Assembly: GCF_002007105.1 (NCBI RefSeq)
Contig: NZ_MVBC01000019.1
Coordinates: forward strand, 1-64,000
Direction: 5' to 3'
Origin: Hymenobacter sp. CRA2
GTDB lineage: Bacteria > Bacteroidota > Bacteroidia > Cytophagales > Hymenobacteraceae
DNA length: 64,000 nucleotides
In this document: piece after piece, positions 1 through 64,000 of the stretch
Layout of the letters: each line of letters begins with the position of its first letter
How positions within the stretch are numbered: position 1 is the first letter of the stretch
Notes under the pieces: generated by a model
Seen by the model: the letters and a program-made list of their open reading frames with translations, nothing else
What the model was told of the DNA's origin: nothing
The model's database searches: none
Translations under genes and position numbers: made by a program

Positions 1-117
1 CAGGCCCGTACCCGTGAAGCACTGGAGGCGGCTATCCAAACCGCGGTTGAGTGGATTTCCAGCAAGGATGCCAAAGCCTGGTTCAACCATTGTGGTTATC
101 ATGTACATCGTTCATGA
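1..117 (+). CDS. C-terminal tail of an IS630-like transposase (cut by window edge)
   Basis: The open frame runs from base 1 to a TGA at 115-117 and encodes 38 residues. It contains the segment DAKAWFNHCGY, which I recognise as the usual end of IS630/Tc1-like DDE transposases in bacteria. The catalytic DDE core would lie upstream, outside the window, so intactness cannot be judged. No clear terminal inverted repeat is visible just downstream, although a nested inverted repeat at 454-499 could mark an element end. Nothing in the following 800 bases looks like another transposase frame. The family call rests on this short tail only. Confidence 0.6.
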   Translation, partial: QARTREALEAAIQTAVEWISSKDAKAWFNHCGYHVHRS

Positions 118-453
118 ATCCGCTATAACTGTGCCGGACTTCAACTCTTTGAGCTTCAAAATTGATACTGTTGGCATTTCTTGAACGGGTTTGGATGAGA
201 TGATTGACAAGTTAGGGCGAGTAAACCAGCAGCACAACACAATCAACGCTCGGCACGTCGGGAAGGGTAGCGGTTGGGTTTGGTGCTTGCTTCGCTCTAC
301 GGGCTTAAAAACAGGCTTAAACGGGCTGCTAGGTTCGGGGCTAGGCTCTGATAGTTGCTCTAAGTGTCTGTAGCTGCTGCTGCTACTTTGGTTCTATTCA
401 ATTGCTTTAACTATGCTGAGTGCAATTCCTGTATCTGTTCCCTTGCACTAGGT

Positions 454-499
454 ATTGATGCAATCTTGATACAAGATTTAGCTCTTTTCTTGCATCAAT
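454..499. repeat. Nested inverted repeat
   Basis: ATTGATGCAA (454-463) is matched perfectly by its reverse complement at 490-499. Inside it TCTTG-ATA-CAAGA (464-476) forms a second small stem. It may be a transposon end, a regulator site or a folded RNA. Confidence 0.5.
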
Positions 500-640
500 G
501 CCTGTGTGGTGCTATTGAAAAGTCTATTTAAAGCCTAAAAATGCGGTTTTTGTTCTTATTGATGAATCTTCCGCAACAAGAAAGACAACTGCACCAAGGT
601 GGTGCTGAAGCCTTAAACTGCCCTACTTAAGGCGCGCTAT

Positions 641-672
641 AAAAAGGACCGGCCCAGTTGCCGGTCCTTTTT
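641..672 (+). terminator. Strong Rho-independent terminator with no obvious upstream gene
   Basis: AAAAAGGACCGGC (641-653) pairs with GCCGGTCCTTTTT (660-672) around a six-base loop. The A-run on one side and T-run on the other make it usable in both directions. The nearest coding stop upstream on the plus strand is the transposase tail at 117, more than 500 bases away. Confidence 0.7.
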
Positions 673-923
673 GCGTTTGAGTACCGTTTTAGGGCTGCTT
701 TATCGATCAGCTTCGCAACGATTTTGCCTATCTTTCATCAACTCGCTAAGTTCCGCCGCCAAGCGGCCCGCCGTTGCATCGGTTGGCCTGCCGCCTGCTC
801 CACCTAACCAAACCACCGGCTCTGAAAACCTTACTCTCCCGGCCTGCGCGGGCTGCTTTGGCCGCTATCAGCCATATTGTTACCCGGCCTTTCCGGCCCT
901 CCTCTCGCCAGCTTACCTACCCT

Positions 924-3548
924 ATGCCCGCGGCCGTTTGCAGCCGCGCCGGATTGCTGGTTGCTTTATTCACTCTTAGCCAATCGGTGGCCTGGGCCCA
1001 AAAAACCGCTCCCACGGCTGGCCGCCTGGCGCCCGGGCTGGAAACGGGCAACGCGCGGCGCATCCTGCGGGTGAGCGTAACGGACGAGGCGGCTTTCCAG
1101 CGGTGGTTGGCTCAACAGCAGCCGCAGGCATCGGCACAACCGGAGCCGGGTCATGCCCGCCTGCTGCGGGTACGGGGTGCTACGGCGGCCGCGCTGGCTG
1201 CCTGCCCTTACGTGAGCTTCGTGCAAGCCGCCGACCGGCAGGCCAGGACCGAGCGCCAACTCAACGGCGCCGACCTGACCGCCAACAAAATCACCGCCGT
1301 GCACGCCCGCTACCCGCAGCTTACGGGCCGGGGGCTAACGGTTTCGATAAAGGAGAATCCGATTGACATCGAGGATCTGGATTTCAAGGGGCGCCTCGTC
1401 AATCCCAACCCACAGGCGCAGATACTCGATGCGCACTCCACGATTATGACCACGCTCATTGCTGGGGGCGGCAACTCGTCGCCCAACGGCAAGGGCGCGG
1501 CCTGGCAGGCGCGCATCGCCCAATCCAGCTCCGACAACCTGCTGCCCGACGACGGCGCGGGGCTGGCGGCGCAGAGCGTATCGGTGCAGAACCACTCCTA
1601 CGGCGTGAATGTGGGCGTGGAAAACTTTTACGGGCTCGAAGCCCGTGCCTACGACGCCCAAAGCCGGCAGTACCCGACGCTGGTGCACGTGTTTTCGGCC
1701 GGCAACATTGGCAATCAGCCCGGCGCCGCGGGCACTGCTTATGCTGGGTTGGCTAACACCGCCAACCTGACCGGGGAGTTCAAAAACGCCAAAAACAGCC
1801 TAAGCGTGGGCAACACCGATGCCCTTGGCCAGGTAGTCGGGCTCAGCTCCCGTGGCCCCGCCGCCGACGGCCGCGTGAAGCCCGAACTGGTAGCCTTCGG
1901 CAGCGGCGGCTCCTCCGACGCCGCTGCGTTGGTGTCGGGTATTAGCCTGCTCACGCAGCACGCCTACCGGGAGCGGCGCGGCACGTTGCCCGCATCGGCC
2001 CTGGTACGGGCCGCTCTGCTGAATTCTGCCGACGACACCGGGCAGCCCAACGTGGATTTTGTGGCGGGCTATGGCCAGGCCGATGCGCTGGGGGCTGTGC
2101 AAACCATGCTCGAAGGCCGTTTTGTAGAAGGCAGCGTGGGGCAAGGTCAGGAGCAGGTGTTCCCGATTACAGTGCCGGCTGGCACCCACCGCCTCAAGCT
2201 TACACTGGCCTGGACCGACCCCGAAGCCGCCGCTAATGCGGCCAGTACCCTGGTCAACGACCTGGACCTGATGCTGACCCGGCCCGCCGACGGCCGGCGC
2301 TGGCTGCCCTGGACGCTCAGCGCCTACCCCCGCCTCGATTCGCTGGCCCAGCCCGCCCGGCGCCGCCCCAATCACCGCGACAACGCCGAGCAGATTACGC
2401 TGGATCTGCCCGCTGCCGGTACTTACGAGCTGCGCGTGCGCGGCTACCAGCTGGGGCAGGGGCCGCAGGCATTCAGCGTAGCCTACGAACTGGAAAACGG
2501 TCTTGCCTGGGTGCATCCCTCAAAAGCGCGCAACGTGCGGGCCGGTGAAGAGGCGCTGCTGCGCTGGCAGTGGGCCGGCCCGGCTACGGCCGCGCGGCTG
2601 GAGTACCAAGCCGTAGGGCAAACTGCCTGGAGCACCGTTAGCTCCTCCCTGGATTTATCGCAGCAAACCTTTCGCTGGACGGCTCCGGGCACAACGGCCG
2701 CCGCTCAGCTGCGCCTACTCACCAGCTCCGGAAACGTAGTATCGGATACGTTTTTTGTAGCCCGGCCTCTGCTGCTGGACGTGGCGTATGCCTGCCCCGA
2801 TGAAACGCTGCTCACCTGGGCCCAGGTGCCCGGCGCGGCCCAGTACCAGGTGTACCGGCTGGGCGCCACGCAGCTGGAGCCTTACCGCTTGGTGCCGGAT
2901 ACGGTTCTGCACCTCACCGCCGCCGAAGCCGCCGCCCGCTACTACGCCGTTGCCCCGGTCATCCAGGGCCGGGCCGGGGAGCGAGGCAGCACCATCGACG
3001 TGACGCAAGCGCAGTATGGGTGCTACGTGCGCTCCTTTTTGCCCAAGCAGGAGGTGATGGATACGGTGCAGTTCAATCTCACGCTGGGCTCCACGTACCG
3101 GCTCCAGAGCATTGCACTGGAACGCCGCAATGCCGACGGCAGCTTTTCGGCTGTGCAAACCCTGACCGGAAATCTGCCGCTGACCACCTTGCTCACCGAC
3201 CCGCAGCCGCGGCTGGGCCGTGCCGAATACCGCGCCCGGCTACAGCTCAGCACAGGCCAAACCCTATATAGTCAGCTGGAAGCGGTGAATTTTGTGCCCG
3301 CCATAGCCAATGTGCTGGTGTACCCCGTGCCAGTAACCGTCGGGGAGCCCCTGACCGTCGTAGGTCCGCCCGATCAGGCGTTACGCGTGCGGCTATTTGA
3401 TATGGTAGGCCGGTTGCACCGCGACGAAATGACCGACACCAGCATCATCAAAGAACTGGATACGCACGGACTGCACCCAGGTACTTACCTGCTACGCGTG
3501 AGCATACCAGGCGGCCGCGAAGTAACCCGGCGCGTCTTGGTGCTATAA
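924..3548 (+). CDS. Secreted S8 (subtilisin-like) serine peptidase homologue with T9SS sorting domain
   Basis: The 874-residue product starts best at the ATG at 924, where a clean signal peptide (MPAAVCSRAG..., ending AWAQ) begins; the frame stays open upstream to 774 with a less signal-like leader. Residues about 135-345 match the subtilisin fold. H171 sits in AHST at the HGT position, N261 in FSAGNIG is the oxyanion Asn, and S331 in GGSSDAAALVSG is at the nucleophile position, though the usual Pro of GTSxAxP is Ala. The catalytic Asp position reads SIKEN, so Asp appears replaced by Glu or lost. Bacterial Ig-like regions follow, and the last 75 residues (VLVYPVPV... to VLVL) form a T9SS type A sorting domain. 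Likely exported across the outer membrane and surface-attached or released. Whether it is an active protease is doubtful. Confidence 0.85.
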   Translation: MPAAVCSRAGLLVALFTLSQSVAWAQKTAPTAGRLAPGLETGNARRILRVSVTDEAAFQRWLAQQQPQASAQPEPGHARLLRVRGATAAALAACPYVSFVQAADRQARTERQLNGADLTANKITAVHARYPQLTGRGLTVSIKENPIDIEDLDFKGRLVNPNPQAQILDAHSTIMTTLIAGGGNSSPNGKGAAWQARIAQSSSDNLLPDDGAGLAAQSVSVQNHSYGVNVGVENFYGLEARAYDAQSRQYPTLVHVFSAGNIGNQPGAAGTAYAGLANTANLTGEFKNAKNSLSVGNTDALGQVVGLSSRGPAADGRVKPELVAFGSGGSSDAAALVSGISLLTQHAYRERRGTLPASALVRAALLNSADDTGQPNVDFVAGYGQADALGAVQTMLEGRFVEGSVGQGQEQVFPITVPAGTHRLKLTLAWTDPEAAANAASTLVNDLDLMLTRPADGRRWLPWTLSAYPRLDSLAQPARRRPNHRDNAEQITLDLPAAGTYELRVRGYQLGQGPQAFSVAYELENGLAWVHPSKARNVRAGEEALLRWQWAGPATAARLEYQAVGQTAWSTVSSSLDLSQQTFRWTAPGTTAAAQLRLLTSSGNVVSDTFFVARPLLLDVAYACPDETLLTWAQVPGAAQYQVYRLGATQLEPYRLVPDTVLHLTAAEAAARYYAVAPVIQGRAGERGSTIDVTQAQYGCYVRSFLPKQEVMDTVQFNLTLGSTYRLQSIALERRNADGSFSAVQTLTGNLPLTTLLTDPQPRLGRAEYRARLQLSTGQTLYSQLEAVNFVPAIANVLVYPVPVTVGEPLTVVGPPDQALRVRLFDMVGRLHRDEMTDTSIIKELDTHGLHPGTYLLRVSIPGGREVTRRVLVL

Positions 3549-4018
3549 AGCCATAAATGCTAGAGCTATTATTCCCAAGCTGGGCATGTATGATCCTAAG
3601 CTGTTTTTTTAAGACTTTATAACGATCATGCTCATCTAGCGTCTACTTGTTAAAGCATCTGTACCGCTATGCTTGGCTCCCCCTCTCCTTTTTCGGAGAG
3701 GGGGCCGGGGGAGGCACACACTACGGGCAATCAAGCGGTAGAGATGCTTCGTTGCGCTCATCTATAAGCCCAACATGACTTTTCAAACACAGCCTAGCCA
3801 AAGCCTGGGCCCATAACCATCTGGCAAAGCTCACGATGAAAGGCCGCTGACTTGCTATCCGTGGCCCAGGGTAAACTTTGGGCGAGAGGAGACAGCCGGA
3901 GCGTCGGGCTGCGGTAAAGCAGTCCATAGTACGTAGTCAGACGAAAATACTCCCTTCGCCGTTTTGAGTAGCACGAGTTTTCACTGCCGTGACAAGACAG
4001 GCCGCTACCCGGTATACC
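3549..4018. other. Intergenic stretch with dispersed-repeat-like DNA
   Basis: No gene is supported here. It contains the perfect C-rich/G-rich hairpin at 3679-3704, followed by a G/C-rich run. The stretch near 3733-3775 reads like the 'gatgcttcg...gctcatc...catgac' type of dispersed sequence that I remember from Hymenobacter genomes; this is memory, not a search. Confidence 0.4.
3679..3704. repeat. Perfect 10-bp hairpin, likely dispersed repeat
   Basis: CCCCCTCTCC (3679-3688) and GGAGAGGGGG (3695-3704) pair perfectly around TTTTTC. The flanking GCCGGGGGAGG continues the purine-rich character. The pattern resembles a repeat common between genes in Bacteroidota. It may also end transcription of the upstream peptidase gene, although no T-run follows. 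Confidence 0.5.
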
Positions 4019-4056
4019 GAAAAAGAAAAGCTCCCGGCTCAACTGAGCCGGGAGCT
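4019..4056 (-). terminator. Terminator of the M57-type lipoprotein gene
   Basis: AGCTCCCGGCTC (4029-4040) pairs with GAGCCGGGAGCT (4045-4056) around AACT. The A-rich run at 4019-4028 is the T-tail when read on the minus strand. Confidence 0.8.
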
Positions 4057-4080
4057 TTCTCTTCTGCTAAGCGGCGAGGC

Positions 4081-4890
4081 TTAGTAGAGGTAGTTGAGGG
4101 CGATACGGTCGTTGGAGTTGAACTGACGGCTAACGCCGTTGCCAACGCAAGCCAGCATCCACGAGTTGGGATCAGCGCCCGAAGGAGTGCCCGGGATAAG
4201 GATAGCGCCTACCGTGCTAGCGCCTTCGTTCGAGGCGGAACCACCGCAGCTGTAAGCGCGGTTGAAGTAGTCGGTGTGGCGCAGGCCGATGCAGTGGCCC
4301 ATTTCGTGCGCCATGATCGTGGCAATGTAGCCCACGTTGGTGCTGTTGATGACCGTCGGCGACAGTTTGAAGCCGGGAGCAGGGTTGCCACCCGAGGGGA
4401 AACCACCCGATTGGCCGAGTACGCCGCTACCCAGGTTGGCCGAGGTGATGGGCAGGTCAGCAGCAGTCGAGCCGGTAACGCGCGTAAAGCGCAGCTGCAG
4501 GTTTTCCGCGTTGTAGCGGCGGATAGCCTCGTCAACAGCCGATACGTAAGCAGAAGGGAAGCTGCCCACCAGTTTAACCGTCAGCGTGCGGGGCAGGCGC
4601 GTCACCAGGTTGGTGGTGCGGTACTGCTCGTCTTGGCCAACGCGCAGCAGCTGGTTTTCCGGATTGCTGGCCAGCATCTCGTTGGTCAGCAAAATGTCGC
4701 CTTCTACTACTACGCCGCCTTCTACTTTCCGGGCGCCGTCTACCGTAAAGCCAAGGGCTTTAATTTGGTTGATAGTGGCGTCGGCAACAGGGCCCTGCGC
4801 TTGTACATTTTCCTTTTTGGAGCAGCTGGTCATAGACAGCGCAGCGAAGGCGCAAACAGCAGCGGTCGACAGTACTTTGTTGAGCTTCAT
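4081..4890 (-). CDS. Zinc metalloprotease lipoprotein, M57 / HEIGH-type
   Basis: The product has 269 residues. The start at 4890 (MKLNKVLSTA...) begins a lipoprotein signal with Cys23 in SMTSC; a longer frame upstream adds a leader with no function. The motif H195-E-M-G-H199 followed by G202 and H205 is the HExxHxxGxxH zinc site of metzincin-like peptidases, and HEMGHCIGLRHTDYFNR matches the 'dual-action HEIGH' family (MEROPS M57) known from Bacteroidota. It probably sits in the periplasm or on the surface, lipid-anchored. Substrate is unknown. It is a single gene, flanked upstream by a long AT-rich non-coding stretch and downstream by its own terminator. The family call is secure; the physiological role is not. 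Confidence 0.85.
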   Translation of the reverse strand: MKLNKVLSTAAVCAFAALSMTSCSKKENVQAQGPVADATINQIKALGFTVDGARKVEGGVVVEGDILLTNEMLASNPENQLLRVGQDEQYRTTNLVTRLPRTLTVKLVGSFPSAYVSAVDEAIRRYNAENLQLRFTRVTGSTAADLPITSANLGSGVLGQSGGFPSGGNPAPGFKLSPTVINSTNVGYIATIMAHEMGHCIGLRHTDYFNRAYSCGGSASNEGASTVGAILIPGTPSGADPNSWMLACVGNGVSRQFNSNDRIALNYLY

Positions 4891-5346
4891 AAAGTGGTTT
4901 GGTTGGGAGGTTTGGTTGAACAATGCGCAAAAGGTAGGAGTCTTTTTTGAAAACATCAATGAAAAATCACCTAAACTTCATTATTTATTAACCGTATCGC
5001 GCGTAAGCGTAAGCGCACGTTCCTTGTAATAGCAGTAGTCTGTGTTTGTAAAATATGCCTTTTATGTTGTTTTAACAGATTTTTGATGCATTTCAAGAGA
5101 ATGTATGTGCAATAGTTTGCGTTATTTATTTATTGTATTATTTCAACAAATCGGTTTTGCTAAATTTTGACGAATAGTATGCTCATCCGCCCAACATGCT
5201 AAACCATGTTGATACAGATAAAATCCTATAGTGAGACTGGGTTGGTAAGTTGCCGGAAATAGAGGGCAGAAGCGACGATGAAGCTGCCCAAACTGGGAAT
5301 AAGTAGTGCCGGTTGGCGCGCTTCTCAGGGCACTTGCCGAATTACG
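4891..5346. other. AT-rich divergent intergenic region
   Basis: This lies between the minus-strand metalloprotease gene and the plus-strand ricT-like gene. The portion 4970-5230 is markedly AT-rich against a background above 60 percent GC, as expected of a divergent promoter region. No open frame looks real, and no clear -33/-7 pair could be fixed for the metalloprotease gene. Confidence 0.5.
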
Positions 5347-5354
5347 TATCTTTG
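5347..5354 (+). promoter_or_regulatory. Bacteroidota -7 box TATCTTTG for the ricT-gldH unit
   Basis: TATCTTTG matches TAnnTTTG and lies about 65 bases before the GTG start at 5420. No well-spaced -33 TTTG is visible, so support rests on the -7 box alone. Confidence 0.4.
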
Positions 5355-5419
5355 TTAGAAACCCAATTGTTGTCCGCAGGCGTTGTCAGATGACCTGCTT
5401 CATCATATAGATTCTCACT

Positions 5420-6946
5420 GTGGCTTGCACTTCATGTTCCAGCGGTGGCGGATGCGCTACTTCTGGCTGTGGCTCCAAAGGGGGCTGCTCCTCGGGCGGC
5501 TGCACGCGCCTGAATGTTTTCGACTGGCTGCAGGACATCGACCTGCCAGCCGGCTTCCAGGAATTTGACCTCGTAGAAATCCGCTTTAAGGGCGGACGCA
5601 AAGAATTTTACCGCAACGACAAGCGCCTCCCGCTCATCACCGGTGACCCGGTGGTGGTGGAGGCCGGCGGCAACGGCTGGCACCTCGGCTACGTGTCGCT
5701 GAAGGGCGAGCTGGTGCGCCTGCAGATGAAAAAGAAAAAGGTCGCGCAGGACTCCAAGGACATCCGCAACATCCTGCGCGTGGCGACGCCGCAGGACGTG
5801 GAGCGCTACGACGCCGCCCGCGAGCTGGAGCTGAACACCATGTTCCGCGCCCGCTCGGTGGTGGATGAGCTGCGCCTGCGCATGAAGCTCTCTGACGTAG
5901 AGTACCAGGCCGACCGCACCCGCGCCACCTTTTTCTACTCGGCCGAAGACCGCGTGGACTTCCGCGACCTGATCAAGCGCTTGGCTGAAGAATTCCGGGT
6001 ACGGGTGGAGATGCGCCAGATTTCGCTGCGCCACGAGGCCGGCCGCCTGGGCGGCATCGGCTCCTGCGGCCGCGAGCTGTGCTGCTCTACCTGGCTGACG
6101 GAATTTAAGAGCGTGAGCACCACCGCCGCGCGCTACCAGAACCTGAGCCTGAACCCGGCCAAGCTCTCGGGCCAGTGCGGCCGCCTGAAGTGCTGCCTGA
6201 ACTACGAGCTGGAAACCTACCTCGACGCGCTCAAGGACATTCCGCAGGTGTCGCGGCCACTGCAGACGCAGCTGGGCGACGCCTTCCTGCAGAAGACCGA
6301 TATCTTCAAGAAGCGGATGTGGTTTGCCCTGCGTGGCGACAACAACTGGGTGATGCTGCCCACCGAGCGGGTCAAGGAAATTCAGGCGCTGAACAAGGCC
6401 GGCGAAAAGCCCGAGACCTTGCTGGCACCGGTGGCCGAGCCCGAGCCCGCTCCCAGCGTGCAGGAACACGTGGAAGGCTCACTCGACCGCCTCGACGACA
6501 AGATCAAGGCCGGCAAACGCGCCAAGCGCAAAAAGAAGAAGGACAAGGACAAAGTGCCCGTGTCGCCGCCTTCGGGCGTGCAGCCCAAGCCCACCGCCTC
6601 CTTGCCGAAGGACGCCCCGCGCCCCCGGCAGGAGCCCAAGCCCAAGGCGCCCGTGGAAGCGGCACCCCCAGCGGATAGCGAAGGCCGGCCCGAAGGAAGC
6701 AAATCGGGCGGCCGCTCGGGCCGCCGTGGCCGCGGCAACGTAAGCACCGATGCGCCGCGTGCCGACCGCCCGGCACCGCGCTTCGACCCGCGCTTCCGAG
6801 CGGCACCGGGCGAAGGAGGAGCCGGACCGGCCAAGCCGGGTAGCGAGGAAGGCCGCAGTGGCCGCAGCCGACGCGGCGGCCGGCGGGGTGGCGGGGGAGA
6901 AGGCAACCCCAATGAGTCCGCTAATCCGTCGCCCTCTGCTTCGTAA
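5420..6946 (+). CDS. ricT: PSP1-domain protein, RicT/YaaT-like, with RGG-type tail
   Basis: The 508-residue product starts at a GTG; an in-frame TAG at 5408 rules out an earlier start. Residues 1-28 hold six cysteines, then a PSP1 core (about 40-310) with the family motifs GGIGSCGRELCCSTW and GQCGRLKCCLNYE, whose paired cysteines bind Fe-S in the Bacillus RicT. RicT acts with RicA and RicF in RNA processing there; its role in Bacteroidota is not settled. From about residue 350 the chain becomes disordered: a Lys block (RKKKKDKDK), a Pro/Lys stretch, then Gly-Arg repeats such as SGRRGRG and RRGGRRGGGGEG. Six bases separate it from gldH, so the two are probably co-transcribed. The core call is firm; the tail is the odd part. 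Confidence 0.88.
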   Translation: MACTSCSSGGGCATSGCGSKGGCSSGGCTRLNVFDWLQDIDLPAGFQEFDLVEIRFKGGRKEFYRNDKRLPLITGDPVVVEAGGNGWHLGYVSLKGELVRLQMKKKKVAQDSKDIRNILRVATPQDVERYDAARELELNTMFRARSVVDELRLRMKLSDVEYQADRTRATFFYSAEDRVDFRDLIKRLAEEFRVRVEMRQISLRHEAGRLGGIGSCGRELCCSTWLTEFKSVSTTAARYQNLSLNPAKLSGQCGRLKCCLNYELETYLDALKDIPQVSRPLQTQLGDAFLQKTDIFKKRMWFALRGDNNWVMLPTERVKEIQALNKAGEKPETLLAPVAEPEPAPSVQEHVEGSLDRLDDKIKAGKRAKRKKKKDKDKVPVSPPSGVQPKPTASLPKDAPRPRQEPKPKAPVEAAPPADSEGRPEGSKSGGRSGRRGRGNVSTDAPRADRPAPRFDPRFRAAPGEGGAGPAKPGSEEGRSGRSRRGGRRGGGGEGNPNESANPSPSAS

Positions 6947-6952
6947 CTTTTT

Positions 6953-7459
6953 ATGCTGCGTACCCTCCACCTGTTTCTGCTGCGTGCGGCCTGCTTCGGG
7001 CTGCTGATGGGGCTGACGGCCTGCGACCCTAACCGCGTCTTCGAAACCAACGAAGACCTGCCCGACTACGCATGGTCGGTGCAGAACAAGCCCGCGTTTG
7101 AGTTTGAGATAACCGATCCAAACCAGCCCTATAATGTGTACCTGAACGTGCGCAACGCGTCGGCTTACGGCTACTACAACCTGTACGTGAAGGCCACGCT
7201 TACCGGGCCGGCCGGGCCCGTGGGCAAGCCCATGCTGCACCAGATGATTCTAATGGACCCGAAGACTGGCGAGCCGCGCGGCGACGGCACCGGCGACATC
7301 TTCGACCACCAGTTTCTGGCCCTGCGCGACCAGCGTTTTCCGCAGGCTGGCAAGTATCGCATGGTGCTGGAGCAGTACATGCGCCAGGACGTGCTGCCGG
7401 GCATCATGGCCGTGGGCGTGCGGGTAGAAAAAGCCGCGCCGGGCGAAGCCGGTAAGTAA
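6953..7459 (+). CDS. gldH: Gliding motility lipoprotein GldH
   Basis: The product has 168 residues. A lipoprotein signal ends at Cys24 (GLTAC), followed by the family opening DPNRVFETNEDLPD. The region about residues 40-165 matches GldH, including the conserved YNVYLNVRN and the late PGIMAVGVRVEKA. In Flavobacterium johnsoniae GldH is a lipoprotein needed for gliding and linked to T9SS function; it is probably periplasm-facing or outer-membrane anchored. It directly follows the ricT-like gene, an arrangement I recall from many Bacteroidota. A hairpin terminator lies 27 bases downstream. The call is strong; whether this organism glides cannot be told from this gene. Confidence 0.9.
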   Translation: MLRTLHLFLLRAACFGLLMGLTACDPNRVFETNEDLPDYAWSVQNKPAFEFEITDPNQPYNVYLNVRNASAYGYYNLYVKATLTGPAGPVGKPMLHQMILMDPKTGEPRGDGTGDIFDHQFLALRDQRFPQAGKYRMVLEQYMRQDVLPGIMAVGVRVEKAAPGEAGK

Positions 7460-7486
7460 TCAGCATTGAGCTGTAAATCAGTAGCA

Positions 7487-7520
7487 AAGCCGCTTCCACT
7501 GGGAGCGGCTTCGTTGTTTT
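7487..7520 (+). terminator. Terminator after gldH
   Basis: AAGCCGCTTCC (7487-7497) pairs with GGGAGCGGCTT (7501-7511) with one G-T pair, followed by a T-rich tail. Confidence 0.75.
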
Positions 7521-7654
7521 TAAATAGGAAAGTAACGGCCGAATGGGGGCTTGGACGGGAAGGTGAATTGTTTGGATTTGGACAACTCCGCCGGAAACGC
7601 TGGCGTATAGTTTAACCGCATTCCAATTTCTCACCCAACCAAAATACCTTCACC

Positions 7655-9445
7655 ATGGCGGATAACACCAAAAATTCGAACGACACCAAAAATCAAACCT
7701 CTGGTTCGACGCAAGGTGCGCAGGGCAGCACCACACAAGGTGGCAGCACTACTGGTACCTTGGGTACTTCGGGCATGGGCTCCACTGCGGGCGGCATGCA
7801 AGGCAACGCCAACAACCAATCCGGTTCTTCTTCCTCGGGCCTGACCAGCGGTAACAGCGACAGCAACCGTTCGTCAGGCTCGACTACTTCCAGCCAGTCG
7901 TTGGCCAACTCGGAAATGAGCGCGGGCCAGGGTGGCCTGGATAGCTCGGCTTCGGGCAGCGGCAGCAAGTCGTCGGGCGGTGGCTCGTCGAGCAGCAAGA
8001 GCGGCGGCAGCAAGTCGGCTATGGGTTCGTCTTCGTCGTCGGCTTCGGCCAAGAAATCGGGCTCGACCACCAAGGCTTCGACTTCGGCTGGTAAGAGCGG
8101 TTCGTCTTCGAGCAAATCGAAAGGTCAGGACCAAAATAGCGGCCAGTCTTCGGGTTCGGACTCGGATCAGCAGAGCAGCCAAGGCAACTACGGCGGTAAC
8201 TTCGGTAACTCGATGCAAGGCAGCCACCAAGACCGTGACCGGGACGAAAACATGTACAGCGGCGCCGGTCGCGGCGAGTACGGCTCGCACGGCCGCGGCA
8301 ATACCCAAGGCGGCTACGGCAATCAGGACCGAGACTTCGACACCCGTTCGCGCGGCGGCGAGTACGGCCAGGATGGCTACAACCGCGGCACGCAAGGCAA
8401 CTCTTACGGCCAGTATAGCGGCCGCGACGAGTACCAGGGTGGTGGCGGCTACGGCAGCCAAGGGGGCTACAGCGGGAGCTACGGCCAGCAGAGCAACTAC
8501 GGCGGGGGCATGAGCAACCGCGGCGGTCAGGGCATGCAGGGCGGCCACAACTACGGTGAGCAGCGCTCAGGCCACATGGACAGCCAGTACGGCGGCCAGC
8601 GCGACTCGTACGGTTCCCAGGAGCGTGGCTACGGCCAGCAAGGCGGCAGCAACATGGGTGGTGGCATGCAAGGCAGCTATGGCAGCCAGGGCGGCGACTA
8701 CAGCGGCCGCAACTACGGTGGCCAAGGCATGCAGGGCGGCTACGGCCAGGGCAACAACCAGGACCGCAGCTCGAACGACAACGGCTCGCGCTACGGGCAG
8801 GGCCAGGGCTACAGCCAGGACTACGGCCGCTCGTCGATGGGTGGTGGCATGCAGGGCGGCTACGGCCAGCAGGGCAACCGCGGCGGCCAGGGCGGCCGTG
8901 AGCAGGATGACTACGGCCAGTACAGCACCCGCAACCAGCGCGAAGACCAAGACCGCTACTCTTCGCGCGGCGGCTACGACAATCAAGGCTCTTCGCGCGG
9001 CGGCGACTACTACGGTGGTGGCTACAGCGGCGGTCAGGGCAGCCAGGGCCGCAGCAACATGGGCGGCGGCCAGATGGGCAGTGGCTACGGCGGCGGTTAC
9101 AACGATGACCGCTACGACTCGGGCCGTTCGGGCTCGTCGTACGGTTCGCAGAACAGCAACTACGGCTCGCGCAGCGGCTACAACGAAGGCCGTGGCGGCT
9201 ACATGGGCAACTCCGACCAGGGTTTCGGCTCGCGCGGCGGCTCCTACAACGACGAGTACGACTCGTCGAACCGCAACTCGCGCCAGGGCTCGGCTTCGCG
9301 CGGCGACATGCGCAACGAGGACCGTAGCCAGAACTACGGCCAGCAGAACCGCGGCAACAACCGCAACCAGAACGAAGACTCGGACTACGGTTCCGGCTCG
9401 GCCATGCGCCGCAACCGCGGCCGCGACGAGGATGACCGTTACTAA
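7655..9445 (+). CDS. Long low-complexity (prion-like, FUS-like) protein, Gly/Ser/Tyr/Gln/Arg-rich
   Basis: The 596-residue product shows no known fold. Residues 1-175 are Ser/Gly/Thr/Lys-rich, with runs such as SSKSGGSKSAMGSSSSSAS. Residues 176-596 are made of Gly, Tyr, Gln, Ser, Asn, Arg and Asp in repeating units like GGMQGGYGQ, YGSQGGYSG and SRGGSYND. I find no Cys, Trp, Pro, Val or Ile, and only about four Leu and three Phe. SYGQ/GYGQ plus RGG motifs recall the low-complexity regions of eukaryotic FUS/EWS proteins that drive condensate formation. No signal peptide or membrane segment is seen, so it is likely cytoplasmic. It stands alone between two terminators. The last residues, RNRGRDEDDRY, resemble the end of the protein at 55543-56577. 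Function unknown; a stress or nucleic-acid-associated scaffold is only a guess. Gene reality is strongly supported by the absence of stops, its flanking terminators and the paralogue. Confidence 0.8.
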   Translation: MADNTKNSNDTKNQTSGSTQGAQGSTTQGGSTTGTLGTSGMGSTAGGMQGNANNQSGSSSSGLTSGNSDSNRSSGSTTSSQSLANSEMSAGQGGLDSSASGSGSKSSGGGSSSSKSGGSKSAMGSSSSSASAKKSGSTTKASTSAGKSGSSSSKSKGQDQNSGQSSGSDSDQQSSQGNYGGNFGNSMQGSHQDRDRDENMYSGAGRGEYGSHGRGNTQGGYGNQDRDFDTRSRGGEYGQDGYNRGTQGNSYGQYSGRDEYQGGGGYGSQGGYSGSYGQQSNYGGGMSNRGGQGMQGGHNYGEQRSGHMDSQYGGQRDSYGSQERGYGQQGGSNMGGGMQGSYGSQGGDYSGRNYGGQGMQGGYGQGNNQDRSSNDNGSRYGQGQGYSQDYGRSSMGGGMQGGYGQQGNRGGQGGREQDDYGQYSTRNQREDQDRYSSRGGYDNQGSSRGGDYYGGGYSGGQGSQGRSNMGGGQMGSGYGGGYNDDRYDSGRSGSSYGSQNSNYGSRSGYNEGRGGYMGNSDQGFGSRGGSYNDEYDSSNRNSRQGSASRGDMRNEDRSQNYGQQNRGNNRNQNEDSDYGSGSAMRRNRGRDEDDRY

Positions 9446-9465
9446 GCCCTTCTGAGCTAATTAGT

Positions 9466-9502
9466 AAAAAGGCCCCTCGGCAGCTGCCGAGGGGCCTTTT
9501 TT
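9466..9502 (+). terminator. Terminator after the low-complexity gene
   Basis: A 17-bp perfect palindrome, AAAAGGCCCCTCGGCAG and its complement, centred near 9484 and ending in six T residues. It lies 20 bases after the stop codon. Confidence 0.85.
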
Positions 9503-9620
9503 GTTGTCGGGTCAGGCGAGGCGCTGACAAGCGCAGTTTACTGAGTTCAGGTGTAGCTTTTGGTCCTCAACGCAACGAACAGGGTGCATCCCGGGGCCTC
9601 ACCCGAGCCGACAACGCCGA

Positions 9621-10499
9621 CTAAGCCGGCAAAAACGCGGCCCGGTTTTCCTGAGCAAATTCCTGCACCGTGCGGGGCCGCCGGCCCGTGAGCCGTTCCA
9701 CATCGGGCGTGATGCCAGCGGCGTGGCCCGCCCGGCCAAGGGCGTGGAGCTCCATCATGCTATCAATCATCCACTGCGGGGCGCCCTGCATGGCCTGGCG
9801 GGCGGTTTCTTCGGGCACGTCCACGTACTGCACGGGGCGGCCGGCCGCCTGGCCGATAGCGGCCGCTACTTCCTGGGTGCTCAGGGCCTGCGGGCCGGTG
9901 AGGGCATAGGCCCGGCCGTGGTGCTTCGGAATATCATCGGTGAGAATAGCCGCAGCGACTTCGGCAATGTCAAACACGTCGATGTAACTTATGCGGCCTT
10001 CCCCCAGCGGCTGGTAGATGGCGCCCTGCTGGCGGATGGACTCGCCCTGGTAGTTAATGAAGTTCTGCAGAAAGCTATTTGGGCGCAGAATGGCGTACGG
10101 CAGGCCACTTTGCGCCAGGTAGCGTTCCACCTCGCGGTGCCAGCGACCCAACTGAATGCCCGGCTCGGCTTCGGCGCCCATTACCGAAAGCCGAACCACT
10201 TGCTTGACCCGGGCCGCTTTGGCTGCATCGATGAGCTGCTGCCCCATCTGTACCTGCGTGTCGGTAAACGGGGTAACGAGAAACACGCGGTCGACGCCGG
10301 TGAAGGCCACGGTGAGCGTTTCGGGACGCTCGAAGTCCAGCTCCACCAGCTGAACGTCGGGGTTAAGGTGGCGCAGCCGGTCGCCCTTGATGACGGAGTG
10401 CACACCGGCGCGCACGTGCACGTCGCGGTTGCTCAGGGCGCGCACCAGCTCGCTGCCGACGTTGCCGGTAGCGCCGGTGACCAGGATAGTTTCGGGCAT
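9621..10499 (-). CDS. NmrA-like SDR family NAD(P)-binding oxidoreductase
   Basis: The 292-residue product opens with ILVTGATGNVGSELVRAL, the GxxGxxG dinucleotide-binding motif of extended or atypical SDR proteins. The middle segment (RLSVMGAEAEPG...GRWHREVERYLAQSG) and LPYAILRPNSFLQNF are typical of NmrA/HSCARG and quinone oxidoreductase-2-like members, which bind NAD(P) and often act as redox sensors or reductases. No YxxxK catalytic pair is obvious. It is cytoplasmic. The next minus-strand gene upstream begins about 76 bases away, so linkage is uncertain. Subfamily and substrate are open. Confidence 0.85.
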   Translation of the reverse strand: MPETILVTGATGNVGSELVRALSNRDVHVRAGVHSVIKGDRLRHLNPDVQLVELDFERPETLTVAFTGVDRVFLVTPFTDTQVQMGQQLIDAAKAARVKQVVRLSVMGAEAEPGIQLGRWHREVERYLAQSGLPYAILRPNSFLQNFINYQGESIRQQGAIYQPLGEGRISYIDVFDIAEVAAAILTDDIPKHHGRAYALTGPQALSTQEVAAAIGQAAGRPVQYVDVPEETARQAMQGAPQWMIDSMMELHALGRAGHAAGITPDVERLTGRRPRTVQEFAQENRAAFLPA

Positions 10500-10575
10500 G
10501 GGAGGGGTGTTTGGGTTGGAGATGAGTCGGTCGTCAACTACCGCTAAGGCCCCGGGATTGTTCGGCCCCGTGGCT

Positions 10576-11460
10576 TCAACGCGCGGCTTCCGCGCTGCGG
10601 TACGACGCCCGGTACAGGCGGCCTTTTTCGTTGCTGAAAATGAAGTCGTGGTCGTTGACGAAGGTCAGCGCCTCGGCCTGCCCGGTGGACGGCACCGGCA
10701 AGCAGCTTTTTCGGCCGTCGAACAGCCGCGCCCCGGGCTTGGTCTCGATCAGGTAGATGTGGCCGTAGCCCATCAAGGCCACCGTGCGCCCGTCGGGGCT
10801 GATGTCGGCGGAGGTAATCCAGGTATTGATGCGGATGCTGTCGGCCAGCCGGGCCACGTAGTTGCCGGGCTTGGCGGGCAGGTGGTATTCCTTCACCCAG
10901 TTGCCCTTGCCGCGGTTTTTGGTGAAGAGGTACAGGCTGTCGTCGCGGTAGAAGAAGGCTTCACAGTCGAAGTTGCGGGCGGGCTTTTTGGGCGGAAACT
11001 GCCGCTGATCGGGGTAGCGAAACTGGATGGTTTCGAGCTGCGACAGGTTGGGACCGGAAAGGCAGTAGATGCGCAGGTCGCGGCGCTTGTTGGCGTTGTT
11101 GCCGAAGTCGCCGATGAACAGCGTGCCGCGCTGCCGGTCCTGGGCCAGGTCTTCCCAGTCTACGTTCGTGGCGCCGCGCGCGGGGTGGGTGCGGATCAGG
11201 TCGCCCTGTGGATTGACCAGGTACAGCCAGGACGTGTTGCCGCCGTCGCCGTGGGTCCACAGGTTGCCGTCGGCATCGGCCACGGCCAGCCCGGAGCTTT
11301 CCACCACCTCTTCCTTGTGCAGCCGCCCCACGGGCCGCACGGCATATTCCTGCGTGACGCGGTCGAAGTCGCCGCGGTCGGCATCTTTGGCGCAGCCGCA
11401 CAGCACCGATTGCACGAAGATGAGCAGGGGAACCAGCTTGTCGCGAAGTAAAAACAGCAT
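10576..11460 (-). CDS. Putative beta-propeller lipoprotein
   Basis: The product has 294 residues when started at the ATG at 11460. The frame stays open upstream to 11805, but that part overlaps the next gene and lacks a signal. The start gives MLFLLRDKL... with a lipobox-like LCGC (Cys23). Repeated strand-like units include ESSGLAVADADGNLWTHGD, DWEDLAQD...LFIGDFGNN, FDCEAFFYRDDSLYLFTKN and SADISPDGRTVALMGYG, consistent with a five- or six-bladed propeller. I recall similar 'DWEDxA...IGDxGNN' lipoproteins in Bacteroidota with no firm function. Exported and membrane-anchored. A secreted esterase or sugar-binding role cannot be excluded. Confidence 0.7.
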   Translation of the reverse strand: MLFLLRDKLVPLLIFVQSVLCGCAKDADRGDFDRVTQEYAVRPVGRLHKEEVVESSGLAVADADGNLWTHGDGGNTSWLYLVNPQGDLIRTHPARGATNVDWEDLAQDRQRGTLFIGDFGNNANKRRDLRIYCLSGPNLSQLETIQFRYPDQRQFPPKKPARNFDCEAFFYRDDSLYLFTKNRGKGNWVKEYHLPAKPGNYVARLADSIRINTWITSADISPDGRTVALMGYGHIYLIETKPGARLFDGRKSCLPVPSTGQAEALTFVNDHDFIFSNEKGRLYRASYRSAEAAR

Positions 11461-11629
11461 AGAGCAGACGCTGAAACAGCCACGCCGCCCTGAATGCACT
11501 AGCGGCGGCTTGGGCTGCCTTACGCAAAGCCCGCGTCGGTGGGTGCACTTGGCTGCAGTTTGGCCGAGCCGGGTGCCGGTAGCCGCTACGCTTGAGCTCG
11601 GGCAAAATGTAACCAAGGACGCCGTCAGC

Positions 11630-12616
11630 TCAGAAACGCAGGTAGGGCAGCAGTTTCTGGTAGGTTTCCTCGTCGAGCACGCGGATCTGCCGCAGGTCGG
11701 CGGGCTGGCGGAAGCGGCCGTGCTGCTGGCGGTAGGCGATGAGCACGCGCGCCAGGCGCTTGCCCAGATACGGGTGCTGGCAGATTTCTTCGAAGCTGCC
11801 CTCATTCACGTTCAGCGGTGCGGGCTGGTAGCCCGTGGCCACGAAGGTGTACTTGCGTAGGCTGTCCACCAGGTCGGGCGCGTCGCGCAGGCTGTAGATT
11901 TCGGCCGTCTGATCTTCGGTGATGAAGCCGCCCAGCCGCTCGCGGTACTCCACCACGCGCATGGATAGCTTGCGCCCGATGCCCCGGATTTGCATGAGCT
12001 GGGTGGTGTCGGCCCGGTTCAGGTCGAAGGGCTGCAGGTTACGCGGCTTGCGCGGGAAGCGGGCGGGCGTCGCTGCGTCGTCGGCAGCGGTGGTGCGGTC
12101 GGGGTAACGGCTGGCAAAGGTTGGTTTTTCGCGGGCCGGCAGTTGCTCAGGCAAGAGCAGGTAGGGCGCTAGCCGTTGGTAGGTCGAGTCTTCTAAGCCG
12201 TAAGCCTTGCGCAGCTGCTCCTTGGCCCGAAAGCCGCCGATGATTTCGCGGTACTTCACCAGGCGCTTGGCAAGGAAGCGTGGCAGCCCGCGGGCCTGCC
12301 AGCCGGTTTCGTCCACCGTGTTCGGATCGAATGGCGTGAGCGGGATGCGCGCCACCCGAACGTAGGAGTTGCGGCGGGCAGGGTAGCTGCGGCGCTCCGG
12401 CGTGGCTGGGCGCGCAGCGGTAAGAGCCGCTGCCAGCTGATCAAGCTGCCGGCGGTCGGCACTGGGGTCGTAGTGGGGTAGGGCAGGGCGCAGCAACACC
12501 GGCGCGGCCAACAACAGGAGCAGCAAAACCAGCAGGAAGGCGAAGCCGTTGGTTTCGGCGCGCGAAAACCCGAAATGGCGGCGCACAAACCGGCGCAGCG
12601 TAGCAAACACGGACAT
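11630..12616 (-). CDS. Membrane-anchored triple helix-hairpin-helix (ComEA-like) protein
   Basis: The 328-residue product has a basic N-terminus, then a membrane segment at about 26-46 (FAFLLVLLLLLLAAPVLL), then three helix-hairpin-helix modules. These begin at about 95 (PFDPNTVDETGW), 195 (PFDLNRADTTQLMQIRGIG) and 265 (PLNVNEGSFEEICQHPYLG), each followed by KR/RVxxYRexxGxF-type text. HhH units bind DNA without sequence preference; in ComEA such a protein binds incoming DNA outside the membrane. The orientation would place these modules in the periplasm, which fits a DNA-uptake role, but most Bacteroidota carry such genes without proven competence. The first module lacks the GIG turn and may only pack. 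Confidence 0.85.
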   Translation of the reverse strand: MSVFATLRRFVRRHFGFSRAETNGFAFLLVLLLLLLAAPVLLRPALPHYDPSADRRQLDQLAAALTAARPATPERRSYPARRNSYVRVARIPLTPFDPNTVDETGWQARGLPRFLAKRLVKYREIIGGFRAKEQLRKAYGLEDSTYQRLAPYLLLPEQLPAREKPTFASRYPDRTTAADDAATPARFPRKPRNLQPFDLNRADTTQLMQIRGIGRKLSMRVVEYRERLGGFITEDQTAEIYSLRDAPDLVDSLRKYTFVATGYQPAPLNVNEGSFEEICQHPYLGKRLARVLIAYRQQHGRFRQPADLRQIRVLDEETYQKLLPYLRF

Positions 12617-12719
12617 AGGATAAACTACGGAGCAACTCGAATACGGCGAGAAGCTACAAGTAAATCCAATTGGTTAGATGTGGGTTTAGCAAAAAAATAC
12701 GCGCTACGTTGCCTAATGC

Positions 12720-13640
12720 TCAGCGTGGCAGCTGGTACACGGCAAAGCCGGCGGGTGTGAGGGCGTACAGGTACTGCTCGCCCACCAGCACCTGCGCGGC
12801 GTCGGCTGTGGGCAGCAGCACGGTGCGCTCCTTCAGGGCGTAAAGGTGAAAGAAGTGCAGCAGGCCGTCCTTTACGTAGTACAGCTCGTCGCCGCGGAAG
12901 CCCACCCAGTTCAGGCCCGGCAGCGGCAGCTGCTTGCGGAAGTTGCCCAGGTTGTCGAATACCCAGATGCCCGAGGTGTGGTCGACCAGGTACAGGTTGT
13001 TCTGATACTCGCGCAGAAAGCGGAAATCGGGCTTGACGCGGCCCAGCAGCAAATCAAGGGGCGTGCGCACCGTCACGCGCTGCTGCTGCGAGTTGAACTG
13101 CAGCAGCGTCAGGTCGCTTTCGTTGAGCAGCCACAAGTTGTCGTCGGGCGCAATGGTGGCGGTGCGGATCAGGCCGCCGTCCACGTACTCGGTCAGACGG
13201 GTATTGCCGATGGGGGCCAGAAACCGGTCGAGCAGCTGCAGCTCCTGCCGGTCGTCGTAGTAAATGAGGATTTTAGTGGTGTTCCAGGCTTCCACCAGCC
13301 CCGTGCGGCCCGGCAGCGGCGGCGAGTACACGGCCAGCGGCTGCCCGTCGGGCCCAAACTGCCGCAGGTTGTTCTGCCGGTCGGTTATGTAGAGGTTGCC
13401 CTTGCGGTCCAGCGAAGCGGCGCCCGGCTGGGGCAAAGTTACATTGCGCACCAGGGCCAGGGTGGGCGGCGTGGCGGCTGGCGCGGGCGCAGCCAGCTGC
13501 GCCGTCGGCCGCACCTCGGCCGGCGCCGATGGCGGCGTGGTGGTCGTTTGGGCCGCGGCGGCCAAGGCGGCGGTGCTCAGCCACAGGCTCAGCCCGGCCG
13601 CTTTAGCCCTGAAATTCGCGCAGTAGCAGTTCGTGGCCAT
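12720..13640 (-). CDS. Exported propeller-like protein linked to LpxH-like gene
   Basis: The 306-residue product has a hydrophobic stretch at about 14-30 ending AAAAQ, which fits a signal peptide with an unusually long n-region. A Pro/Ala/Thr-rich linker (30-60) follows, then NHL/PQQ-like strands: GAASLDRKGNLYITDRQN, NLYLVDHTSGIWVFDNLG and GEQYLYALTPAGFAVYQLPR. It is likely periplasmic. Its first 38 bases overlap the end of the LpxH-like gene, so translation is probably coupled. I recall this kind of protein beside UDP-diacylglucosamine hydrolase genes in related bacteria, but no function is known to me. Confidence 0.75.
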   Translation of the reverse strand: MATNCYCANFRAKAAGLSLWLSTAALAAAAQTTTTPPSAPAEVRPTAQLAAPAPAATPPTLALVRNVTLPQPGAASLDRKGNLYITDRQNNLRQFGPDGQPLAVYSPPLPGRTGLVEAWNTTKILIYYDDRQELQLLDRFLAPIGNTRLTEYVDGGLIRTATIAPDDNLWLLNESDLTLLQFNSQQQRVTVRTPLDLLLGRVKPDFRFLREYQNNLYLVDHTSGIWVFDNLGNFRKQLPLPGLNWVGFRGDELYYVKDGLLHFFHLYALKERTVLLPTADAAQVLVGEQYLYALTPAGFAVYQLPR

Positions 13641-14388
13641 CGTAGACGCCGTACGTGCAATAATTGACCCACTCGCCGAGGTTCACGTAGCGGCTGTGCG
13701 CCCCCACCGGTACATCGAGCGGTAGGTGGCGGTGCCCGAACACGTAGTAGTCGTGGTGAAAACGCTGCTCCAGCTCGCGGCAGTACACCAGCAGCCACTC
13801 CTCGTCGCCGAGGTACACGTCGTCCTTGGCCGTGTTGCTCAGGCGGCTGCGCTGGCTCCAGGCGTTGGCAATGCCAATGCCCACGTTGGGGTGAATGCGC
13901 GCAAACAGCCACTGGGCCACCGGCGAGGCAAACACGCGCTTGAGCACTTTGTAAGTGTAGTCCTTGGGCCCGAGGCCGTCGCCGTGGCCGATGTGGAAGC
14001 GGTGTGGGCCGATATCGAGGCTCACCGGGTGCCGTAGTACCGGAATGCCCAGCTCTTGGGTGAAGTAGCCGAACATCCACATGTCGTGGTTGCCGGTGAA
14101 GAAGGTCACGGGCAGGCCGGCGTCGGTCAGCTCGGCCAGCTTGCCCTGCAGGCGGATGAAGCCGCGCGGAATGGCGTGGCGGTACTCAAACCAGAAGTCG
14201 AAAATGTCGCCGACCAGGTAAATGGCCGCCGCGTCCTGCGCGGCCATGTCCAGCCAGCGCACGATGCGCCGCTCCCGCTCGCGCGAGCGGGCCATGTCGG
14301 GGGCGCCGAGGTGAAAATCGGACGCGAAGTACACCTTGCGGCCCGGCTCTAAGTGGATGGGGGGCAGCTCAGGCAGTGGGAAGGTCAT
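13603..14388 (-). CDS. lpxH: UDP-2,3-diacylglucosamine diphosphatase-like metallophosphoesterase (LpxH family)
   Basis: The 261-residue product carries every calcineurin-like phosphoesterase motif in order: SDFHLGAPD (about 24-32), GDIFDFWFEY (60-69), GNHD (about 99-102), GHGD (about 133) and GHRHLP (about 219). These match LpxH, which removes UMP from UDP-2,3-diacylglucosamine in lipid A synthesis at the inner membrane. It overlaps the LUD gene upstream by 20 bases and the propeller gene downstream by 38, indicating one operon. Bacteroidota often hold more than one LpxH-like protein, so this could be the paralogue rather than the lipid A enzyme. Confidence 0.85.
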   Translation of the reverse strand: MTFPLPELPPIHLEPGRKVYFASDFHLGAPDMARSRERERRIVRWLDMAAQDAAAIYLVGDIFDFWFEYRHAIPRGFIRLQGKLAELTDAGLPVTFFTGNHDMWMFGYFTQELGIPVLRHPVSLDIGPHRFHIGHGDGLGPKDYTYKVLKRVFASPVAQWLFARIHPNVGIGIANAWSQRSRLSNTAKDDVYLGDEEWLLVYCRELEQRFHHDYYVFGHRHLPLDVPVGAHSRYVNLGEWVNYCTYGVYDGHELLLREFQG

Positions 14389-15022
14389 CCAGTAAAAACA
14401 ACGTGATGCTGCGCGGGCCGTGTGCGCCCAGCACCAACGTCTTCTCGATGTCGGCCGTGCGGCTCGGGCCCGTGGCCAGCGAAATCATGGAGGGCAGCTT
14501 GTCGGCCCCAAATTTAGCTTCTACCAGCCGCAACGCGTCGCCGATGTCGGCTACCACCTGCGAGGCGCGGGCAAACACCAGCTGCTGATCGGGGTAAATG
14601 CTCAGGCGCCGTCCGCTGGCCGTGGCCGAGCTGAGCAGCACCGAGCCGGTGCGCGCCACCAGGGCCTCGCAGGTGGTCAGGCCCGCGTCGGCGTGGGCAA
14701 TGAAGTCGGTTTCGTCGCCGATGTGCACGATGCCGGCCGCGTGCAGCAGCTTTTTCAGCTCCGGCTCCCAGGCGTACAGGTGCTCGATGTTGCGCTCCTT
14801 TTTGTGGGCGTAGAGCAGGTCGTAGAAGTTGTCTTCCGACGCGCAGTAGTAGAACGTGCCGCCGGCGCGCACAAAGCTCTCGGCAAACTGCACCGTGAGG
14901 TCGTCGGCCGGGGCGGGGAAGAGCGGCGCCGTGAAGTCGGGCGCGGCGGGCTGGTGCGGGCTGGGCTGCTGCAGGGCTTCGCGCACCCGCCGCAGGATGA
15001 TGTCGCGGGAGGTATCGGGCAT
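14369..15022 (-). CDS. LUD-domain protein (LutC/YkgG-like)
   Basis: The 217-residue product starts at the ATG at 15022. The LUD fold occupies about 70-217, with conserved text ADAGLTTCEALVARTGSV and the ending ATGPSRTADIEKTLVLGAHG. LutC acts with Fe-S proteins LutA and LutB in lactate oxidation in Bacillus. No lutA or lutB is nearby; instead the gene heads an overlapping cluster with the LpxH-like gene, as in many Bacteroidota. So a lactate role is unsupported here. A TAGCTTTG box ends only four bases before the ATG, hinting at a very short or absent leader. Confidence 0.85.
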   Translation of the reverse strand: MPDTSRDIILRRVREALQQPSPHQPAAPDFTAPLFPAPADDLTVQFAESFVRAGGTFYYCASEDNFYDLLYAHKKERNIEHLYAWEPELKKLLHAAGIVHIGDETDFIAHADAGLTTCEALVARTGSVLLSSATASGRRLSIYPDQQLVFARASQVVADIGDALRLVEAKFGADKLPSMISLATGPSRTADIEKTLVLGAHGPRSITLFLLDDLPTA

Positions 15023-15025
15023 AGA

Positions 15026-15055
15026 CAAAGCTAATCAGGGTTTGAGTGAATCAAT
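15026..15055 (-). promoter_or_regulatory. Promoter of the LUD gene, possibly leaderless
   Basis: On the minus strand TTG (15055-15053) is followed after 19 bases by TAGCTTTG (15033-15026), matching TAnnTTTG spacing. Initiation would fall at about 15020, on top of the ATG at 15022. Confidence 0.4.
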
Positions 15056-15115
15056 TACTTTCAAGGCTCTAATCGCGTGGGTTCCTGATAACAGCTTATC
15101 CGACAAATCAAGCTA

Positions 15116-15379
15116 ATGTATTTGCTGCCAGTATTCATATGCTTCGTCTTGATTGGGCTGCAGATAAGGTCTTACGATAGCCCAACCTCGTTTAGCAAGG
15201 CCGGATATTTCCTGGTAGCTGGGTGCGCACTGTCAATTGTTTGTTACGGCATTTTGCTCAGTGAGTGGTACGTTGCGTGGTGCGCTATTTGGTGGCCGCC
15301 CTTGTGTTTTCTGCTAGTTGTAGTAGGAATACCTCTCGGCATTAATCGGCTAGCTATGGCCTTGTTCTTAGGCCGCTAA
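15116..15379 (+). CDS. Small hypothetical membrane protein
   Basis: The 87-residue product shows three hydrophobic segments (about 1-17, 29-49 and 56-84), with tryptophans in the second loop (WYVAWCAIWWPP). It is probably an inner-membrane protein. No family is recognised. GC content is lower than in neighbours (near 50 percent), which may mark a recently acquired gene. It precedes the SMI1/KNR4 gene by 50 bases on the same strand, so the two could be co-transcribed. Confidence 0.5.
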   Translation: MYLLPVFICFVLIGLQIRSYDSPTSFSKAGYFLVAGCALSIVCYGILLSEWYVAWCAIWWPPLCFLLVVVGIPLGINRLAMALFLGR

Positions 15380-15429
15380 CATGGGCCACCACATTACAGA
15401 GCTAATCACATCAGCAATACCAGCTTCAC

Positions 15430-16719
15430 ATGCTCAAGCAAACTGTTCTGCGTGCCATTCAGGCGGGCAAGGAAGACGAATACCAACGCGCCGTCACCGA
15501 TGCTGCCCTGTATCTGGCAGTAGCTGGCTTTCTGCCCGACGCTACCGTGCTGCTGCAGGCGCTCTGGCAGCAGGGGCTGCCGCGTAGCCCCCACGTCGGA
15601 TTGCAGGACCGCGCTTTTCAAGTACTGTGGCAGACTGCCGGCATGAGCGTGCCCGGTGCGCCATTGGCCTGGCAAAGTCTTGACACGCTGGAGCAGGAAC
15701 ACCGGCGCTACGTAGGCGGCGACCGGTACGCCTACCCGATGCCCGATGTGGAGTGGCAGGAACTCAGCGGCAAAAATGCCTTTCGGCAGGCGCAAACCTG
15801 GTTTGTCAACGCTGAAGCCGACGCCGAAACGTTGTTTTTGCTCAAACAAGCGCTGCTTCGGCCACAAGAACTAAGTGACTACGAATACACCGACGCCACC
15901 GCCATGGCGGCCGAAGCGGCTGCGCGCAGCGGCGACGAAGCCCTGGCGCAGCAGATGCTGCAGCAGTGGGTCGCGCGGGCCCTCGACCCCAACTGGAGCT
16001 TAACCTTTGCCAAGCTGGCCGCCGGCCGCCATACGGCTCCGTTGTTGCTGCGCGGGGCCTTAGCAGCCGAGTTGGGCCTGACGCCAGAGCAATGCCGCCA
16101 GGATGTGGCCGAACTGGTGGAGGCTCTGCAGACGCGGGAAGCGCGCGGGGTACAGCCGGTATTTGCTCACCTGAGCTGGTCGCAGCTGCTAACGCGCCTA
16201 AACGAGCTAGCCTTGGCCGAAGAACCGGAAATACTGGAATGGGCGAATTGGGAAGGCAGTTGGCTGGGCCGCGCAGGAGCCTCCACCACGCAGATTGCAG
16301 CCAAAGAGCAGGCGTTAGGTTTGACACTGCCCGCCGATTACAAAGCCTTTCTCCTTGTTTCGGATGGGCTGGTCGGCTCGCCCACCGACCCGGAACTGCT
16401 ACCCGTCGCCGAAATGGGCTTCTACCGGCAGCTGGAAGACCCGGAACTGTATACCATCACTGCCAGCTACGCCGACGTAGAAAGCGACGATGAAGCCGCC
16501 ACCATAGCGCCTTACGTGGAGCGGGCCCTATTGGCCAGCCGCGTGCCGGCTGAGCAGATGCTGTGGCTTATCCCGCCCGCCAAATCAGGCGACGACTGGC
16601 AAACCTGGTTTTTTGCCGCCTGGGTGCCCGGCGAAGAACGTTACCCGAGTTTCCGCCACTACGTGGAGCAGCGCGTGCAGGAGCTGGAGCACGGCGCTTC
16701 GTACTACTGGAACGGCTGA
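15430..16719 (+). CDS. SMI1/KNR4-family protein with long N-terminal extension
   Basis: The product has 429 residues. The last 140 hold the SMI1/KNR4 (SUKH) fold, with IAAKEQALGLTLPADYKAFL, then LVSDGLVG and a late WFFAAWVPGEERYPSFRHYV. SUKH proteins are widespread as immunity proteins against contact-dependent toxins, and also occur in other regulatory roles. The first 290 residues are helical and alanine/glutamine-rich, with no recognised domain, perhaps helical repeats. No toxin gene is adjacent, so an orphan immunity or housekeeping role is possible. The ATG at 15430 is the first good start. A 29-bp perfect stem lies downstream. Confidence 0.75.
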   Translation: MLKQTVLRAIQAGKEDEYQRAVTDAALYLAVAGFLPDATVLLQALWQQGLPRSPHVGLQDRAFQVLWQTAGMSVPGAPLAWQSLDTLEQEHRRYVGGDRYAYPMPDVEWQELSGKNAFRQAQTWFVNAEADAETLFLLKQALLRPQELSDYEYTDATAMAAEAAARSGDEALAQQMLQQWVARALDPNWSLTFAKLAAGRHTAPLLLRGALAAELGLTPEQCRQDVAELVEALQTREARGVQPVFAHLSWSQLLTRLNELALAEEPEILEWANWEGSWLGRAGASTTQIAAKEQALGLTLPADYKAFLLVSDGLVGSPTDPELLPVAEMGFYRQLEDPELYTITASYADVESDDEAATIAPYVERALLASRVPAEQMLWLIPPAKSGDDWQTWFFAAWVPGEERYPSFRHYVEQRVQELEHGASYYWNG

Positions 16720-16757
16720 GCCCGTAGCCTCAAGACCTTCGTCGCGTAATTCACCGG

Positions 16758-16821
16758 AGGCACCGAACACGGCGGCCCGGCTCAACATGTGCGTTGAGCC
16801 GGGCCGCCGTGTTCGGTGCCT
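16758..16821. terminator. 29-bp perfect hairpin between convergent genes
   Basis: Bases 16758-16786 and 16793-16821 are perfect reverse complements around ATGTGC. No long T-run follows, so it may be a folded barrier or a dispersed palindrome as well as a bidirectional terminator for the SUKH and PorE-like genes. Confidence 0.65.
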
Positions 16822-16826
16822 GATGC

Positions 16827-18881
16827 TTACTTGCCAAGCACCTTAAACTCCGTCCGGCGGTTCAGGGCCTGACCCTGCTTCGTGGTATTCGGCGCTACCG
16901 GCTGGGTGTCGCCGTAGCCTACCGAGGTGAGGCGCGCGGCGGCCACGCCCTTGCTGGTGAGGTAATCCACCACGGCCTTGGCGCGGCGCTGCGAGAGGTC
17001 CTTGTTGTAAGCGGCCTTGCCGATGTTGTCGGTGTGCCCCGAAATTTCGATGCGTAGCGAGGGATACTCCGTGGTCATCAGCTGCACGATGCGTTCCAGC
17101 TCGGCGGTGCTTTCCTTGCGCAGCGTGGCCTTGTCGAAGTCGAAGAAGATGTTGTTCAGCACCACCGTGGCGCCCACGTCGAGCTTCTTGAGCGGAATGT
17201 CCTTCACCACCTCCGAGAAGGCCGCGCCGGCCGGCAGGTCGAAGTTCTCGGAGTGGAACAGGTAGCCGTCCTTGCGCACCACGATGCCGTAGTTCACGCC
17301 GGAGGGCAGCGACACGAGGTAACGCCCCGACTGCGAGTTGCTCTTAAACGAGGCAATGGTCTGCCCCAGCGTATTGTCGACTAGGTCGATGGTGGCCTCG
17401 ATTGGCTGCTTGGAGTCGGCATCGGTCACGGTACCCTTCAGGATGGTCACCTGGGCCGTGGCAATGGGCACGGCCGGGGCCAGCAGCGTTTGGCGTACCG
17501 GGGCCGCCCGCGAGGCCAGTAGCGGCTCTTCCGCCGACAGCACCGGCGGCTTTTCCGGGCCCAGGAACGTAATCATGTAAATGTCGCGGGAGCCCTGCGA
17601 GTCGTCGCGGGAAGTGGCGTAGTAGCCGTGGCGCCCCGAGGCCGACAGCACGAAGAACACGTCGTCGTCGGGGGTGTTGATGGGCCAGCCGAGGTTTTCG
17701 GGCTTGGTCCACTGCCCGTTTTTCCACTCCGACTTAAAGATGTCGTAGCCGCCCATAGAGTTGTGGCCCTGGGAGGAGAAGTAGATGGTCTTGCCGTCGG
17801 GGTGCACGAAGATGCCGTCCTCGTCGTAGGGCGTGTTGATGACCGAGCCGAGGTTTTCGGCCTTGCCCTTGCCCTCGATGTCGAGGCGCCAGATGTCGTG
17901 GCCGCCGCGCGAGCTTTCCGGTGCGCCGTTGCTCACGAAGTAGAGCATGCGGCCGTTCGGAGCGTAAGCCGCCGACGACTCGTGCGACTGCCCGCCGTTG
18001 ATGCGCCGGCCCAATGAGCCGGGCTTGCTCCAGTTGGCGCCCTTCAGGTCGGCTTCGTTCAGGTCGCCGCCGCCGTCCTCCACGTAGGTGATGAGCTTCT
18101 GCCCGTCGGGGGAAAGAGCCACCACCGCGTCGTGCCCCTTGGTGTTGACGGTCGGCCCCAGGTTCCTGGCCGCCTGCCACTGCCCGTCGGCGCCCTTCAC
18201 CGACTGCCAGATGTCCTCGAAGTAGCCGCCCACGTTGGGGTCCTTGTCGTCGCCGGTGCCGCCCTCGCGCCGCGAGGTAAACAGCATCACCGATTCGTCG
18301 GCGGTGATAACCGGGCCGTACTCCGGGTACGGCGTGTTGATGGCCGTGCCCACGTTGTCGATAAAGGCGCGGGTAGGCGTCTTCATCAGCGCCAGGCCCG
18401 ATTCGCACTCCTGAATCTTCTTACGGATGTCGTTCTGCTGGGCGGTGGCGTTTTTGCCGCCCGCGGCTGGCATGGCCGCTTTGTACTCGGCAATGGCTTC
18501 CTCCCAGCGCGCATTCAGGTGCAGGCCACGGCCCAGCATGTAGCGGATGCGCGAATCCACCTGCGGGTCCAGCTGGTAGGCCTTCTGCAGGTAGGGCAGG
18601 GCCTTGGCCTTGTAGGTCGAGTTCAGGTAGCAGTGCCCGATGCGGAAGTTGAGCTGCGCGTTGTTGGGATTCACCTGCTGCGCCGCCAGAAAGTGCGGCA
18701 GCGCCTGCTCGTAGCGCGCCGGGTCGGCCTCGTACCAGCTATTGGCCTCCTTGATTTCCTTCAGGGCATTTTTCAGGCTTTCCTTGTCGCCCTTGAATTC
18801 ATCCTTGCTGAACTCAATGTTCTGGGCACTGGCCGCCAGGGAAGCCAGCAGCAGCAGGGAAGCGTATAGATATCTAAGCAT
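16827..18881 (-). CDS. porE: PorE-like OmpA-family protein (TPR, propeller, CRD, OmpA-C)
   Basis: The 684-residue product has a signal peptide (MLRYLYASLLLLASLAASAQ), TPR-like helices (about 30-160), a PD40/WD40 propeller (about 170-455; units such as ADESVMLFTSRREGG, SPDGQKLITYVEDG and HPDGKTIYFSSQGHN), a carboxypeptidase-regulatory-like domain (about 490-570, LKGTVTDADSKQPIEATIDL) and an OmpA C-terminal domain (about 575-684, NIFFDFDKATLRKES, ISGHTDNIG, NRRTEFKVL). This order is that described for PorE of Porphyromonas gingivalis, a T9SS component that binds peptidoglycan. Periplasmic. Three T9SS cargo genes in the window fit. Other OmpA/PD40 proteins share the layout, so PorE identity is likely but not certain. 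Confidence 0.8.
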   Translation of the reverse strand: MLRYLYASLLLLASLAASAQNIEFSKDEFKGDKESLKNALKEIKEANSWYEADPARYEQALPHFLAAQQVNPNNAQLNFRIGHCYLNSTYKAKALPYLQKAYQLDPQVDSRIRYMLGRGLHLNARWEEAIAEYKAAMPAAGGKNATAQQNDIRKKIQECESGLALMKTPTRAFIDNVGTAINTPYPEYGPVITADESVMLFTSRREGGTGDDKDPNVGGYFEDIWQSVKGADGQWQAARNLGPTVNTKGHDAVVALSPDGQKLITYVEDGGGDLNEADLKGANWSKPGSLGRRINGGQSHESSAAYAPNGRMLYFVSNGAPESSRGGHDIWRLDIEGKGKAENLGSVINTPYDEDGIFVHPDGKTIYFSSQGHNSMGGYDIFKSEWKNGQWTKPENLGWPINTPDDDVFFVLSASGRHGYYATSRDDSQGSRDIYMITFLGPEKPPVLSAEEPLLASRAAPVRQTLLAPAVPIATAQVTILKGTVTDADSKQPIEATIDLVDNTLGQTIASFKSNSQSGRYLVSLPSGVNYGIVVRKDGYLFHSENFDLPAGAAFSEVVKDIPLKKLDVGATVVLNNIFFDFDKATLRKESTAELERIVQLMTTEYPSLRIEISGHTDNIGKAAYNKDLSQRRAKAVVDYLTSKGVAAARLTSVGYGDTQPVAPNTTKQGQALNRRTEFKVLGK

Positions 18882-19008
18882 GTTTTGTCGAGAGAGGGGA
18901 GCGGACGTCAGATGGCCCGCAGAGGACGCAGAAGGTTTCGGCTAACGCCTTCCTGCGGTTCGCAGAAGAAGCAGCGGGAGGCAGACCGCAAAAACTCTTA
19001 AACTGAGC

Positions 19009-20064
19009 TTATTCGCAGCCCGAGTTGGCGGCGTAGCCAGTACCGGCTGCCAAACCCAGTTCGGCGGCCTTGCGCCAGTCGGCACAGGCACCGGGCACGT
19101 TGCGCAGCATTTCGCGGGCGTGGCCGCGGTTCAGGTAGGCCTCGGCGTACTGCGGGTTCAGTTGAATAGCGGCGGAGGCATCGGCTTCGGCGGCTTTGTA
19201 GTTCTTGAGCTTTTGGTAGGCGGCGGCGCGGTTGTTTAGCGCCAAAGCGTAGTCTGATTTGAGCTTGAGGGCCTGTGTCAGATCATCCACGGCGGCCTGG
19301 TAGTCGCCGGCTTCGTAACGAGCGTTGGCGCGGCCGAGGTAGCCCACGGGGTCATCGGAGCGGCGGCGCAGGTAATCGGAGTAGTCCGTAACGGCACCAG
19401 CGTAGTCCTTCTGCCGGCGCTTGGCGGCGGCGCGGTTCAGCAGGGCCACGTGTAGGTCGGCGTTGAGTCGCAAGGCCTCGGTGTAGTCGCGCACGGCGGC
19501 TTCCGTCTGGCCCAGCTGCCGCTCGGTGCTGGCGCGGTCGTGCCAGGCGTAGGCGTACTTGGGGTCTACTTTCGTGGCCTGGGTGAAGTCCTGCAGGGCC
19601 GCCTGGTAGTCGCCTTTCTCGAAGCGCAGGGCACCGCGGTCGTACCACGCAGCGGCGTAGTCCGGCTTGAGTTCGGTGACTTTGCCGTAGTCCTGCTCGG
19701 CTTCGGCGTTCTGCCCCTGGGCCTGCCGGGCCTGGGCCCGGCCGTACCAGGCCGTGAACGTGCTTGGGTCGAGGCGGATGGCCTCGTTGTAGTCCTGCAC
19801 GGCCGGGGCGTACTGCTTTAGCTCGTAGCGGGTGGCGGCGCGGTTGTAGTAAGCCTTGGCAAAATCAGGTTTTGCACTCAGGGCTTTGTCGAAGTCACTC
19901 AGCGCCGAGTTGTAGCTTTTGTCGTTGAACTTCGCGACGCCGCTATTGTAATATTTTTCGGCGAGCTGCGCCGGCGGCAGCGTTGAAGCGCGGACGGTAT
20001 CGGTTTGGGCTTGCGCCCCGAATGCCGTCAGCGCGCATCCAAATAAGAATAAGTATTGTTTCAT
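19009..20064 (-). CDS. Exported TPR-repeat protein
   Basis: The 351-residue product starts at the ATG at 20064, giving the signal MKQYLFLFGCALTAFGAQAQ. About nine tetratricopeptide units of 34 residues follow, for example AKAYYNRAATRYELKQYAPA and AYLNRGHAREMLRNVPGACA. The chain ends with a CxDWRKAAELG unit typical of exported Bacteroidota TPR proteins. It is likely periplasmic and serves as a protein-binding scaffold. It lies 127 bases upstream of the porE-like gene on the same strand, so a shared T9SS or envelope role is possible but unproven. Confidence 0.85.
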   Translation of the reverse strand: MKQYLFLFGCALTAFGAQAQTDTVRASTLPPAQLAEKYYNSGVAKFNDKSYNSALSDFDKALSAKPDFAKAYYNRAATRYELKQYAPAVQDYNEAIRLDPSTFTAWYGRAQARQAQGQNAEAEQDYGKVTELKPDYAAAWYDRGALRFEKGDYQAALQDFTQATKVDPKYAYAWHDRASTERQLGQTEAAVRDYTEALRLNADLHVALLNRAAAKRRQKDYAGAVTDYSDYLRRRSDDPVGYLGRANARYEAGDYQAAVDDLTQALKLKSDYALALNNRAAAYQKLKNYKAAEADASAAIQLNPQYAEAYLNRGHAREMLRNVPGACADWRKAAELGLAAGTGYAANSGCE

Positions 20065-20143
20065 AGCAGGTGTGCCGGAGCGAGGTATGCTCAAAGTCTA
20101 GTCGAAATATATTGCATTTTTCCGTACCTCTCGCTCTGCAGTG

Positions 20144-20440
20144 TCATTCTTTCTCCAGTGCAGCGTGCACCAGGGCCTGCCATTCCTCGGCTTCTGAGCC
20201 CGCAAAACGGCCCCGCCCGGCGCGGCGGTACCAGTATCCAGCATTGCCCGGGTCGCCTTCGCGCCGGTGCAGGTAGGCGTGCAGCCAGCAGGCCAGCGGG
20301 TCGGTTTCTTCCTGCTGGGCCAGGTCGTGGGCGTCCTCCCACTGGCCGTGATGCTCCAGCCACAGGGCCCGCAGCAGCGGCGACAGGTGTGCGGGCGGAG
20401 CAGCGGCCGTTAGGGTGGCGGTAAACTCGGCGGCGGTCAT
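20144..20440 (-). CDS. Small conserved hypothetical protein
   Basis: The 98-residue product contains LWLEHHGQWEDAHDLAQQ and ACWLHAYLHRREGDPGNAGYWYRRAG. I recall this pattern from short proteins of unknown function in Bacteroidota, cyanobacteria and planctomycetes. It has no signal or membrane segment. The helical pair resembles a TPR or Sel1-like unit. It lies upstream of the TPR gene on the same strand with an 79-base gap. Existence is well supported by composition; function is unknown. Confidence 0.7.
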   Translation of the reverse strand: MTAAEFTATLTAAAPPAHLSPLLRALWLEHHGQWEDAHDLAQQEETDPLACWLHAYLHRREGDPGNAGYWYRRAGRGRFAGSEAEEWQALVHAALEKE

Positions 20441-20591
20441 CGAAAAAGCGTTTTTACTATTCTACAAAACTTCTCGGGGGGCCTTCGTGGTTATACACGC
20501 GGCCGAGCCCCGCGAGTTTGCGTAATTTCGTGCCGGGCGGCTGCGGCTGCTCTCCACCCAACCGAGTTTTACCCCCAAGCCTTTGTCAATC

Positions 20592-21014
20592 ATGGCAATG
20601 TACCCCGAATACATGGTGGCCCCGATCCGCCAAGACCTCACCGAAGCCGGCTTCGAGCAGCTTATGTCGCCTGAGGAAGTAGAAGCCGCCCTCAACACCG
20701 ACGAAGGCACGGTGCTGATAGCCGTGAATTCGGTGTGCGGCTGCGCCGCCGCCAAGGCCCGCCCGGCCCTGAAAATGGCCCTGTCGAGCTCCGACAAGAA
20801 GCCTGCCAAGCTGGTAACGGTATTTGCCGGCATGGAAACCGAAGCCGTAGCCAAGGCCCGCGAATTCATGCTGCCTTACCCGCCCTCCTCGCCGAGCATT
20901 GCGCTGTTCAAAGACGGCGAGTTGGTGCACATGATTGAGCGCTACCACATCGAAGGCAATGATTTAATGCGCATTGTGGACAACCTTCAGGGTGCGTTTG
21001 CCGAATACTGCTAA
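20592..21014 (+). CDS. Bacilliredoxin, BrxA/BrxB family
   Basis: The 140-residue product starts at the ATG at 20592; a TTG nine bases earlier is also in frame. It matches the YphP/YqiW family along its length. The active site is C49-G-C51 in NSVCGCAAAKARPA, and the family text PPSSPSIALFKDGELVHMIERYHIEG is present. Bacilliredoxins remove bacillithiol from S-bacillithiolated proteins after oxidative stress, in the cytoplasm. Many Bacteroidota make bacillithiol, so the role fits. It is a single gene ended by a strong terminator. Confidence 0.9.
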   Translation: MAMYPEYMVAPIRQDLTEAGFEQLMSPEEVEAALNTDEGTVLIAVNSVCGCAAAKARPALKMALSSSDKKPAKLVTVFAGMETEAVAKAREFMLPYPPSSPSIALFKDGELVHMIERYHIEGNDLMRIVDNLQGAFAEYC

Positions 21015-21036
21015 CATAAAAGTTTTTCATGCACCG

Positions 21037-21068
21037 AAAAGGCCCGCGGCTCTTGCCGCGGGCCTTTT
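21037..21068. terminator. Terminator after the bacilliredoxin gene
   Basis: AAAAGGCCCGCGGC (21037-21050) pairs with GCCGCGGGCCTTTT (21055-21068) around TCTT. It can serve both the bacilliredoxin gene and the convergent reductase-like gene. Confidence 0.85.
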
Positions 21069-21087
21069 TGCTGTAGTGAAGGTAGCG

Positions 21088-21612
21088 TTAGCGCTGTAGT
21101 ATATAGTCCAGCATCAGCACCCCGTCGGGGTAGCGCGTGAGATTTTCCAGTTGCAGCTGCTGCGGTGGGGGCTGGTTGAGCAGCTTGATACCCCGGCCCA
21201 GAAATACGGGCATCACCGCCAGCATCAGCCGGTCTACCAATCCGGTAGCGTTGAACGAATCAATAAGCTGCGCGCCGCCCATCAGCCAGGTGCGGCCCTC
21301 GGGCAGCTGCTGTACCAGTTCTTCCACCGAATCGGGCCAGAGCCAGACCTGTGGGTCGACGGTGGTCGGTAGCTCACGTTTGGTGCACACATACGTCGGC
21401 AGGCCTTTATAAGGCCATTCGGGCCAGTCGAAGCCGAGAAGCTGCTCGTAGGTTTTCGAGCCCATCACCACGGCACTGAGCGACCCGAAAAACTCCCGGT
21501 AGCCGTAATCCTGTCCCGACTCCTCGAAGGGCTGCAGAAATTTCACGCCGCCGTCCTCTTCGGCGATGTAGCCGTCCAGCGAGGCGGCAATGTAGACCAC
21601 GATTTCACGCAT
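21088..21612 (-). CDS. Dihydrofolate reductase / RibD C-terminal family protein
   Basis: The 174-residue product starts at the ATG at 21612 (MREIVVYIAASLDGYIAEEDG), which fits the family opening; the frame extends upstream without support. Motifs ASLDGYIA, VVMGSKTYEQL, WLMGGAQLIDSF and MLAVMPVFLGRGIKLL are those of YyaP/YwjB-like proteins of the RibD C-terminal domain family. These bind NADPH but seldom have a known substrate. Cytoplasmic. It is a single gene, and not the housekeeping DHFR (FolA). Confidence 0.85.
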   Translation of the reverse strand: MREIVVYIAASLDGYIAEEDGGVKFLQPFEESGQDYGYREFFGSLSAVVMGSKTYEQLLGFDWPEWPYKGLPTYVCTKRELPTTVDPQVWLWPDSVEELVQQLPEGRTWLMGGAQLIDSFNATGLVDRLMLAVMPVFLGRGIKLLNQPPPQQLQLENLTRYPDGVLMLDYILQR

Positions 21613-21645
21613 GGCCCAAGGTAACAAACCGGCAAATCCAACTCC

Positions 21646-21680
21646 ACAAAAAACGCCCGCAACCAATAGGCTGCGGGCGT
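21646..21680 (-). terminator. Terminator of recQ
   Basis: ACGCCCGCAACC (21653-21664) pairs with GGCTGCGGGCGT (21669-21680) with one mismatch, and the A-run at 21647-21653 is the T-tail on the minus strand. Confidence 0.7.
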
Positions 21681-21744
21681 CCACATAATCCGTGTAATCC
21701 GACGAAACGAAGTTCAGCGAAGCTAATCCGTCTAAATCCGTGAT

Positions 21745-23979
21745 TTAGTTGGCGACTTCGCTCAGGAACTTGATGCGCATCAGGCGCAGGTCTTCCTCGG
21801 TGTAGTCGTCGGTGCCGAGTTCCTTGAGGGCCACGGCAATATTATCCGTGGTAGCCGACATGAAGTAGTCGTAAATTTCCTCCTGCCGGTCTTGGTCCAG
21901 TACCGAGTCGATGTAGTAATCGAGGTTGAGCTTGGTGCCGGAGTAGCAGATGTGCTCGATTTCCTCCATCAGCTCCCGCATGTCGATGCCCTTCGAGGAA
22001 GCAATTTCCTCCAGGTCCATCTTCTTGTCGATCTGCTGAATGATGTAAATCTTAATTTTCGACTTGTTCACCGCCGACTTCACTACCACGTCGGCGGCGG
22101 TGATGATGTCGTTTTCGGCCACGTACTTCTTAATCAGCTCCAGGAACGGGCCGCCGAACTTCTGCGCCTTGCCTTGGCCCACGCCCGACACGTGCGCCAG
22201 ATCTTCCATCTTCACGGGGAAGGTGGTGGCCATTTCCTTCAGCGAGGGGTCTTGGAACAGCACGTAGGGCGGCAGGTTCTTCTGCTGGGCCAGCTTCTTG
22301 CGCAGGGCCTTCAGCATGTCGAACAGGGCCGCATCGTGGCCGGCAGCCTGCTGCACTTCTTCCTTCTGCTCTTCCTGCTGCACTTCCTCCTCGTAGTTGT
22401 GGTCCTTCGAGAATTTGATGCCGTAGGGCTCGGCCAGGAAGGCCTCGCCTTTGTCGCAAACCTTGATGACGCCGAAATTCTCGATGTCTTTGCCCAGGAA
22501 GCCGCTGATCATGCACTGCCGAATCACGGAGTGCCAGAAGGCAATGTCCTGGCCCTTGCCAGTGCCGTACACCGGCAGCTGGTCGTGGCCGTAGCTTTCC
22601 ACGTGCGGGTTGGTCATGCCCGTGAGCACGGCCGTCAGGTGCTCGATGCCGAAGCGCTGCTCCGTTTGCAGCACCGCCTGCAATGCGAGCTTCACAAATT
22701 CCTTGGCTTCGAACTTCTCGCGCGGATGGCGGCAGTTGTCGCAGAAGCCGCAGTCCTTCTCGTACACCTCGCCGAAGTAGTGCAGCAGCTGCTTGCGCCG
22801 GCACACCGCCGAATCGGCATAGTTGGCCATTTCCTGCAGCAACAGCTTCGAGTTGTCGCGCTCCGTGACGGGTTTGTCCTTGTTGAATTTCTCCAGCTTC
22901 ACGATGTCGTCGTAGCTGTAGAACATCAGGCAGTGGCCGTCGAGGCCGTCGCGGCCGGCGCGGCCAGTTTCCTGGTAGTAGCCCTCGATGCTCTTGGGCG
23001 TGTCGTAGTGAATCACGAAACGCACGTCCGGCTTGTCGATGCCCATGCCGAAGGCAATGGTGGCCACGATGACGTCGCACTCCTCGTTCAGGAACGCGTC
23101 TTGGTTGTTCATCCGCGTCTGCGGGTCGAGGCCGGCGTGGTAGGGCAGGGCCTTCACGTCGTTGACGCGCAGCAGCTCCGCAATTTCCTCTACCTTCTTC
23201 CGGCTCAGGCAGTACACAATGCCCGCCTGGCCCTTCATCGTCTTCACGAACTGAATCAGCGCCTTCTTGGTCTGGTGCTTGGGCCGGACCTCATAATAAA
23301 GGTTGGTGCGGTTAAACGACGACTTGAACACCGAGGCATCGTCCATCTGCAGGTTTTTCTGGATGTCCAGCTGCACCTTGGGCGTGGCCGTGGCCGTGAG
23401 GGCAATGATGGGCACGTCGACGCCCAGATCATCGATAATGCCCCGGATGCGGCGGTACTCCGGGCGGAAGTCGTGGCCCCACTCCGAGATGCAGTGCGCC
23501 TCATCGATGGCCACGAACGAAATGGTGGCCTTCTGCAGGAACTCCAGCGTGTCTTCCTTGGTCAGCGACTCGGGCGCCACGTAGAGCAGCTTCACGTCGC
23601 CGTTGATGACGTCGCGCTTGACCTTGTTGGCCTCGGTCTTGGTGAGCGTCGAGTTCATCACCTGCGCATTCACCCCGAAGGCGTTGAGCTGGTCAACCTG
23701 ATTTTTCATCAGGGCAATCAGCGGCGAGATGACGATGGCCGTGCCCGGCAGCACCAGCGCTGGTAGCTGGTAGCACAGCGACTTACCCGCGCCCGTGGGC
23801 ATAATCACGAAGGTGTTATGCCCGTCGATGACGTTCTGGATGATGGCCTCCTGAGTGCCGCGGAACTGACCGTAGCCAAAAACTTCCTTTAACTTGGCCT
23901 TCAGATCAGCCCCCAGGGGCTTCGCCATTTTCTTGGCGACGGGCGCTGCAAGTTCTGCTGTATTTGCTGCTTCTGACAT
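21745..23979 (-). CDS. recQ: ATP-dependent DNA helicase RecQ
   Basis: The 744-residue product starts best at the ATG at 23979 ([10 protein letters not shown]). It has Walker A PTGAGKS (61-67), the DEAH box D159-E-A-H162 and the RecQ motif [12 protein letters not shown]. The second helicase lobe carries [11 protein letters not shown] zinc-binding cysteine set follows (about 395-425, [10 protein letters not shown]...CGFCDNC), then RQC winged helix and an HRDC domain (about 530-600, [15 protein letters not shown]). An extra C-terminal helical region of about 140 residues ends the chain, as in many Bacteroidota RecQ proteins. It unwinds DNA in recombination and repair. A TAAATTTG box at 24057-24050 probably starts it. 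Confidence 0.93.
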
Positions 23980-24049
23980 CGTACTTCCTCTTCTGAGCAA
24001 AGGGTAAACCAAGCGAAAACTACGTACGGGGTTTACTGCTCAATCTAGA

Positions 24050-24057
24050 CAAATTTA
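24050..24057 (-). promoter_or_regulatory. -7 box of recQ, abutting the kdsD start
   Basis: Read on the minus strand, 24057-24050 is TAAATTTG, matching TAnnTTTG, about 70 bases before the recQ ATG. The divergent kdsD start codon begins just three bases beyond it. Confidence 0.35.
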
Positions 24058-24059
24058 GA

Positions 24060-25040
24060 TTGAAACCGTTGACGGACGTCAATTCAATTGGAAAAAATGT
24101 GCTTCTGCAAGAAGCGGAGGCCATTCGAGGCGTAGCCGAAGCTATAGGCCAAACCGGAGATTTTCAAGAATGCGTACAAACCATTTTGGGACTGCGCGGG
24201 CGCGTGGTCGTTACCGGCATCGGTAAAAGTGCGCATATCGCCGGCAAGATGGTGGCCACGCTGAACTCTACTGGTACGCCGGCCCTGTTTATGCACGCTG
24301 CCGACGCCATTCACGGCGACCTGGGCATGATTCAGGCCGGCGACTTCGTCATCTGCATCAGCAAGAGCGGCGACACGCCCGAAATCAAGGTCCTCGTGCC
24401 GCTGCTGCGCCGCAAACAGGTGCCCATGGCCGCCTTGGTTTCCAACCGCGACTCGTACTTGGCCAAGCAAGCCGACTTTGTGCTTCACGCCCCGGTAGAG
24501 CGGGAAGCCTGCCCCCACAACCTGGCCCCGACCACCAGCACCACGGCGGCCCTGGCCCTCGGCGACGCTTTGGCGGTGGCCTTGCTGGAGTCGCGCGGCT
24601 TCACCTCCCACGACTTTGCCACCTTGCACCCCGGCGGCACGCTGGGCAAGAAGCTTTACCTGAAGGTAGGCGACCTGAGCCGGCAGAACCAGGCGCCCCA
24701 AGTCCTTTTAAACGCCGGGCTGCGCGAAATAATTCTGGAAATCAGCGGCAAACGCCTCGGGGCCACCGCCGTGCTCGACGGAGTCGGCGCGCTGCAGGGC
24801 ATCATCACCGACGGCGACCTGCGCCGCATGCTCACCAACTTCGAGCCGGAGCGCCTGCGCGAGGTGCAGGCCCAGACCATTATGACGCCCAGCCCGGTGG
24901 CCATCGACATGGAAGAGTTTGCGGCCGAAGCCCTAGCGCGCATGCAAGCCCGCAACATCACCCAGCTGGTGGTGACGGAAGCCGGGCGTTTTCAGGGCTT
25001 TATCCACCTGCACGATTTGCTGCGCGAAGGGCTGGTGTAG
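24060..25040 (+). CDS. kdsD: Arabinose-5-phosphate isomerase KdsD (SIS plus two CBS domains)
   Basis: The 326-residue product converts ribulose 5-phosphate to arabinose 5-phosphate, the first step to Kdo for LPS. The SIS domain lies at about 35-170 (GRVVVTGIGKSAHIAGKMVATLNSTGTP, interrupted here after its core; HGDLGM; ISKSGDTPE), and two CBS domains at about 205-325 (GIITDGDLRRM, FQGFIHLHDLL). No ATG is near: alignment with the family favours the TTG at 24060, with another TTG at 24069 as alternative. The manC-like gene follows after 84 bases on the same strand. Some homologues make GutQ-like paralogues, but this length and context favour KdsD. Confidence 0.9.
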   Translation: MKPLTDVNSIGKNVLLQEAEAIRGVAEAIGQTGDFQECVQTILGLRGRVVVTGIGKSAHIAGKMVATLNSTGTPALFMHAADAIHGDLGMIQAGDFVICISKSGDTPEIKVLVPLLRRKQVPMAALVSNRDSYLAKQADFVLHAPVEREACPHNLAPTTSTTAALALGDALAVALLESRGFTSHDFATLHPGGTLGKKLYLKVGDLSRQNQAPQVLLNAGLREIILEISGKRLGATAVLDGVGALQGIITDGDLRRMLTNFEPERLREVQAQTIMTPSPVAIDMEEFAAEALARMQARNITQLVVTEAGRFQGFIHLHDLLREGLV

Positions 25041-25049
25041 CGGATTTGT

Positions 25050-25057
25050 TACCTTTG
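25050..25057 (+). promoter_or_regulatory. -7 box TACCTTTG before the manC-like gene
   Basis: TACCTTTG fits TAnnTTTG and lies just after the kdsD stop, about 68 bases before the next ATG. No -33 element with right spacing is clear. Confidence 0.4.
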
Positions 25058-25124
25058 CTGCGCCGAATAGCGGCGCGCCTTCCCCTGTTAGCTCGCCGCC
25101 GGGCTACTCTACTTCCTACGTTGA

Positions 25125-26210
25125 ATGAATCAGAACACGTACCTCGTGGTCATGGCGGGCGGCATTGGCAGCCGTTTCTGGCCCTTTAGCCGTACCAACA
25201 ACCCCAAGCAGTTCCACGATGTACTCGGCGTGGGCAAATCCATGCTGCGCCTGACAGTGGACCGTTTTGCCGGCATCTGCCCGCCCGAAAACGTATTTGT
25301 GGTGACCAACCGCGACTACACGGCCCTGGTGCAGCAGCACCTGCCCGAGCTGCGGCCCGACCAGATTCTGGGGGAGCCCATCGGCCGTAACACGGCTCCG
25401 TGCATCGCCTACGCCAGCTACCGCATCGCGCAGCGCGACCCGCAGGCCACCATCATCGTGACGCCGGCCGACCACGCGGTGCTGAAAGAGGACGTGTTCC
25501 AGGACGTGATTCGGCAGGCCGTCAGCGCGGCGCAGCAGAACGACGTGCTGATTACCCTCGGCATTCAGCCCTCGCGCCCCGACACGGGCTACGGCTACAT
25601 CCAGTTCATGGACGAGCAGAAGCTGGGCGACACCAATCTGCGCAAGGTGAAGACCTTCACCGAGAAGCCCAACCTGGAGCTGGCGCAGATGTTCGTCGAC
25701 AGCGGCGACTTCCTGTGGAACTCCGGCCTGTTTGTGTGGCGGGCCGACGCGATTGTGCGGGCTTTCCACCACTACCTGAGCGACATTGCCGAAGTATTCG
25801 ATGAAGGCGTCGATCAGCTGGGCACCCCGCAGGAAGCCGCGTTCATCGACGAAGCTTACTCGCGCAGCCGCAACATCAGTATCGACTACGGCATCATGGA
25901 AAAAGCCGACAACGTGTACGTGCTGCCCGCCGACTTCGGCTGGAGCGACCTGGGCACCTGGGACTCGCTGCACCGCATGGGCCGCCGCGACGAGCAGAAC
26001 AACGTCATCGACGGCGACGTGATGCTTTACGACAGCAAGGAGTGCGTCATCAAAACGCCGACCGAGCGCCTCGTGGTAGTGCAAGGGCTGGAAGGCTACA
26101 TCGTAGCCGAGTACGACAACGTGCTGCTGATCTGCAAGCGTACCGAGGAGCAGCGCGTGAAGGAGTTCGTCGCCGACGTGAAGTCGAAAAAAGGCGCGGG
26201 GTATAACTAA
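25125..26210 (+). CDS. manC: Mannose-1-phosphate guanylyltransferase
   Basis: The 361-residue product carries the nucleotidyltransferase signature VVMAGGIGSRFWPFSR followed by PKQF. Further family motifs are GEPIGRNTAPC, TPADHAV, GYGYIQF, FTEKPN and WNSGLFVWRA, and FGWSDLGTWDSL. It makes GDP-mannose from GTP and mannose 1-phosphate, feeding surface polysaccharide or O-antigen synthesis in the cytoplasm. The C-terminal phosphomannose isomerase domain of bifunctional ManC proteins is absent, so this is the short, monofunctional type. It follows kdsD, which also feeds envelope sugar synthesis. Confidence 0.92.
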   Translation: MNQNTYLVVMAGGIGSRFWPFSRTNNPKQFHDVLGVGKSMLRLTVDRFAGICPPENVFVVTNRDYTALVQQHLPELRPDQILGEPIGRNTAPCIAYASYRIAQRDPQATIIVTPADHAVLKEDVFQDVIRQAVSAAQQNDVLITLGIQPSRPDTGYGYIQFMDEQKLGDTNLRKVKTFTEKPNLELAQMFVDSGDFLWNSGLFVWRADAIVRAFHHYLSDIAEVFDEGVDQLGTPQEAAFIDEAYSRSRNISIDYGIMEKADNVYVLPADFGWSDLGTWDSLHRMGRRDEQNNVIDGDVMLYDSKECVIKTPTERLVVVQGLEGYIVAEYDNVLLICKRTEEQRVKEFVADVKSKKGAGYN

Positions 26211-26220
26211 AAACCTTCTG

Positions 26221-26315
26221 TCATCCTGGACAAAGCCAAGGACCTTCTTACGTCGGATAGTAGTCTATCTAACGTGAGAAGGTCCTTCGCTTTGCGGATG
26301 CTAGATCAAGGATGA
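26221..26315. repeat. 95-base REP-like palindromic element
   Basis: The whole element folds on itself. TCATCCTGGA (26221-26230) pairs with TCAAGGATGA (26306-26315), CAAAGCCAAGGACCTTCTTACG (arm 26231-26252) pairs with 26272-26294, and the tip GATAG-TAGT-CTATC closes the hairpin. It sits between convergent manC and rlmB. I remember similar 'tcatcctg...gaaggaccttctcacg' units as abundant in Hymenobacter genomes. Confidence 0.7.
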
Positions 26316-26340
26316 TAACTCCTGGGCCTGTTGCTGGGTG

Positions 26341-27192
26341 CTACTGCTGCGGCGCAGCTAGGCGCTGGCGCAGTACTTCGTAGAGCAGGATGCCGCTGGC
26401 TACCGACACGTTCAGGGAGCCAATCTGGCCAATCATCGGGATGCGCAGACGGGCGTCGGCTAGGTCCAGCAGCTCGGGGCTGATGCCGTCTTCCTCGCTG
26501 CCCATCACCACTACCAGCGGCCCGGTCATGTCGATGGAAGCTTTTTCCAAGCTGGCGTCGCCCTTCTCGGTGCAGGCTACTACCTGCAGGCCCGAGTCCT
26601 TGAGGCGGCGCAGCGTAGCGTGCAGGTTCGACTCGCGGCACACGGGCACGCGCGTCAGGGCACCGGCAGAGGTTTTCAGCGCATCGCCGTTCATCTGGGC
26701 CGCTCCGTGGGTGGGCACTACAAGGGCATCGACGCCCAGGCATTCGGCCGAGCGGGCAATGGCGCCGAAGTTGCGCACGTCCGTCAGGCGGTCGAGCACC
26801 AGAATCAGCGGGCTCTTGCCCTGTTCGAACAGCCCGGGCAGCAGGGTATCCAGCGGGGCGTAGTCGATGGGGGACAGGAATGCTACTGCGCCTTGGTGGT
26901 TTTTCTTGGTGAGGTTGTCGAGCTTTTCGTAGGGCACCAGCGAAATGGGCGTGCCCGCGTTGCGGGCCAGCGTGCTGATGTCGCTGACGATGGTGTTCTT
27001 GGCACCCTTCAGCAAGTAAATTTTTTCCAGAGTCTTGCCAGCCTCCAGGGCTTCCAGGATGGGGCGCAGACCGAAAATCATTTCGATGCTGCGGTCCTGG
27101 GCCGGGCGCTGCGGGTATTTCTTAAAGGGGGCGGGGCGGCGCTCGTTCAGCGGCCGGCCGGCGGGGCGGGGGCGGTCTTGCCTGTTCTCCAT
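26341..27192 (-). CDS. rlmB: 23S rRNA (guanosine-2'-O)-methyltransferase RlmB / TrmH family
   Basis: The product has 283 residues from the ATG at 27192 (MENRQDRPR); another in-frame ATG is at 27219. A basic Pro/Arg-rich leader precedes the substrate-binding domain (MIFGLRPILEALEAGKTLEKIYLL). The SPOUT methyltransferase domain has all three motifs: LDRLTDVRNFGAIARSAEC, VMGSEEDGISPELL and IPMIGQIGSLNVSVASGILL. RlmB methylates G2251 in the ribosomal P-loop. The start overlaps the upstream GWxTD gene by 46 bases. A TACCTTTG box inside that gene may drive it separately. Confidence 0.9.
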   Translation of the reverse strand: MENRQDRPRPAGRPLNERRPAPFKKYPQRPAQDRSIEMIFGLRPILEALEAGKTLEKIYLLKGAKNTIVSDISTLARNAGTPISLVPYEKLDNLTKKNHQGAVAFLSPIDYAPLDTLLPGLFEQGKSPLILVLDRLTDVRNFGAIARSAECLGVDALVVPTHGAAQMNGDALKTSAGALTRVPVCRESNLHATLRRLKDSGLQVVACTEKGDASLEKASIDMTGPLVVVMGSEEDGISPELLDLADARLRIPMIGQIGSLNVSVASGILLYEVLRQRLAAPQQ

Positions 27193-28361
27193 TGCTGCAC
27201 GGCGCGCATCCAGAGCCATTCGTACTCCGGGCGACGCACCAGTTCGTAGTAATCAGATGCAAAGGTACTCGCTTTGGCCCGGAACACGTAGGCGGCCCGG
27301 CGGTCCACGCCTTCGTACTCCCACCGTTCGGTGCTGGCCGAACGTTCTACGCGGTCGGGCGGGCCGAGGACGATGTAGAGCATACCGCGGTCGGTCATCC
27401 AGCCGGGCTTGTGGGCGGCAAACAGGCGGTTGGCGTCGGCCACGCGGCCGTAGTAGCTGCGGATGAACAGGCGGGCCACGGTCTGTTCCTGATTACCGGC
27501 CTTCAGCCAGAACTCGTCGACGGCGCGTTTGGGCACTTCGGCGCCCAGCATTTGCTCCCGCTCCACGGAGGTGGTAAGGTAGCGTAGCGGGTCAATCAGC
27601 TGCGGCGCCGTGGTAACTTCCGGGTACGCCACGGGCTGCACCAACACGCCTAACGGCGGCGTATCGGCCACTTGCAATGTGTAAAGACCGGGCTCCTGGG
27701 GTTTAAACAGCTGCTCAGGGCTCAGGGCAGCAGTAGCTTCCGCCTTCAGCGTGCGGGCATGCGCCTGAATGGCCGGATCGGAGTAGGGCGGCAGGGCAGG
27801 GGTGAAGTCGGAGGGGAAGCGGCGGACGGTAACCGCGCCCGGCGGCCCGTACGCGTCGATGCGGACGGCCTCGCCGCTGCGCAGGTAGCGGCGAAACAGC
27901 GGCCGCCCGGCCGAATCGGTCAGGATAAACGGCCGCGTGCGTACCTCCGGCGTCAGGCGTAGCCACACGGCGGAACCGGTATTGCTGCTCAACGCTTCCG
28001 TGGAGCCCACAACCAGCAACGACGCGGGTGCCAGCGGGGCCAGTGGCACGCAGAAACTCACCGTGACGTCGGTACCCTGTTGGGTACTGCCAAAGGCGCC
28101 CAGGTTTTCCTGCCAGCCCGGCTGCCGCGACTCGTAGCTGCCCCAGCTCACCACGCGCAGAGCCTGATCGGCCCGCGGGGCGGTGCCCGCCGGAAAGCGT
28201 ACGTACAGGCGCAGGCTGTCCCCTTCGCGGCGGGCATCGATGCTCGGGTGCGGCCCGCTTTGGTACAGCTCCGAATAATCGAGGCGCCAGGGAATGGGCA
28301 GGCGCTGCGCCGAAGCCGCCACCGTGCTCACCAGCCACAGGAAAATCCACAGGTAACGCAT
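27147..28361 (-). CDS. Exported GWxTD-domain protein
   Basis: The 404-residue product starts at the ATG at 28361, giving the signal peptide MRYLWIFLWLVSTVAASAQ. The region about 290-390 holds the GWxTD domain: KPGWMTDRGMLYIVLGPPD, then ERWEYEGVDRRAAYVFR and DYYELVRRPEYEWLW. GWxTD proteins are found mainly in Bacteroidota and relatives; their function is not established, though they are envelope-associated. The first 280 residues are beta-rich and unassigned. The gene lies between the DUF2723 gene and rlmB, as I recall from related genomes. Its end overlaps the rlmB start. Confidence 0.85.
   Translation of the reverse strand: MRYLWIFLWLVSTVAASAQRLPIPWRLDYSELYQSGPHPSIDARREGDSLRLYVRFPAGTAPRADQALRVVSWGSYESRQPGWQENLGAFGSTQQGTDVTVSFCVPLAPLAPASLLVVGSTEALSSNTGSAVWLRLTPEVRTRPFILTDSAGRPLFRRYLRSGEAVRIDAYGPPGAVTVRRFPSDFTPALPPYSDPAIQAHARTLKAEATAALSPEQLFKPQEPGLYTLQVADTPPLGVLVQPVAYPEVTTAPQLIDPLRYLTTSVEREQMLGAEVPKRAVDEFWLKAGNQEQTVARLFIRSYYGRVADANRLFAAHKPGWMTDRGMLYIVLGPPDRVERSASTERWEYEGVDRRAAYVFRAKASTFASDYYELVRRPEYEWLWMRAVQQWRTGKTAPAPPAGR
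27260..27267 (-). promoter_or_regulatory. Possible internal -7 box for rlmB
   Basis: On the minus strand 27267-27260 reads TACCTTTG, about 70 bases before the rlmB ATG and within the GWxTD coding region. No spaced -33 box is clear. Confidence 0.3.
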
Positions 28362-28422
28362 AGCTACATCGACTAACGCAGAATCGGGCCCAACAGCTAC
28401 ACGAATAAAGTAGAAGCAGGCC

Positions 28423-28457
28423 AAAAACAAACCGGCCCCGCGGGTAGCAGGGCCGGT
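28423..28457 (-). terminator. Terminator of the DUF2723 gene
   Basis: ACCGGCCC (28431-28438) pairs with GGGCCGGT (28450-28457); on the minus strand the T-rich TTTGTTTTT follows. Confidence 0.65.
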
Positions 28458-28480
28458 CTGGTAAAGAACGAAGCTGGTAA

Positions 28481-31400
28481 TCAGCCGCCTTGCTGCGGGT
28501 AATACTGCTGCAGCAGCTGCAGGGCCTTGGTCGCGCGGGCCCGGTCGCCTACCTGCTCGGCAGCGCGGTACACACTCTGCAGCGTGAGCAGGTTCAGCTG
28601 CACTTCCATATCGAACAGGGCACCGTCGGGGGCGGTGTTGTAGTAGGCCAGGGCCTGCTGGGCGCGGTTGGTCATGGTGTCCATGATTTCGTTGGCGCGC
28701 TGCGTTTCGCCCACTTTCACCAGCGGCACCACGAATTGCGGCACGTAGTAGTCGTAGGGAATCGACTTATCCGGCATCACCTTGAAGCAGTAGTCCATCA
28801 CCTCCTTGGCCTTGGCGTTGTCGCCGGCGTCCACGTAGCTCTGCGCCAGGCGGTAGAACTTGTCGCGGTAGTTGGCCGGGAAGCGCAGGTTGTTCTCGTC
28901 GTAGAAGATGTCGGCGCGGTCGAGGTTGCGGTACGCGAAGCGCTTCATCATGATGTCGTACATCAACGACTTCTCCACGAAACCTTCCTGGCCGCTGCGC
29001 GGGTCGAAGTTCGGGTCTTTCAGCGGCAGCACGCGGTAAGCTAAGCCTTCGAGCTGGAAGTAGGGCTGCAGGTTCATGAAGTCCTGCGAGTTCACCGTCG
29101 ACGAGAAGTAAATCGGGCGCTGCCAGTTGTTGGTGGCCAGCATGTCCAGAATCACCAGGTTTTTCTTCTCGATGGCGCCGCGGCCCATGTCCCACTCCAT
29201 GCGGCCTACCAGTTGGTTCTGGCGGTCTGCCGGCACTAGGCCCATTTGCTTCACGGCGGCCGTGTCTATGTTCAGGTAGAACTTGCGCGTGGGGAAGGAG
29301 AGCAGCGGACGGCCGCTCTGCGTTTGTACCTGCAGCAAGGGCGAGTTTTGCTCCACCAGCTGCATGAACTGCTTCAGGTCTACGTCCTTCACGGCCGGGT
29401 TTTCGGCGAAGGGCAGGTAGTCATTGGTGCCCTGCTGGTACACCGAGTGCTCCATGGAGATGGGCAGCGGCTGCGACTTGTAGGCGCGGCGCTTCATCTG
29501 GTCAATGTACCAGTCGGTGTTCAGGTAGCTGAGCACGGCCACGCGCACGTCGGTGCGCACGCCTTCCACTTCCTGAGCGTACCAGAGCGGGAAGGTGTCG
29601 TTGTCGCCGTTGGTGAAGAGCACCGCGTTGGGCTGCAGCGAGTTCAGCAGGTTCTTGGCCGAATCCACCGAGTTGTAGCGGTCCGAACGGTCGTGGTCGT
29701 TCCAGCCTTGGGCGGCCATCAGGGCCGGTGCCAGCAGGCTCAGCGCCACGGCAATACCGCCGCGGGTGCCGTCGGACTTCACCACGGACCGCAGCAACTC
29801 CGCCAAGCCTAGCACCCCGAGGCCAATCCAGATGGCAAAGGCGTAGGTGGCGCCGGTGAAGGTGTAGTCCCGCTCGCGCGGCTCGATGGGCGGTTGGTTC
29901 AGGTAAATGACGATGGCCAGGCCCGTAAACAGGAACAGGAAGCCTACCATCAGGGCGTTGGTGCCGTCGCGGCGCACGTGGAAGAACAAACCCACGATGC
30001 CCAACAGCAGCGGAATGGCGAAGAAGTTGTTGCGGGCTTCGCTGTCGGCCAGGCGCTCGGGCAGCCCCGTCTTGGACTCAGTAGGCCACATCACGCCGGC
30101 CTGCTGCACGTCGGAGTCGCGGCCGACGAAGTTCCACATGAAGTAGCGCCAGAACATGTGACCCATCTGGTAGCGGAACAGGAAGCCTAGGTTTTCACCC
30201 ATAGTGGGGCGGGCGTAGCTGGTCTGGCCCGTTTCGGGGTCTTGCTGCTGGCGCACGTTCACGCCCCATTTCTGGTACTGCTGAATGTGGCCAGGGTCGG
30301 GCGAGTACAAACGTGGCAACAAGACTTTGTCCTCGTCGCGGTACAGCGTTTCGAGGCGGTGCTCCGCTACTTCGTACTTATCCGTGCCGCGTACATAACG
30401 CGGAGCGCCTTCTTTCTGGTCGTAGGGCTGGGCGCTGAACTGCGGGCCGTAGAGCAGGGGACGGTCGCCGTACTGCTCGCGCTTCAGGTAGCTCACGAAC
30501 GACAGCACGTCGTTGGGCGTGTTCTCGTTGATGGTGGGCAGGAACGACGAGCGGATCGGGATGATCAGGTACGAAGAGTAGCCGATCAGGATAAATACCA
30601 GGCTGAGCAGAGCCGTGTTCAGCAGGCGGCTCTGGCGCTGCTTGGAGTAGCGGAAGCCAAACCATAGCAAGGCGAAAAAGACAATCAGGAAGAAAATCAG
30701 GCCTGAATTGAAGGGAAGCCCGATGCTGTTGACGAAGTACACTTCCAGCGCCCCGGCCAGCGAAGGCAGGCCCGGAATGATGCCCACCAGAATCAGCCCG
30801 ACAATGATGCTGCTCACTACCAGCGTAATCAGCCCGCCCATCCAGGTGGGCGTGTTGGTGCGGCGAAAGTAGTAAATCAGGCCCAGGGCGGGAATAGCCA
30901 ACAGGTTCAACAAGTGCACCCCGATGCTGAGGCCCATTACGTAGGCAATCAGAATCAGCCACTTATCCGAGTCGTATTCATCGGCGCGGTTTTCCCACTT
31001 CAGCATCAGCCATACCACCACTGCGGTGCAGAGCGAAGACATGGCGTATACCTCGGCCTCCACGGCGTTGAACCAGAACGAATCCGAAAACGCCAGCGCC
31101 AGCGCGCCTACCACGCCACTGCCCAGGATCAGTACCGACTGGCCGGCCGTGGGCTCGGCAAACCGGTCGTCGTGCATGCCGGGGCGGCGCAACACCAGCT
31201 TCTTGGCCAGCATGGTGATGCTCCAGAACAGGAACAGCACCGTAAAGGAAGAGCTGAGCGCCGACAAGGCATTCACCATCACCGACACCTTCGTCACGTC
31301 GCCGAAGGAGAGCAGCGAGAACAGGCGGCCCAGCAGCAGGAAGGTGGGAGCCCCGGGCGGGTGCGGCACCAGGAGTTTGTAGGAGCAGGCGATGAACTCG

Positions 31401-31510
31401 CCGCAGTCCCAGAAACTGGCCGTGGGTTCCAGGGTGAGTAGATAAGTAATGGTGGCCACGGCAAATACCAGCCAGCCCACCAGGTTATTTAAACGCGAGT
31501 AACGCTGCAT
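28481..31510 (-). CDS. DUF2723 multi-spanning protein (TMEM260 / O-mannosyltransferase-like)
   Basis: The 1009-residue product starts best at the ATG at 31510 (MQRYSRLNNLVGWLVFAVAT); the frame runs upstream to 31612, but a -7 box at 31538-31531 lies inside that part. The family signature TLEPTASFWDCGEFIACSYKLLVPHPPGAP fills about 20-50 with the acidic loop of GT-C transferases. About ten to twelve membrane spans cover the first 600 residues; the rest is soluble with TPR-like helices near the end. The human relative TMEM260 O-mannosylates proteins. In Bacteroidota, envelope protein O-glycosylation occurs, so a glycosyltransferase role is plausible though inferred. Confidence 0.88.
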   Translation of the reverse strand: MQRYSRLNNLVGWLVFAVATITYLLTLEPTASFWDCGEFIACSYKLLVPHPPGAPTFLLLGRLFSLLSFGDVTKVSVMVNALSALSSSFTVLFLFWSITMLAKKLVLRRPGMHDDRFAEPTAGQSVLILGSGVVGALALAFSDSFWFNAVEAEVYAMSSLCTAVVVWLMLKWENRADEYDSDKWLILIAYVMGLSIGVHLLNLLAIPALGLIYYFRRTNTPTWMGGLITLVVSSIIVGLILVGIIPGLPSLAGALEVYFVNSIGLPFNSGLIFFLIVFFALLWFGFRYSKQRQSRLLNTALLSLVFILIGYSSYLIIPIRSSFLPTINENTPNDVLSFVSYLKREQYGDRPLLYGPQFSAQPYDQKEGAPRYVRGTDKYEVAEHRLETLYRDEDKVLLPRLYSPDPGHIQQYQKWGVNVRQQQDPETGQTSYARPTMGENLGFLFRYQMGHMFWRYFMWNFVGRDSDVQQAGVMWPTESKTGLPERLADSEARNNFFAIPLLLGIVGLFFHVRRDGTNALMVGFLFLFTGLAIVIYLNQPPIEPRERDYTFTGATYAFAIWIGLGVLGLAELLRSVVKSDGTRGGIAVALSLLAPALMAAQGWNDHDRSDRYNSVDSAKNLLNSLQPNAVLFTNGDNDTFPLWYAQEVEGVRTDVRVAVLSYLNTDWYIDQMKRRAYKSQPLPISMEHSVYQQGTNDYLPFAENPAVKDVDLKQFMQLVEQNSPLLQVQTQSGRPLLSFPTRKFYLNIDTAAVKQMGLVPADRQNQLVGRMEWDMGRGAIEKKNLVILDMLATNNWQRPIYFSSTVNSQDFMNLQPYFQLEGLAYRVLPLKDPNFDPRSGQEGFVEKSLMYDIMMKRFAYRNLDRADIFYDENNLRFPANYRDKFYRLAQSYVDAGDNAKAKEVMDYCFKVMPDKSIPYDYYVPQFVVPLVKVGETQRANEIMDTMTNRAQQALAYYNTAPDGALFDMEVQLNLLTLQSVYRAAEQVGDRARATKALQLLQQYYPQQGG

Positions 31511-31530
31511 ACGGGGATTTTCAGGAATGC

Positions 31531-31538
31531 CAAAAGTA
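31531..31538 (-). promoter_or_regulatory. -7 box of the DUF2723 gene
   Basis: On the minus strand 31538-31531 reads TACTTTTG, about 20 bases before the chosen ATG. It argues against translation from the longer upstream frame. Confidence 0.4.
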
Positions 31539-31601
31539 GGCATAAATGCGGCAAGGGCCGAAGGCCGTGGCGCAAGGCCGTTATTACTCCGCCCGGCAAA
31601 T

Positions 31602-31636
31602 AAAAAAAGCACCCGCTCCTCAAGGGAACGGGTGCT
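31602..31636 (-). terminator. Terminator of the cupredoxin gene
   Basis: AGCACCCG (31608-31615) pairs with CGGGTGCT (31629-31636), and seven A residues at 31602-31608 give the T-tail on the minus strand. Confidence 0.75.
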
Positions 31637-31665
31637 CAGTGGAGCGGTGAAAGTAGCTGAGGAGG

Positions 31666-32292
31666 CTAGTTCTGCAGCGTAACGCGCTTGGAGGCTAGCA
31701 CCTTGTCGTTGCTGATGAGCGAGCAGAAGTACAGCCCGGCTGGCAGGCCCGACAAGTCCAGATTCTGGCCCGTGGTCAGCACCTCGGGACGCAGCGTGAG
31801 CACCCGCACTTCCCGGCCGATAATGTTGGTCACGCGCAGGTTATAGGCCTGCCCATGTTTCAGCTCACCCAGCGCAACGGTGGCCTGGCCGCCGCGTACC
31901 GGGTTGGGGTAGATGTTTAGCTGCGCGGCCAAGGCAGTGGCAGTTTGCACCGGCGTAGCCGTGGCTACGGTGATGCGGCCCCACATGCCAAAGCCTGGGC
32001 CACCGTGTGCCGTGCAGTGGTAATCGTACTGCCCCGAGGTCGTAAACGTGACGTCCCGCGTGGGGATGGCCGAGCCGGGCGTAAAAGCCGCAAAAGCCGC
32101 GGGGCTGCTGTCCGACACCGTCGGGTGCACGCCTTCTACCCATTGAAACCGAACGACGTCGCCGGGAAGGATAGTTATGAACTGCGGGGAGTACTCATTA
32201 TTGCGGACCTGCACCGTGACGGTGGCGGCCCAGGCAGCCGACTGTAGCAACAGCAGGCTGGCGGCAACAAACAGGCGAGTAAAAAGCTTCAT
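31666..32292 (-). CDS. Secreted cupredoxin (plastocyanin-like) with T9SS sorting domain
   Basis: The 208-residue product has a signal peptide (MKLFTRLFVAASLLLLQ... ending AWAA) and a plastocyanin/azurin-like domain at about 24-110. The copper ligands are all in place: H56 in GVHPTVSD, C93 and H96 in YHCTAHGG, and M103 in FGMWG, the pattern of a type 1 copper site. Residues about 125-208 form a T9SS type A sorting domain (LNIYPNPV..., ending KRVTLQN). So the copper protein is likely exported across the outer membrane. Role may be extracellular electron transfer or copper handling; neither is shown. No oxidase gene is adjacent. Confidence 0.88.
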   Translation of the reverse strand: MKLFTRLFVAASLLLLQSAAWAATVTVQVRNNEYSPQFITILPGDVVRFQWVEGVHPTVSDSSPAAFAAFTPGSAIPTRDVTFTTSGQYDYHCTAHGGPGFGMWGRITVATATPVQTATALAAQLNIYPNPVRGGQATVALGELKHGQAYNLRVTNIIGREVRVLTLRPEVLTTGQNLDLSGLPAGLYFCSLISNDKVLASKRVTLQN

Positions 32293-32472
32293 GGAGTCTG
32301 GCGTTGAGAAGCGGTACCGCTGCGCGATACCGGGTAAGATAGGAGGTTTCCACTAAGGTGGGCGTTAGTCCCTTGTCCTGATGACCGGAAGAACAAGCAC
32401 CGTGCCGGGCTACGTCCGCCGGGCGGCTGGTTCTTAAACAGGTCACAGGCTCAGAAGTTTAAGGCGTTAGGG

Positions 32473-32542
32473 GGCAGGCATAGCGAGGCTGAGGATTGGT
32501 TTGCCAATCCACTCGCAGCATCCCCGCGGAAGGTTGCCTGCC
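32473..32542. repeat. Structured inverted-repeat element
   Basis: GGCAGGCA (32473-32480) pairs with TGCCTGCC (32535-32542). Inside, GCGAG pairs with CTCGC and GGATTGG (32493-32499) with CCAATCC (32504-32510) around TTTG. The element lies 15 bases past the birA stop. It may be a terminator without T-run, or a dispersed repeat. Confidence 0.45.
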
Positions 32543-32557
32543 TTAAGAAGTTGTACT

Positions 32558-33373
32558 CTAGCTGTTGAGCACGTGGCGGATTTCCTGCAGGTCGAAAGAG
32601 CGCCGCTGACCGTTGGGCAACTCCACCACCAACTGCCCCAACTCAGTCACGTCCATAATTCGTCCGTTCAGCCGCTGACCCGCTACTTCAAAGGGGTGCC
32701 ATTCGTCGAAGCGGTAGAGCATTTGCAGGTAGGCTGCGCGCAGCGCCTCGTACTGCCCGGCGCGCAACTGCAGGTAGCGGCGCTCCAGGCTTTCGAGCAG
32801 GCGCGTGACCAGCGGCGCCAGCGCGTAGCTGCGCCCGGTCAGGCGGCTAAACGAAGTAGCCGTAGATACGCCGAATTGCGTTTGGTTAATATTTAATCCG
32901 ATACCGACCACGCTAAATTGAATTTGTGCGCCGCTTAGCGTGTTCTCAATCAGGATGCCACCCAGCTTCTGATCCTGGTAAAACAGGTCGTTGGGCCATT
33001 TCAGGCGCAGCGCAGGGTCGGGGCCGAGCAGGACAGCGGCCCAGTCGTGCACTCCCAGGGCCACGGCCAGGTTCAGGCGGAACTGGGCGGCGGCCGGCAG
33101 AAACGTCGGCCGCCAGACCACCGACAGGGTCAGGTTCTCGCCCGGCGCGGCTTCCCACTGGTTGCCCCGCTGGCCCCGGCCGGCCGTTTGGTGGTCTGTT
33201 ATGACGGTGCATCCATCCGTGGCGCGGTTTTGGACTAGCAGGTCCCGTGCCTCGGTGTTCGTGGAGCCGCATTCCGGCAACCATATGACCTGTTGGCCCG
33301 TGAAGAGCGTTTGGGGACTAATCGGCTCCACTTGTTTTTCGCTACTTTGTGTTGACAAACCTACTTTCCTCAC
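32558..33373 (-). CDS. birA: Biotin--[acetyl-CoA-carboxylase] ligase BirA
   Basis: The product has about 271 residues from a GTG at 33373; a TTG at 33358 is another candidate, and the frame runs to an ATG at 33481 inside the divergent rsfS gene. The biotin protein ligase motifs are present: GSTNTEARDLL, DHQTAGRGQRGNQWEA (biotinyl-AMP binding), LRLKWPNDLFYQDQKLGGIL and GIGLNINQ. The DNA-binding N-terminal domain of E. coli BirA is absent, so this is a group I ligase without repressor function. It attaches biotin to acetyl-CoA carboxylase in the cytoplasm. The start is uncertain because no ATG lies at the expected place. Confidence 0.88.
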   Translation of the reverse strand: MRKVGLSTQSSEKQVEPISPQTLFTGQQVIWLPECGSTNTEARDLLVQNRATDGCTVITDHQTAGRGQRGNQWEAAPGENLTLSVVWRPTFLPAAAQFRLNLAVALGVHDWAAVLLGPDPALRLKWPNDLFYQDQKLGGILIENTLSGAQIQFSVVGIGLNINQTQFGVSTATSFSRLTGRSYALAPLVTRLLESLERRYLQLRAGQYEALRAAYLQMLYRFDEWHPFEVAGQRLNGRIMDVTELGQLVVELPNGQRRSFDLQEIRHVLNS

Positions 33374-33760
33374 ATGAAAATTACCCCGGTTCGGCAGGAT
33401 TCGGACAACTTGGCAGAACTTGTCGTACGCGGCATGCAGGACAAAAAAGCTTCTGACATCGTCGTACTCAATCTTAAACACCTTAAAAACGCCGTTGCCG
33501 ATTACTTCGTCATCTGCTCGGCTTCTTCAGATACTCAGCTCGATGCCATTGCCCGCTCGGTAGAGGAAGAAGTAGAGAAGACCACAGGCCAGAACCCGTG
33601 GCAGAGCGAAGGCCGCCAAAACCGTGAGTGGGTGCTCTTGGACTACGTCGATGTAGTGGTTCACGTGTTCCTGCGCGACCGTCGTTCCTTCTACGCTCTG
33701 GAAGAGCTGTGGGGCGACGCCGAAATCTCCTATATCGAAGAGGAAACGGCCGTAAAGTAA
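33374..33760 (+). CDS. rsfS: Ribosomal silencing factor RsfS
   Basis: The 128-residue product matches RsfS (Iojap family) throughout: LAELVVRGMQDKKASDIVVL, ADYFVICSASSDTQLDAIA, GRQNREWVLLDYVDVVVHVF and YALEELWGDA. RsfS binds protein L14 and keeps the 50S subunit from joining 30S under poor growth conditions. It starts at the ATG at 33374, back to back with birA, and precedes ftsH on the same strand after 180 bases. The rsfS-ftsH neighbourhood is one I recall from several Bacteroidota. Lower GC at its 5' end fits a promoter-proximal region. Confidence 0.92.
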   Translation: MKITPVRQDSDNLAELVVRGMQDKKASDIVVLNLKHLKNAVADYFVICSASSDTQLDAIARSVEEEVEKTTGQNPWQSEGRQNREWVLLDYVDVVVHVFLRDRRSFYALEELWGDAEISYIEEETAVK

Positions 33761-33940
33761 GACGGTGCGGCCTGCTGCGGCGCGAAATTTTCGTCGTCGG
33801 TAAAATAAATCCATACTGGCTGCGTCAGCCCCTGCAGCAGGCCGTCCTATTGCCCCGCCGTTCCGGCTGCGGGGCCGAACAATCCGCCGTGGCGGCGTGT
33901 TCAGCCCAGTGTCTCCCTTCGTCGAAGACCTTTCTACTAC

Positions 33941-36070
33941 ATGCCAGATAACACTCCTTCTCCGAAAAAGAAAAAGCCCATGCTGCCCACGCCCGGTTCG
34001 CCGCGGCCCGGGGTGCAGCTATGGGTGCTGCTGGGGTTGGCGATACTCACGTTCGGGCTTTACTACCTGAGCAAGGGCAACACCGCCATGCAAATCAAGC
34101 AGCAACGCTTCGAGCAAATGCTGCTCGCCGGCGACGTGCGCGACGTAACGCTCGTCAATGACCAGCTGGTAGAAGTTACGCTCAACTCGCAGGCGCTGCA
34201 GAAGCCTGAATACCGTCAGCAGCTGCGCAACCGCGGACCGCTGGTCTCGGATCAGGGGCCGCACTACGCCTTCCGCGTCATTGACGGCAAGTCCTTCAAA
34301 GAAGATTTAGATAAGCTGCAGACCAATGTGCCGGCCGATCGGCGTGTGGGCCTGCAGGTCGACAGTCGAACGGGCTTTGGTGAAATCTTCACCGGCTGGG
34401 GCTTCTTTATCATCCTGCTGGTCGGCTTCTGGTTCCTGATGCGCCGCATGAGCGGCACTGGTGGTCCGGGCGGCCAGATCTTCAACATCGGTAAGTCGCG
34501 CGCGGCTCTCTTCGAGGGCGGCGACAAAGTGAAGGTCACCTTCAAGGACGTGGCCGGTTTGGAAGAAGCTAAAGAGGAAGTGCAGGAAATTGTGGAGTTC
34601 CTCAAGAACCCTTCGAAATTCACCATCCTCGGCGGTAAGATTCCCAAAGGTGCTCTGTTGGTCGGGCCTCCCGGTACCGGCAAAACCCTGCTGGCCAAAG
34701 CTGTAGCTGGGGAAGCCGACGTGCCCTTCTTCTCGCTGTCGGGCTCCGACTTCGTGGAAATGTTCGTCGGGGTAGGTGCTGCCCGTGTGCGCGACCTGTT
34801 CAAACAGGCCAAAGCCAAGGCGCCTTGCATCATCTTCATCGACGAAATTGACGCCATCGGCCGTAGCCGTTCGCGCGGCAACGTGCCCGGCGGCAACGAC
34901 GAACGGGAAAATACCCTGAACTCGCTGCTGGTGGAAATGGACGGTTTTGGTACCGACTCCGGCGTTATCATCCTTGCCGCTACCAACCGCCCCGACACGC
35001 TGGACTCGGCTTTGCTGCGCCCCGGCCGTTTCGACCGTCAGATCAGCGTTGATCCGCCAGACCTGAATGGCCGCACGGCCATCTTCCAAGTGCACTTGAA
35101 GCCGCTAACCCTGGCCCCCGACGTGGATGCCAAGCGTCTGTCGGCGCAGACTCCTGGTTTTGCCGGAGCAGAAATTGCCAACGTCTGCAACGAGGCCGCC
35201 CTCATTGCCGCTCGCCGCGACAAGAAGATGGTGACCATGCAGGACTTCCACGACGCTATTGACCGCGTTATTGGTGGCCTGGAAAAGAAGAACAAGATTA
35301 TCAGCCCCGAGGAAAAGAAAATCGTGGCTTACCACGAAGCCGGCCACGCCGTAGCAGGCTGGTTCCTCGAGCACGCTGAGCCCTTGGTGAAGGTGAGCAT
35401 TGTGCCCCGCGGCTACGCGGCCCTGGGCTACGCACAGTACCTGCCCCGCGAGCAGTTTCTGTACACCACCGAGCAGCTGCTGGACCAGATGTGCGTAACG
35501 CTGGGTGGCCGCGCGGCCGAAGACTTAGTGTTCGGCAAGATTTCGACCGGTGCCCTGTCGGACCTTGAAAGTATTACCAAGCGTGCCTACGGCATGGTGT
35601 CGGTGTACGGCATGAACGACAAGATTGGTAACGTGTCGTTCTATGACTCACAGGGACGCAACGAGTATGGCTTCTCCAAGCCTTATTCCGAGGCCACCGC
35701 TCAGACCATCGACGAGGAAGCTCGCAAGATGATTCAGGGTCAGTACGAGCGCACCAAGCAGCTACTCATTGACCGCCGAACGGAACTGGAAGCCGTAGCT
35801 CAAGAGCTACTGCGAAAAGAAGTGCTGCTGCAGGATGATCTGGAGCGCCTCGTAGGCAAGCGCCCGTTTGCTGTACCTACCGCCTATCAGGCCCACATGG
35901 AAGGTACTGACCGTAGCGAAACGCTTTCCGAGTGGCGCGAGGGGCACCCCAGCGGGGCGTCGCCGCTGCACCACGATGCACCGGAGCCGCCGCTGCCCGG
36001 CCTAGATGGCCCGGCCACGCCGGAGCCTAGCCTGCCAAGCGGAGCACCCGTATCGTCCGGCGCTCAGTAA
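33941..36070 (+). CDS. ftsH: ATP-dependent zinc metalloprotease FtsH
   Basis: The 709-residue inner-membrane protease has two membrane segments (about 27-43 and 152-168) around a periplasmic domain. The AAA module has Walker A G242-PPGTGKT, Walker B IIFIDE (D301, E302), and the second region of homology ([20 protein letters not shown]). The zinc site is H465-E-A-G-H469. It degrades misfolded membrane proteins and regulators such as LpxC in other bacteria. The C-terminal 70 residues are Pro/Gly/Ser-rich and probably disordered. A 21-bp perfect hairpin follows the stop. No missing motif was found. Confidence 0.95.
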
Positions 36071-36089
36071 AACATTGGGTACCTTCTGA

Positions 36090-36135
36090 CAAAGCCAACA
36101 GGCGCTGCTCCGTAGAGCAGCGCCTGTTGGCTTTG
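36090..36135 (+). terminator. Terminator of ftsH, 21-bp perfect stem
   Basis: Bases 36090-36110 (CAAAGCCAACAGGCGCTGC plus TC) are the perfect complement of 36115-36135 around loop CGTA. Confidence 0.8.
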
Positions 36136-36164
36136 TATACTGGCTGAGAATAAGGGGTAAACGC

Positions 36165-36196
36165 AAAAAAACCGCCGGTAAGACCTGCGGTTTTTC
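36165..36196. terminator. Second terminator-like hairpin
   Basis: AAAAACCGC (36166-36174) pairs with GCGGTTTTT (36187-36195). The A/T runs allow use on either strand; it may stop transcription from the minus-strand short frame at 36267-36446. Confidence 0.6.
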
Positions 36197-36266
36197 GACA
36201 CACCTATTGCAACAACCTATATGAGGAAAGCCTCTTGCGTGGCCAATCCCCGGATAGATGTACTTG

Positions 36267-36446
36267 TTAAGCCGGGCCCTCCAGGGAAGGAATCAGACCG
36301 ACTATTATATCTCCGATGCGCATGACGGAGCCAACGCGCAAGGCTTCTGCTACTTTGAGCTCATCTGCCAGCAGTACGCCATCAGTAGTGAGCAGGGGGC
36401 CGAGTTCAGCTACTTCCTCGAACCTAGTGGTAGTAGCGGTTGGCAT
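36267..36446 (-). CDS. Possible short hypothetical protein
   Basis: A 59-residue frame starts at the ATG at 36446 and reads MPTATTTRFEEVAELGPL..., ending IIVGLIPSLEGPA. The mix of charged and hydrophobic residues looks protein-like, and a hairpin terminator lies beyond its stop. A competing frame of 63 codons lies opposite (36258-36449) and looks less protein-like. No family is recognised. It may be chance or a remnant. Confidence 0.3.
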   Translation of the reverse strand: MPTATTTRFEEVAELGPLLTTDGVLLADELKVAEALRVGSVMRIGDIIVGLIPSLEGPA

Positions 36447-36694
36447 TAATACTAGGGCGAAAGAGTGGCGAACTTGACAATACAAGATTACCACCGCTTG
36501 AAGCGAATAGAAAGGAAAGAATACGTGTCTTTGTGACTAATATTTGACAGGATAATATAGGCCAAGCAAATTCGGTTAAACAGCTTTAAGACCGCATTTG
36601 TGCCTTTTATAGCTAATTCATTAGTTTATGGGTTATTTAAATTGATGCCGAAGTGCGGTATAAAACGCTTGAGTTTGTGACATACAAGTACTGC
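36447..36694. other. AT-rich non-coding stretch
   Basis: No gene is supported. Base composition is far more AT-rich than the window average. It lies downstream of the ABC transporter operon, but no clear hairpin terminator for that operon was found here. Confidence 0.4.
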
Positions 36695-37708
36695 TTAAGA
36701 AGTAAGCTCCTGTATTGTATGGACAGCCTTGCGTCTGAGCGTTAGTGTGTGTAGTGCTCCGATGGTAAAGGCTAAAGGCAGTACCCCAGCCAGAATTACC
36801 CACCATGCGGTAGGCTCTAAGCGGGCGTTGGCTAGCGTGCGTCCCCAGTTGGGCTGATCAGGTGGCAGGCCGATGCCTAAAAAGGCAAGTGTAGTTTGCA
36901 GGGCCAGGCAAAGGCTAAGGTTTAGGGGTAATACTGCTCGCAAGGCCGGCCAGGCGTTAGGCAGCAGATGATACCTCAGTAACCTGAAGTCAGAGTACCC
37001 GGCTGCGCGTCCGGCTTCGATGTAAGGTTGAGAACGGAGTTGGGCTATCTGAGCGCGAACGAGACGGGCCGTTCCCGGCCAGCACGTAAGAACCAATAAG
37101 AAGATCAGCCAGGGTTTTGAAGGGGGCTGAGCCGCCGCAAGTACCACAACGATAACAAGGCGTGGCACGGAGGTAAGAAAGGCTGCTGCCGACTGGACCA
37201 GTTGATCCAAGGGCAAAGGCCAACTGGCGCGTAAAGCAGGGGTGAGGTATACCAAGCCGGTACCGGCAACAATGCCAAGCAGCCACCATGGCAAAGCAGC
37301 CGGTGAAGTAATCAGCGTCCCGCCCAGGCCCAGCGCCAGTATCAGCCATGCTGCTTTGCGTACCCGCAGACGGTGATTATGCCAATAGCCGGCTGCCGCT
37401 CCGAGCCCAGTGCCCAGCGTTGAAGCCAGAACCGCCGCTGGCGCACCGACGGTAATCAGTTGTTGAGCGCCGGCGAGGATATCAGCTAGTACGTCGCGGC
37501 CGAAGGGGTCGGTGCCCAGCCAATGCAATCGGGAGGGTGGCTGGCTCAGTGCGTCCAAGTTGGCCAGTGGTTTGGGCCAGATACCTGGCCAGCAGAACGG
37601 AAGCACGCCCATCAGCACCAGCGCTACCAGCCAGGCCACTGTTATGCGCTGCAGAACGGGATGCCGCTGCTGACTCAAGACCTTAGGAAGTTTGGTGGCG
37701 TGGATCAA
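36695..37708 (-). CDS. ABC transporter permease, DppC/OppC-like
   Basis: The 337-residue product begins at a TTG (37708), or at another TTG at 37678; no ATG is near the N-terminus. The OppC-type opening LHWLGTDPFGRDVLADILAGAQQ is present at about 61-83, then five or more membrane spans and the inner-membrane component motif EAGRAAGYSDFRLLRYHLLPNAWP (EAA loop, split here only for reading) at about 230-253. It forms half of the channel of a peptide or nickel importer in the inner membrane. It overlaps the DppB-like gene by 26 bases. The ATPase subunits are not in the window. Confidence 0.88.
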   Translation of the reverse strand: MIHATKLPKVLSQQRHPVLQRITVAWLVALVLMGVLPFCWPGIWPKPLANLDALSQPPSRLHWLGTDPFGRDVLADILAGAQQLITVGAPAAVLASTLGTGLGAAAGYWHNHRLRVRKAAWLILALGLGGTLITSPAALPWWLLGIVAGTGLVYLTPALRASWPLPLDQLVQSAAAFLTSVPRLVIVVVLAAAQPPSKPWLIFLLVLTCWPGTARLVRAQIAQLRSQPYIEAGRAAGYSDFRLLRYHLLPNAWPALRAVLPLNLSLCLALQTTLAFLGIGLPPDQPNWGRTLANARLEPTAWWVILAGVLPLAFTIGALHTLTLRRKAVHTIQELTS

Positions 37709-38684
37709 TCCACATGTTGGCTACGTCAGCTAGTAGCCAAGCTGCCAGCCGCGTGAAAGCAATCAGCCAGATGCCACCTACCAGCACGGGCAGGTCGCGC
37801 GCCGCTGCGGCTTCAGCCAATAGCCGCCCCATGCCGGGCAAGGCGAAAAGAACCTCGACCACCACCGCTCCCGCCACTACGCCCGGGAGTAAGTCACCGC
37901 AGCGTGTGATGAATACGGGTAGCGCATTGGGCAGAATATGGCGCCGCCAGAGGAGGGCACTGCTGACGCCTTTGGCCCGGGCCGTGGCGACGTAAGGCTG
38001 AAGGCTCTGCTGGTGAAGCGCCGCGGCAGTGGGCAGCAGGATGCCGGGTATGCTTACCAAAGTGAGGGTGAGTGCAGGCAGTGCCAAATGATATGCCGTG
38101 CTCCACAACGAGGCGTGTTCATCGGAGCCCAGCCCGTACGCAGGAAACAGCGGCCAGAAATCAGGGTTGGCAAAAAGTAGAAGCAACAACAGGCCAATGG
38201 CGAAAAGGGGGAAAGAATCCACCAGGTAAGCTACGTTGCTGTACCAGCGGAGCGTGCGTTCGGTGCGGGCGGCCCGTAAGGCCAGTAGCAAGGCCAGGAA
38301 GATGGAAAGCAGTAATGCGCTGCCGGTCAGGGGAAGCGTAACGCCCAAGGCTTCCCGCAGGTGCGTCATTACGCTGACGCCGTCCCGAAAGGAAGTGCCT
38401 AACTGCCCGCGTATCAACTGGTTCAGCCACTCGTGGTACTGGTTGGGGGTACCGTACCAACGCCAAGGCAGTACTCGGCAGTAAAACAGCGGAACGGACA
38501 AGCCAAGACGTTGGCGGTACAGACTTTCCGCTTCCTGGCGAAAGTTCTGGCGGCTCAGCGCCGTGTCAGACAACAGCTGTGGCTGACCTGTTTCGAGGCC
38601 GCGCGTCAGCAGGAACACAACTGATGTAATCAGCCAGGCCGTAAACAGGGTGCGTCCAAGGCGCCACGCCAATATTTGCATCAT
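37683..38684 (-). CDS. ABC transporter permease, DppB/OppB-like
   Basis: The 333-residue product starts at one of two adjacent ATG codons (38684 or 38681) right after the stop of the upstream gene; the frame is open further but that part overlaps it. The N-terminal membrane segment (LGRTLFTAWLITSVVFLLTRG) and the LGTSFRDGVSVMTHLREALGVTLPL region are typical of OppB-type permeases, as is the EAA loop ARAKGVSSALLWRRHILPNALP. Periplasm-facing channel partner of the DppC-like protein. Order substrate-binding protein, B, C with a 4-base gap and a 26-base overlap shows one operon. Confidence 0.88.
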   Translation of the reverse strand: MMQILAWRLGRTLFTAWLITSVVFLLTRGLETGQPQLLSDTALSRQNFRQEAESLYRQRLGLSVPLFYCRVLPWRWYGTPNQYHEWLNQLIRGQLGTSFRDGVSVMTHLREALGVTLPLTGSALLLSIFLALLLALRAARTERTLRWYSNVAYLVDSFPLFAIGLLLLLLFANPDFWPLFPAYGLGSDEHASLWSTAYHLALPALTLTLVSIPGILLPTAAALHQQSLQPYVATARAKGVSSALLWRRHILPNALPVFITRCGDLLPGVVAGAVVVEVLFALPGMGRLLAEAAAARDLPVLVGGIWLIAFTRLAAWLLADVANMWIDPRHQTS

Positions 38685-38688
38685 CGGG

Positions 38689-40425
38689 CTAGCGCTCAGC
38701 GGCAGCGTTGACCTGCAGGGACCCGATGTCGTAGCCGGGCTCGACTCCGCTGGGCCGCACGGAGCCAAGGCGCTTGGCTACTACTAGCCGGTTGGGCTCG
38801 AAGAATAAGGGTATCAAGGGGCTTTCCTGATACAGCAACGTTTGCAGCTTGCGCAGCAGGCGGGCCTTGCTCGTGGAGTCTTCGGTAGCGACAATGGCCT
38901 CGAGCAGGCGGTCGGAATACGCCGTACCGAAACGGGTATGGTTGACGCCGCCTTCGCCAATGCTGCTCGTATGCAGCAGCGGGCGCAGATCGTACGAGAA
39001 AGGGTTGCCGTAGAGCGTGAGCAAGCACAAGTCGAACTCGCCGCTGCGCCGCTGTCTGGATAGTAAGCCAGGCTCCGTGGGCTGAAGCGTGACGGGTACG
39101 CCGATTTGCTGCGCTGCTTGCTGAAAGAGCAATGCGATGGTTTCGTAAGTCCGCTCGCCGGCGGCGTACGCCATGCGCACTTGCAACGGCTGCGCAGTGC
39201 CCGCGCGCTGCCACCCCGCGGGTGTGCGTCGCCAGCCATCCTGCTGGAGGAGCTGTGCCGCCTGGGCCGGCGAAAACGAAATCAGCGGGAGACTATCCTG
39301 ATACACCCACTTTTCCCGCGGGTTGATGAGGCTCACCGTGCGCTGCCCCTGCCCGTATTGCGTAGCCTTAAGCAGCCGGTCCACATCCAGGAGGCGGCTC
39401 AGGGCCTGCCGCGTGCCGGCGGTGCGTAGCGCCGATTGGCGCGTATTGATGGCTAACACCACGACCCGGTACGACGCGGGCGTAAAGAACTGGAACAGCC
39501 CACTAGCTTCTCGCCGAAGCCGCGCAAACTCCGGGCCCGGCATGTTCGGATAAACGTCCAGGTCGCCCCGGCGCAGAGCGAGTGAGGCCGTTGCGTTGTC
39601 CGGCACGATATGAAACTCGACGCGCCGCGGACGGGCCAAAAGGGGCGGAGTAGCGTTCGGCAAGCGGTCGGCCCACCATTGAGGCTTACGTTCCAGCGTC
39701 AGGCGCTGGCCGGTTTGCCAGGACACCAGCTGGTAAGGACCGCTGCCGCGCAATACGCGCGGGTCGCGCCAGCGCGCCGGCTCGTTGAAGGTTTGGGCAA
39801 AAGCTCGTACCGCCGGCAGAAGGCCGATAGTGCTGTCGCCGGAAGTCAACTGCGGTAGTGATACCTGCCGCAATAAGGAGTCCGGATCGAGCAGGTACGG
39901 CGGCATGATGGGGAAATCCCCGCTGGCCGTTACATACTCGGGGGTGAAACCCTGACACACGAAGGTAAAGCTGCGTGGGTCGCGGGTGTCAAGCTGTACG
40001 TCCTGGATGAAGCTGAAGGCACTGCGCTGGCTTTCGTTAGGCAGCCCGGGGCAGTTGAGCAGCTTCAGCGAAAACAGGACGTCGCGCGCCAAGACGGGCT
40101 TGCCATTATCCCAAGTGGCTTCCGGACGCAGGCGGTAACTGAGGAAAGTGCGTGCACCTTCGCGCCGGACGGTGGGCAGAGCTGTGGCCAACCAGGGAAC
40201 GTAGCTACGACGCGGGCCATCAACGGCTAGCAGGCTTTGGTAAAGTAAGTTGTTGATTTGTACGGCGTACGCATTAGGCAGCGTCACCGGGTTCAACGAC
40301 TCAGGGTCACGGGGCCAGCATACCCTTACCGGAGTATTGGCCAGTTGATTGGAGGAAGGAGACGTACATCCTGCTGCGGCCAGTAAGCCGTACATCAGCA
40401 GTCGTAGCGCGGCGGATCGGAGCAT
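38689..40425 (-). CDS. ABC transporter substrate-binding lipoprotein, family 5 (peptide-type)
   Basis: The 578-residue product has a lipoprotein signal with Cys20 (LLAAAGC). The SBP family 5 fold is shown by DPESLNPVTLPNAYAVQINN, LYQSLLAVDG, the conserved LRPEATWDNGKPVLARDVLF, and the late YQESPLIPLFFEPNRLVV. These proteins bind peptides, nickel or other small ligands in the periplasm and pass them to Dpp/Opp permeases. The first gene of the operon; a Thr-rich small gene lies upstream on the same strand. The ligand cannot be inferred. Confidence 0.88.
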   Translation of the reverse strand: MLRSAALRLLMYGLLAAAGCTSPSSNQLANTPVRVCWPRDPESLNPVTLPNAYAVQINNLLYQSLLAVDGPRRSYVPWLATALPTVRREGARTFLSYRLRPEATWDNGKPVLARDVLFSLKLLNCPGLPNESQRSAFSFIQDVQLDTRDPRSFTFVCQGFTPEYVTASGDFPIMPPYLLDPDSLLRQVSLPQLTSGDSTIGLLPAVRAFAQTFNEPARWRDPRVLRGSGPYQLVSWQTGQRLTLERKPQWWADRLPNATPPLLARPRRVEFHIVPDNATASLALRRGDLDVYPNMPGPEFARLRREASGLFQFFTPASYRVVVLAINTRQSALRTAGTRQALSRLLDVDRLLKATQYGQGQRTVSLINPREKWVYQDSLPLISFSPAQAAQLLQQDGWRRTPAGWQRAGTAQPLQVRMAYAAGERTYETIALLFQQAAQQIGVPVTLQPTEPGLLSRQRRSGEFDLCLLTLYGNPFSYDLRPLLHTSSIGEGGVNHTRFGTAYSDRLLEAIVATEDSTSKARLLRKLQTLLYQESPLIPLFFEPNRLVVAKRLGSVRPSGVEPGYDIGSLQVNAAAER

Positions 40426-40491
40426 GGATCAGGAACTCACCTGCGTAAGTAAGCCCGCCAAGATACCGAACACTGCCAGAAAACGCCGCAA

Positions 40492-40680
40492 TTAGTGGCC
40501 TTCGCCCCAGCCGTGGCCGCCGGCTTCCGTCGAAGTAGTAGTGGTGGGGGGAGTGGTGCCCGTGGTCGTAGTGGTGGTCGTGGTAGACGGCTCCGTGCTA
40601 GCAGAGGCCATCGTTTGGGCCGGGGCGGTGCCGAACAGGGTGTTGAATTGAATCAGGGCGGCAATGAGCAGTTCCATCAT
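40492..40680 (-). CDS. Small Thr-rich hypothetical protein
   Basis: The 62-residue product has a hydrophobic start (MMELLIAALIQFNTLFGTAPAQ) that could be a signal or membrane anchor. Residues about 31-50 are nearly all Thr with a GTTPP break, and the end is Gly/His-rich (GGHGWGEGH). No family is recognised. The mature part could be an O-glycosylated or metal-binding tail, which is a guess. It lies 66 bases upstream of the transporter operon on the same strand. The threonine run comes from a simple ACC/ACT repeat, so chance coding is possible. Confidence 0.45.
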   Translation of the reverse strand: MMELLIAALIQFNTLFGTAPAQTMASASTEPSTTTTTTTTGTTPPTTTTSTEAGGHGWGEGH

Positions 40681-41038
40681 GGCTTTGGAGTTTTGGGCGT
40701 GTCAAATGTTTGATTGACACAAAGTTGTGGCCATGACCGGTGTCCGGTAAAGGAAAGAGTTACGTTGCCTGTGACTATAACTTATACCCGCTCATTATAA
40801 CTGGAATTGCCCATTATAGGCCTAAACAGTACTTTGTCGGTATAAACACAGTATTACACTGTGTTACTTTAGCCGGAGTGTGACGTAATAGGGCTGCTAA
40901 GGGTCTTTTTTTCACATTACAAATGTCTCACTTACAAGGCTTAGTGCATAGGAACGACCAAAAGCTTCTGTGACACGTTATTGCGTGCGCAGATAGCTTT
41001 AAATTGTGGGCGTATGTGCTGTTTTACCGGATTGGAAG
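40681..41038. other. AT-rich divergent intergenic region
   Basis: This separates minus-strand small gene 40492-40680 from the plus-strand gene at 41039. It is AT-rich and promoter-like on both sides; TAGCTTTA at 40994-41001 is one base off TAnnTTTG. No open frame appears real. Confidence 0.45.
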
Positions 41039-42565
41039 ATGAATGAATTGGTGAATTTGGCCAAGATTGTGACTAACCGCCGGTTGTCAACCTTGCCGCT
41101 CATTCCCTTTGCCAGCCGTACTGATAGTAAGACCCGCGAAGAGGAATTGCTTGACCTGCTAACTTCCAATAGCAGTTTGAGCAACCTGCAAGTGGCTAAG
41201 CGTATGTACAGCAGCAGCTCTACGCAGAGCATGGCTGCAGTGCGGAAGCTGAAGCAGCGGTTGCAGTACAAGCTGCTCAGTCACCTGTTTTTCCTGGATC
41301 ATTCCGATCCGCGCCATCCAGCCTTCCGCCGCTACGAGCAGCAGTGCCTGGATATGCTTTTTCAGGCCACGGTGCTGTGGCGCGAAAGTGAGCGGGTGCT
41401 CCTGCCTCAGATGCTGCGAAAAGTATTGCGGTTGGCATTGGAGGGTGAGTTCACGCCACAGGCCATAGCGGCCCTGGAAATGATGCGTTCCATCAGCGTT
41501 GAAGTCAACGATTACTCGGCTTACCGCACTGCTACCAAGCAGATGACCAAACTGAGCGAAACGCTGCGGGCCGAACAGGAAGCACAAAGCCTGTTTTGGG
41601 AAGCCAAAATGAACTTGGCTCGGTCGGTTTCGTCGCGGCGGCGGCTATTGCAGGTGTTGCCGAGCATCATTCAGCGGCTGGAAGAACTCTACAGCAAGGT
41701 CAAGACCTTCAACATTTACGACCCGCTGCTGAAGCTGCAGCTGATTCAGCAGGAACTGGACGGCAATTTCGAGGAGCTGATCCGCATCACCAGCGAAGCC
41801 GAGCGGTTGTTTGCGCAGGGCAAGCTCAACGCCAAGCGCTTTGACAGCCGCTTTACCAAGTTTTACAGCGTGTACGCGCACTTGCGTGCCCGCCGCCTTA
41901 AGGGAGGCTTGGCGCTGGCCGAAGGGTACCTGGCTGCATTTCACCGCTCCAGCAATAACTGGTTTGCTTTCCTGGAGAACTACTACTTGCTGGCCATGCA
42001 CGACGGAGACTACCTGCTGGCTGGCGAGTTGCTGAAGCGCCAGCAGCAAAACCCGTTTGTGACCAAAATTTCGCAGCCCGCCCAGCAGCGCTGGGAGTTG
42101 CTGCGGGCGTATTTGTTCTTCGTCCGGCCCGAGGAGGCCGGGCTGCGGCCCCTGCACTTTGCGCAACTGGTGCAGCGTATTCCCGACCACAGCCGGGACA
42201 AACAGGGCTACAACGTGGCTATTCTGATTCTGCAGTTTCTGCACTTCCTGCGGCAAGGCGATATTGAAGCCCTGTTGGCACGTCTGGAAGGGCTGCGCAA
42301 GTACGAAAGCGCCCACTTGCGCGACGCCGCCACGTTGCGCAGCCGGCTTATGTTCCGGCTGCTGCAACTGACGGTAAAGGAAAATTTCGACGTAAAAGCC
42401 TGCGAGAAGAAAGGCCAGGTGTTACTGGCTCGTCTACAGGACACACCGCCCCCCGGCGAGGCATTCGCCGAGATTGAAATCATTCCTTACGAAAATCTGT
42501 GGCAGCAGACACTGATGCTGCTCCGGCAAATGGCGGAACAATCGCAGCAAGCTCCCGCTCGCTAG
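41039..42565 (+). CDS. Hypothetical helical-repeat protein
   Basis: The 508-residue product starts best at the ATG at 41039 (MNELVNLAKIVTNRRLSTLP); a GTG at 41006 is also in frame. It is rich in Leu, Arg, Gln and Ala, with long amphipathic helices, such as LLQVLPSIIQRLEELYSKVK and EELIRITSEAERLFAQGK. This recalls TPR-like superhelices, but clear 34-residue periodicity is not visible. No signal or membrane segment is present. I recall families of about 500-residue unannotated proteins like this in Hymenobacter. Function unknown. It converges on the next gene with only six bases between stops. Confidence 0.7.
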   Translation: MNELVNLAKIVTNRRLSTLPLIPFASRTDSKTREEELLDLLTSNSSLSNLQVAKRMYSSSSTQSMAAVRKLKQRLQYKLLSHLFFLDHSDPRHPAFRRYEQQCLDMLFQATVLWRESERVLLPQMLRKVLRLALEGEFTPQAIAALEMMRSISVEVNDYSAYRTATKQMTKLSETLRAEQEAQSLFWEAKMNLARSVSSRRRLLQVLPSIIQRLEELYSKVKTFNIYDPLLKLQLIQQELDGNFEELIRITSEAERLFAQGKLNAKRFDSRFTKFYSVYAHLRARRLKGGLALAEGYLAAFHRSSNNWFAFLENYYLLAMHDGDYLLAGELLKRQQQNPFVTKISQPAQQRWELLRAYLFFVRPEEAGLRPLHFAQLVQRIPDHSRDKQGYNVAILILQFLHFLRQGDIEALLARLEGLRKYESAHLRDAATLRSRLMFRLLQLTVKENFDVKACEKKGQVLLARLQDTPPPGEAFAEIEIIPYENLWQQTLMLLRQMAEQSQQAPAR

Positions 42566-42571
42566 CCGAGT

Positions 42572-42937
42572 TTAGGGCTTAGCTACGGCTTTGGCCGTCA
42601 TGTCGGCCGGTATGGTGGCGGCCCACTGCTCGTAGCGCTGATACTGGACAGCTGTCAGCACGGCTTTCAGGTTGGTGCGGTATTCGTCGGCTACGGCCTG
42701 CAGCTTGGGCAGACGCATGGCTTCGTCGCCGGTATACATGCGGTTGATTTCCTGCTCTTTTTCCAGGCGGCTGACCGTTAACTTTTTCACTTGGATAACG
42801 CGCGCATCGTCGAGGCCGAGCTGGGGGGCGAGGGTGCGCGTCAGCTCAGCAGCGCGTTGCGTCAGCGAAGGCGTGGTTTGGGCAAAAGCACCCGTCAGGG
42901 TGAAAACAAGTAGGGTAGAGGCAACCAGCTTTTTCAT
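42572..42937 (-). CDS. Small exported hypothetical protein
   Basis: The 121-residue product starts at the ATG at 42937, giving the signal MKKLVASTLLVFTLTGAFAQ. The mature part is helical and contains QRAAELTRTLAPQLGLDDARVIQVKKLTV and LKAVLTAVQYQRYEQWAATIP (each shown in part as typical text). The pattern 'algLdd.Q...v..l...' followed by 'vLt.eQ...y' resembles small periplasmic Spy/CpxP-like or DUF4168-like proteins in Bacteroidota. Periplasmic. Function is unknown, perhaps envelope stress. Confidence 0.75.
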   Translation of the reverse strand: MKKLVASTLLVFTLTGAFAQTTPSLTQRAAELTRTLAPQLGLDDARVIQVKKLTVSRLEKEQEINRMYTGDEAMRLPKLQAVADEYRTNLKAVLTAVQYQRYEQWAATIPADMTAKAVAKP

Positions 42938-43546
42938 GACAACTAAGTTTGGATTAAGTTTAGAGAGCGTTGGACAGCTCGACAAAGTAAAGTAGAGTTT
43001 TTGACATTATGAACTATTAAAATAATTTATTGTACAAAAATACTGCTTTCGTCAGATAAAGCATTCGTGAATGCAACGCTCTTGAAAATGCTATAACGGT
43101 CTTTAGTTGGCTATATTGACCAGCCTTGGTATAAAATAGATTTGGTTGGATTATAGCTCCACAAAAATTAACTGACATATGGGTGGGGAATCGACACCGT
43201 GGTTTGGGAAATATGGTTGTGTCAGCGGTGACTCGCTTCGTTGTGGCCGCCGCGTTTAGATTAGCTATGGCTATGTGCATGAGCCAGCGTCGCTACTGGG
43301 TTGCCAGGAAGCGCATTAGCGGTGGGTTGACTTGATCGTGGCGAGGATGTTGAGCCGGCAGCGGAAAAGCTGGGGTAGTCCCAGAAATTAACTTCAGGCA
43401 GTTAGACAGCGGCGAGGACGGCGCTTAAGCAATAAGTTATTCAAACCCGATGGGCGTTTTCGCGTTGACAAAAGCCCCGAGGCCGCCGTACCTTGGCCCG
43501 GCTTAGGCTATTCCACACTTCGCCGCATTCGTTCTACCACCCGCCG
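42938..43546. other. Non-coding stretch between divergent genes
   Basis: This 600-base AT-rich region holds no convincing gene. A minus-strand frame at 43017-43280 has poor composition and no family. A small hairpin, GCATTC-GT-GAATGC, lies at 43061-43074. The 3' part turns GC-rich before the DinB-fold gene; TACCTTGG at 43490-43497 is one base off the -7 consensus. Confidence 0.4.
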
Positions 43547-44122
43547 ATGGCTGCGCCCGCTCCCTCCCGCACTACCGAGTTTCTTGATCAGCTTTCCCAG
43601 GCCGTGGCCGACATCCGGCGCGTAACGCAGGACCGGTTCCGGCCACTCAGCGAGGACCAGCTGAACCGCGGGCCGGCGCCTGGCAAGTGGAGCGTAGGCC
43701 AGTGTCTGGAGCACCTGAACATTATCGGCGGGCTGTACCTGCCGGTGATGAACCAGCGTCTGCGCAAGGCTACGGAACGGGGCACGCGCCCGGCCGAGTT
43801 CGTGAAGCACGGCCCCATCGGCCGGCGGCTAACCCAGGCCATGCTGACCCCGGCGCGCGAAAAGCCGCTCAAAACGCCGCAGCAGTTTGCCCCGAGCGGC
43901 TCGCGCTTGCCTCGCACAGTGGTGGAAGTGTTTCTGCGCCAGCTAGACGACTTGGACCACCAGCTGCGACAGGCGCGCAACATCAACGCCAATGCCGTGC
44001 GCATTCCCAACGCCATCGTGCCGTTGCTGCGGCTGCGCCTGACCGACCAGTTTGCCTTTATGGTAGCGCACCTGCAGCGCCACATTGCGCAGGCCGAGCG
44101 CGTGCTCGATAGCCGGCGGTAA
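43547..44122 (+). CDS. DinB-fold (DinB_2) protein
   Basis: The 191-residue product starts at the ATG at 43547 (MAAPAPSRTTEF). The text PGKWSVGQCLEHLNIIGGLYLPV and the late FMVAHLQRHIAQAERVL place the metal-binding histidines of the DinB/YfiT-like four-helix bundle (the first in CLEHLN, the others in AHLQRH). Proteins of this superfamily act as thiol transferases or are of unknown role; they are unrelated to DNA polymerase IV, despite the name. Cytoplasmic. It is a single gene convergent with the beta-barrel gene. Confidence 0.8.
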   Translation: MAAPAPSRTTEFLDQLSQAVADIRRVTQDRFRPLSEDQLNRGPAPGKWSVGQCLEHLNIIGGLYLPVMNQRLRKATERGTRPAEFVKHGPIGRRLTQAMLTPAREKPLKTPQQFAPSGSRLPRTVVEVFLRQLDDLDHQLRQARNINANAVRIPNAIVPLLRLRLTDQFAFMVAHLQRHIAQAERVLDSRR

Positions 44123-44147
44123 AGGGCCGCTCAAGGGCTTGGTGCGC

Positions 44148-44852
44148 TCAGGGGCGACCCAAAAAGTAAGTCAGCGTCAGAAAGACCGACCGTTGGTGCT
44201 CCTGCCAGTCGGATGGGCTGGCTATGGTCTTGGTGAGTCGGTTCAGGAAGCCGTGGCTGTAGCCGGCCTGTACCTGTACGGGGCCGCGGCGGTAGCCCAC
44301 CCCGCCCAGCAAGCCCGCGTCCCACGGGCTGACACTGGTGTAGTACGACGAGCCATCGGTAGCAAAGCGTACCCCGCCCGTACCGCCCCACGTCTCGATG
44401 GGCGCACCGTTGAGCGTGGCTTGAAAATTACCGTCGAATTTGCCGCTAACGCCGCGGGCTACGTACGGCCCGGCAAACAGCTGCCAGCCGTGGTTTTCGC
44501 TGGGCGTGTATACCACGGGCAGCTGCAGGGCCACATAGTTCAGGCGGAACCGCTGCCGGTACTCGCGCACGTATGGTCCTTGCGAGGTCGTTTGTTCCTC
44601 GCGCATGGTAGCGCGGCTGCCCTGATGCGTAAAAAGCAGGGCGGGCTGCACGGCCAGGCGGCCAAAAGGTTGGGTATAGGTGAGGCCTACCTGCAGGCCG
44701 TGCTCCAGGTGGTAGCGCTGCTGAGGCTGGTAATCTAACTGGCCGGTAAACCAGGCAGCATTGTAGCCGGCCCGCAGACCAAAGTGGCCCTGAGCCTGTG
44801 CGTAGGTAATTGTAGTCAGCGCAAAGATTGCGGCGAGTAATGGTTTGAGCAT
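44148..44852 (-). CDS. Outer-membrane beta-barrel protein (PorT-like family)
   Basis: The 234-residue product has a signal peptide (MLKPLLAAIFALTTITYAQAQ) and alternating strands: GLRAGYNAAWFTG, GLQVGLTYTQPFGRLAVQPALLFTHQGS, NYVALQLPVVYTP, GWQLFAGPYVARG, SPWDAGLLGGVGYRRG and a final aromatic-rich SVFLTLTYFLG. It is typical of the outer_membrane_beta-barrel/PorT-like family. It is paralogous to the barrel at 45737-46450: both carry FGR(L/F)AVQPALL followed by a QKGS/HQGS step. It sits downstream of the desaturase-like gene on the same strand. Confidence 0.85.
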   Translation of the reverse strand: MLKPLLAAIFALTTITYAQAQGHFGLRAGYNAAWFTGQLDYQPQQRYHLEHGLQVGLTYTQPFGRLAVQPALLFTHQGSRATMREEQTTSQGPYVREYRQRFRLNYVALQLPVVYTPSENHGWQLFAGPYVARGVSGKFDGNFQATLNGAPIETWGGTGGVRFATDGSSYYTSVSPWDAGLLGGVGYRRGPVQVQAGYSHGFLNRLTKTIASPSDWQEHQRSVFLTLTYFLGRP

Positions 44853-44931
44853 ATAAGATCAGTGCAGTAGGTGGCGCCGGCACTTCCGGGGCCGTGAAAA
44901 TAGCAGTGCTCAGCTACTAGCCGAGGCGCTG

Positions 44932-45696
44932 CTAGTGGTGATGCCCTTCGGGCGGTGGGGGCAACTCGGCAGCTGCCCGCGGCAGCAGGGCAGTGGGTAC
45001 GCGCGGGTAGTGGTGGTGCACGTGGTGAAAGGCAAACGACGACACCACCGGCGTCCAGAACTGGGCGGTGTGAGCGGCCGCGCGCACCGCCGGATGGTGC
45101 GGGGCCAAGCGGTGCGGAATGTAGGAGGCCCAGATAGGCAAGGTGGCACTCATCAGGAAGGCCACGCCCCAATATACCAAGCCCACGAGGCTGCCCGCCC
45201 ACAGGTATAACCCCACAAAAACGGCCAGCAACAGCAGGGTATAGGCCGTTTCGAGCAGCTGAATGCTCCGCGTGTGCGGAGCCATACGCAGCGACTCGCG
45301 GCGCAGCATCAGGATGTGGTAAGGACCCTGCCACAGCACGCGGCCAAAGGTCCAGGTGGCCGGCGCGCCCTCGGGGTCGTCATCGGCCAGGCAGTGAGCG
45401 TGGTGGCGCAGGTGCGTGACCTGCAAGGCGTGGCCGCTCTTCAGCAGCAGCAGCCCGCTGAGCGTAAGCAGGCGGGCGTTGGCCGGCTTTGAGAGGCCCA
45501 GCGCGTTGTGCATGCTGTCGTGCATCTGCACGAAGGCGGCCAGGCTGGTAGCCACGGCCAGCGGTACCGCCAGCCACCACCAGCCCGCCACCGCCGTACC
45601 GGCGTACAGCGCCAGCAGCAGCCAGGGGCGCAGCACCTCAATGCGGCGCTGGGCCCCGGTAAGGCGTAAATGGGCCGCAGCGGCGTTGGGCTTCAT
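44932..45696 (-). CDS. Membrane fatty acid desaturase / carotenoid ketolase-like di-iron enzyme
   Basis: The 254-residue product has four hydrophobic segments and three histidine boxes of the membrane di-iron family: H59-D-S-M-H63, H95-L-R-H98-H99-A-H101 and H224-H-V-H-H-H229. The length is close to CrtW beta-carotene ketolases (about 250) and shorter than usual acyl-lipid desaturases (over 300), and Hymenobacter make ketolated carotenoids; but the overall text does not let me choose. The tail ends PPPPEGHHH. No crt genes flank it; two beta-barrel genes do. Family is firm, substrate open. Confidence 0.82.
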   Translation of the reverse strand: MKPNAAAAHLRLTGAQRRIEVLRPWLLLALYAGTAVAGWWWLAVPLAVATSLAAFVQMHDSMHNALGLSKPANARLLTLSGLLLLKSGHALQVTHLRHHAHCLADDDPEGAPATWTFGRVLWQGPYHILMLRRESLRMAPHTRSIQLLETAYTLLLLAVFVGLYLWAGSLVGLVYWGVAFLMSATLPIWASYIPHRLAPHHPAVRAAAHTAQFWTPVVSSFAFHHVHHHYPRVPTALLPRAAAELPPPPEGHHH

Positions 45697-45736
45697 AACA
45701 AGCAGAAAGGATGTACGGTAGCAGGGCCAGCGCCAC

Positions 45737-46450
45737 TTAACCGCGCAGCCGGAAGAAATACGCCGCCGAGAACTGCAGCACGCGGTTGCGCACCCGGTCG
45801 CCGGGCCGCTGGTTGTCCGGGCCGTTCGGGATTATGTTGCCCAGGCCCACACCGTAGCTCGCCTGTACCTGCAACGCTTTGGCCTTGAAGCCGAGGCCAG
45901 CGTTGATGCCCCAATCCAGCTTGCGGGCGTAGTGCTGCGTGTAGTCGCGCTCGGCCTGGGCCACAAACTTGACGTTGGTGTCCTCTTCCTGCGGCACGTT
46001 GCTGCCCATGTAGGAAGCCGTGTACTTCAGGTGGTCTTCGCCTTTGAGCCCCACGCCCAGGTAAGGCCCTGCCAACACCAGCAGGCCGTATTCGCCGCCG
46101 GTGGAGTACACCGCGTTCAGGGGCACCTCGAAGTACGTGAGCTTGGTCGTGAGCGTGCCCTTTTTGGAAAAGGGGCCGTCTACGTAGCTGTACGCCACTT
46201 TGCTTCCTTTTTGGCTGAGCAGCAGAGCGGGCTGCACGGCAAAGCGTCCGAACTGGGCATTGAGGGCGACGCCGTATTGAGCACCCAGCAGGGCACCGTC
46301 TTTCAGGTACTTGTCTGCGGGCTTGGCAGCAATGCTGGCGATGTTGAGGCCCACGCGGGGCGCCACCGATACCTGAACCTGGGCCTGGACGTGGTGGCCA
46401 CTTAGCAGGGCTAAGGTCAGGCCAGATAGTAAAGTGTATGTGGCACGCAT
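45737..46450 (-). CDS. Outer-membrane beta-barrel protein (paralogue of 44148-44852)
   Basis: The 237-residue product starts at the ATG at 46450 (MRATYTLLSGLTLALLSG... signal, cut near VQAQ). Strands include SVAPRVGLNIASIAA, YGVALNAQFGRFAVQPALLLSQKGS, YFEVPLNAVYSTGGEYGLLVLAGPYLG and WGINAGLGFKAKALQVQASYG; the chain ends with an aromatic residue region (FSAAYFFRLRG). It is a porin-like or PorT-like barrel of unknown cargo. It is upstream of the desaturase-like gene on the same strand, with the paralogous barrel downstream. Confidence 0.85.
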   Translation of the reverse strand: MRATYTLLSGLTLALLSGHHVQAQVQVSVAPRVGLNIASIAAKPADKYLKDGALLGAQYGVALNAQFGRFAVQPALLLSQKGSKVAYSYVDGPFSKKGTLTTKLTYFEVPLNAVYSTGGEYGLLVLAGPYLGVGLKGEDHLKYTASYMGSNVPQEEDTNVKFVAQAERDYTQHYARKLDWGINAGLGFKAKALQVQASYGVGLGNIIPNGPDNQRPGDRVRNRVLQFSAAYFFRLRG

Positions 46451-46671
46451 AACAGAACGAAAAATGACAAAGCCCGCCAATGCGGCCGGGCCTATACGTT
46501 GCCAAAAATACAGGAAGCGAGGCGTTTGTGTGGAAGTTTCTGCGGCGACGGGCACGGCGCCCTGGTAGGCTACTCCACCGGCGGCTGGGCGCTCAAAATA
46601 AAAAGGCCCGGTTTTCGTGTGGAATGCCAGGCTTGCGGGCATCCTATAGCCGTAAATCCCTTGCTTTGCTC

Positions 46672-49600
46672 ATGCGTTTTTCCTTCGTTATCCTGGCCTT
46701 TTGGCTGTTGTGCATGGTAGCTCCCTCCAATGCCTCCGCGCCGCCGGCCGGCGGCCCTTACGCTGCTCAGTGGAAGAAAATCGACGCGCTGCTGGCCAAG
46801 GAGCAGACCGAAGCGGCCCGCAAACTGGTGCTCGACATCTACCAGAAAACGCGCGCCGCCGGGCAAACGGCCGATTACGTCCGCTCCCTGGTGTACCGGC
46901 TGCATTTGCTGGAGCTGAAGGAGGAAGACGCCGACGTCAAAGGCATTGCGCTGCTGGAAGCCGACCTGCCCGCGGCTAAGTTTCCGGCCCGGCCGCTGCT
47001 GCACTCCCTGCTGGCCGAGCAGTACCACGACTACCTGCAACAGAACCGCTACCGCCTCTACAACCGCAGCAACGTGGCCCAGGACGTCGACCTGACGGAG
47101 GATGCCGCTGATACCGCTGCCGCCGGCGGCATTGCCAGCTGGGACGCCGCCCGGCTGGCCAGCCAGGTAGTGCGCCACTACCGCGCCTCGGTGGAAACCG
47201 ACGCCCAGCGGCAGCAGCAAACCAGCCTGCGGGAGCTGGGCCAGCTCGCCACGCCCGCCGACGTAGTGGGCCAGCAGCTGCGCCCTACGCTCTACGATTT
47301 GCTCGCGCACCGCGCCATCGAGGGGCTCAACGACGACGAGCTGTACCTGACCCGGCCCGCCGAGCAGTTCCGCTTCACCGATGCCCGCCTGTTGGCTTCG
47401 AACCCCGAATTTGCTCAGCTGCCCATTACAGCCCCGGCGGCCGATTCGCTCAACGGCCCGTACTACGCCCTGCGTCTGTGGCAGGAGTTGACGCGCTTCC
47501 GCCTGACCCAAACGAACCCCGCTGCTGCCGCCGACGTGGAGCGCCTGCGCCTGGCCTTCGTGCACGAGCACGCGGCTTTTCCCAATAAGCGCACGGCCTA
47601 CGAAGCCGCGCTGCGCCGCGCCCAGAGCCAGTACGAGACGTTGCCCGCCTGGGCCGATTTTCAGGCCGAGCTAGCCCAACTGGCGCAGCAGCGCGGCGAG
47701 CTGACCACGGCCATGAGCCTGGCCCGCGCCGCCGCGCAGCGGTTCCCCAAATCGGTAGGGGCGGCCCGGGCCCAGGGCATCATCAACGAGCTGGAAGCGC
47801 CCAGCCTGAGCGTGCAAACCACCGAAGTGCAACTGCCCGGTCAGGCTTTGCTGCTGAATGTGCAGTACCGCAACCTACAGCAAGTGCACGCTTTTGCCTG
47901 GAAGCTGCCCGCAGCGGCCCTGCTGCGCGAAGCCAACAGCCAGCGCCAGGCCGATATCCGGAAGGCTTACGCCAAGCAACTGGCCGGCAAGCCCGCGGCG
48001 CAGTGGGCGCTGAGCCTGCCCGGCCCGCAGGACTACAAAACGCACCGCGCCGAGCTTGCTGGTCCGGCGCTGCCCGCCGGGCATTACCTGGTGGTGCTAA
48101 GCACCGCCGCCGAGCGGCCCACCAAGGAGCGCGTCGACATAGCCACTACTTACGCGTTTTTGTCGGTGAGCGAGCTGGCCTCGGTGCACCGCGCCGCGCC
48201 CGAAGGCGGCGTGGATGTGTGGACGCTGAACCGGCGCAGCGGCCAGCCCGCGGGCGGCGTCACGGTGCAGCCCTGGTTTCAGCAGTACGATAACACAGGC
48301 CGCACCAACACCACGGCTGGCGAAGCCCAAACCAGCGCCGCCGATGGACACTTGACCATTCGGCCAAAACCCGCCGATGAGCAGCGCCGCTACATGCGCG
48401 CCCTGCTGCTGCGTCAGGGCCGCGACACGCTGGTGCTACAGGAAAACCTGGGCTATTACCGCCCGCCGGTAACCGTTGAAGAAAACGTAAACCTGCAGGC
48501 TTTCATCTACACCGACCGCGCCATCTACCGGCCGGGTCAGACGCTGTACTTCAAGGCCATCGTGGCCAATCAGGTGAACGGGCGCAGCCAGGTGGTAAAG
48601 AACCTGCCGCTGCGGGTGCGGCTGCTGGATGTCAACGGCCAGCAGGTGCAGGAGCTGCCATTTACCACCTCCGATTTTGGCTCGCTCAACGGTTCCCTCA
48701 CCTTGCCCACCGGCCTGCTCAACGGGCAGATGCAGCTGGTGGTAGCAGCGGGGCTGAGCAATTCCGCTGCCGATCCATGGCTGGGCAACCAGAGCTTTGC
48801 CGTGGAAGACTACAAGCGCCCGACCTTCTTCGTGGCACTCGACCCGGTGAAGGGCACGCCCAAGCTCGGCGACACGCTTTCGGTGCACGGCACGGCTACG
48901 GCCTATGCCGGCCCGGCCGTGGACGCCGCCACGGTGCAATACCGCGTGGTGCGGCGCACCATTTGGCCGATGTTTGGCTGGGGTGAGCTGGACTTTGGCT
49001 TTGGTGGGGGGCGCGTAGGCGGCGGGCGGCCGTTTTTCCCCGGCCGCGGCGGCGAGCAGCAAATAGCCACCGGCACCGCGCAAACCGATGCGCAGGGCCG
49101 CTTCCGCGTATCGTTTACGGCTACCCCGCCCGACGAGGCGCTGAACGACGAAGCCGATAACCCCGATGGCGACGAAGACGGCCAGTACCGCCCGCCCTTC
49201 CCGGTGCGTCCCACCTACGTCTTCGACGTAACGGCCGACGTAACGGACCCCAACGGCGAAACCCGCTCGGCGCAACGCGGCGTCACGCTGGGCGGCACGG
49301 CCCTGAACCTCAGCCTGAGCGGTCCGGCGCAAGTCAACCAGCAGCAAGTGGCCGCCGCTGATTTCAGCCTGCGCAGCCAGAATGCCACCGGCGAGGCGGT
49401 GCCCGCCGCCGGCACGCTCACGCTCTACCGCCTCACGCCGCCCGCCCGAACCCTGCACCCGCGCCTCGGCCCCGCGCCCGATCAGGCCGGCCTGCCGCGC
49501 GAACAGCACGAGCGGCTGTTTGCGCACGAGCCCTGGCTGCGCGAAGACAACCCGAACACCTGGCCGCGGCAGCAGGTAGGCCAGTGGGCATTCGAGACCA

Positions 49601-52600
49601 AGCAAACCAACGACTTAGCTCAGGCCAGCCAAGCCCTGGCAACCCAAACGCCCGGTGCCTACCTGCTGGAAGCGCGCAGCGTACTCGGTGCCGATACGGC
49701 CCGTGCCCGCCTCGGCTTCATGCTCTACAGCCCCACGGCCGCGCAAGCCCCGCTGCCCACGCCTGCGTGGCTGACGAGCCTGCAGGACAGCGTGGCGCCC
49801 GGTCAGGCGGCGCAGGTGCTCATCGGCACCGGCTTAGAGCAGGTGCAGGCTCGGCTGGAAGTGGAAAGCCGCGGCCAGCTGGTGCGCGGCGAGTGGCTGA
49901 CTTTGCGCCGGGAGCAGCGCCTCATCAGCCTGCCCACGCCGGCCGGCCAGACCGCCCCGATGATGGTGCGGCTGGTGTTCGTGCAGGATGGCCACTTCTA
50001 CCAGCGCGAAGCCACCATTCAGGTAGCCGAGCCCGAGCGGCCGCTGGAACTCACACTCAGCACCTTCCGCGACAAGCTGCAGCCCGGCCAGAAGGAAACC
50101 TGGCGCCTGACCATCAAAAACAGCCAAAACCAGCCCGCTGCGGCCGAATTGCTGGCTTCGCTCTACGACCAGTCGCTCGATTATTTTCGCCCGCATTCCT
50201 TCGCGCGGCCCGAGCTGCCGCAGCCGTACTACGGAGAGCGGTTCGGCTGGTCGGCGCGGTTCGGCAGCGCGGATTGGGAGACGTTGTTTGAGCTGTTTGA
50301 AGCGAAGGAAACGGGGCAACAGGAGTATCTGTATCCGAAACTGCGTTTGAGTTGGGACGATTGGATGGCAGGTGTAATGAGCCAAGGACGCAACGGCCTT
50401 GGTGAAGTGGTTGTGTATGGTACTGCCCCAGCTATGCGGCACGATATTACGGGTGCGGTAGGAACGTCTCCACGGGTTATGCGTGCTGCGGCTCCAGCTA
50501 TGCCGCCACCGCCAAACGCTTCCGCGCCAATGGCTATGAAAGCCTCTGTTGATGCTAGCTTCGGCAACGACCAAAAGCAGCTAAACGAAGTCGTTACCGT
50601 CGGCTACGGCACGCAAAAGGGCAAACCCGCCGACCTCAGCACCGTGCCCGTGCGCTCCGACTTCCGCGAAACCGCCCTGTGGGCGCCTGCCGTGCGTACC
50701 AACGCCAAGGGTGAAGTAGTACTGGAATTCCAGATGCCCGAAGCCGTGACGCGCTGGCAGCTGCTGACGCTGGCGCACAGGCCTGACCTGCAAACCGGCC
50801 TGCTGGCCCGCCAACTCGTCACGCAGAAGGAGCTGATGGTGACGCCCAACGCCCCGCGCTTCTTCCGCGAAGGCGACCAGCTGCGCCTCACCGCCAAAAT
50901 CAGCAACCTCACGGCCAAGGCCCTCAACGGCGACGCCCAGCTACTACTTTTCGATGCGCGCACCAACCAGCCGCTGGACAAGCAGCTGCTCAAAGGCTCG
51001 GGCAAGGCCAAGTTCAAAGTCGGGGCGCAGCAAGGCACCACCGTGGGTTGGGACCTCACCATCCCCAGCACCGGCCTGGAAGCCGTGACTTACCGCGTGG
51101 TGGCTCGCGCCAAGGACTTCACCGACGGCGAGGAAAACACCCTACCGGTGCTGCCCAACCGCCTGCTCGTGACCGAAGCCCTGCCGCTGACTGTGCGCGG
51201 CACTGGCACGCGCACCTTCGAGCTGAAGAAGCTCACCAGCACCAGCTCGGCCACGCGCCAAAACCAGAGCCTGACCCTGGAGCTGACCAGCAACCCCGCC
51301 TGGTACGCCGTGCAGGCCCTGCCGTACCTGATGGAGTACCCCTACGAGTGCTCCGAGCAAGTCTTCTCGCGCCTCTACGCCAACGTGCTGGCCGCCCGCA
51401 TCCTGCAGCAAAATCCGCGTATCCGGCCGGTGCTGGCTGAGTGGCAGAAAGCCGCGGCCAGCGGTGACAAGAACGCGCTGCGCAGCAAGCTGGAGCAGAA
51501 CCAGGAGCTGAAAGCCCTGCTGCTGCAGGAGACGCCTTGGGTGCGCGAGGGCCAGAGCGACACGGAGCGCATGCGCCGTCTCGCTACCCTCTTCGACGAG
51601 CAACGCCTGCAGGCCGAAACTCTGCGCGCTGCCCAGAAGCTGGCCGAGCTGCAGAACCCCAACGGCGCCTTCCCGTGGTTTAAGCAGATGCCCGACAACG
51701 CCTACATCACGCAGCTGGTGGTGGCGGGCTTTGGGCGCCTGCGCCAGCTCGGGGCCTTCGATGCGCTGCAGGATGCCCGCACCGCCGAGCTGCTGCGCCG
51801 CGCCGTGGCCTACCTCGACCGGGACCTGGCCAACGACTACGCCCAGCTGCGCCGACAAAAAGGCGTGAAGCTCACCGATAACCACCTGTCCGACGGCACG
51901 GTGCACGCGCTCTACGCCCGCTCGTTCTGGCTGAAAGACCTGCCGCTCGACAAAGCCGCCAGCCCCGCCTACGACTACTACCGCGGGCAAGCCGCGCAGT
52001 ACTGGACGGGCCGCAACCGCTACGTGCAGGCCCTAACGGCCGTGGCGCTGAACCGTTTCAGCGGCGGTAAGGCCGACAAAAATGTGCCCGCCGCCATCGT
52101 GGAAGCCCTGCGCCAGAACGCCCTGCACTCCGAGGAGCTGGGCATGTACTGGAAGGACGTGCAGCCCGGCTTCTACTGGCAGCAGGCGCCCGTCGAGACG
52201 CAGGCCCAGCTGATCGAGGCCTTCCGCGAAGTCGCAGGCGACGAGCAGTCGGTGGAGGAAATGAAGCTGTGGCTGCTGAGCCACAAGCGCACCCACAACT
52301 GGGAAAGTACCCGCGCCACCGCCGATGCCTGCTACGCCCTGCTGCTGCAAGGCTCACGCAATTGGCTGGAGCCCGCGCAGCCGCTGCAAGTCACGCTCGG
52401 CAGCCAAAAAATCAACACCACCGAAGGCGCCGAAGCCGGCACCGGCTATATCAAGCGCAGCTTCCCCGGCGCCGAGATGCAGGCCAGCATGGGCAAGGTG
52501 CAGGTGCAGAAAACCGACGCCGGCGTGGCCTGGGGCGGGCTGTACTGGCAGTACTTCGAGCAGCTCGACAAAATCACCCGCGCCGACAACGCCCCTCTGA

Positions 52601-53019
52601 CGCTCACGCGCCAGCTATTCCGCGAAACGCCAGGCACCAACGGCCCCGTGCTCACGCCTATGACTGCCGGCGCGCCTTTGCGGGTAGGGGAGGTGCTGGT
52701 GGTGCGTCTGGTGCTCAAGACCGACCGGGAGCTGGAGTTCGTGCACCTGAAGGACACCCGCGCCGCCGGCCTGGAGCTTATCGGCCAGACCTCGGGCTAC
52801 CGCTACCAGCAGGGCCTTGGCTACTACGAAAGCCCCCGCGACGCGGCCACCAACTTCTTCCTCGATGTGGTGCCGCGCGGCTCGCACGTGTTCGAGTACC
52901 GCCTGCGCGCCGCCCAGGCCGGCGACTTCAGCTCCGGCATCAGCCAGGTGCAGTGCCTCTACGCGCCGGAATTTACCTCGCACTCGGCCGGGCAGCGCCT
53001 GCGCATCGCCGGGCAGTAA
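46672..53019 (+). CDS. Large alpha-2-macroglobulin-family protein with SusC/RagA-like signature segments
   Basis: The 2115-residue product starts at the ATG at 46672, giving a signal peptide (MRFSFVILAFWLLCMVAPSNA). The MG2 domain is at about 600-700 (IYRPGQTLYFKAIV), the A2M domain at about 1335 (TALWAPAVRTNAKGEVVLEF) and the thioester region at C1560-S-E-Q1563 in YECSEQVFSRLYANVL, with the Cys and Gln needed for a thioester bond. The complement-like TED helices follow (about 1540-1900). Bacterial A2M proteins trap proteases in the periplasm or at the surface. Two segments, about 1243-1262 and 1303-1325, resemble the SusC/RagA signature (GEVVVYGT...DITGAV and NEVVTVGYGTQKG) and lie in a lower-GC stretch. 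No PBP1C gene is adjacent. The A2M call is strong. Confidence 0.88.
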   Translation: MRFSFVILAFWLLCMVAPSNASAPPAGGPYAAQWKKIDALLAKEQTEAARKLVLDIYQKTRAAGQTADYVRSLVYRLHLLELKEEDADVKGIALLEADLPAAKFPARPLLHSLLAEQYHDYLQQNRYRLYNRSNVAQDVDLTEDAADTAAAGGIASWDAARLASQVVRHYRASVETDAQRQQQTSLRELGQLATPADVVGQQLRPTLYDLLAHRAIEGLNDDELYLTRPAEQFRFTDARLLASNPEFAQLPITAPAADSLNGPYYALRLWQELTRFRLTQTNPAAAADVERLRLAFVHEHAAFPNKRTAYEAALRRAQSQYETLPAWADFQAELAQLAQQRGELTTAMSLARAAAQRFPKSVGAARAQGIINELEAPSLSVQTTEVQLPGQALLLNVQYRNLQQVHAFAWKLPAAALLREANSQRQADIRKAYAKQLAGKPAAQWALSLPGPQDYKTHRAELAGPALPAGHYLVVLSTAAERPTKERVDIATTYAFLSVSELASVHRAAPEGGVDVWTLNRRSGQPAGGVTVQPWFQQYDNTGRTNTTAGEAQTSAADGHLTIRPKPADEQRRYMRALLLRQGRDTLVLQENLGYYRPPVTVEENVNLQAFIYTDRAIYRPGQTLYFKAIVANQVNGRSQVVKNLPLRVRLLDVNGQQVQELPFTTSDFGSLNGSLTLPTGLLNGQMQLVVAAGLSNSAADPWLGNQSFAVEDYKRPTFFVALDPVKGTPKLGDTLSVHGTATAYAGPAVDAATVQYRVVRRTIWPMFGWGELDFGFGGGRVGGGRPFFPGRGGEQQIATGTAQTDAQGRFRVSFTATPPDEALNDEADNPDGDEDGQYRPPFPVRPTYVFDVTADVTDPNGETRSAQRGVTLGGTALNLSLSGPAQVNQQQVAAADFSLRSQNATGEAVPAAGTLTLYRLTPPARTLHPRLGPAPDQAGLPREQHERLFAHEPWLREDNPNTWPRQQVGQWAFETKQTNDLAQASQALATQTPGAYLLEARSVLGADTARARLGFMLYSPTAAQAPLPTPAWLTSLQDSVAPGQAAQVLIGTGLEQVQARLEVESRGQLVRGEWLTLRREQRLISLPTPAGQTAPMMVRLVFVQDGHFYQREATIQVAEPERPLELTLSTFRDKLQPGQKETWRLTIKNSQNQPAAAELLASLYDQSLDYFRPHSFARPELPQPYYGERFGWSARFGSADWETLFELFEAKETGQQEYLYPKLRLSWDDWMAGVMSQGRNGLGEVVVYGTAPAMRHDITGAVGTSPRVMRAAAPAMPPPPNASAPMAMKASVDASFGNDQKQLNEVVTVGYGTQKGKPADLSTVPVRSDFRETALWAPAVRTNAKGEVVLEFQMPEAVTRWQLLTLAHRPDLQTGLLARQLVTQKELMVTPNAPRFFREGDQLRLTAKISNLTAKALNGDAQLLLFDARTNQPLDKQLLKGSGKAKFKVGAQQGTTVGWDLTIPSTGLEAVTYRVVARAKDFTDGEENTLPVLPNRLLVTEALPLTVRGTGTRTFELKKLTSTSSATRQNQSLTLELTSNPAWYAVQALPYLMEYPYECSEQVFSRLYANVLAARILQQNPRIRPVLAEWQKAAASGDKNALRSKLEQNQELKALLLQETPWVREGQSDTERMRRLATLFDEQRLQAETLRAAQKLAELQNPNGAFPWFKQMPDNAYITQLVVAGFGRLRQLGAFDALQDARTAELLRRAVAYLDRDLANDYAQLRRQKGVKLTDNHLSDGTVHALYARSFWLKDLPLDKAASPAYDYYRGQAAQYWTGRNRYVQALTAVALNRFSGGKADKNVPAAIVEALRQNALHSEELGMYWKDVQPGFYWQQAPVETQAQLIEAFREVAGDEQSVEEMKLWLLSHKRTHNWESTRATADACYALLLQGSRNWLEPAQPLQVTLGSQKINTTEGAEAGTGYIKRSFPGAEMQASMGKVQVQKTDAGVAWGGLYWQYFEQLDKITRADNAPLTLTRQLFRETPGTNGPVLTPMTAGAPLRVGEVLVVRLVLKTDRELEFVHLKDTRAAGLELIGQTSGYRYQQGLGYYESPRDAATNFFLDVVPRGSHVFEYRLRAAQAGDFSSGISQVQCLYAPEFTSHSAGQRLRIAGQ

Positions 53020-53064
53020 TGCCGAACCTGCGCCGCGCGTCATTAGTGAATGTGGGACCATGGC

Positions 53065-53115
53065 GGCGTGGGCGATGCAGCGCGGACTAAACGTTCGCGC
53101 TGCATCGCCCACGCC
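53065..53115. repeat. 20-bp perfect inverted repeat, likely dispersed element
   Basis: Bases 53065-53084 (GGCGTGGGCGATGCAGCGCG) and 53096-53115 are perfect reverse complements around an 11-base loop. It lies 45 bases after the A2M stop. I recall this 'gggcgatgcagcgcg...cgcgctgcatcgccc' unit as repeated in Hymenobacter genomes. Confidence 0.6.
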
Positions 53116-53173
53116 GATAAGGCTGGGCTTTGCGAGGTAAAAGTTGGCTTATACCCGGTTGAGTGGCAATGGG

Positions 53174-53205
53174 TTTGCGAGGCGCTTACTTGCGCTGTAC
53201 TTTTG
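53174..53205 (+). promoter_or_regulatory. Well-spaced Bacteroidota promoter (TTTG-N20-TACTTTTG)
   Basis: TTTG (53174-53177) and TACTTTTG (53198-53205) are separated by 20 bases, matching the Bacteroidota -33/-7 consensus. Initiation would fall near 53210-53212. A GGAGG element at 53225-53229 precedes the ATG at 53236. Confidence 0.65.
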
Positions 53206-53235
53206 CGGTCCGGTTGATTTTTTTGGAGGTTACTG

Positions 53236-53721
53236 ATGCTAAGAACTGCTTTTTGCACGGCCGTGATGGCCGTACTAACGCTGACTGTACAGGCCCAACA
53301 GGGACGTAAACCCGCCGTTCAGGGTGGCAAGGCTGTAGACACGGCCGGCAAAGCCGTTATTCCGGTCGGTCCTATACTGGCCGGTGAGGAAAAGCTAAGC
53401 GCCCAGGAACGGGCCGAGCGCACTTTCCTGATGCCCCCGCGCAAGAAAATGCACTCGATGCAGCCCCTGGCCCCGCAGCCTGACCCTAGCCAGGCGGGCG
53501 CCGTTGCCATTGGTCCGCCCACGGTAGAAGAAGCAGCGGCTGAAGAAGCCGCCAAAGCCGAAGCGGCCAAGCCTGCTACCGTGCATCACCGCTCCTCAAC
53601 GCGCCACCGCTCCGTACACCACAACTCGGCCGGCAAGAAGAAAACGGTGACGAAAAAGTCGTCGAGCAAGAAAAAGAGCACCAGCTCGAAAAAGCGCAGC
53701 TCGTCCCGCCGTCGGCGGTAG
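53236..53721 (+). CDS. Exported protein with Lys/Arg/Ser-rich histone-H1-like tail
   Basis: The 161-residue product has a signal peptide (MLRTAFCTAVMAVLTLTVQAQ). Residues 40-90 are ordinary; about 92-107 are Ala/Glu-rich (EEAAAEEAAKAEAAK), and the last 50 are nearly all Lys, Ser, Arg and Thr with His pairs (VHHRSSTRHRSVHH...KKKTVTKKSSSKKKS). No known domain. The basic tail would bind DNA, LPS or other anions; being exported, a surface or matrix role is possible. A well-placed promoter and a GGAGG ribosome-binding site (rare in this window) support expression. Histone-H1-like AlgP-type tails are cytoplasmic, which this is not if the signal is used. Confidence 0.7.
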   Translation: MLRTAFCTAVMAVLTLTVQAQQGRKPAVQGGKAVDTAGKAVIPVGPILAGEEKLSAQERAERTFLMPPRKKMHSMQPLAPQPDPSQAGAVAIGPPTVEEAAAEEAAKAEAAKPATVHHRSSTRHRSVHHNSAGKKKTVTKKSSSKKKSTSSKKRSSSRRRR

Positions 53722-53739
53722 CCGCGGCTGCACCAGAGC

Positions 53740-53780
53740 ACAAAAAAGCGGCGTCCCAGACCGGGACGCCGCTTTTTTGT
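53740..53780. terminator. Bidirectional terminator
   Basis: An 18-base arm (53740-53757, ACAAAAAAGCGGCGTCCC) pairs with 53763-53780. It serves the basic-tail gene and the convergent ferredoxin gene. Confidence 0.85.
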
Positions 53781-53800
53781 GGCAGCTACCTGCAGGCTCG

Positions 53801-54127
53801 CTACGCGTTTTGCGGCATCAGGCGCACCACCAGCCCATCGAGGCGCTCGGTAATGCGGATCTGGCAGGAAAGGCGGCTGCCCTGCGACATCACCGGCAAG
53901 GATTCCAGCATGGCCATTTCGTCGTCGGAGGGCTCGGGCAGCTCGGGGCCGGCCAGCACCTCCACGTGGCAGGTGCCGCACAAGGCCATGCCGCCGCAGG
54001 TGGCCTGAATCTCGTAGCCCGAGGCCTTCATCACTTCCATCAGGCTCAGGCCCATATCGGTGGGGGCTACTAGCTCCGTGCGCTGGCCCGGCGCCTCCTC
54101 CACGTACACGCGTACTTCGTCGGTCAT
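53801..54127 (-). CDS. 2Fe-2S ferredoxin (adrenodoxin type)
   Basis: The 108-residue product has the four cluster cysteines C44, C50, C53 and C88 in the CX5CX2CX34C arrangement of adrenodoxin-type ferredoxins (ATCGGMALCGTCHVEVL and SRLSCQI). Acidic residues near the end of the cluster loop fit reductase binding. Cytoplasmic electron carrier. It lies 111 bases downstream of the ferredoxin-NADP reductase gene on the same strand, with an inverted repeat between them, so they form a likely reductase-ferredoxin pair. The partner enzyme of the pair is not visible in the window. Confidence 0.9.
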   Translation of the reverse strand: MTDEVRVYVEEAPGQRTELVAPTDMGLSLMEVMKASGYEIQATCGGMALCGTCHVEVLAGPELPEPSDDEMAMLESLPVMSQGSRLSCQIRITERLDGLVVRLMPQNA

Positions 54128-54143
54128 ATTGGGATTAGAAGGG

Positions 54144-54227
54144 AGAGGTTAGAAGTGAGAAGTTAGACAGATGTTCGGACGCACAAAAGCGGTGCAGACG
54201 AGGTCTAACTTCTCACCTCTAACCTCT
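54144..54227. repeat. 25-bp inverted repeat between reductase and ferredoxin genes
   Basis: The arm at 54144-54168 (AGAGGTTAGAAGTGAGAAGT plus TAGAC) and the arm at 54203-54227 are reverse complements with one mismatch, 34 bases apart. It may be a dispersed repeat or a transcript-attenuating hairpin within the unit. Confidence 0.65.
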
Positions 54228-54238
54228 CATGTCTCAGA

Positions 54239-55255
54239 TTACAGCGTAGGAACCCCGTTGACGGTGGTGTACTTCAGCACGTACTTCTTGTCGGGGTATA
54301 TGTGCTTGTAGGCGCCCTGGGCCATCAGCGCGGCCTCGTGGAAGCCGCAGAGGATGAGCTTCAGCTTGCCAGGGTAGGTGTTGATGTCGCCGATGGCGTA
54401 CACACCGGGCACCGAGGTGCTGTAGTCCAGCGTGTTCACCTTCACCGCGTCGTCTTCCAGCTCCAGGCCCCACTCGCCGATGGGCCCGAGCTTGGGGGTG
54501 AGGCCGAAGAGCGGGATAAACGAATCCACGGCCAGCGTACGGGCAGTGCTGTCGTTGGCGGTAATGGTTACGGCTTCCAGGGCCTCGGGGCCGTGTACGT
54601 GGGTCACGTTGGAGTTGAGCACCAGGTTTACTTTGCCAGCTTCGTGCAGGGCTTTAACCTTCTCGGCCGAGTCGGCGGCGCCGCGGAAGGTAGTGCCGCG
54701 GTGCACCAGCGTCACTTCCTTGGCCACATTGGCCAGGAAAATGGTCCAGTCCAGGGCCGAGTCGCCGCCGCCGGCAATGACCAGGCGCTGGTCGCGGAAG
54801 GTTTCCGGGTCGCGCACCATGTAGTACACGCCCTTGCCGCCCTCGTAGTTTTCCAGGTTTTCGATGGCGGGCTTGCGCGGCTCAAACGAGCCCAGGCCGC
54901 CGGCAATGGCAATGGCCTTGCAGTGGATGAGCGTGCCGTCGGTGGTGGTGAGGTGGAACGAGCCGTCCTCCAGCTTCTCGAACTTCTCCACCCGCTCGCC
55001 CAGCGTGAAGGTGGGGTGGAAGGGCTCGATCTGGCGCATCAGGTTCTGAATCAGGTCGCCGGCCAGCACTTCGGGGTAGCCCGGGATGTCGTAGATGGGC
55101 TTCTTGGGGTAGATTTCCGACAGCTGCCCGCCCACCTGGGGCAGGGCGTCGACGACGTGGCAACGGAGCTTGAGCAAGCCGGCTTCAAAAACGGCAAACA
55201 GGCCCACGGGGCCGGCGCCGATGATGCAGATGTCAGTGGAAATAGTAGCGTGCAT
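54239..55255 (-). CDS. Ferredoxin--NADP(+) reductase, type 2 (thioredoxin-reductase-like)
   Basis: The 338-residue product has the FAD-binding GAGPVGLFAVFEAGL near the start, a second dinucleotide motif GGGDSALDW at about 163-171, and the ending PGVYAIGDI with TYPGKLKLILCGFHEAALMA. The redox CxxC of thioredoxin reductases is missing, which marks the type 2 FNR subgroup. It passes electrons between NADPH and ferredoxin in the cytoplasm. The ferredoxin gene follows. A TACCTTTG box at 55377-55370 lies about 115 bases upstream. Confidence 0.9.
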   Translation of the reverse strand: MHATISTDICIIGAGPVGLFAVFEAGLLKLRCHVVDALPQVGGQLSEIYPKKPIYDIPGYPEVLAGDLIQNLMRQIEPFHPTFTLGERVEKFEKLEDGSFHLTTTDGTLIHCKAIAIAGGLGSFEPRKPAIENLENYEGGKGVYYMVRDPETFRDQRLVIAGGGDSALDWTIFLANVAKEVTLVHRGTTFRGAADSAEKVKALHEAGKVNLVLNSNVTHVHGPEALEAVTITANDSTARTLAVDSFIPLFGLTPKLGPIGEWGLELEDDAVKVNTLDYSTSVPGVYAIGDINTYPGKLKLILCGFHEAALMAQGAYKHIYPDKKYVLKYTTVNGVPTL

Positions 55256-55369
55256 TACGTGGGTAGAACGGTCGACGGAGCGCGGCCCGCGGCGGGCGTG
55301 GCCCCGTTAGAATCAGCTAGATAACCACCGCAGGGTGCAAGTGGTTGCCCAAAGCCCGGAAACAGTGCG

Positions 55370-55377
55370 CAAAGGTA
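55370..55377 (-). promoter_or_regulatory. Possible -7 box of the FNR gene
   Basis: The minus strand reads TACCTTTG at 55377-55370. The leader would be about 110 bases. No correctly spaced -33 element is visible. Confidence 0.3.
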
Positions 55378-55481
55378 CGGTGCCCGGCCCAAACCATTGC
55401 GGCCCGGCGCAAGCGAAGTCGATAAGACCGGGACGGGCGACGGTAAGGGCAGACCGGGGAACCGCTCGCTGCAGCAGGGCA

Positions 55482-55522
55482 CTAAAAAAACCGGCTCGAA
55501 AAGCTCCGGGCCGGTTTTTTAG
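55482..55522 (-). terminator. Terminator of the second low-complexity gene
   Basis: CTAAAAAAACCGGC (55482 on) pairs with GCCGGTTTTTTAG (55510-55522); the A-run forms the T-tail on the minus strand. Confidence 0.75.
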
Positions 55523-55542
55523 CGTGCTAAGGCCGCTTGGCG

Positions 55543-56577
55543 TTAGTAACGCCCGCGCCGGTCGCGGCCGCGGTCGTTTTGGTCATCCATGTCGTTGTAG
55601 CCGCGGCCGTAGCCCTGGCTGCCGCGGCCCGAGCCGCGGTTCATGTCGTCCTGGTCGTAGTCCGTCGACGGGCCGTACATCGATGAGTCGTAGGAGCCGT
55701 AAGATGAGCCGTAGGATGAGTTGTCGCGGCCGCTCATGCCGCTGCTCATCCCGCTCATGCTGCGGCCACCCATGCCCATATCGTCCGAAGACGATGAGGA
55801 CGAGCGGCCCGACATGCCGCCGCGGTAGTTGTCGGTGTTGTCGTAGCTGCTGCGGCCGTACGAAGACGACGAGCCGTAATCCGACATGCCGCGGCCGTAC
55901 GAGTTGCCGCGGTCGGAGTAGTCGTTCATGCCGCTGCTCATCCCGCCGCGGCGCGACGACGAGTAGTTCATGCTGCCGTAGCCGTCGTAGTCCATGTCAT
56001 CCGACGAGTTGCTGCCCATCGACGACATGCCGCGGTCCATACCGCCACTCATGCCGCCCATATTGCCCATGCCGCGCTGCCCGTACGAAGACGACGTGCC
56101 CATGCCGCCGCTCATGCCGCGGCCGCCGTAGCCGTAGTCGTCGCGGTCGGAGCCGCCGCGGTTCGACATGCCGGAGGAGTAGCCGCGGTCATTGTCCATG
56201 TTGCCGCTCATGCCGTAGTCGGAGCGGCCCGTGCCCTGGCTCATGCCGCGGCCCGAGCCACGGTAATTCATGTCGCGGTCCATACCGCCGCCCATGCCCG
56301 AGTTCATGTCGGAATTCATCCCCGACATGCCCATGCCGGACATACCCATGCCCGAGCCCATTCCGCGGCCGGAGCCGCCGCGGTCCTGGCCGTACGACGA
56401 AGACATGTTCGACGAGCCGTAGTAGTCGCGGTCCATGTCGTCATCGTAGCGCGACGACATGCCACGGCTGGAGCTGCTTTGGCTGTACTGGTCGCGGTCC
56501 TGCTGGCGGCCTTGGTTCTGGCGGTTACTGCGGTTGTCGTACCGGTCGTCGTCGCGGTGCTGATTGTAATTTGCCAT
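55543..56577 (-). CDS. Second low-complexity protein, Gly/Ser/Met/Asp/Arg/Tyr-rich
   Basis: The 344-residue product begins MANYNQHRDDDRYDNRSNRQ and is composed of Gly, Ser, Met, Asp, Arg, Tyr, Asn and Gln. I find no Leu, Val, Ile, Phe, Cys, Trp, Lys or Glu, one Pro and one Ala. Units such as GMSGMGMSGMNSDMNSGMGGGM, shown in part by GMSGMNSDM and SSSYGQRGMG, repeat in the middle. The ends are charged Arg/Asp zippers, and the chain closes with NDRGRDRRGRY, like the RNRGRDEDDRY of the protein at 7655-9445. It has no signal or membrane segment. Both genes are single transcripts with their own terminators. Function unknown; a condensate-forming or RNA-associated role is inferred only from composition. 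Confidence 0.8.
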   Translation of the reverse strand: MANYNQHRDDDRYDNRSNRQNQGRQQDRDQYSQSSSSRGMSSRYDDDMDRDYYGSSNMSSSYGQDRGGSGRGMGSGMGMSGMGMSGMNSDMNSGMGGGMDRDMNYRGSGRGMSQGTGRSDYGMSGNMDNDRGYSSGMSNRGGSDRDDYGYGGRGMSGGMGTSSSYGQRGMGNMGGMSGGMDRGMSSMGSNSSDDMDYDGYGSMNYSSSRRGGMSSGMNDYSDRGNSYGRGMSDYGSSSSYGRSSYDNTDNYRGGMSGRSSSSSSDDMGMGGRSMSGMSSGMSGRDNSSYGSSYGSYDSSMYGPSTDYDQDDMNRGSGRGSQGYGRGYNDMDDQNDRGRDRRGRY

Positions 56578-56775
56578 GGTGGGAAAGTGTTTTGGTTAGG
56601 CAAGAATGTACTTGCTAAATCGGCCAAAGGTTTCTTTCACGTGGGCGGCAAAACCTGCGAATTGGCCCTGGCGCAATCAGGTACGGGTTTTGGTCGTTAG
56701 GTATTTACGCGGAGCCGTTAGGGGGCATCCAGTCAGGCGGTTTTGCGTATAAACACGGAGCAATCAACTTGTTTG

Positions 56776-57054
56776 ATGTCAATGGAAAGCAAATATTTTA
56801 AAGCCATTCCAGCGGACCTGCCCGACGAAGAGCAGGCCGCACGGCGCAAGCGGCAGAACCACGCCGAGTGGGGCATTGCCGTGGCCGCGCTGGGTGGCAC
56901 TTTACCCAGTGCCACCATCCTGACCGAACTCCAACGCTACATCGACGGCGACCTGACTATAGAAGAACTGGCTGGCCTGGGGCACCCGCCCCGGCCCGAA
57001 ACCAAGGCCTTCGAAGCCGTAGTGCACCGCGAGCGACTAAGCCGAGCTGCTTAG
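56776..57054 (+). CDS. Small hypothetical protein with antitoxin-VbhA-like ending
   Basis: The 92-residue product starts at the ATG at 56776 or at one six bases later; an upstream ATG at 56743 is also in frame. The text TELQRYIDGDLTIEELAG resembles the end of VbhA-type antitoxins ('lerYv.GeiTleE'), which block Fic toxins. No Fic gene is adjacent, and the key inhibitory motif [ST]xxxE[GN] is not obvious. So this could be an orphan antitoxin relative or an unrelated regulator. Its own terminator follows. Low certainty on function; moderate on existence. Confidence 0.55.
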   Translation: MSMESKYFKAIPADLPDEEQAARRKRQNHAEWGIAVAALGGTLPSATILTELQRYIDGDLTIEELAGLGHPPRPETKAFEAVVHRERLSRAA

Positions 57055-57074
57055 CGTTCCGGTTGAATAAATGG

Positions 57075-57107
57075 AAAGCCCGCCTGATAATTCAGGCGGG
57101 CTTTTTT
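57075..57107 (+). terminator. Terminator after the VbhA-like gene
   Basis: AAAGCCCGCCTGA (57075-57087) pairs with TCAGGCGGGCTTT (57092-57104), followed by T residues. Confidence 0.85.
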
Positions 57108-57233
57108 GTGGCCGGAGCGCTACGCAAGCTGAACCGCCCGTCAGGTTGCCGGGCTGGTAGCATGGATGCTATAGAGCCGAACCGGGAACCGGCTCCGCGC
57201 CCGGCAGGTGCTAAAACCCAGCGGGCCGTGTTG

Positions 57234-57241
57234 TATCTTTG
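57234..57241 (+). promoter_or_regulatory. -7 box TATCTTTG of dinB
   Basis: TATCTTTG lies about 30 bases before the GTG start at 57270 and matches TAnnTTTG exactly. No clear -33 TTTG at the right distance. Confidence 0.45.
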
Positions 57242-57269
57242 CCAACGGAGTTAGCAAACGGAGCCGGCG

Positions 57270-58352
57270 GTGGAAGCCCAATTCCCACAACGCAAGATCA
57301 TTCACCTCGATATGGATGCGTTTTACGCCTCCGTGGAGCAGCGTGACAACCCCGAGCTGCGCGGCCGGCCGGTAGCGGTGGGGGGCGCCCGGCAGCGCGG
57401 CGTGGTGGCGGCGGCCAGCTACGAGGCCCGGCAGTTCGGGGTGCGCTCAGCCATGCCCTCGGTTACGGCGCTGCGCCAGTGCCCCGAGCTGATTTTCGTG
57501 AAGCCACGCTTCGAGGTGTACAAAGCCATTTCGCGGCAGATTCGCGCCATCTTCGCCGAGTACACGCCGCTGATCGAGCCCTTGTCCTTGGACGAGGCCT
57601 ACCTCGACGTGACGGAAAACCTGCCGGGCATGACTTCGGCCACACAGATTGCGCGCGACATCCGGGCCAAGATCCTGGAGCAGACGCAGCTGACGGCTTC
57701 GGCGGGCATCAGCTACAACAAGTTTCTGGCGAAGTTGGCCTCCGATTACCGCAAGCCCAACGGGCAATTTGTCATCCGCCCCGAGCAGGGGCTGGACTTT
57801 GTGGCCGGGCTGTCGGTAGGACAGTTTCACGGCATCGGGCCGGCCACGGCCAAGAAGCTGAACGAACTGGGCATCTTCACCGGCCTGGATTTGCGCAACC
57901 AGTCCGAGCTGTTTCTGCGTCAGTACTTTGGCAAGGCCGGCGGCTACTACTACGCCATTGCCCGCGCCGAGGACCACCGCCCCGTGGTGCCCGATCGGGT
58001 GCGCAAGTCGGTGGGCTCCGAAACCACGTTTGCCCAGGACCTAACCAGCTACGAAGAGCTGGTGGAAGGCCTGCAGCCCAGCATCGACGAGGTGTGGGAG
58101 TACTGCCAGCGCGCCGAAATCCTGGGCCGCACCGTGACGGTGAAGGTGAAGTACGCCGACTTCCAACTGATTTCGCGCAGCCGCACCAGCCTCTCGCCGC
58201 TGGCCACGCCCGCGCTGCTGGCCCAGCTCACCGACGAGCTGCTGCGCGGGCTATTGCCCCTGCCCAAAGGCGTGCGCCTGCTCGGCGTGTCGCTCTCGAA
58301 CCTGGAACCTATGGGCGATATGGCCGGGCGGCAGCTGGCATTTGGGTTCTGA
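57270..58352 (+). CDS. dinB: DNA polymerase IV (DinB), Y-family
   Basis: The 360-residue product starts at a GTG (57270). The catalytic acidic motifs of Y-family polymerases are in place: IIHLDMDAFYASVE near residue 10-23 and SLDEAYLDVTE near 107-117. YNKFLAKLASDYRKPNGQ and the helix-hairpin-helix GIGPATAKKL follow, then the little-finger domain (about 245-355). It copies past damaged bases with low fidelity. A -7 box is near, but no LexA-type operator was seen. The beta-clamp peptide is not obvious at the C-terminus, where the chain ends RQLAFGF, a phenylalanine-rich end that may serve. Confidence 0.92.
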   Translation: MEAQFPQRKIIHLDMDAFYASVEQRDNPELRGRPVAVGGARQRGVVAAASYEARQFGVRSAMPSVTALRQCPELIFVKPRFEVYKAISRQIRAIFAEYTPLIEPLSLDEAYLDVTENLPGMTSATQIARDIRAKILEQTQLTASAGISYNKFLAKLASDYRKPNGQFVIRPEQGLDFVAGLSVGQFHGIGPATAKKLNELGIFTGLDLRNQSELFLRQYFGKAGGYYYAIARAEDHRPVVPDRVRKSVGSETTFAQDLTSYEELVEGLQPSIDEVWEYCQRAEILGRTVTVKVKYADFQLISRSRTSLSPLATPALLAQLTDELLRGLLPLPKGVRLLGVSLSNLEPMGDMAGRQLAFGF

Positions 58353-58426
58353 GGGGGTGCTGAGTGCGCGGCTACATTCGGATACCGTGCGCCCGGGTAC
58401 GAGCCGGCGGCGTAGCTTAGTGGCCT

Positions 58427-58873
58427 ATGCAGCGGACTCCTTGCATCGACGTATACATCCTGTTAGAGCACTTTGATGAAGCTACCATCACCTTTTTTCG
58501 GCAGCACTACCTGGAGGGCCTCTCCGATACCCAGGATAAGTATTGGTGGCCCACTGATGCCGAGGAGCACGAAATTGAGCTCGAAACGACGGATATCTGG
58601 GAGATGATGCGCTTCCTGCTGGCGCATCCGAGTCGGTACATTTTCTATTTCTCGACCGCCGAGCCAGGCGCCACTAGCACCGGAATGGTGTTTTTCAACT
58701 CCGACAAAAGGTTGATTCTAGGCGTGGAAGTGCCGACGGCGCAGGAGCAATACTACCGTCAGAGGCTGTCCGCCGACTTCCATTCAAATCTGCTGCTCAG
58801 CTTGGGAGACGAGATACATCGGCCTGATTCCAAGGAGGAATTCATCCGCTGGATGAGCGCCTGCAACGGCTGA
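58427..58873 (+). CDS. Hypothetical protein, immunity-like composition
   Basis: The 148-residue product starts at the ATG at 58427. It is acidic and has regular alpha/beta alternation: CIDVYILLEHFDEATITFF, SRYIFYFSTA and KRLILGVEVP. The conserved-looking 'MVFFNSDKRLILGV' step recalls small Imm-type immunity proteins of polymorphic toxin systems, but I cannot assign a family. No toxin gene is next to it. It converges with the sce7726-like gene with 10 bases between stops. Confidence 0.6.
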   Translation: MQRTPCIDVYILLEHFDEATITFFRQHYLEGLSDTQDKYWWPTDAEEHEIELETTDIWEMMRFLLAHPSRYIFYFSTAEPGATSTGMVFFNSDKRLILGVEVPTAQEQYYRQRLSADFHSNLLLSLGDEIHRPDSKEEFIRWMSACNG

Positions 58874-58883
58874 TCCGCCGATG

Positions 58884-59540
58884 CTACGCCGCCCGCTTTT
58901 TTGCCCCCGGCACGTGCACCGGCCTGCCTTTGGCCCCGCCGGTGGGCTTGGGGCCGCGGGCCTTTAGGCGCTTTTTGGTGGCCCGTTCGGCCTTGCGCAC
59001 CTCGCGGTTTTCCAGGCGCTGGGGCATACGCGCCATCAGCCGGTCGCGCACGAACTGGGCGAGGTGGGAGAGGGCAATGATCTGGGTGCCGTTGAGCAGC
59101 TTCACCATGTCACGGCGGCGCAGCAGGCTCACGTGGTGCAGGCCGTGGTCCATCAGGTACTGCTTCACCTCCGAGAGGCGCAGCAAACCGGCCACGGCGC
59201 CGCGCTCCACGGTGGCGTTGTAGCGGGCGGGGCGGTGCTCGTGTAGCCCCGCGGCCGAGGCCACCAGCACGCCTACCCAGTCGGGTACGGCATCGAGAAG
59301 CTTGGCGAGGTGCTTTTCCGTGACGACGAAGGTGACAAAGTCGTAAGCCCGGGCGTAGCAGGGCAGCTGCGCGGCCACGCGCTGCAGGGTGTCGCCGTCG
59401 CTTTTCAGCTCGTAGCCGTGCATGAAGTGCGCGGTGATGTGCACCACGTCGGCGCGGGTGGTGCCGGTGGGCAGCTCATCCACGTACACGCCGCCCTGAA
59501 GCAGCGGATACAGCAGCGCACGGATGTCGGGGTCATTCAT
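58884..59540 (-). CDS. sce7726-like PD-(D/E)XK nuclease-fold protein with basic tail
   Basis: The 218-residue product carries the sce7726-family opening DIRALLYPLL, then RADVVHITAHFMHGYELKSDGDTLQRV (shown by parts RADVVHIT and GYELKSDGDTL). The Asp in RADVV and the ELK in YELKSD form the D...ExK set of PD-(D/E)XK nucleases. The text YARAYDFVTFVVTEKHL follows. The last 40 residues are Arg/Lys/Gly/Pro-rich, a probable nucleic-acid-binding tail. This family often sits in restriction or phage defence islands, but no other defence gene is adjacent. Activity and target are unknown. Confidence 0.75.
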   Translation of the reverse strand: MNDPDIRALLYPLLQGGVYVDELPTGTTRADVVHITAHFMHGYELKSDGDTLQRVAAQLPCYARAYDFVTFVVTEKHLAKLLDAVPDWVGVLVASAAGLHEHRPARYNATVERGAVAGLLRLSEVKQYLMDHGLHHVSLLRRRDMVKLLNGTQIIALSHLAQFVRDRLMARMPQRLENREVRKAERATKKRLKARGPKPTGGAKGRPVHVPGAKKRAA

Positions 59541-59587
59541 GGAACCCCGAAGTTACACCGGCTCGGGCGGTCTGCCAAGCCGGGGCG

Positions 59588-60127
59588 CTAGGGCTGCGGC
59601 GCAGCGGCCAGCGGTTTGGTGAGTACCAGCAGCGTTAAGGCCTGTTTGGGAATGCCGTGCTGCGGGTCGTTGGGGAAGGGCCGCGTTTCGCCGCTGCGCC
59701 GGTAGCCGTGTCGCTCGTACCAGGCCACCAGCTCGGGACGGTCGGCCAGTACCGTCATGGTGGCCGTGCGGCAGCGGTGCTGCGCGCCGTAGGCTTCGGC
59801 CGCGGCCAGCAGGTGCTTGCCCAGGCCGCTGGCCTGCCGCTCGGGCGCCACGGCCAGCAGGCCCACGTACACCTCGTCGGCCCGAAGCTGCAGGTACACG
59901 CAGCCGAGTAGCTGCTGCGCCGCATCCCGCGCCAGCAGAATGCGGGCCTCGGGGGTACGCAGCAACTCGGCGAGGGCTGCCGCGTCGGTGCGCGGCCCTG
60001 CGAGCAGGTGGCTTTCGGCCGTCCAGCCCACTTGCCCGGCTGCGCCGCGGTAGGCGCGGTTAACCAAAGCTTCGAGTTCAGAAATATCGGCGGCGGTAGC
60101 AGTGCTGAGCTGAACGGGGGAATTCAT
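59588..60127 (-). CDS. GNAT-family N-acetyltransferase
   Basis: The 179-residue product has the GNAT acetyl-CoA loop ERQASGLGKHLLAAAEAYG (motif A, RxxGxG/A with one change), preceded by VGLLAVAP, and motif B text ATMTVLADRPELVAWYERHGYRRSG. It transfers an acetyl group to an unknown amine substrate in the cytoplasm. It lies 47 bases upstream of the sce7726-like gene on the same strand, so co-transcription is possible. The long Ala-rich tail (KPLAAAPQP) is unremarkable. Confidence 0.88.
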   Translation of the reverse strand: MNSPVQLSTATAADISELEALVNRAYRGAAGQVGWTAESHLLAGPRTDAAALAELLRTPEARILLARDAAQQLLGCVYLQLRADEVYVGLLAVAPERQASGLGKHLLAAAEAYGAQHRCRTATMTVLADRPELVAWYERHGYRRSGETRPFPNDPQHGIPKQALTLLVLTKPLAAAPQP

Positions 60128-60418
60128 GGCGCAAAATAATGGCCCGGCCGCATGCTGTGGTTTTTAGAATTCGGTAGCCTGTAAAGGCTGGGTAGACCTG
60201 CTGTTGAGTTTAGTTTAATTTTTTTGTGGTTTTGTTATAAAGTTTATAGCTTTCAATCGTAGCGCTACGCCGCCAGTGGTCAACGGGGCAGTTTGCCAGG
60301 CAAACTGAGAAGTAGGAGAAGTGCAGGGAACAAGGAAGTGAAGTAGGCCAATCAGAGCTAAGAATTCATACCAGTACCTGTCCGAGGAGCATGCATTCCC
60401 ATTGTAAACCGCAGTATT
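60128..60418. other. Divergent intergenic region
   Basis: An AT-rich core at about 60205-60260 separates the minus-strand GNAT gene from the FG-GAP gene. It probably holds both promoters; no exact TAnnTTTG pair was found. Confidence 0.45.
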
Positions 60419-62449
60419 ATGACCGTATTGAGACACTGTGTACGGCCTTTGTCCCTTGTATTGGTTGCGGCGGCGCCCGCCGCGGCCCAAACCGCTATTA
60501 ACGACCTTTCGCCCGCCGCCAATGCGACCAGCGCGGGGCAGGCATTGCCAGTAGAAGTAAGCTTCAGCCGCGCCATGCAGGCTAGTGCTGTCTCTGCCTT
60601 GCGGGTGTACAGCGCCCAGCGCGGCGGCTGCCGTACGGGTCACAGCGGTACGACCTCCGTCAACGGGGTGCACGTGAACTTTGCGCCCAGCTATAACTGG
60701 CGTCCCGGCGAAACGGTGGCAGCTACCGTCACGACGGCGGCGCGCAGCGTCAACAACCAGAACCTGGAAAAAGCCCGCGTGTACCAGTTCACGGCGGCGG
60801 CCGGGGGCAGCGGGCGGGGCTTCTTTCTGAGCCCGGGCAGCGCCGCCACGGCTGAGTTGCCCGTGGGGGCTGGTGCCCGCACCATCGCCGCCGCCGACGT
60901 GGACAACGACGGCGACCTGGACCTCATTACCGGCGACGCGGCCGCCGACGGGCGCAGCGGTGGGGCTCTCACCATTCGGCTCAACGACGGCCGGGGGGTG
61001 TTCAGCCTTGGTGGCGTGTACACCGTCGGCGACGAGTTTACCAGCCTGCTGAACCTCGTGGTGGGGGACGTGGATGCCGATGGAGACATCGACGTGGCGG
61101 CGTATTCTTACGGCCCGCAGGCCCGCGGTATGCGCATCTGCCTGAACGACGGCGCCGGGCACTTTACTGCTACCTCCGCCGGGGCGCCCTCCGTGGGGCG
61201 CTTCACCTTTGGCCTGACCATGGGCGACGTGGACGGTGACGGCGACCTGGACCTGGCCTCTACCACCACCGACCAAGGGGCCATCTACGTCCGCTTCAAC
61301 AACGGCGACGGCACCTACGCCGCGACGGGCGCCGATGTGCCCGTGAGCAACGAGCCGCGCAGCGTGGCCCTGGCTGATGTGGATAGTGACGGCGACCTGG
61401 ATATCGTGGCGAGCTGCGCCCGATTCGGCATAGTGAGCGTGCGCCTCAACAACGGCAGCGGCAGCTTTAGCGGCGGTGGCGACTTCATCGTGGGCGCCAA
61501 TGCCAACGGCCTGCAGTTGGCCGACCTCGACCAGGACGGCGACCTGGACCTGCTCACCACGAATCTGAACGGCACCGAAGCCAGCCAACTGACCGTGCGC
61601 TTCAACAATGGCACGGGCAGCTTCAGCGGTGGCACCCAGTACTACCTCGGCGTCGATGCGCTGAGCGTGAAAACCGCCGACGTGGACGGTGACGGCGACC
61701 TGGATGCGCTGGCGCCGAACACGACGGACAATACCGTCTCGGTAGCCCTCAACAACGGCCGAGGGGTATTCGTCATGCAGCCCGCTATCAGCGTGACGAC
61801 CAACCCCCAAGGCCTGGAAGTGGCTGACCTCGACGGCGACAACGACCTGGATCTACTCAGTGCCAGCGGGGCCGCCGTGAGCGTGCGCCTCAACCAGGCA
61901 GCCGCCGCTCCGCTGCCCGTGGCGCTGACGCGCTTTACGGCCGAGCGCCGCGGCTCCACGGCTTACCTGGAATGGACCACCGCCCAGGAGAAGACCAACG
62001 CCGGCTTTGCGGTGGAAGCCTCCGCTGACGGCGCCAGCTTCCGCCGCATCGGTTGGGTGGCCGGCCATGGCAACAGCTCCGTGGCCCACACCTACCATTT
62101 CACCGATGCGCGCCTGACCCGCTACGGCAGCAATACCGTGTATTACCGCCTGCGCCAGCAGGATACCGACGGCACCGAAACGACCTCGGCGGTGCAGGCC
62201 GTGGCCTTGCCGCCGGGCAGCCGCGAGCTGGCCCAGTTGGCGGTATGGCCCAATCCCGCGCGCGAAGCCGTGTGGGTAGAGGGGGCGGCTCCCGGCCAGG
62301 CCGTGCAGGTACTGGATGCCATGGGGCGCGTGGTGTTCAGCAGCGTAATGGCGGATTCGGGACCGGCGCAGCTAAGGCTGCCCGCGCTGCCGGCCGGCAC
62401 CTACGCCGTGCGCTGCGGCCGCGAAACGAGGCGGCTAGTCGTCGAATAA
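60419..62449 (+). CDS. Secreted FG-GAP/VCBS repeat protein with T9SS sorting domain
   Basis: The 676-residue product has a signal peptide (LSLVLVAAAPAAAQ), an Ig-like SwmB-type domain at about 25-125 and then FG-GAP/VCBS repeats to about 500. Each repeat carries a calcium-binding DxDxDGDxD loop, for example ADVDNDGDLDLITG, GDVDADGDIDVAAY and ADLDQDGDLDLLTT. A fibronectin-like LTRFTAERRGSTAYLEW region and a T9SS type A sorting domain (AVWPNPAREAVWV... to RLVVE) end the chain. It is a surface or released adhesive or structural protein, probably Ca-dependent. It starts at the ATG at 60419. Confidence 0.9.
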   Translation: MTVLRHCVRPLSLVLVAAAPAAAQTAINDLSPAANATSAGQALPVEVSFSRAMQASAVSALRVYSAQRGGCRTGHSGTTSVNGVHVNFAPSYNWRPGETVAATVTTAARSVNNQNLEKARVYQFTAAAGGSGRGFFLSPGSAATAELPVGAGARTIAAADVDNDGDLDLITGDAAADGRSGGALTIRLNDGRGVFSLGGVYTVGDEFTSLLNLVVGDVDADGDIDVAAYSYGPQARGMRICLNDGAGHFTATSAGAPSVGRFTFGLTMGDVDGDGDLDLASTTTDQGAIYVRFNNGDGTYAATGADVPVSNEPRSVALADVDSDGDLDIVASCARFGIVSVRLNNGSGSFSGGGDFIVGANANGLQLADLDQDGDLDLLTTNLNGTEASQLTVRFNNGTGSFSGGTQYYLGVDALSVKTADVDGDGDLDALAPNTTDNTVSVALNNGRGVFVMQPAISVTTNPQGLEVADLDGDNDLDLLSASGAAVSVRLNQAAAAPLPVALTRFTAERRGSTAYLEWTTAQEKTNAGFAVEASADGASFRRIGWVAGHGNSSVAHTYHFTDARLTRYGSNTVYYRLRQQDTDGTETTSAVQAVALPPGSRELAQLAVWPNPAREAVWVEGAAPGQAVQVLDAMGRVVFSSVMADSGPAQLRLPALPAGTYAVRCGRETRRLVVE

Positions 62450-62468
62450 GCCCGTCTGTCCGGCACGC

Positions 62469-62520
62469 GCGGGGTGCGTCGGCCTGCACGGCAGGTTCGG
62501 CGCGCCCCGCGGGGCTTTTA
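62469..62520 (+). terminator. Possible terminator after the FG-GAP gene
   Basis: GCGGGGTGCG (62469-62478) pairs with CGCGCCCCGC (62501-62510) with one T-G pair, then GGGGCTTTTA follows. Confidence 0.4.
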
Positions 62521-62581
62521 CCTGCGCCCTGAACGGAGTAATTCAGTAGCTTCGCTGCCGGTGCCGGGCCGCGTTGGCGCG

Positions 62582-62589
62582 TATTTTTG
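62582..62589 (+). promoter_or_regulatory. -7 box TATTTTTG of the LacI-family gene
   Basis: TATTTTTG matches TAnnTTTG about 90 bases before the ATG at 62678. No -33 box of proper spacing was seen. Confidence 0.35.
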
Positions 62590-62677
62590 CGCCGTCCGAA
62601 AGCTGGGGTAGCCGCTGCTACGCTTCCCAGGTCGGCACCTGCTGCCGCGGCCATTCAGGGGCGGGCGCGTTACCACG

Positions 62678-63718
62678 ATGGCCAAAGCAAACAAGCGCGT
62701 TTCCATTGCCGACCTCGCCGCGGAGCTGGGCCTGTCCACTTCCACGATTTCGCGCGCCCTCAACAACGCCGTCGACGTGAGCGACGCGACCAAGGCGCAG
62801 GTATGGGCCCTGGCCGAAAAGCTAGGCTACCAGCCCAACACCCTGGCCGCCGCCCTGCGCCGCGGCCGCAGTAATCTGCTCGGCGTCATCGTACCGCACA
62901 TCACCGGGGCATTTTTTCCGGCCATCGTGCACGGCATCGAGGACGTGGCCAGCAAGGCCGGCTACAATGTGCTCATCTGCCAGTCGAACGAGGACGTGGC
63001 GCAGGAGCAAAAGCACATCGATGCGCTGCTGCAGGCCCAGGTCGACGGGGTGCTGGTATCCATGTCGAATACCACGCGCGAGCTGACGCACTTCGAAAAA
63101 GTGCGCAAGCACGGGGTGCCGCTGGTGTTCTTCGACCGCATGCCCGAGCTGCCCGGCAGCAGCGGCGTGGTGGTGGATGACTACCGCGGCGCTTACCAGG
63201 TGATGGAGCATCTGATCAGCCAGGGCTGCCGCCGCATAGCGCACCTCGCGGGCCCGCTGCACCTGAACACCACCTACAACCGCTACCGCGCTTACCACGA
63301 CGCGCTGCTGGCCCATCAGCTGCCGCACGACACGCGCCTGGTGTACCAGCTGCCCGATTCCAGCGTGGAGGCCGGCATGGCCGCCATGCGCGAACTGCTG
63401 CGCCTGCAGCCGCGCCCCGACGCCGTGTTTTCGGCTTACGACTTCCCCGCTGGCGGCGCGCTCCAATTGCTGGAGGAGGCTGCCCTGCGCGTCCCCACTG
63501 ATGTGGCTTTGGCTGGCTTCAGCAACGAGCCCTTTACCACCATGATCCGGCCGCAGCTAACCTCAGTGGATCAGCGCGGGCAGCAGCTCGGCGAAATAGC
63601 GGTGCAGCTGTTTCTGCAGCTGCAAAAGCGCACCGAAAACTTCGCCGGGCAGCGCATCGTGCTCAAGCCCCACCTGATTGTGCGCGAGTCGTCGCGGCGG
63701 GAGCCGGTAGCGCAGTAG
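62678..63718 (+). CDS. LacI-family transcriptional regulator
   Basis: The 346-residue product begins with the LacI helix-turn-helix (VSIADLAAELGLSTSTISRALNN, residues about 8-30) and hinge helix (YQPNTLAAALRRGRS, about 48-62). The periplasmic-binding-like core follows (LLGVIVPHITGAFFPAIVHGIED; VDGVLVSMSN; VPLVFFDRMP; DVALAGFSNEPFTTMIRPQLTSV). It represses sugar-use genes until its ligand binds. The convergent neighbour is a sodium/solute symporter, likely a sugar carrier, which may be its target or part of the same catabolic locus beyond the window edge. A terminator-type hairpin lies between them. Confidence 0.92.
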   Translation: MAKANKRVSIADLAAELGLSTSTISRALNNAVDVSDATKAQVWALAEKLGYQPNTLAAALRRGRSNLLGVIVPHITGAFFPAIVHGIEDVASKAGYNVLICQSNEDVAQEQKHIDALLQAQVDGVLVSMSNTTRELTHFEKVRKHGVPLVFFDRMPELPGSSGVVVDDYRGAYQVMEHLISQGCRRIAHLAGPLHLNTTYNRYRAYHDALLAHQLPHDTRLVYQLPDSSVEAGMAAMRELLRLQPRPDAVFSAYDFPAGGALQLLEEAALRVPTDVALAGFSNEPFTTMIRPQLTSVDQRGQQLGEIAVQLFLQLQKRTENFAGQRIVLKPHLIVRESSRREPVAQ

Positions 63719-63806
63719 CTGCCTGAAGCTTATGACACCCTGTTTCCGCATGGAACTAGCTTTAGTGCTACCACAAACTAAAGGGGCTGCTCAGGCATCA
63801 AAACCA

Positions 63807-63846
63807 AACGGCGCCGGCCTGCTACATGGAGCAGGCCGGCGCCGTT
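63807..63846. terminator. Bidirectional terminator with 17-bp stem
   Basis: AACGGCGCCGGCCTGCT (63807-63823) pairs perfectly with 63830-63846 around ACATGG, between convergent genes. Confidence 0.75.
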
Positions 63847-63873
63847 GTCATTAGGCGCTAGATGACTCGCGGC

Positions 63874-64000
63874 TTACCAGTAAGCCGTGTAGAGCACCGT
63901 TAGCAGGGCAATGACCACCAGCGAGCCGATGGCGAAGCTGCGGTGCGGGCGGAACATGGCCGTATCCACGATGAGGCCCTTGGGCTGCACGCCGCGGCTA
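63874..64000 (-). CDS. C-terminus of a sodium/solute symporter (partial)
   Basis: Reading the minus strand from the right edge, 41 residues end at a TAA whose complement is 63874-63876. They include GLIVDTAMFRPHRSFAIGSL and a final membrane segment ending TVLYTAYW. This matches the C-terminal end I recall from SSS-family sodium/glucose-type symporters of Bacteroidota ('GLEVDTSMF...F(A)VG...LYTVFW'). It moves a sugar with Na+ across the inner membrane. It converges with the LacI gene. The rest lies outside the window, so substrate and completeness are unknown. Confidence 0.7.
   Translation of the reverse strand, partial: SRGVQPKGLIVDTAMFRPHRSFAIGSLVVIALLTVLYTAYW

Follow-up and report, generated by a model that had tools for sequence, protein, structure and literature searches.

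A conserved Hymenobacter gene for a predicted disordered protein of FUS-like composition, with a putative stress-type promoter and a seemingly constrained net charge

The window, as we call the whole 64,000-nt stretch of Hymenobacter sp. CRA2 DNA analyzed here, contains a forward-strand open reading frame (7655–9445) that runs from ATG to stop and encodes a 596-residue protein of FUS-like composition. Gly (153) and Ser (115) dominate, followed by Gln (61), Asn (48), Tyr (44), Arg (43), Asp (40), Thr (21) and Met (20); Ala (15), Glu (14), Lys (11), Leu (4), His (4) and Phe (3) are rarer, and Cys, Trp, Pro, Val and Ile are absent. These counts bear out the composition described in the initial annotation. 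The SYGQ/GYGQ and RGG motifs that it also named are present but sparse (two SYGQ, three GYGQ and seven RGG, beside 25 YG). To our knowledge, bacterial proteins made wholly of FUS-like low-complexity sequence have rarely been described.

The protein has two parts. The N-terminal part (residues 1–179; 7655–8191, forward strand) is rich in Ser, Gly, Thr and Lys and holds all 11 Lys, one Arg and one aromatic residue, for a net charge of +4. The C-terminal Tyr/Arg/Gly part (residues 180–596; 8192–9442, forward strand) holds 43 Tyr, 42 Arg, no Lys and 46 Asp/Glu, for a net charge of −4. A disorder prediction had been proposed at the outset; AlphaFold, run with the 20-member alignment A1, gave a mean pLDDT of 40.9, with no residue at 70 or above and 570 of 596 residues below 50. 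Because pLDDT is low throughout, we treat the protein as disordered. At the DNA level, TRF listed no tandem array within 7655–9445, and a single 24-mer is repeated in the gene, occurring twice. We rejected repeat expansion of the DNA as the origin of the sequence, as the gene lacks a tandem array.

The frame bears the marks of selection on a protein. Orthologues free of stops in their matched stretches occur in all eight genomes of the organism's own genus, g1 (in genome G001 the match is two pieces of a single 585-aa frame), so the frame loss in close relatives that the initial annotation had named as its refutation did not appear in that genus. Among nine sequences (the eight g1 genomes plus L073 from H. 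gummosus, which clusters with the g1 sequences on the gldH tree), dN/dS ranges from 0.10 to 0.64 over 36 pairs, and differences at codon positions 1, 2 and 3 (0.19, 0.16 and 0.29) are greatest at the third. The neighboring gene gldH has a median dN/dS of 0.21 (21 pairs, seven sequences), and by that comparison the 596-residue protein evolves somewhat faster under the same kind of constraint. Because the orthologues show no stops in their matched stretches, dN/dS is low and third positions change most, 7655–9445 is more than a chance frame, and sequence comparison confirms it as a real, conserved gene, as initially claimed.

Flanking signals suggest that the gene is transcribed on its own. Downstream lies an intrinsic terminator (9466–9501, forward strand) with a 16-pair stem and a T-rich 3′ side; it folds at −31.8 kcal/mol (z −7.2), a value equaled in none of 200 shuffles, which upholds the earlier claim of a terminator belonging to the gene. 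Upstream, a terminator-like hairpin after gldH (7487–7511, forward strand) has an 11-pair stem and then a T-rich tail. The hairpin scan taken alone is weak, since it found three sites in the region against 2.7 in shuffles; the position of this hairpin after gldH nevertheless suggests that the gene forms its own transcription unit. Between hairpin and gene lies a promoter-like element, AACTCCGCCGGAAACGCTGGCGTATAG (7584–7610, forward strand), with a −35-like AAC at 7584–7586 and a −10-like CGTATAG at 7604–7610, separated from the ATG by 44 nt. A sigma-70 consensus scan of 7400–9650 gave no promoter, and no Rfam family was found in 6900–9700.

The gene belongs to a family spread through two genera. 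A profile built from alignment A1 matched 127 of 204 genomes of the taxonomic family, comprising 8/8 in g1 and 119/120 in g4 (Hymenobacter), and matched none in the other four genera. The homology search in Hymenobacteraceae that the initial annotation had proposed thus turns up relatives in all but one of these Hymenobacter genomes. Stops interrupt the matched stretch in five genomes of g4 (G037, G113, G042, G092 and G049). Among 395 genomes drawn from the class, four matched: the organism's own and three of g4. A search for plasmid-borne relatives in a plasmid collection gave no match, a PDB sequence search with the 596-residue protein returned no relative, and its Pfam and NCBIfam searches returned no families (Pfam at E ≤ 1); the 20 aligned members together gave no more than stray hits, to one Pfam family and two NCBIfam families, with best E values of 0.17–0.89. 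Nothing on the family was found in the literature searched on Hymenobacter disorder and transcriptomes, FUS-like bacterial proteins, hydrophilins and Bacteroidetes stress sigma factors, including the portions of PMC10534466 that were available.

Aligned, the family's sequence is a series of ordered conserved blocks and not a featureless low-complexity tract. The 20-member alignment has 44 invariant columns, and its consensus blocks 1 to 6 read SS.SLA.SE.S.GQG; YGGNFGNS...RGEFG..G.GNTQGGYGNQYR; NDNGS...GYS.DYG.SS; RNQ.ED.RSSRGGYDNQG; GYGSRGGSYNDEY; and QNYG..R...DYGSAPRRNRGRD. Along the 596-residue protein, conserved blocks lie on the forward strand at residues 79–93 (SSQSLANSEMSAGQG; 7889–7933), where S79, S80 and G93 are invariant in that alignment, at residues 178–226 (NYGGNFGNS...RGEYGSHGRGNTQGGYGNQDR; 8186–8332), 374–394 (NDNGSRYGQGQGYSQDYGRSS; 8774–8836), 426–445 (RNQREDQDRYSSRGGYDNQG; 8930–8989) and 518–538 (GNSDQGFGSRGGSYNDEYDSS; 9206–9268), and at the C terminus, residues 560–596 (NYGQQNRG...RRNRGRDEDDRY; 9332–9442).

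Two readings of the locus can be judged at this point. Overlapping long frames, such as one of 503 aa at 8019–9530 on the reverse strand, would allow 7655–9445 to be a spurious frame in GC-rich DNA, with the real gene overlapping or antisense to it. We give this practically no credence and reject it: purifying selection acts on the 7655–9445 frame, all eight genus genomes carry orthologues, the ordered blocks are kept in members 30–84% identical to the 596-residue protein, and the promoter element and terminator flank the frame on either side. A role as a gliding, adhesion or envelope accessory protein would draw on the neighborhood, as gldH precedes the gene in the same orientation at 62 of 76 loci (our own locus plus 75 from the best 80 of 96 confirmed, ranked by likeness to the 596-residue protein). 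Yet gldH was not found in the examined flank in the other 14 of these best-ranked loci, the hairpin and the separate promoter element stand between gldH and the gene, and inspection by eye shows nothing signal-like in the hydrophilic N-terminus, MADNTKN. We regard an envelope role as very improbable.

The upstream element looks like a putative ECF-type promoter that recurs throughout the family. It first became visible in an alignment of the members' upstream regions. In a search region reaching from 250 nt upstream of the open frame to 400 nt beyond the start that we chose, we found AAC-N15..17-CGTAT(A/G) for 71 of the 76 members (loci from the best 80 of 96 confirmed), compared with a mean of 0.87 and a maximum of 4 of 76 over 200 rounds of mononucleotide shuffling, and 0 of 76 on the reverse strand. 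A stricter rule, [CG]CGTAT[AG] alone, matched 70 of the same 76 best-ranked loci; it misses four of the 71 members (L104, L116, L130 and L142), and its match in L127 looks like chance inside the frame. In 68 members an in-frame ATG lies 19–66 nt from the start of the stricter motif.

Other genes lie behind the same element. For a genome-wide search we used AAC-N15/16-GCGTATA(A/G) and counted sites lying 12–110 nt before an opening ORF of at least 80 aa. The eight g1 genomes hold 29 sites, 22 of them before an ORF start; leaving out the FUS-like gene itself (8 sites, one per genome), the count is 14 of 21. The reversed pattern, run in g1 only, precedes an ORF start at 3 of 30 sites (30 of 37 examined; Fisher p 4e-5, FUS-like gene left out). 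Taking this g1 control for the other genera too, we found 18 of 30 sites before ORF starts in g4 (11 genomes; 30 of 40 sites examined) and 14 of 30 in the four other genera (10 genomes; 30 of 42 examined). Genera in which the FUS-like gene was not found still carry the pattern before stress-type genes. Pattern totals are not above those of the reversed pattern (29 vs 37 in g1; 5 vs 14 for a looser form in the organism's own genome). A regulon claimed from pattern counts therefore fails, and the case rests on position and on recurrence before orthologous genes.

Nine of the products behind the pattern were scanned against Pfam (ten picked minus L233): DUF4142 occurred in two and YtxH with CsbD in one, and six had no match above the cut-off. 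Ten further products gave DUF4142 in three, DUF892 in two, SDR in two and SPW in one, with no match in the remaining two. Several more resemble the scanned ones by eye, and small hydrophilic proteins (L159, L209, L235 and L250) also stand behind the pattern. Two of the 14 other g1 sites, L164 and L172, precede products unlike stress genes; the L164 product looks transposase-like by eye, and L172 is a doubtful frame of 90 aa. No sigma gene was recognized by eye among the products listed.

Together, the element's presence in 71 of 76 members of the best-ranked set and its recurrence before DUF4142, YtxH/CsbD, DUF892 and SDR genes indicate that the FUS-like gene is probably a general-stress gene. 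The stress conditions guessed in the initial annotation (desiccation, cold or radiation) fit this promoter evidence. The arrangement resembles the EcfG regulon of Alphaproteobacteria: the EcfG stress promoter in Sphingopyxis is GGAAC-N16-CGTT, no more than 3 of 79 promoters depart from its AAC, and csbD is among the targets, as given in the available part of PMC7083833. Both elements thus have AAC in the −35, CGT in the −10 and about 16 nt between. They differ in that the −10 here is CGTAT(A/G) where EcfG has CGTT; the phyla differ as well, and the sigma factor here is putative.

The family exists in two compositional states, only one of which is FUS-like. Among 71 members counted from the best 80 of 96 confirmed, 16 are near-neutral and FUS-like (net −4 to +4, 504–612 aa, 33–48 Tyr) and 55 are acidic and Tyr-poor (net −18 to −38, 292–510 aa, 10–25 Tyr), with none of these 71 between −18 and −4. 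Five members (L091, L092, L093, L112 and L135) were left out as shorter than 280 aa after the start-choice heuristic, and the 16:55 ratio is not a census, as the loci are the best 80 of 96 ranked by likeness to the 596-residue protein. The two states share the conserved blocks and the promoter element and, mostly, the genomic position. Mapped onto a gldH tree built from 62 loci, the state requires five changes, at least three of them forced by well-supported branches, so it has been gained or lost repeatedly. With 55 of 71 members acidic and five changes on the tree, the FUS-like state is not essential to the family's function. The initial description of a FUS-like protein therefore stands for its composition and for the gene's reality, but that composition is one of two that the family takes.

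Within these states, net charge seems to be held near constant by compensatory change. The C-terminal part of the 16 neutral members nets −4 to −6 (mean −5.4, s.d. 0.86), with 36–51 positive and 41–58 negative residues. Permuting charges within alignment columns raised the standard deviation from 0.86 to 6.51, and none of 2,000 permutations was as low (n = 16); seven representatives gave 0.90 vs 6.25, again with 0 of 2,000. Because indels could carry neutral units, we added permutation in blocks of 5 to 80 columns, and at each size 0 of 2,000 were as low in the neutral set. Ungapped columns alone gave 2.29 vs 4.87 (fraction 0.0005). The acidic set, sampled as 25 of 60 members, gave 2.28 vs 6.19, and its value was still low under block permutation (fraction 0.02 with 80-column blocks). 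Two neighbors used as controls had no charge effect (psp1 0.73, o10576 0.69), and gldH had a mild one (fraction 0.0105). These permutation statistics ignore phylogeny; we think that kinship would generally increase the variance of the sums and so make the test conservative. Medians for the acidic C-terminal part come from 30 of 55 members, and in L077, L080, L081 and L082, which lack the GGNFG landmark, that part was split by a second rule whose border shifts some residues.

Residue choice and spacing are also patterned. In the 16 neutral members the C-terminal part has 0–2 Lys against 36–51 Arg. Aromatic residues are more regularly spaced than in shuffled sequences (coefficient of variation 0.43–0.64 vs 0.90–0.92, fraction ≤ 0.002, 12 members tested). 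Their number shows only a mild constraint in the neutral set (fraction 0.014, or 0.058 when seven representatives are used) and none in the acidic set (fraction 0.952). Together with the stress-like promoter, the seemingly near-constant charge suggests a role in surviving drying or other stress.

A second FUS-like protein in the window shows a comparable charge balance. This 344-aa product (55543–56577, reverse strand), rich in Gly, Ser, Asp, Met, Arg and Tyr, had been called a paralogue. That claim we reject: the best BLASTP match between the two proteins has E = 2.0, a search of the organism's own genome with the 596-residue protein at E ≤ 1 did not find it, and the likeness is compositional only. 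Of 150 genomes drawn from the taxonomic family six encode it, all in g1 (6/8). The six members have net charges of −3 to −6, with a standard deviation of 0.96 vs 4.95 after permutation (fraction 0.0015).

We lean toward the view that the gene encodes a stress-induced, cytoplasmic, disordered hydrophilin with its own ECF-type promoter, whose FUS-like form may self-associate. An ECF-type sigma factor would transcribe the gene on its own from AAC-N15..17-CGTAT, and stress, most likely osmotic, drying or stationary phase, would cause the protein to be made in quantity. It would then work in the cytoplasm by bulk physical chemistry and not through a fold. The 43 regularly spaced Tyr and 42 Arg of the C-terminal part, from which Lys is excluded, could serve as weak stickers; the chain that carries them, soluble and built of Gly, Ser, Gln and Asn, would be kept at a net charge near −5. 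As the cytoplasm concentrates, the FUS-like form may associate reversibly with itself or with clients, dissolving again on recovery from stress. The self-association step draws on sticker logic and on the behavior of FUS, and the protective role that we assign to a disordered general-stress protein is read from its composition and from the company its promoter keeps. The existence of the acidic state bears on this account. With 55 of 71 members acidic and Tyr-poor, forming condensates cannot simply be what the family as a whole is conserved to do, and the acidic state argues that condensation, if any, would be one lineage's variation on a broader protective function.

Two other accounts compete with self-association. 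The protein may be a plain hydrophilin or LEA-like filler, a soluble, non-condensing disordered protectant whose Tyr and Arg reflect drift in a permissive composition; the commoner state in the best-ranked set is indeed the acidic, Tyr-poor one, it retains the promoter element and the conserved blocks, and the same pattern precedes genes for other small hydrophilic proteins. Drift does not sit easily with the regular aromatic spacing of the FUS-like members tested, with a C-terminal part nearly free of Lys, or with charge compensated to within about one unit, and we consider a mere filler unlikely, though deserving of real weight. Alternatively, the protein could act as a functional analogue of FUS, an RNA- or DNA-binding condensate organizer that, under stress, shields nucleic acids or retains mRNAs. 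The Tyr-rich domain with Arg as its basic residue and the seven RGG motifs would suit such a role, as would an N-terminal Lys/Ser-rich part that might bind nucleic acid. Against it, no RRM, zinc finger or other domain appears in the Pfam, NCBIfam and PDB searches, the part rich in Arg still carries a slight net negative charge, and nucleic acid should be repelled by the acidic orthologues. An organizer of this kind strikes us as improbable.

The self-associating hydrophilin that we favor has clear points of contact with known systems. Hydrophilins are defined by Gly above 6% and a hydrophilicity index above 1 (per the available text of PMC7448490); the 596-residue protein has 25.7% Gly and a GRAVY of −1.60, that is, an index of 1.60 when the index is read as GRAVY with its sign reversed. 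The gene would be induced by water deficit, judging by its promoter element and by the other genes that lie behind that element. Predicted disorder, strong hydrophilicity, Gly richness and a stress-type promoter context are thus common to this protein and to hydrophilins and LEA-like proteins. It differs from them in its size (504–612 aa in the FUS-like state), its richness in Tyr and Arg, its lack of a Pfam or NCBIfam family and a net charge at a set value.

FET proteins (FUS, EWS and TAF15) carry an RRM and a zinc finger beside a Tyr/Gly/Ser/Gln-rich low-complexity region. The 596-residue protein has the latter composition; it shares with FUS and EWS the use of Gly, Ser, Tyr, Gln, Asn and Arg, richness in YG and regularly spaced aromatics. 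Unlike them it has no folded RNA-binding domain detectable by Pfam at E ≤ 1, many Asp/Glu and few SYGQ, and its family has conserved ordered blocks and, among the genomes searched, occurs in only two bacterial genera. As the sequence searches returned neither a domain nor a relative in the PDB, and no homology was found, the likeness to FUS is one of composition only. KGG/con-10 proteins (PF10685) are hydrophilic stress proteins, and one is encoded elsewhere in the organism's own genome. Kinship with them looked plausible by eye (GGNF..N) and was dropped, PF10685 having no match in the 20 members at E ≤ 1; the family shares their hydrophilic stress character and differs in lacking that domain. 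We read the protein as a probable stress protein of the hydrophilin type that combines a FUS-like composition with an apparent charge set-point.

The promoter element suggests that this family of bacteria has a general stress regulon, of which we found no description in the literature searched on Bacteroidetes stress sigma factors. As a sign that selection acts on a bulk property of a disordered protein, the apparent charge compensation is unusually clean. Members of the large Hymenobacter genus group are known to live in dry, cold and irradiated places, and the FUS-like family is present in nearly every searched genome of the group. Its orthologues vary in Tyr, Arg and net charge, mostly at the same position and behind the same promoter element, so this natural series makes it directly testable whether condensation or hydration is the selected trait. 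A bolder reading, which we offer tentatively and hold to be doubtful, is that two unrelated FUS-like families of one bacterial lineage are selected for a bulk physical quantity, a net charge of about −5, through compensation between distant Arg and Asp/Glu, and that one of the two serves as a scaffold for condensates in general stress and has alternated in evolution between a neutral form with Tyr/Arg stickers and an acidic form. If that were true, the family would be a bacterial counterpart of the eukaryotic prion-like stress-granule proteins, with a measurable charge set-point.

Two very long open frames overlap the gene for the 596-residue FUS-like protein, one on the reverse strand (8019-9530) and one on the forward strand (8556-9455). 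Neither shows any sign of being a gene, and both probably arise from the sense gene's own composition. In five genomes of the Hymenobacter genus group (G037, G113, G042, G092 and G049), matches to the protein's family run across a single stop codon, possibly reflecting decay, alignment overrun or assembly error.

The window also encodes a second protein of 344 residues (55543-56577, reverse strand), which is rich in Tyr, Gly, Ser, Met, Arg and Asp and unrelated to the FUS-like protein. It was found in six of the eight genomes of the source genus, with a net charge of -3 to -6 among these six members, and the sequence upstream of its gene differs from that before the 596-residue protein gene.

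Elsewhere in the source genome, locus L145 encodes a KGG (con-10-like) stress protein (1366-1665); the ~216 bases read upstream contain no exact match to the stress-type promoter element AAC-N15..17-CGTAT(A/G). This element is common to a lipoprotein-like family in four genus genomes (L150, L168, L169 and L170), whose members begin MKKxLMLL... and carry an SDADYN-type motif further on. A Pfam scan of L150, the sole member scanned, returned no match. The form AAC-N15/16-GCGTATAR repeatedly precedes genes for DUF4142, YtxH/CsbD, DUF892, SPW, SDR and small hydrophilic proteins, at loci (L147-L177 and L208-L267) drawn from several genera of the taxonomic family. Its recurrence across these genera points to a putative general stress regulon.
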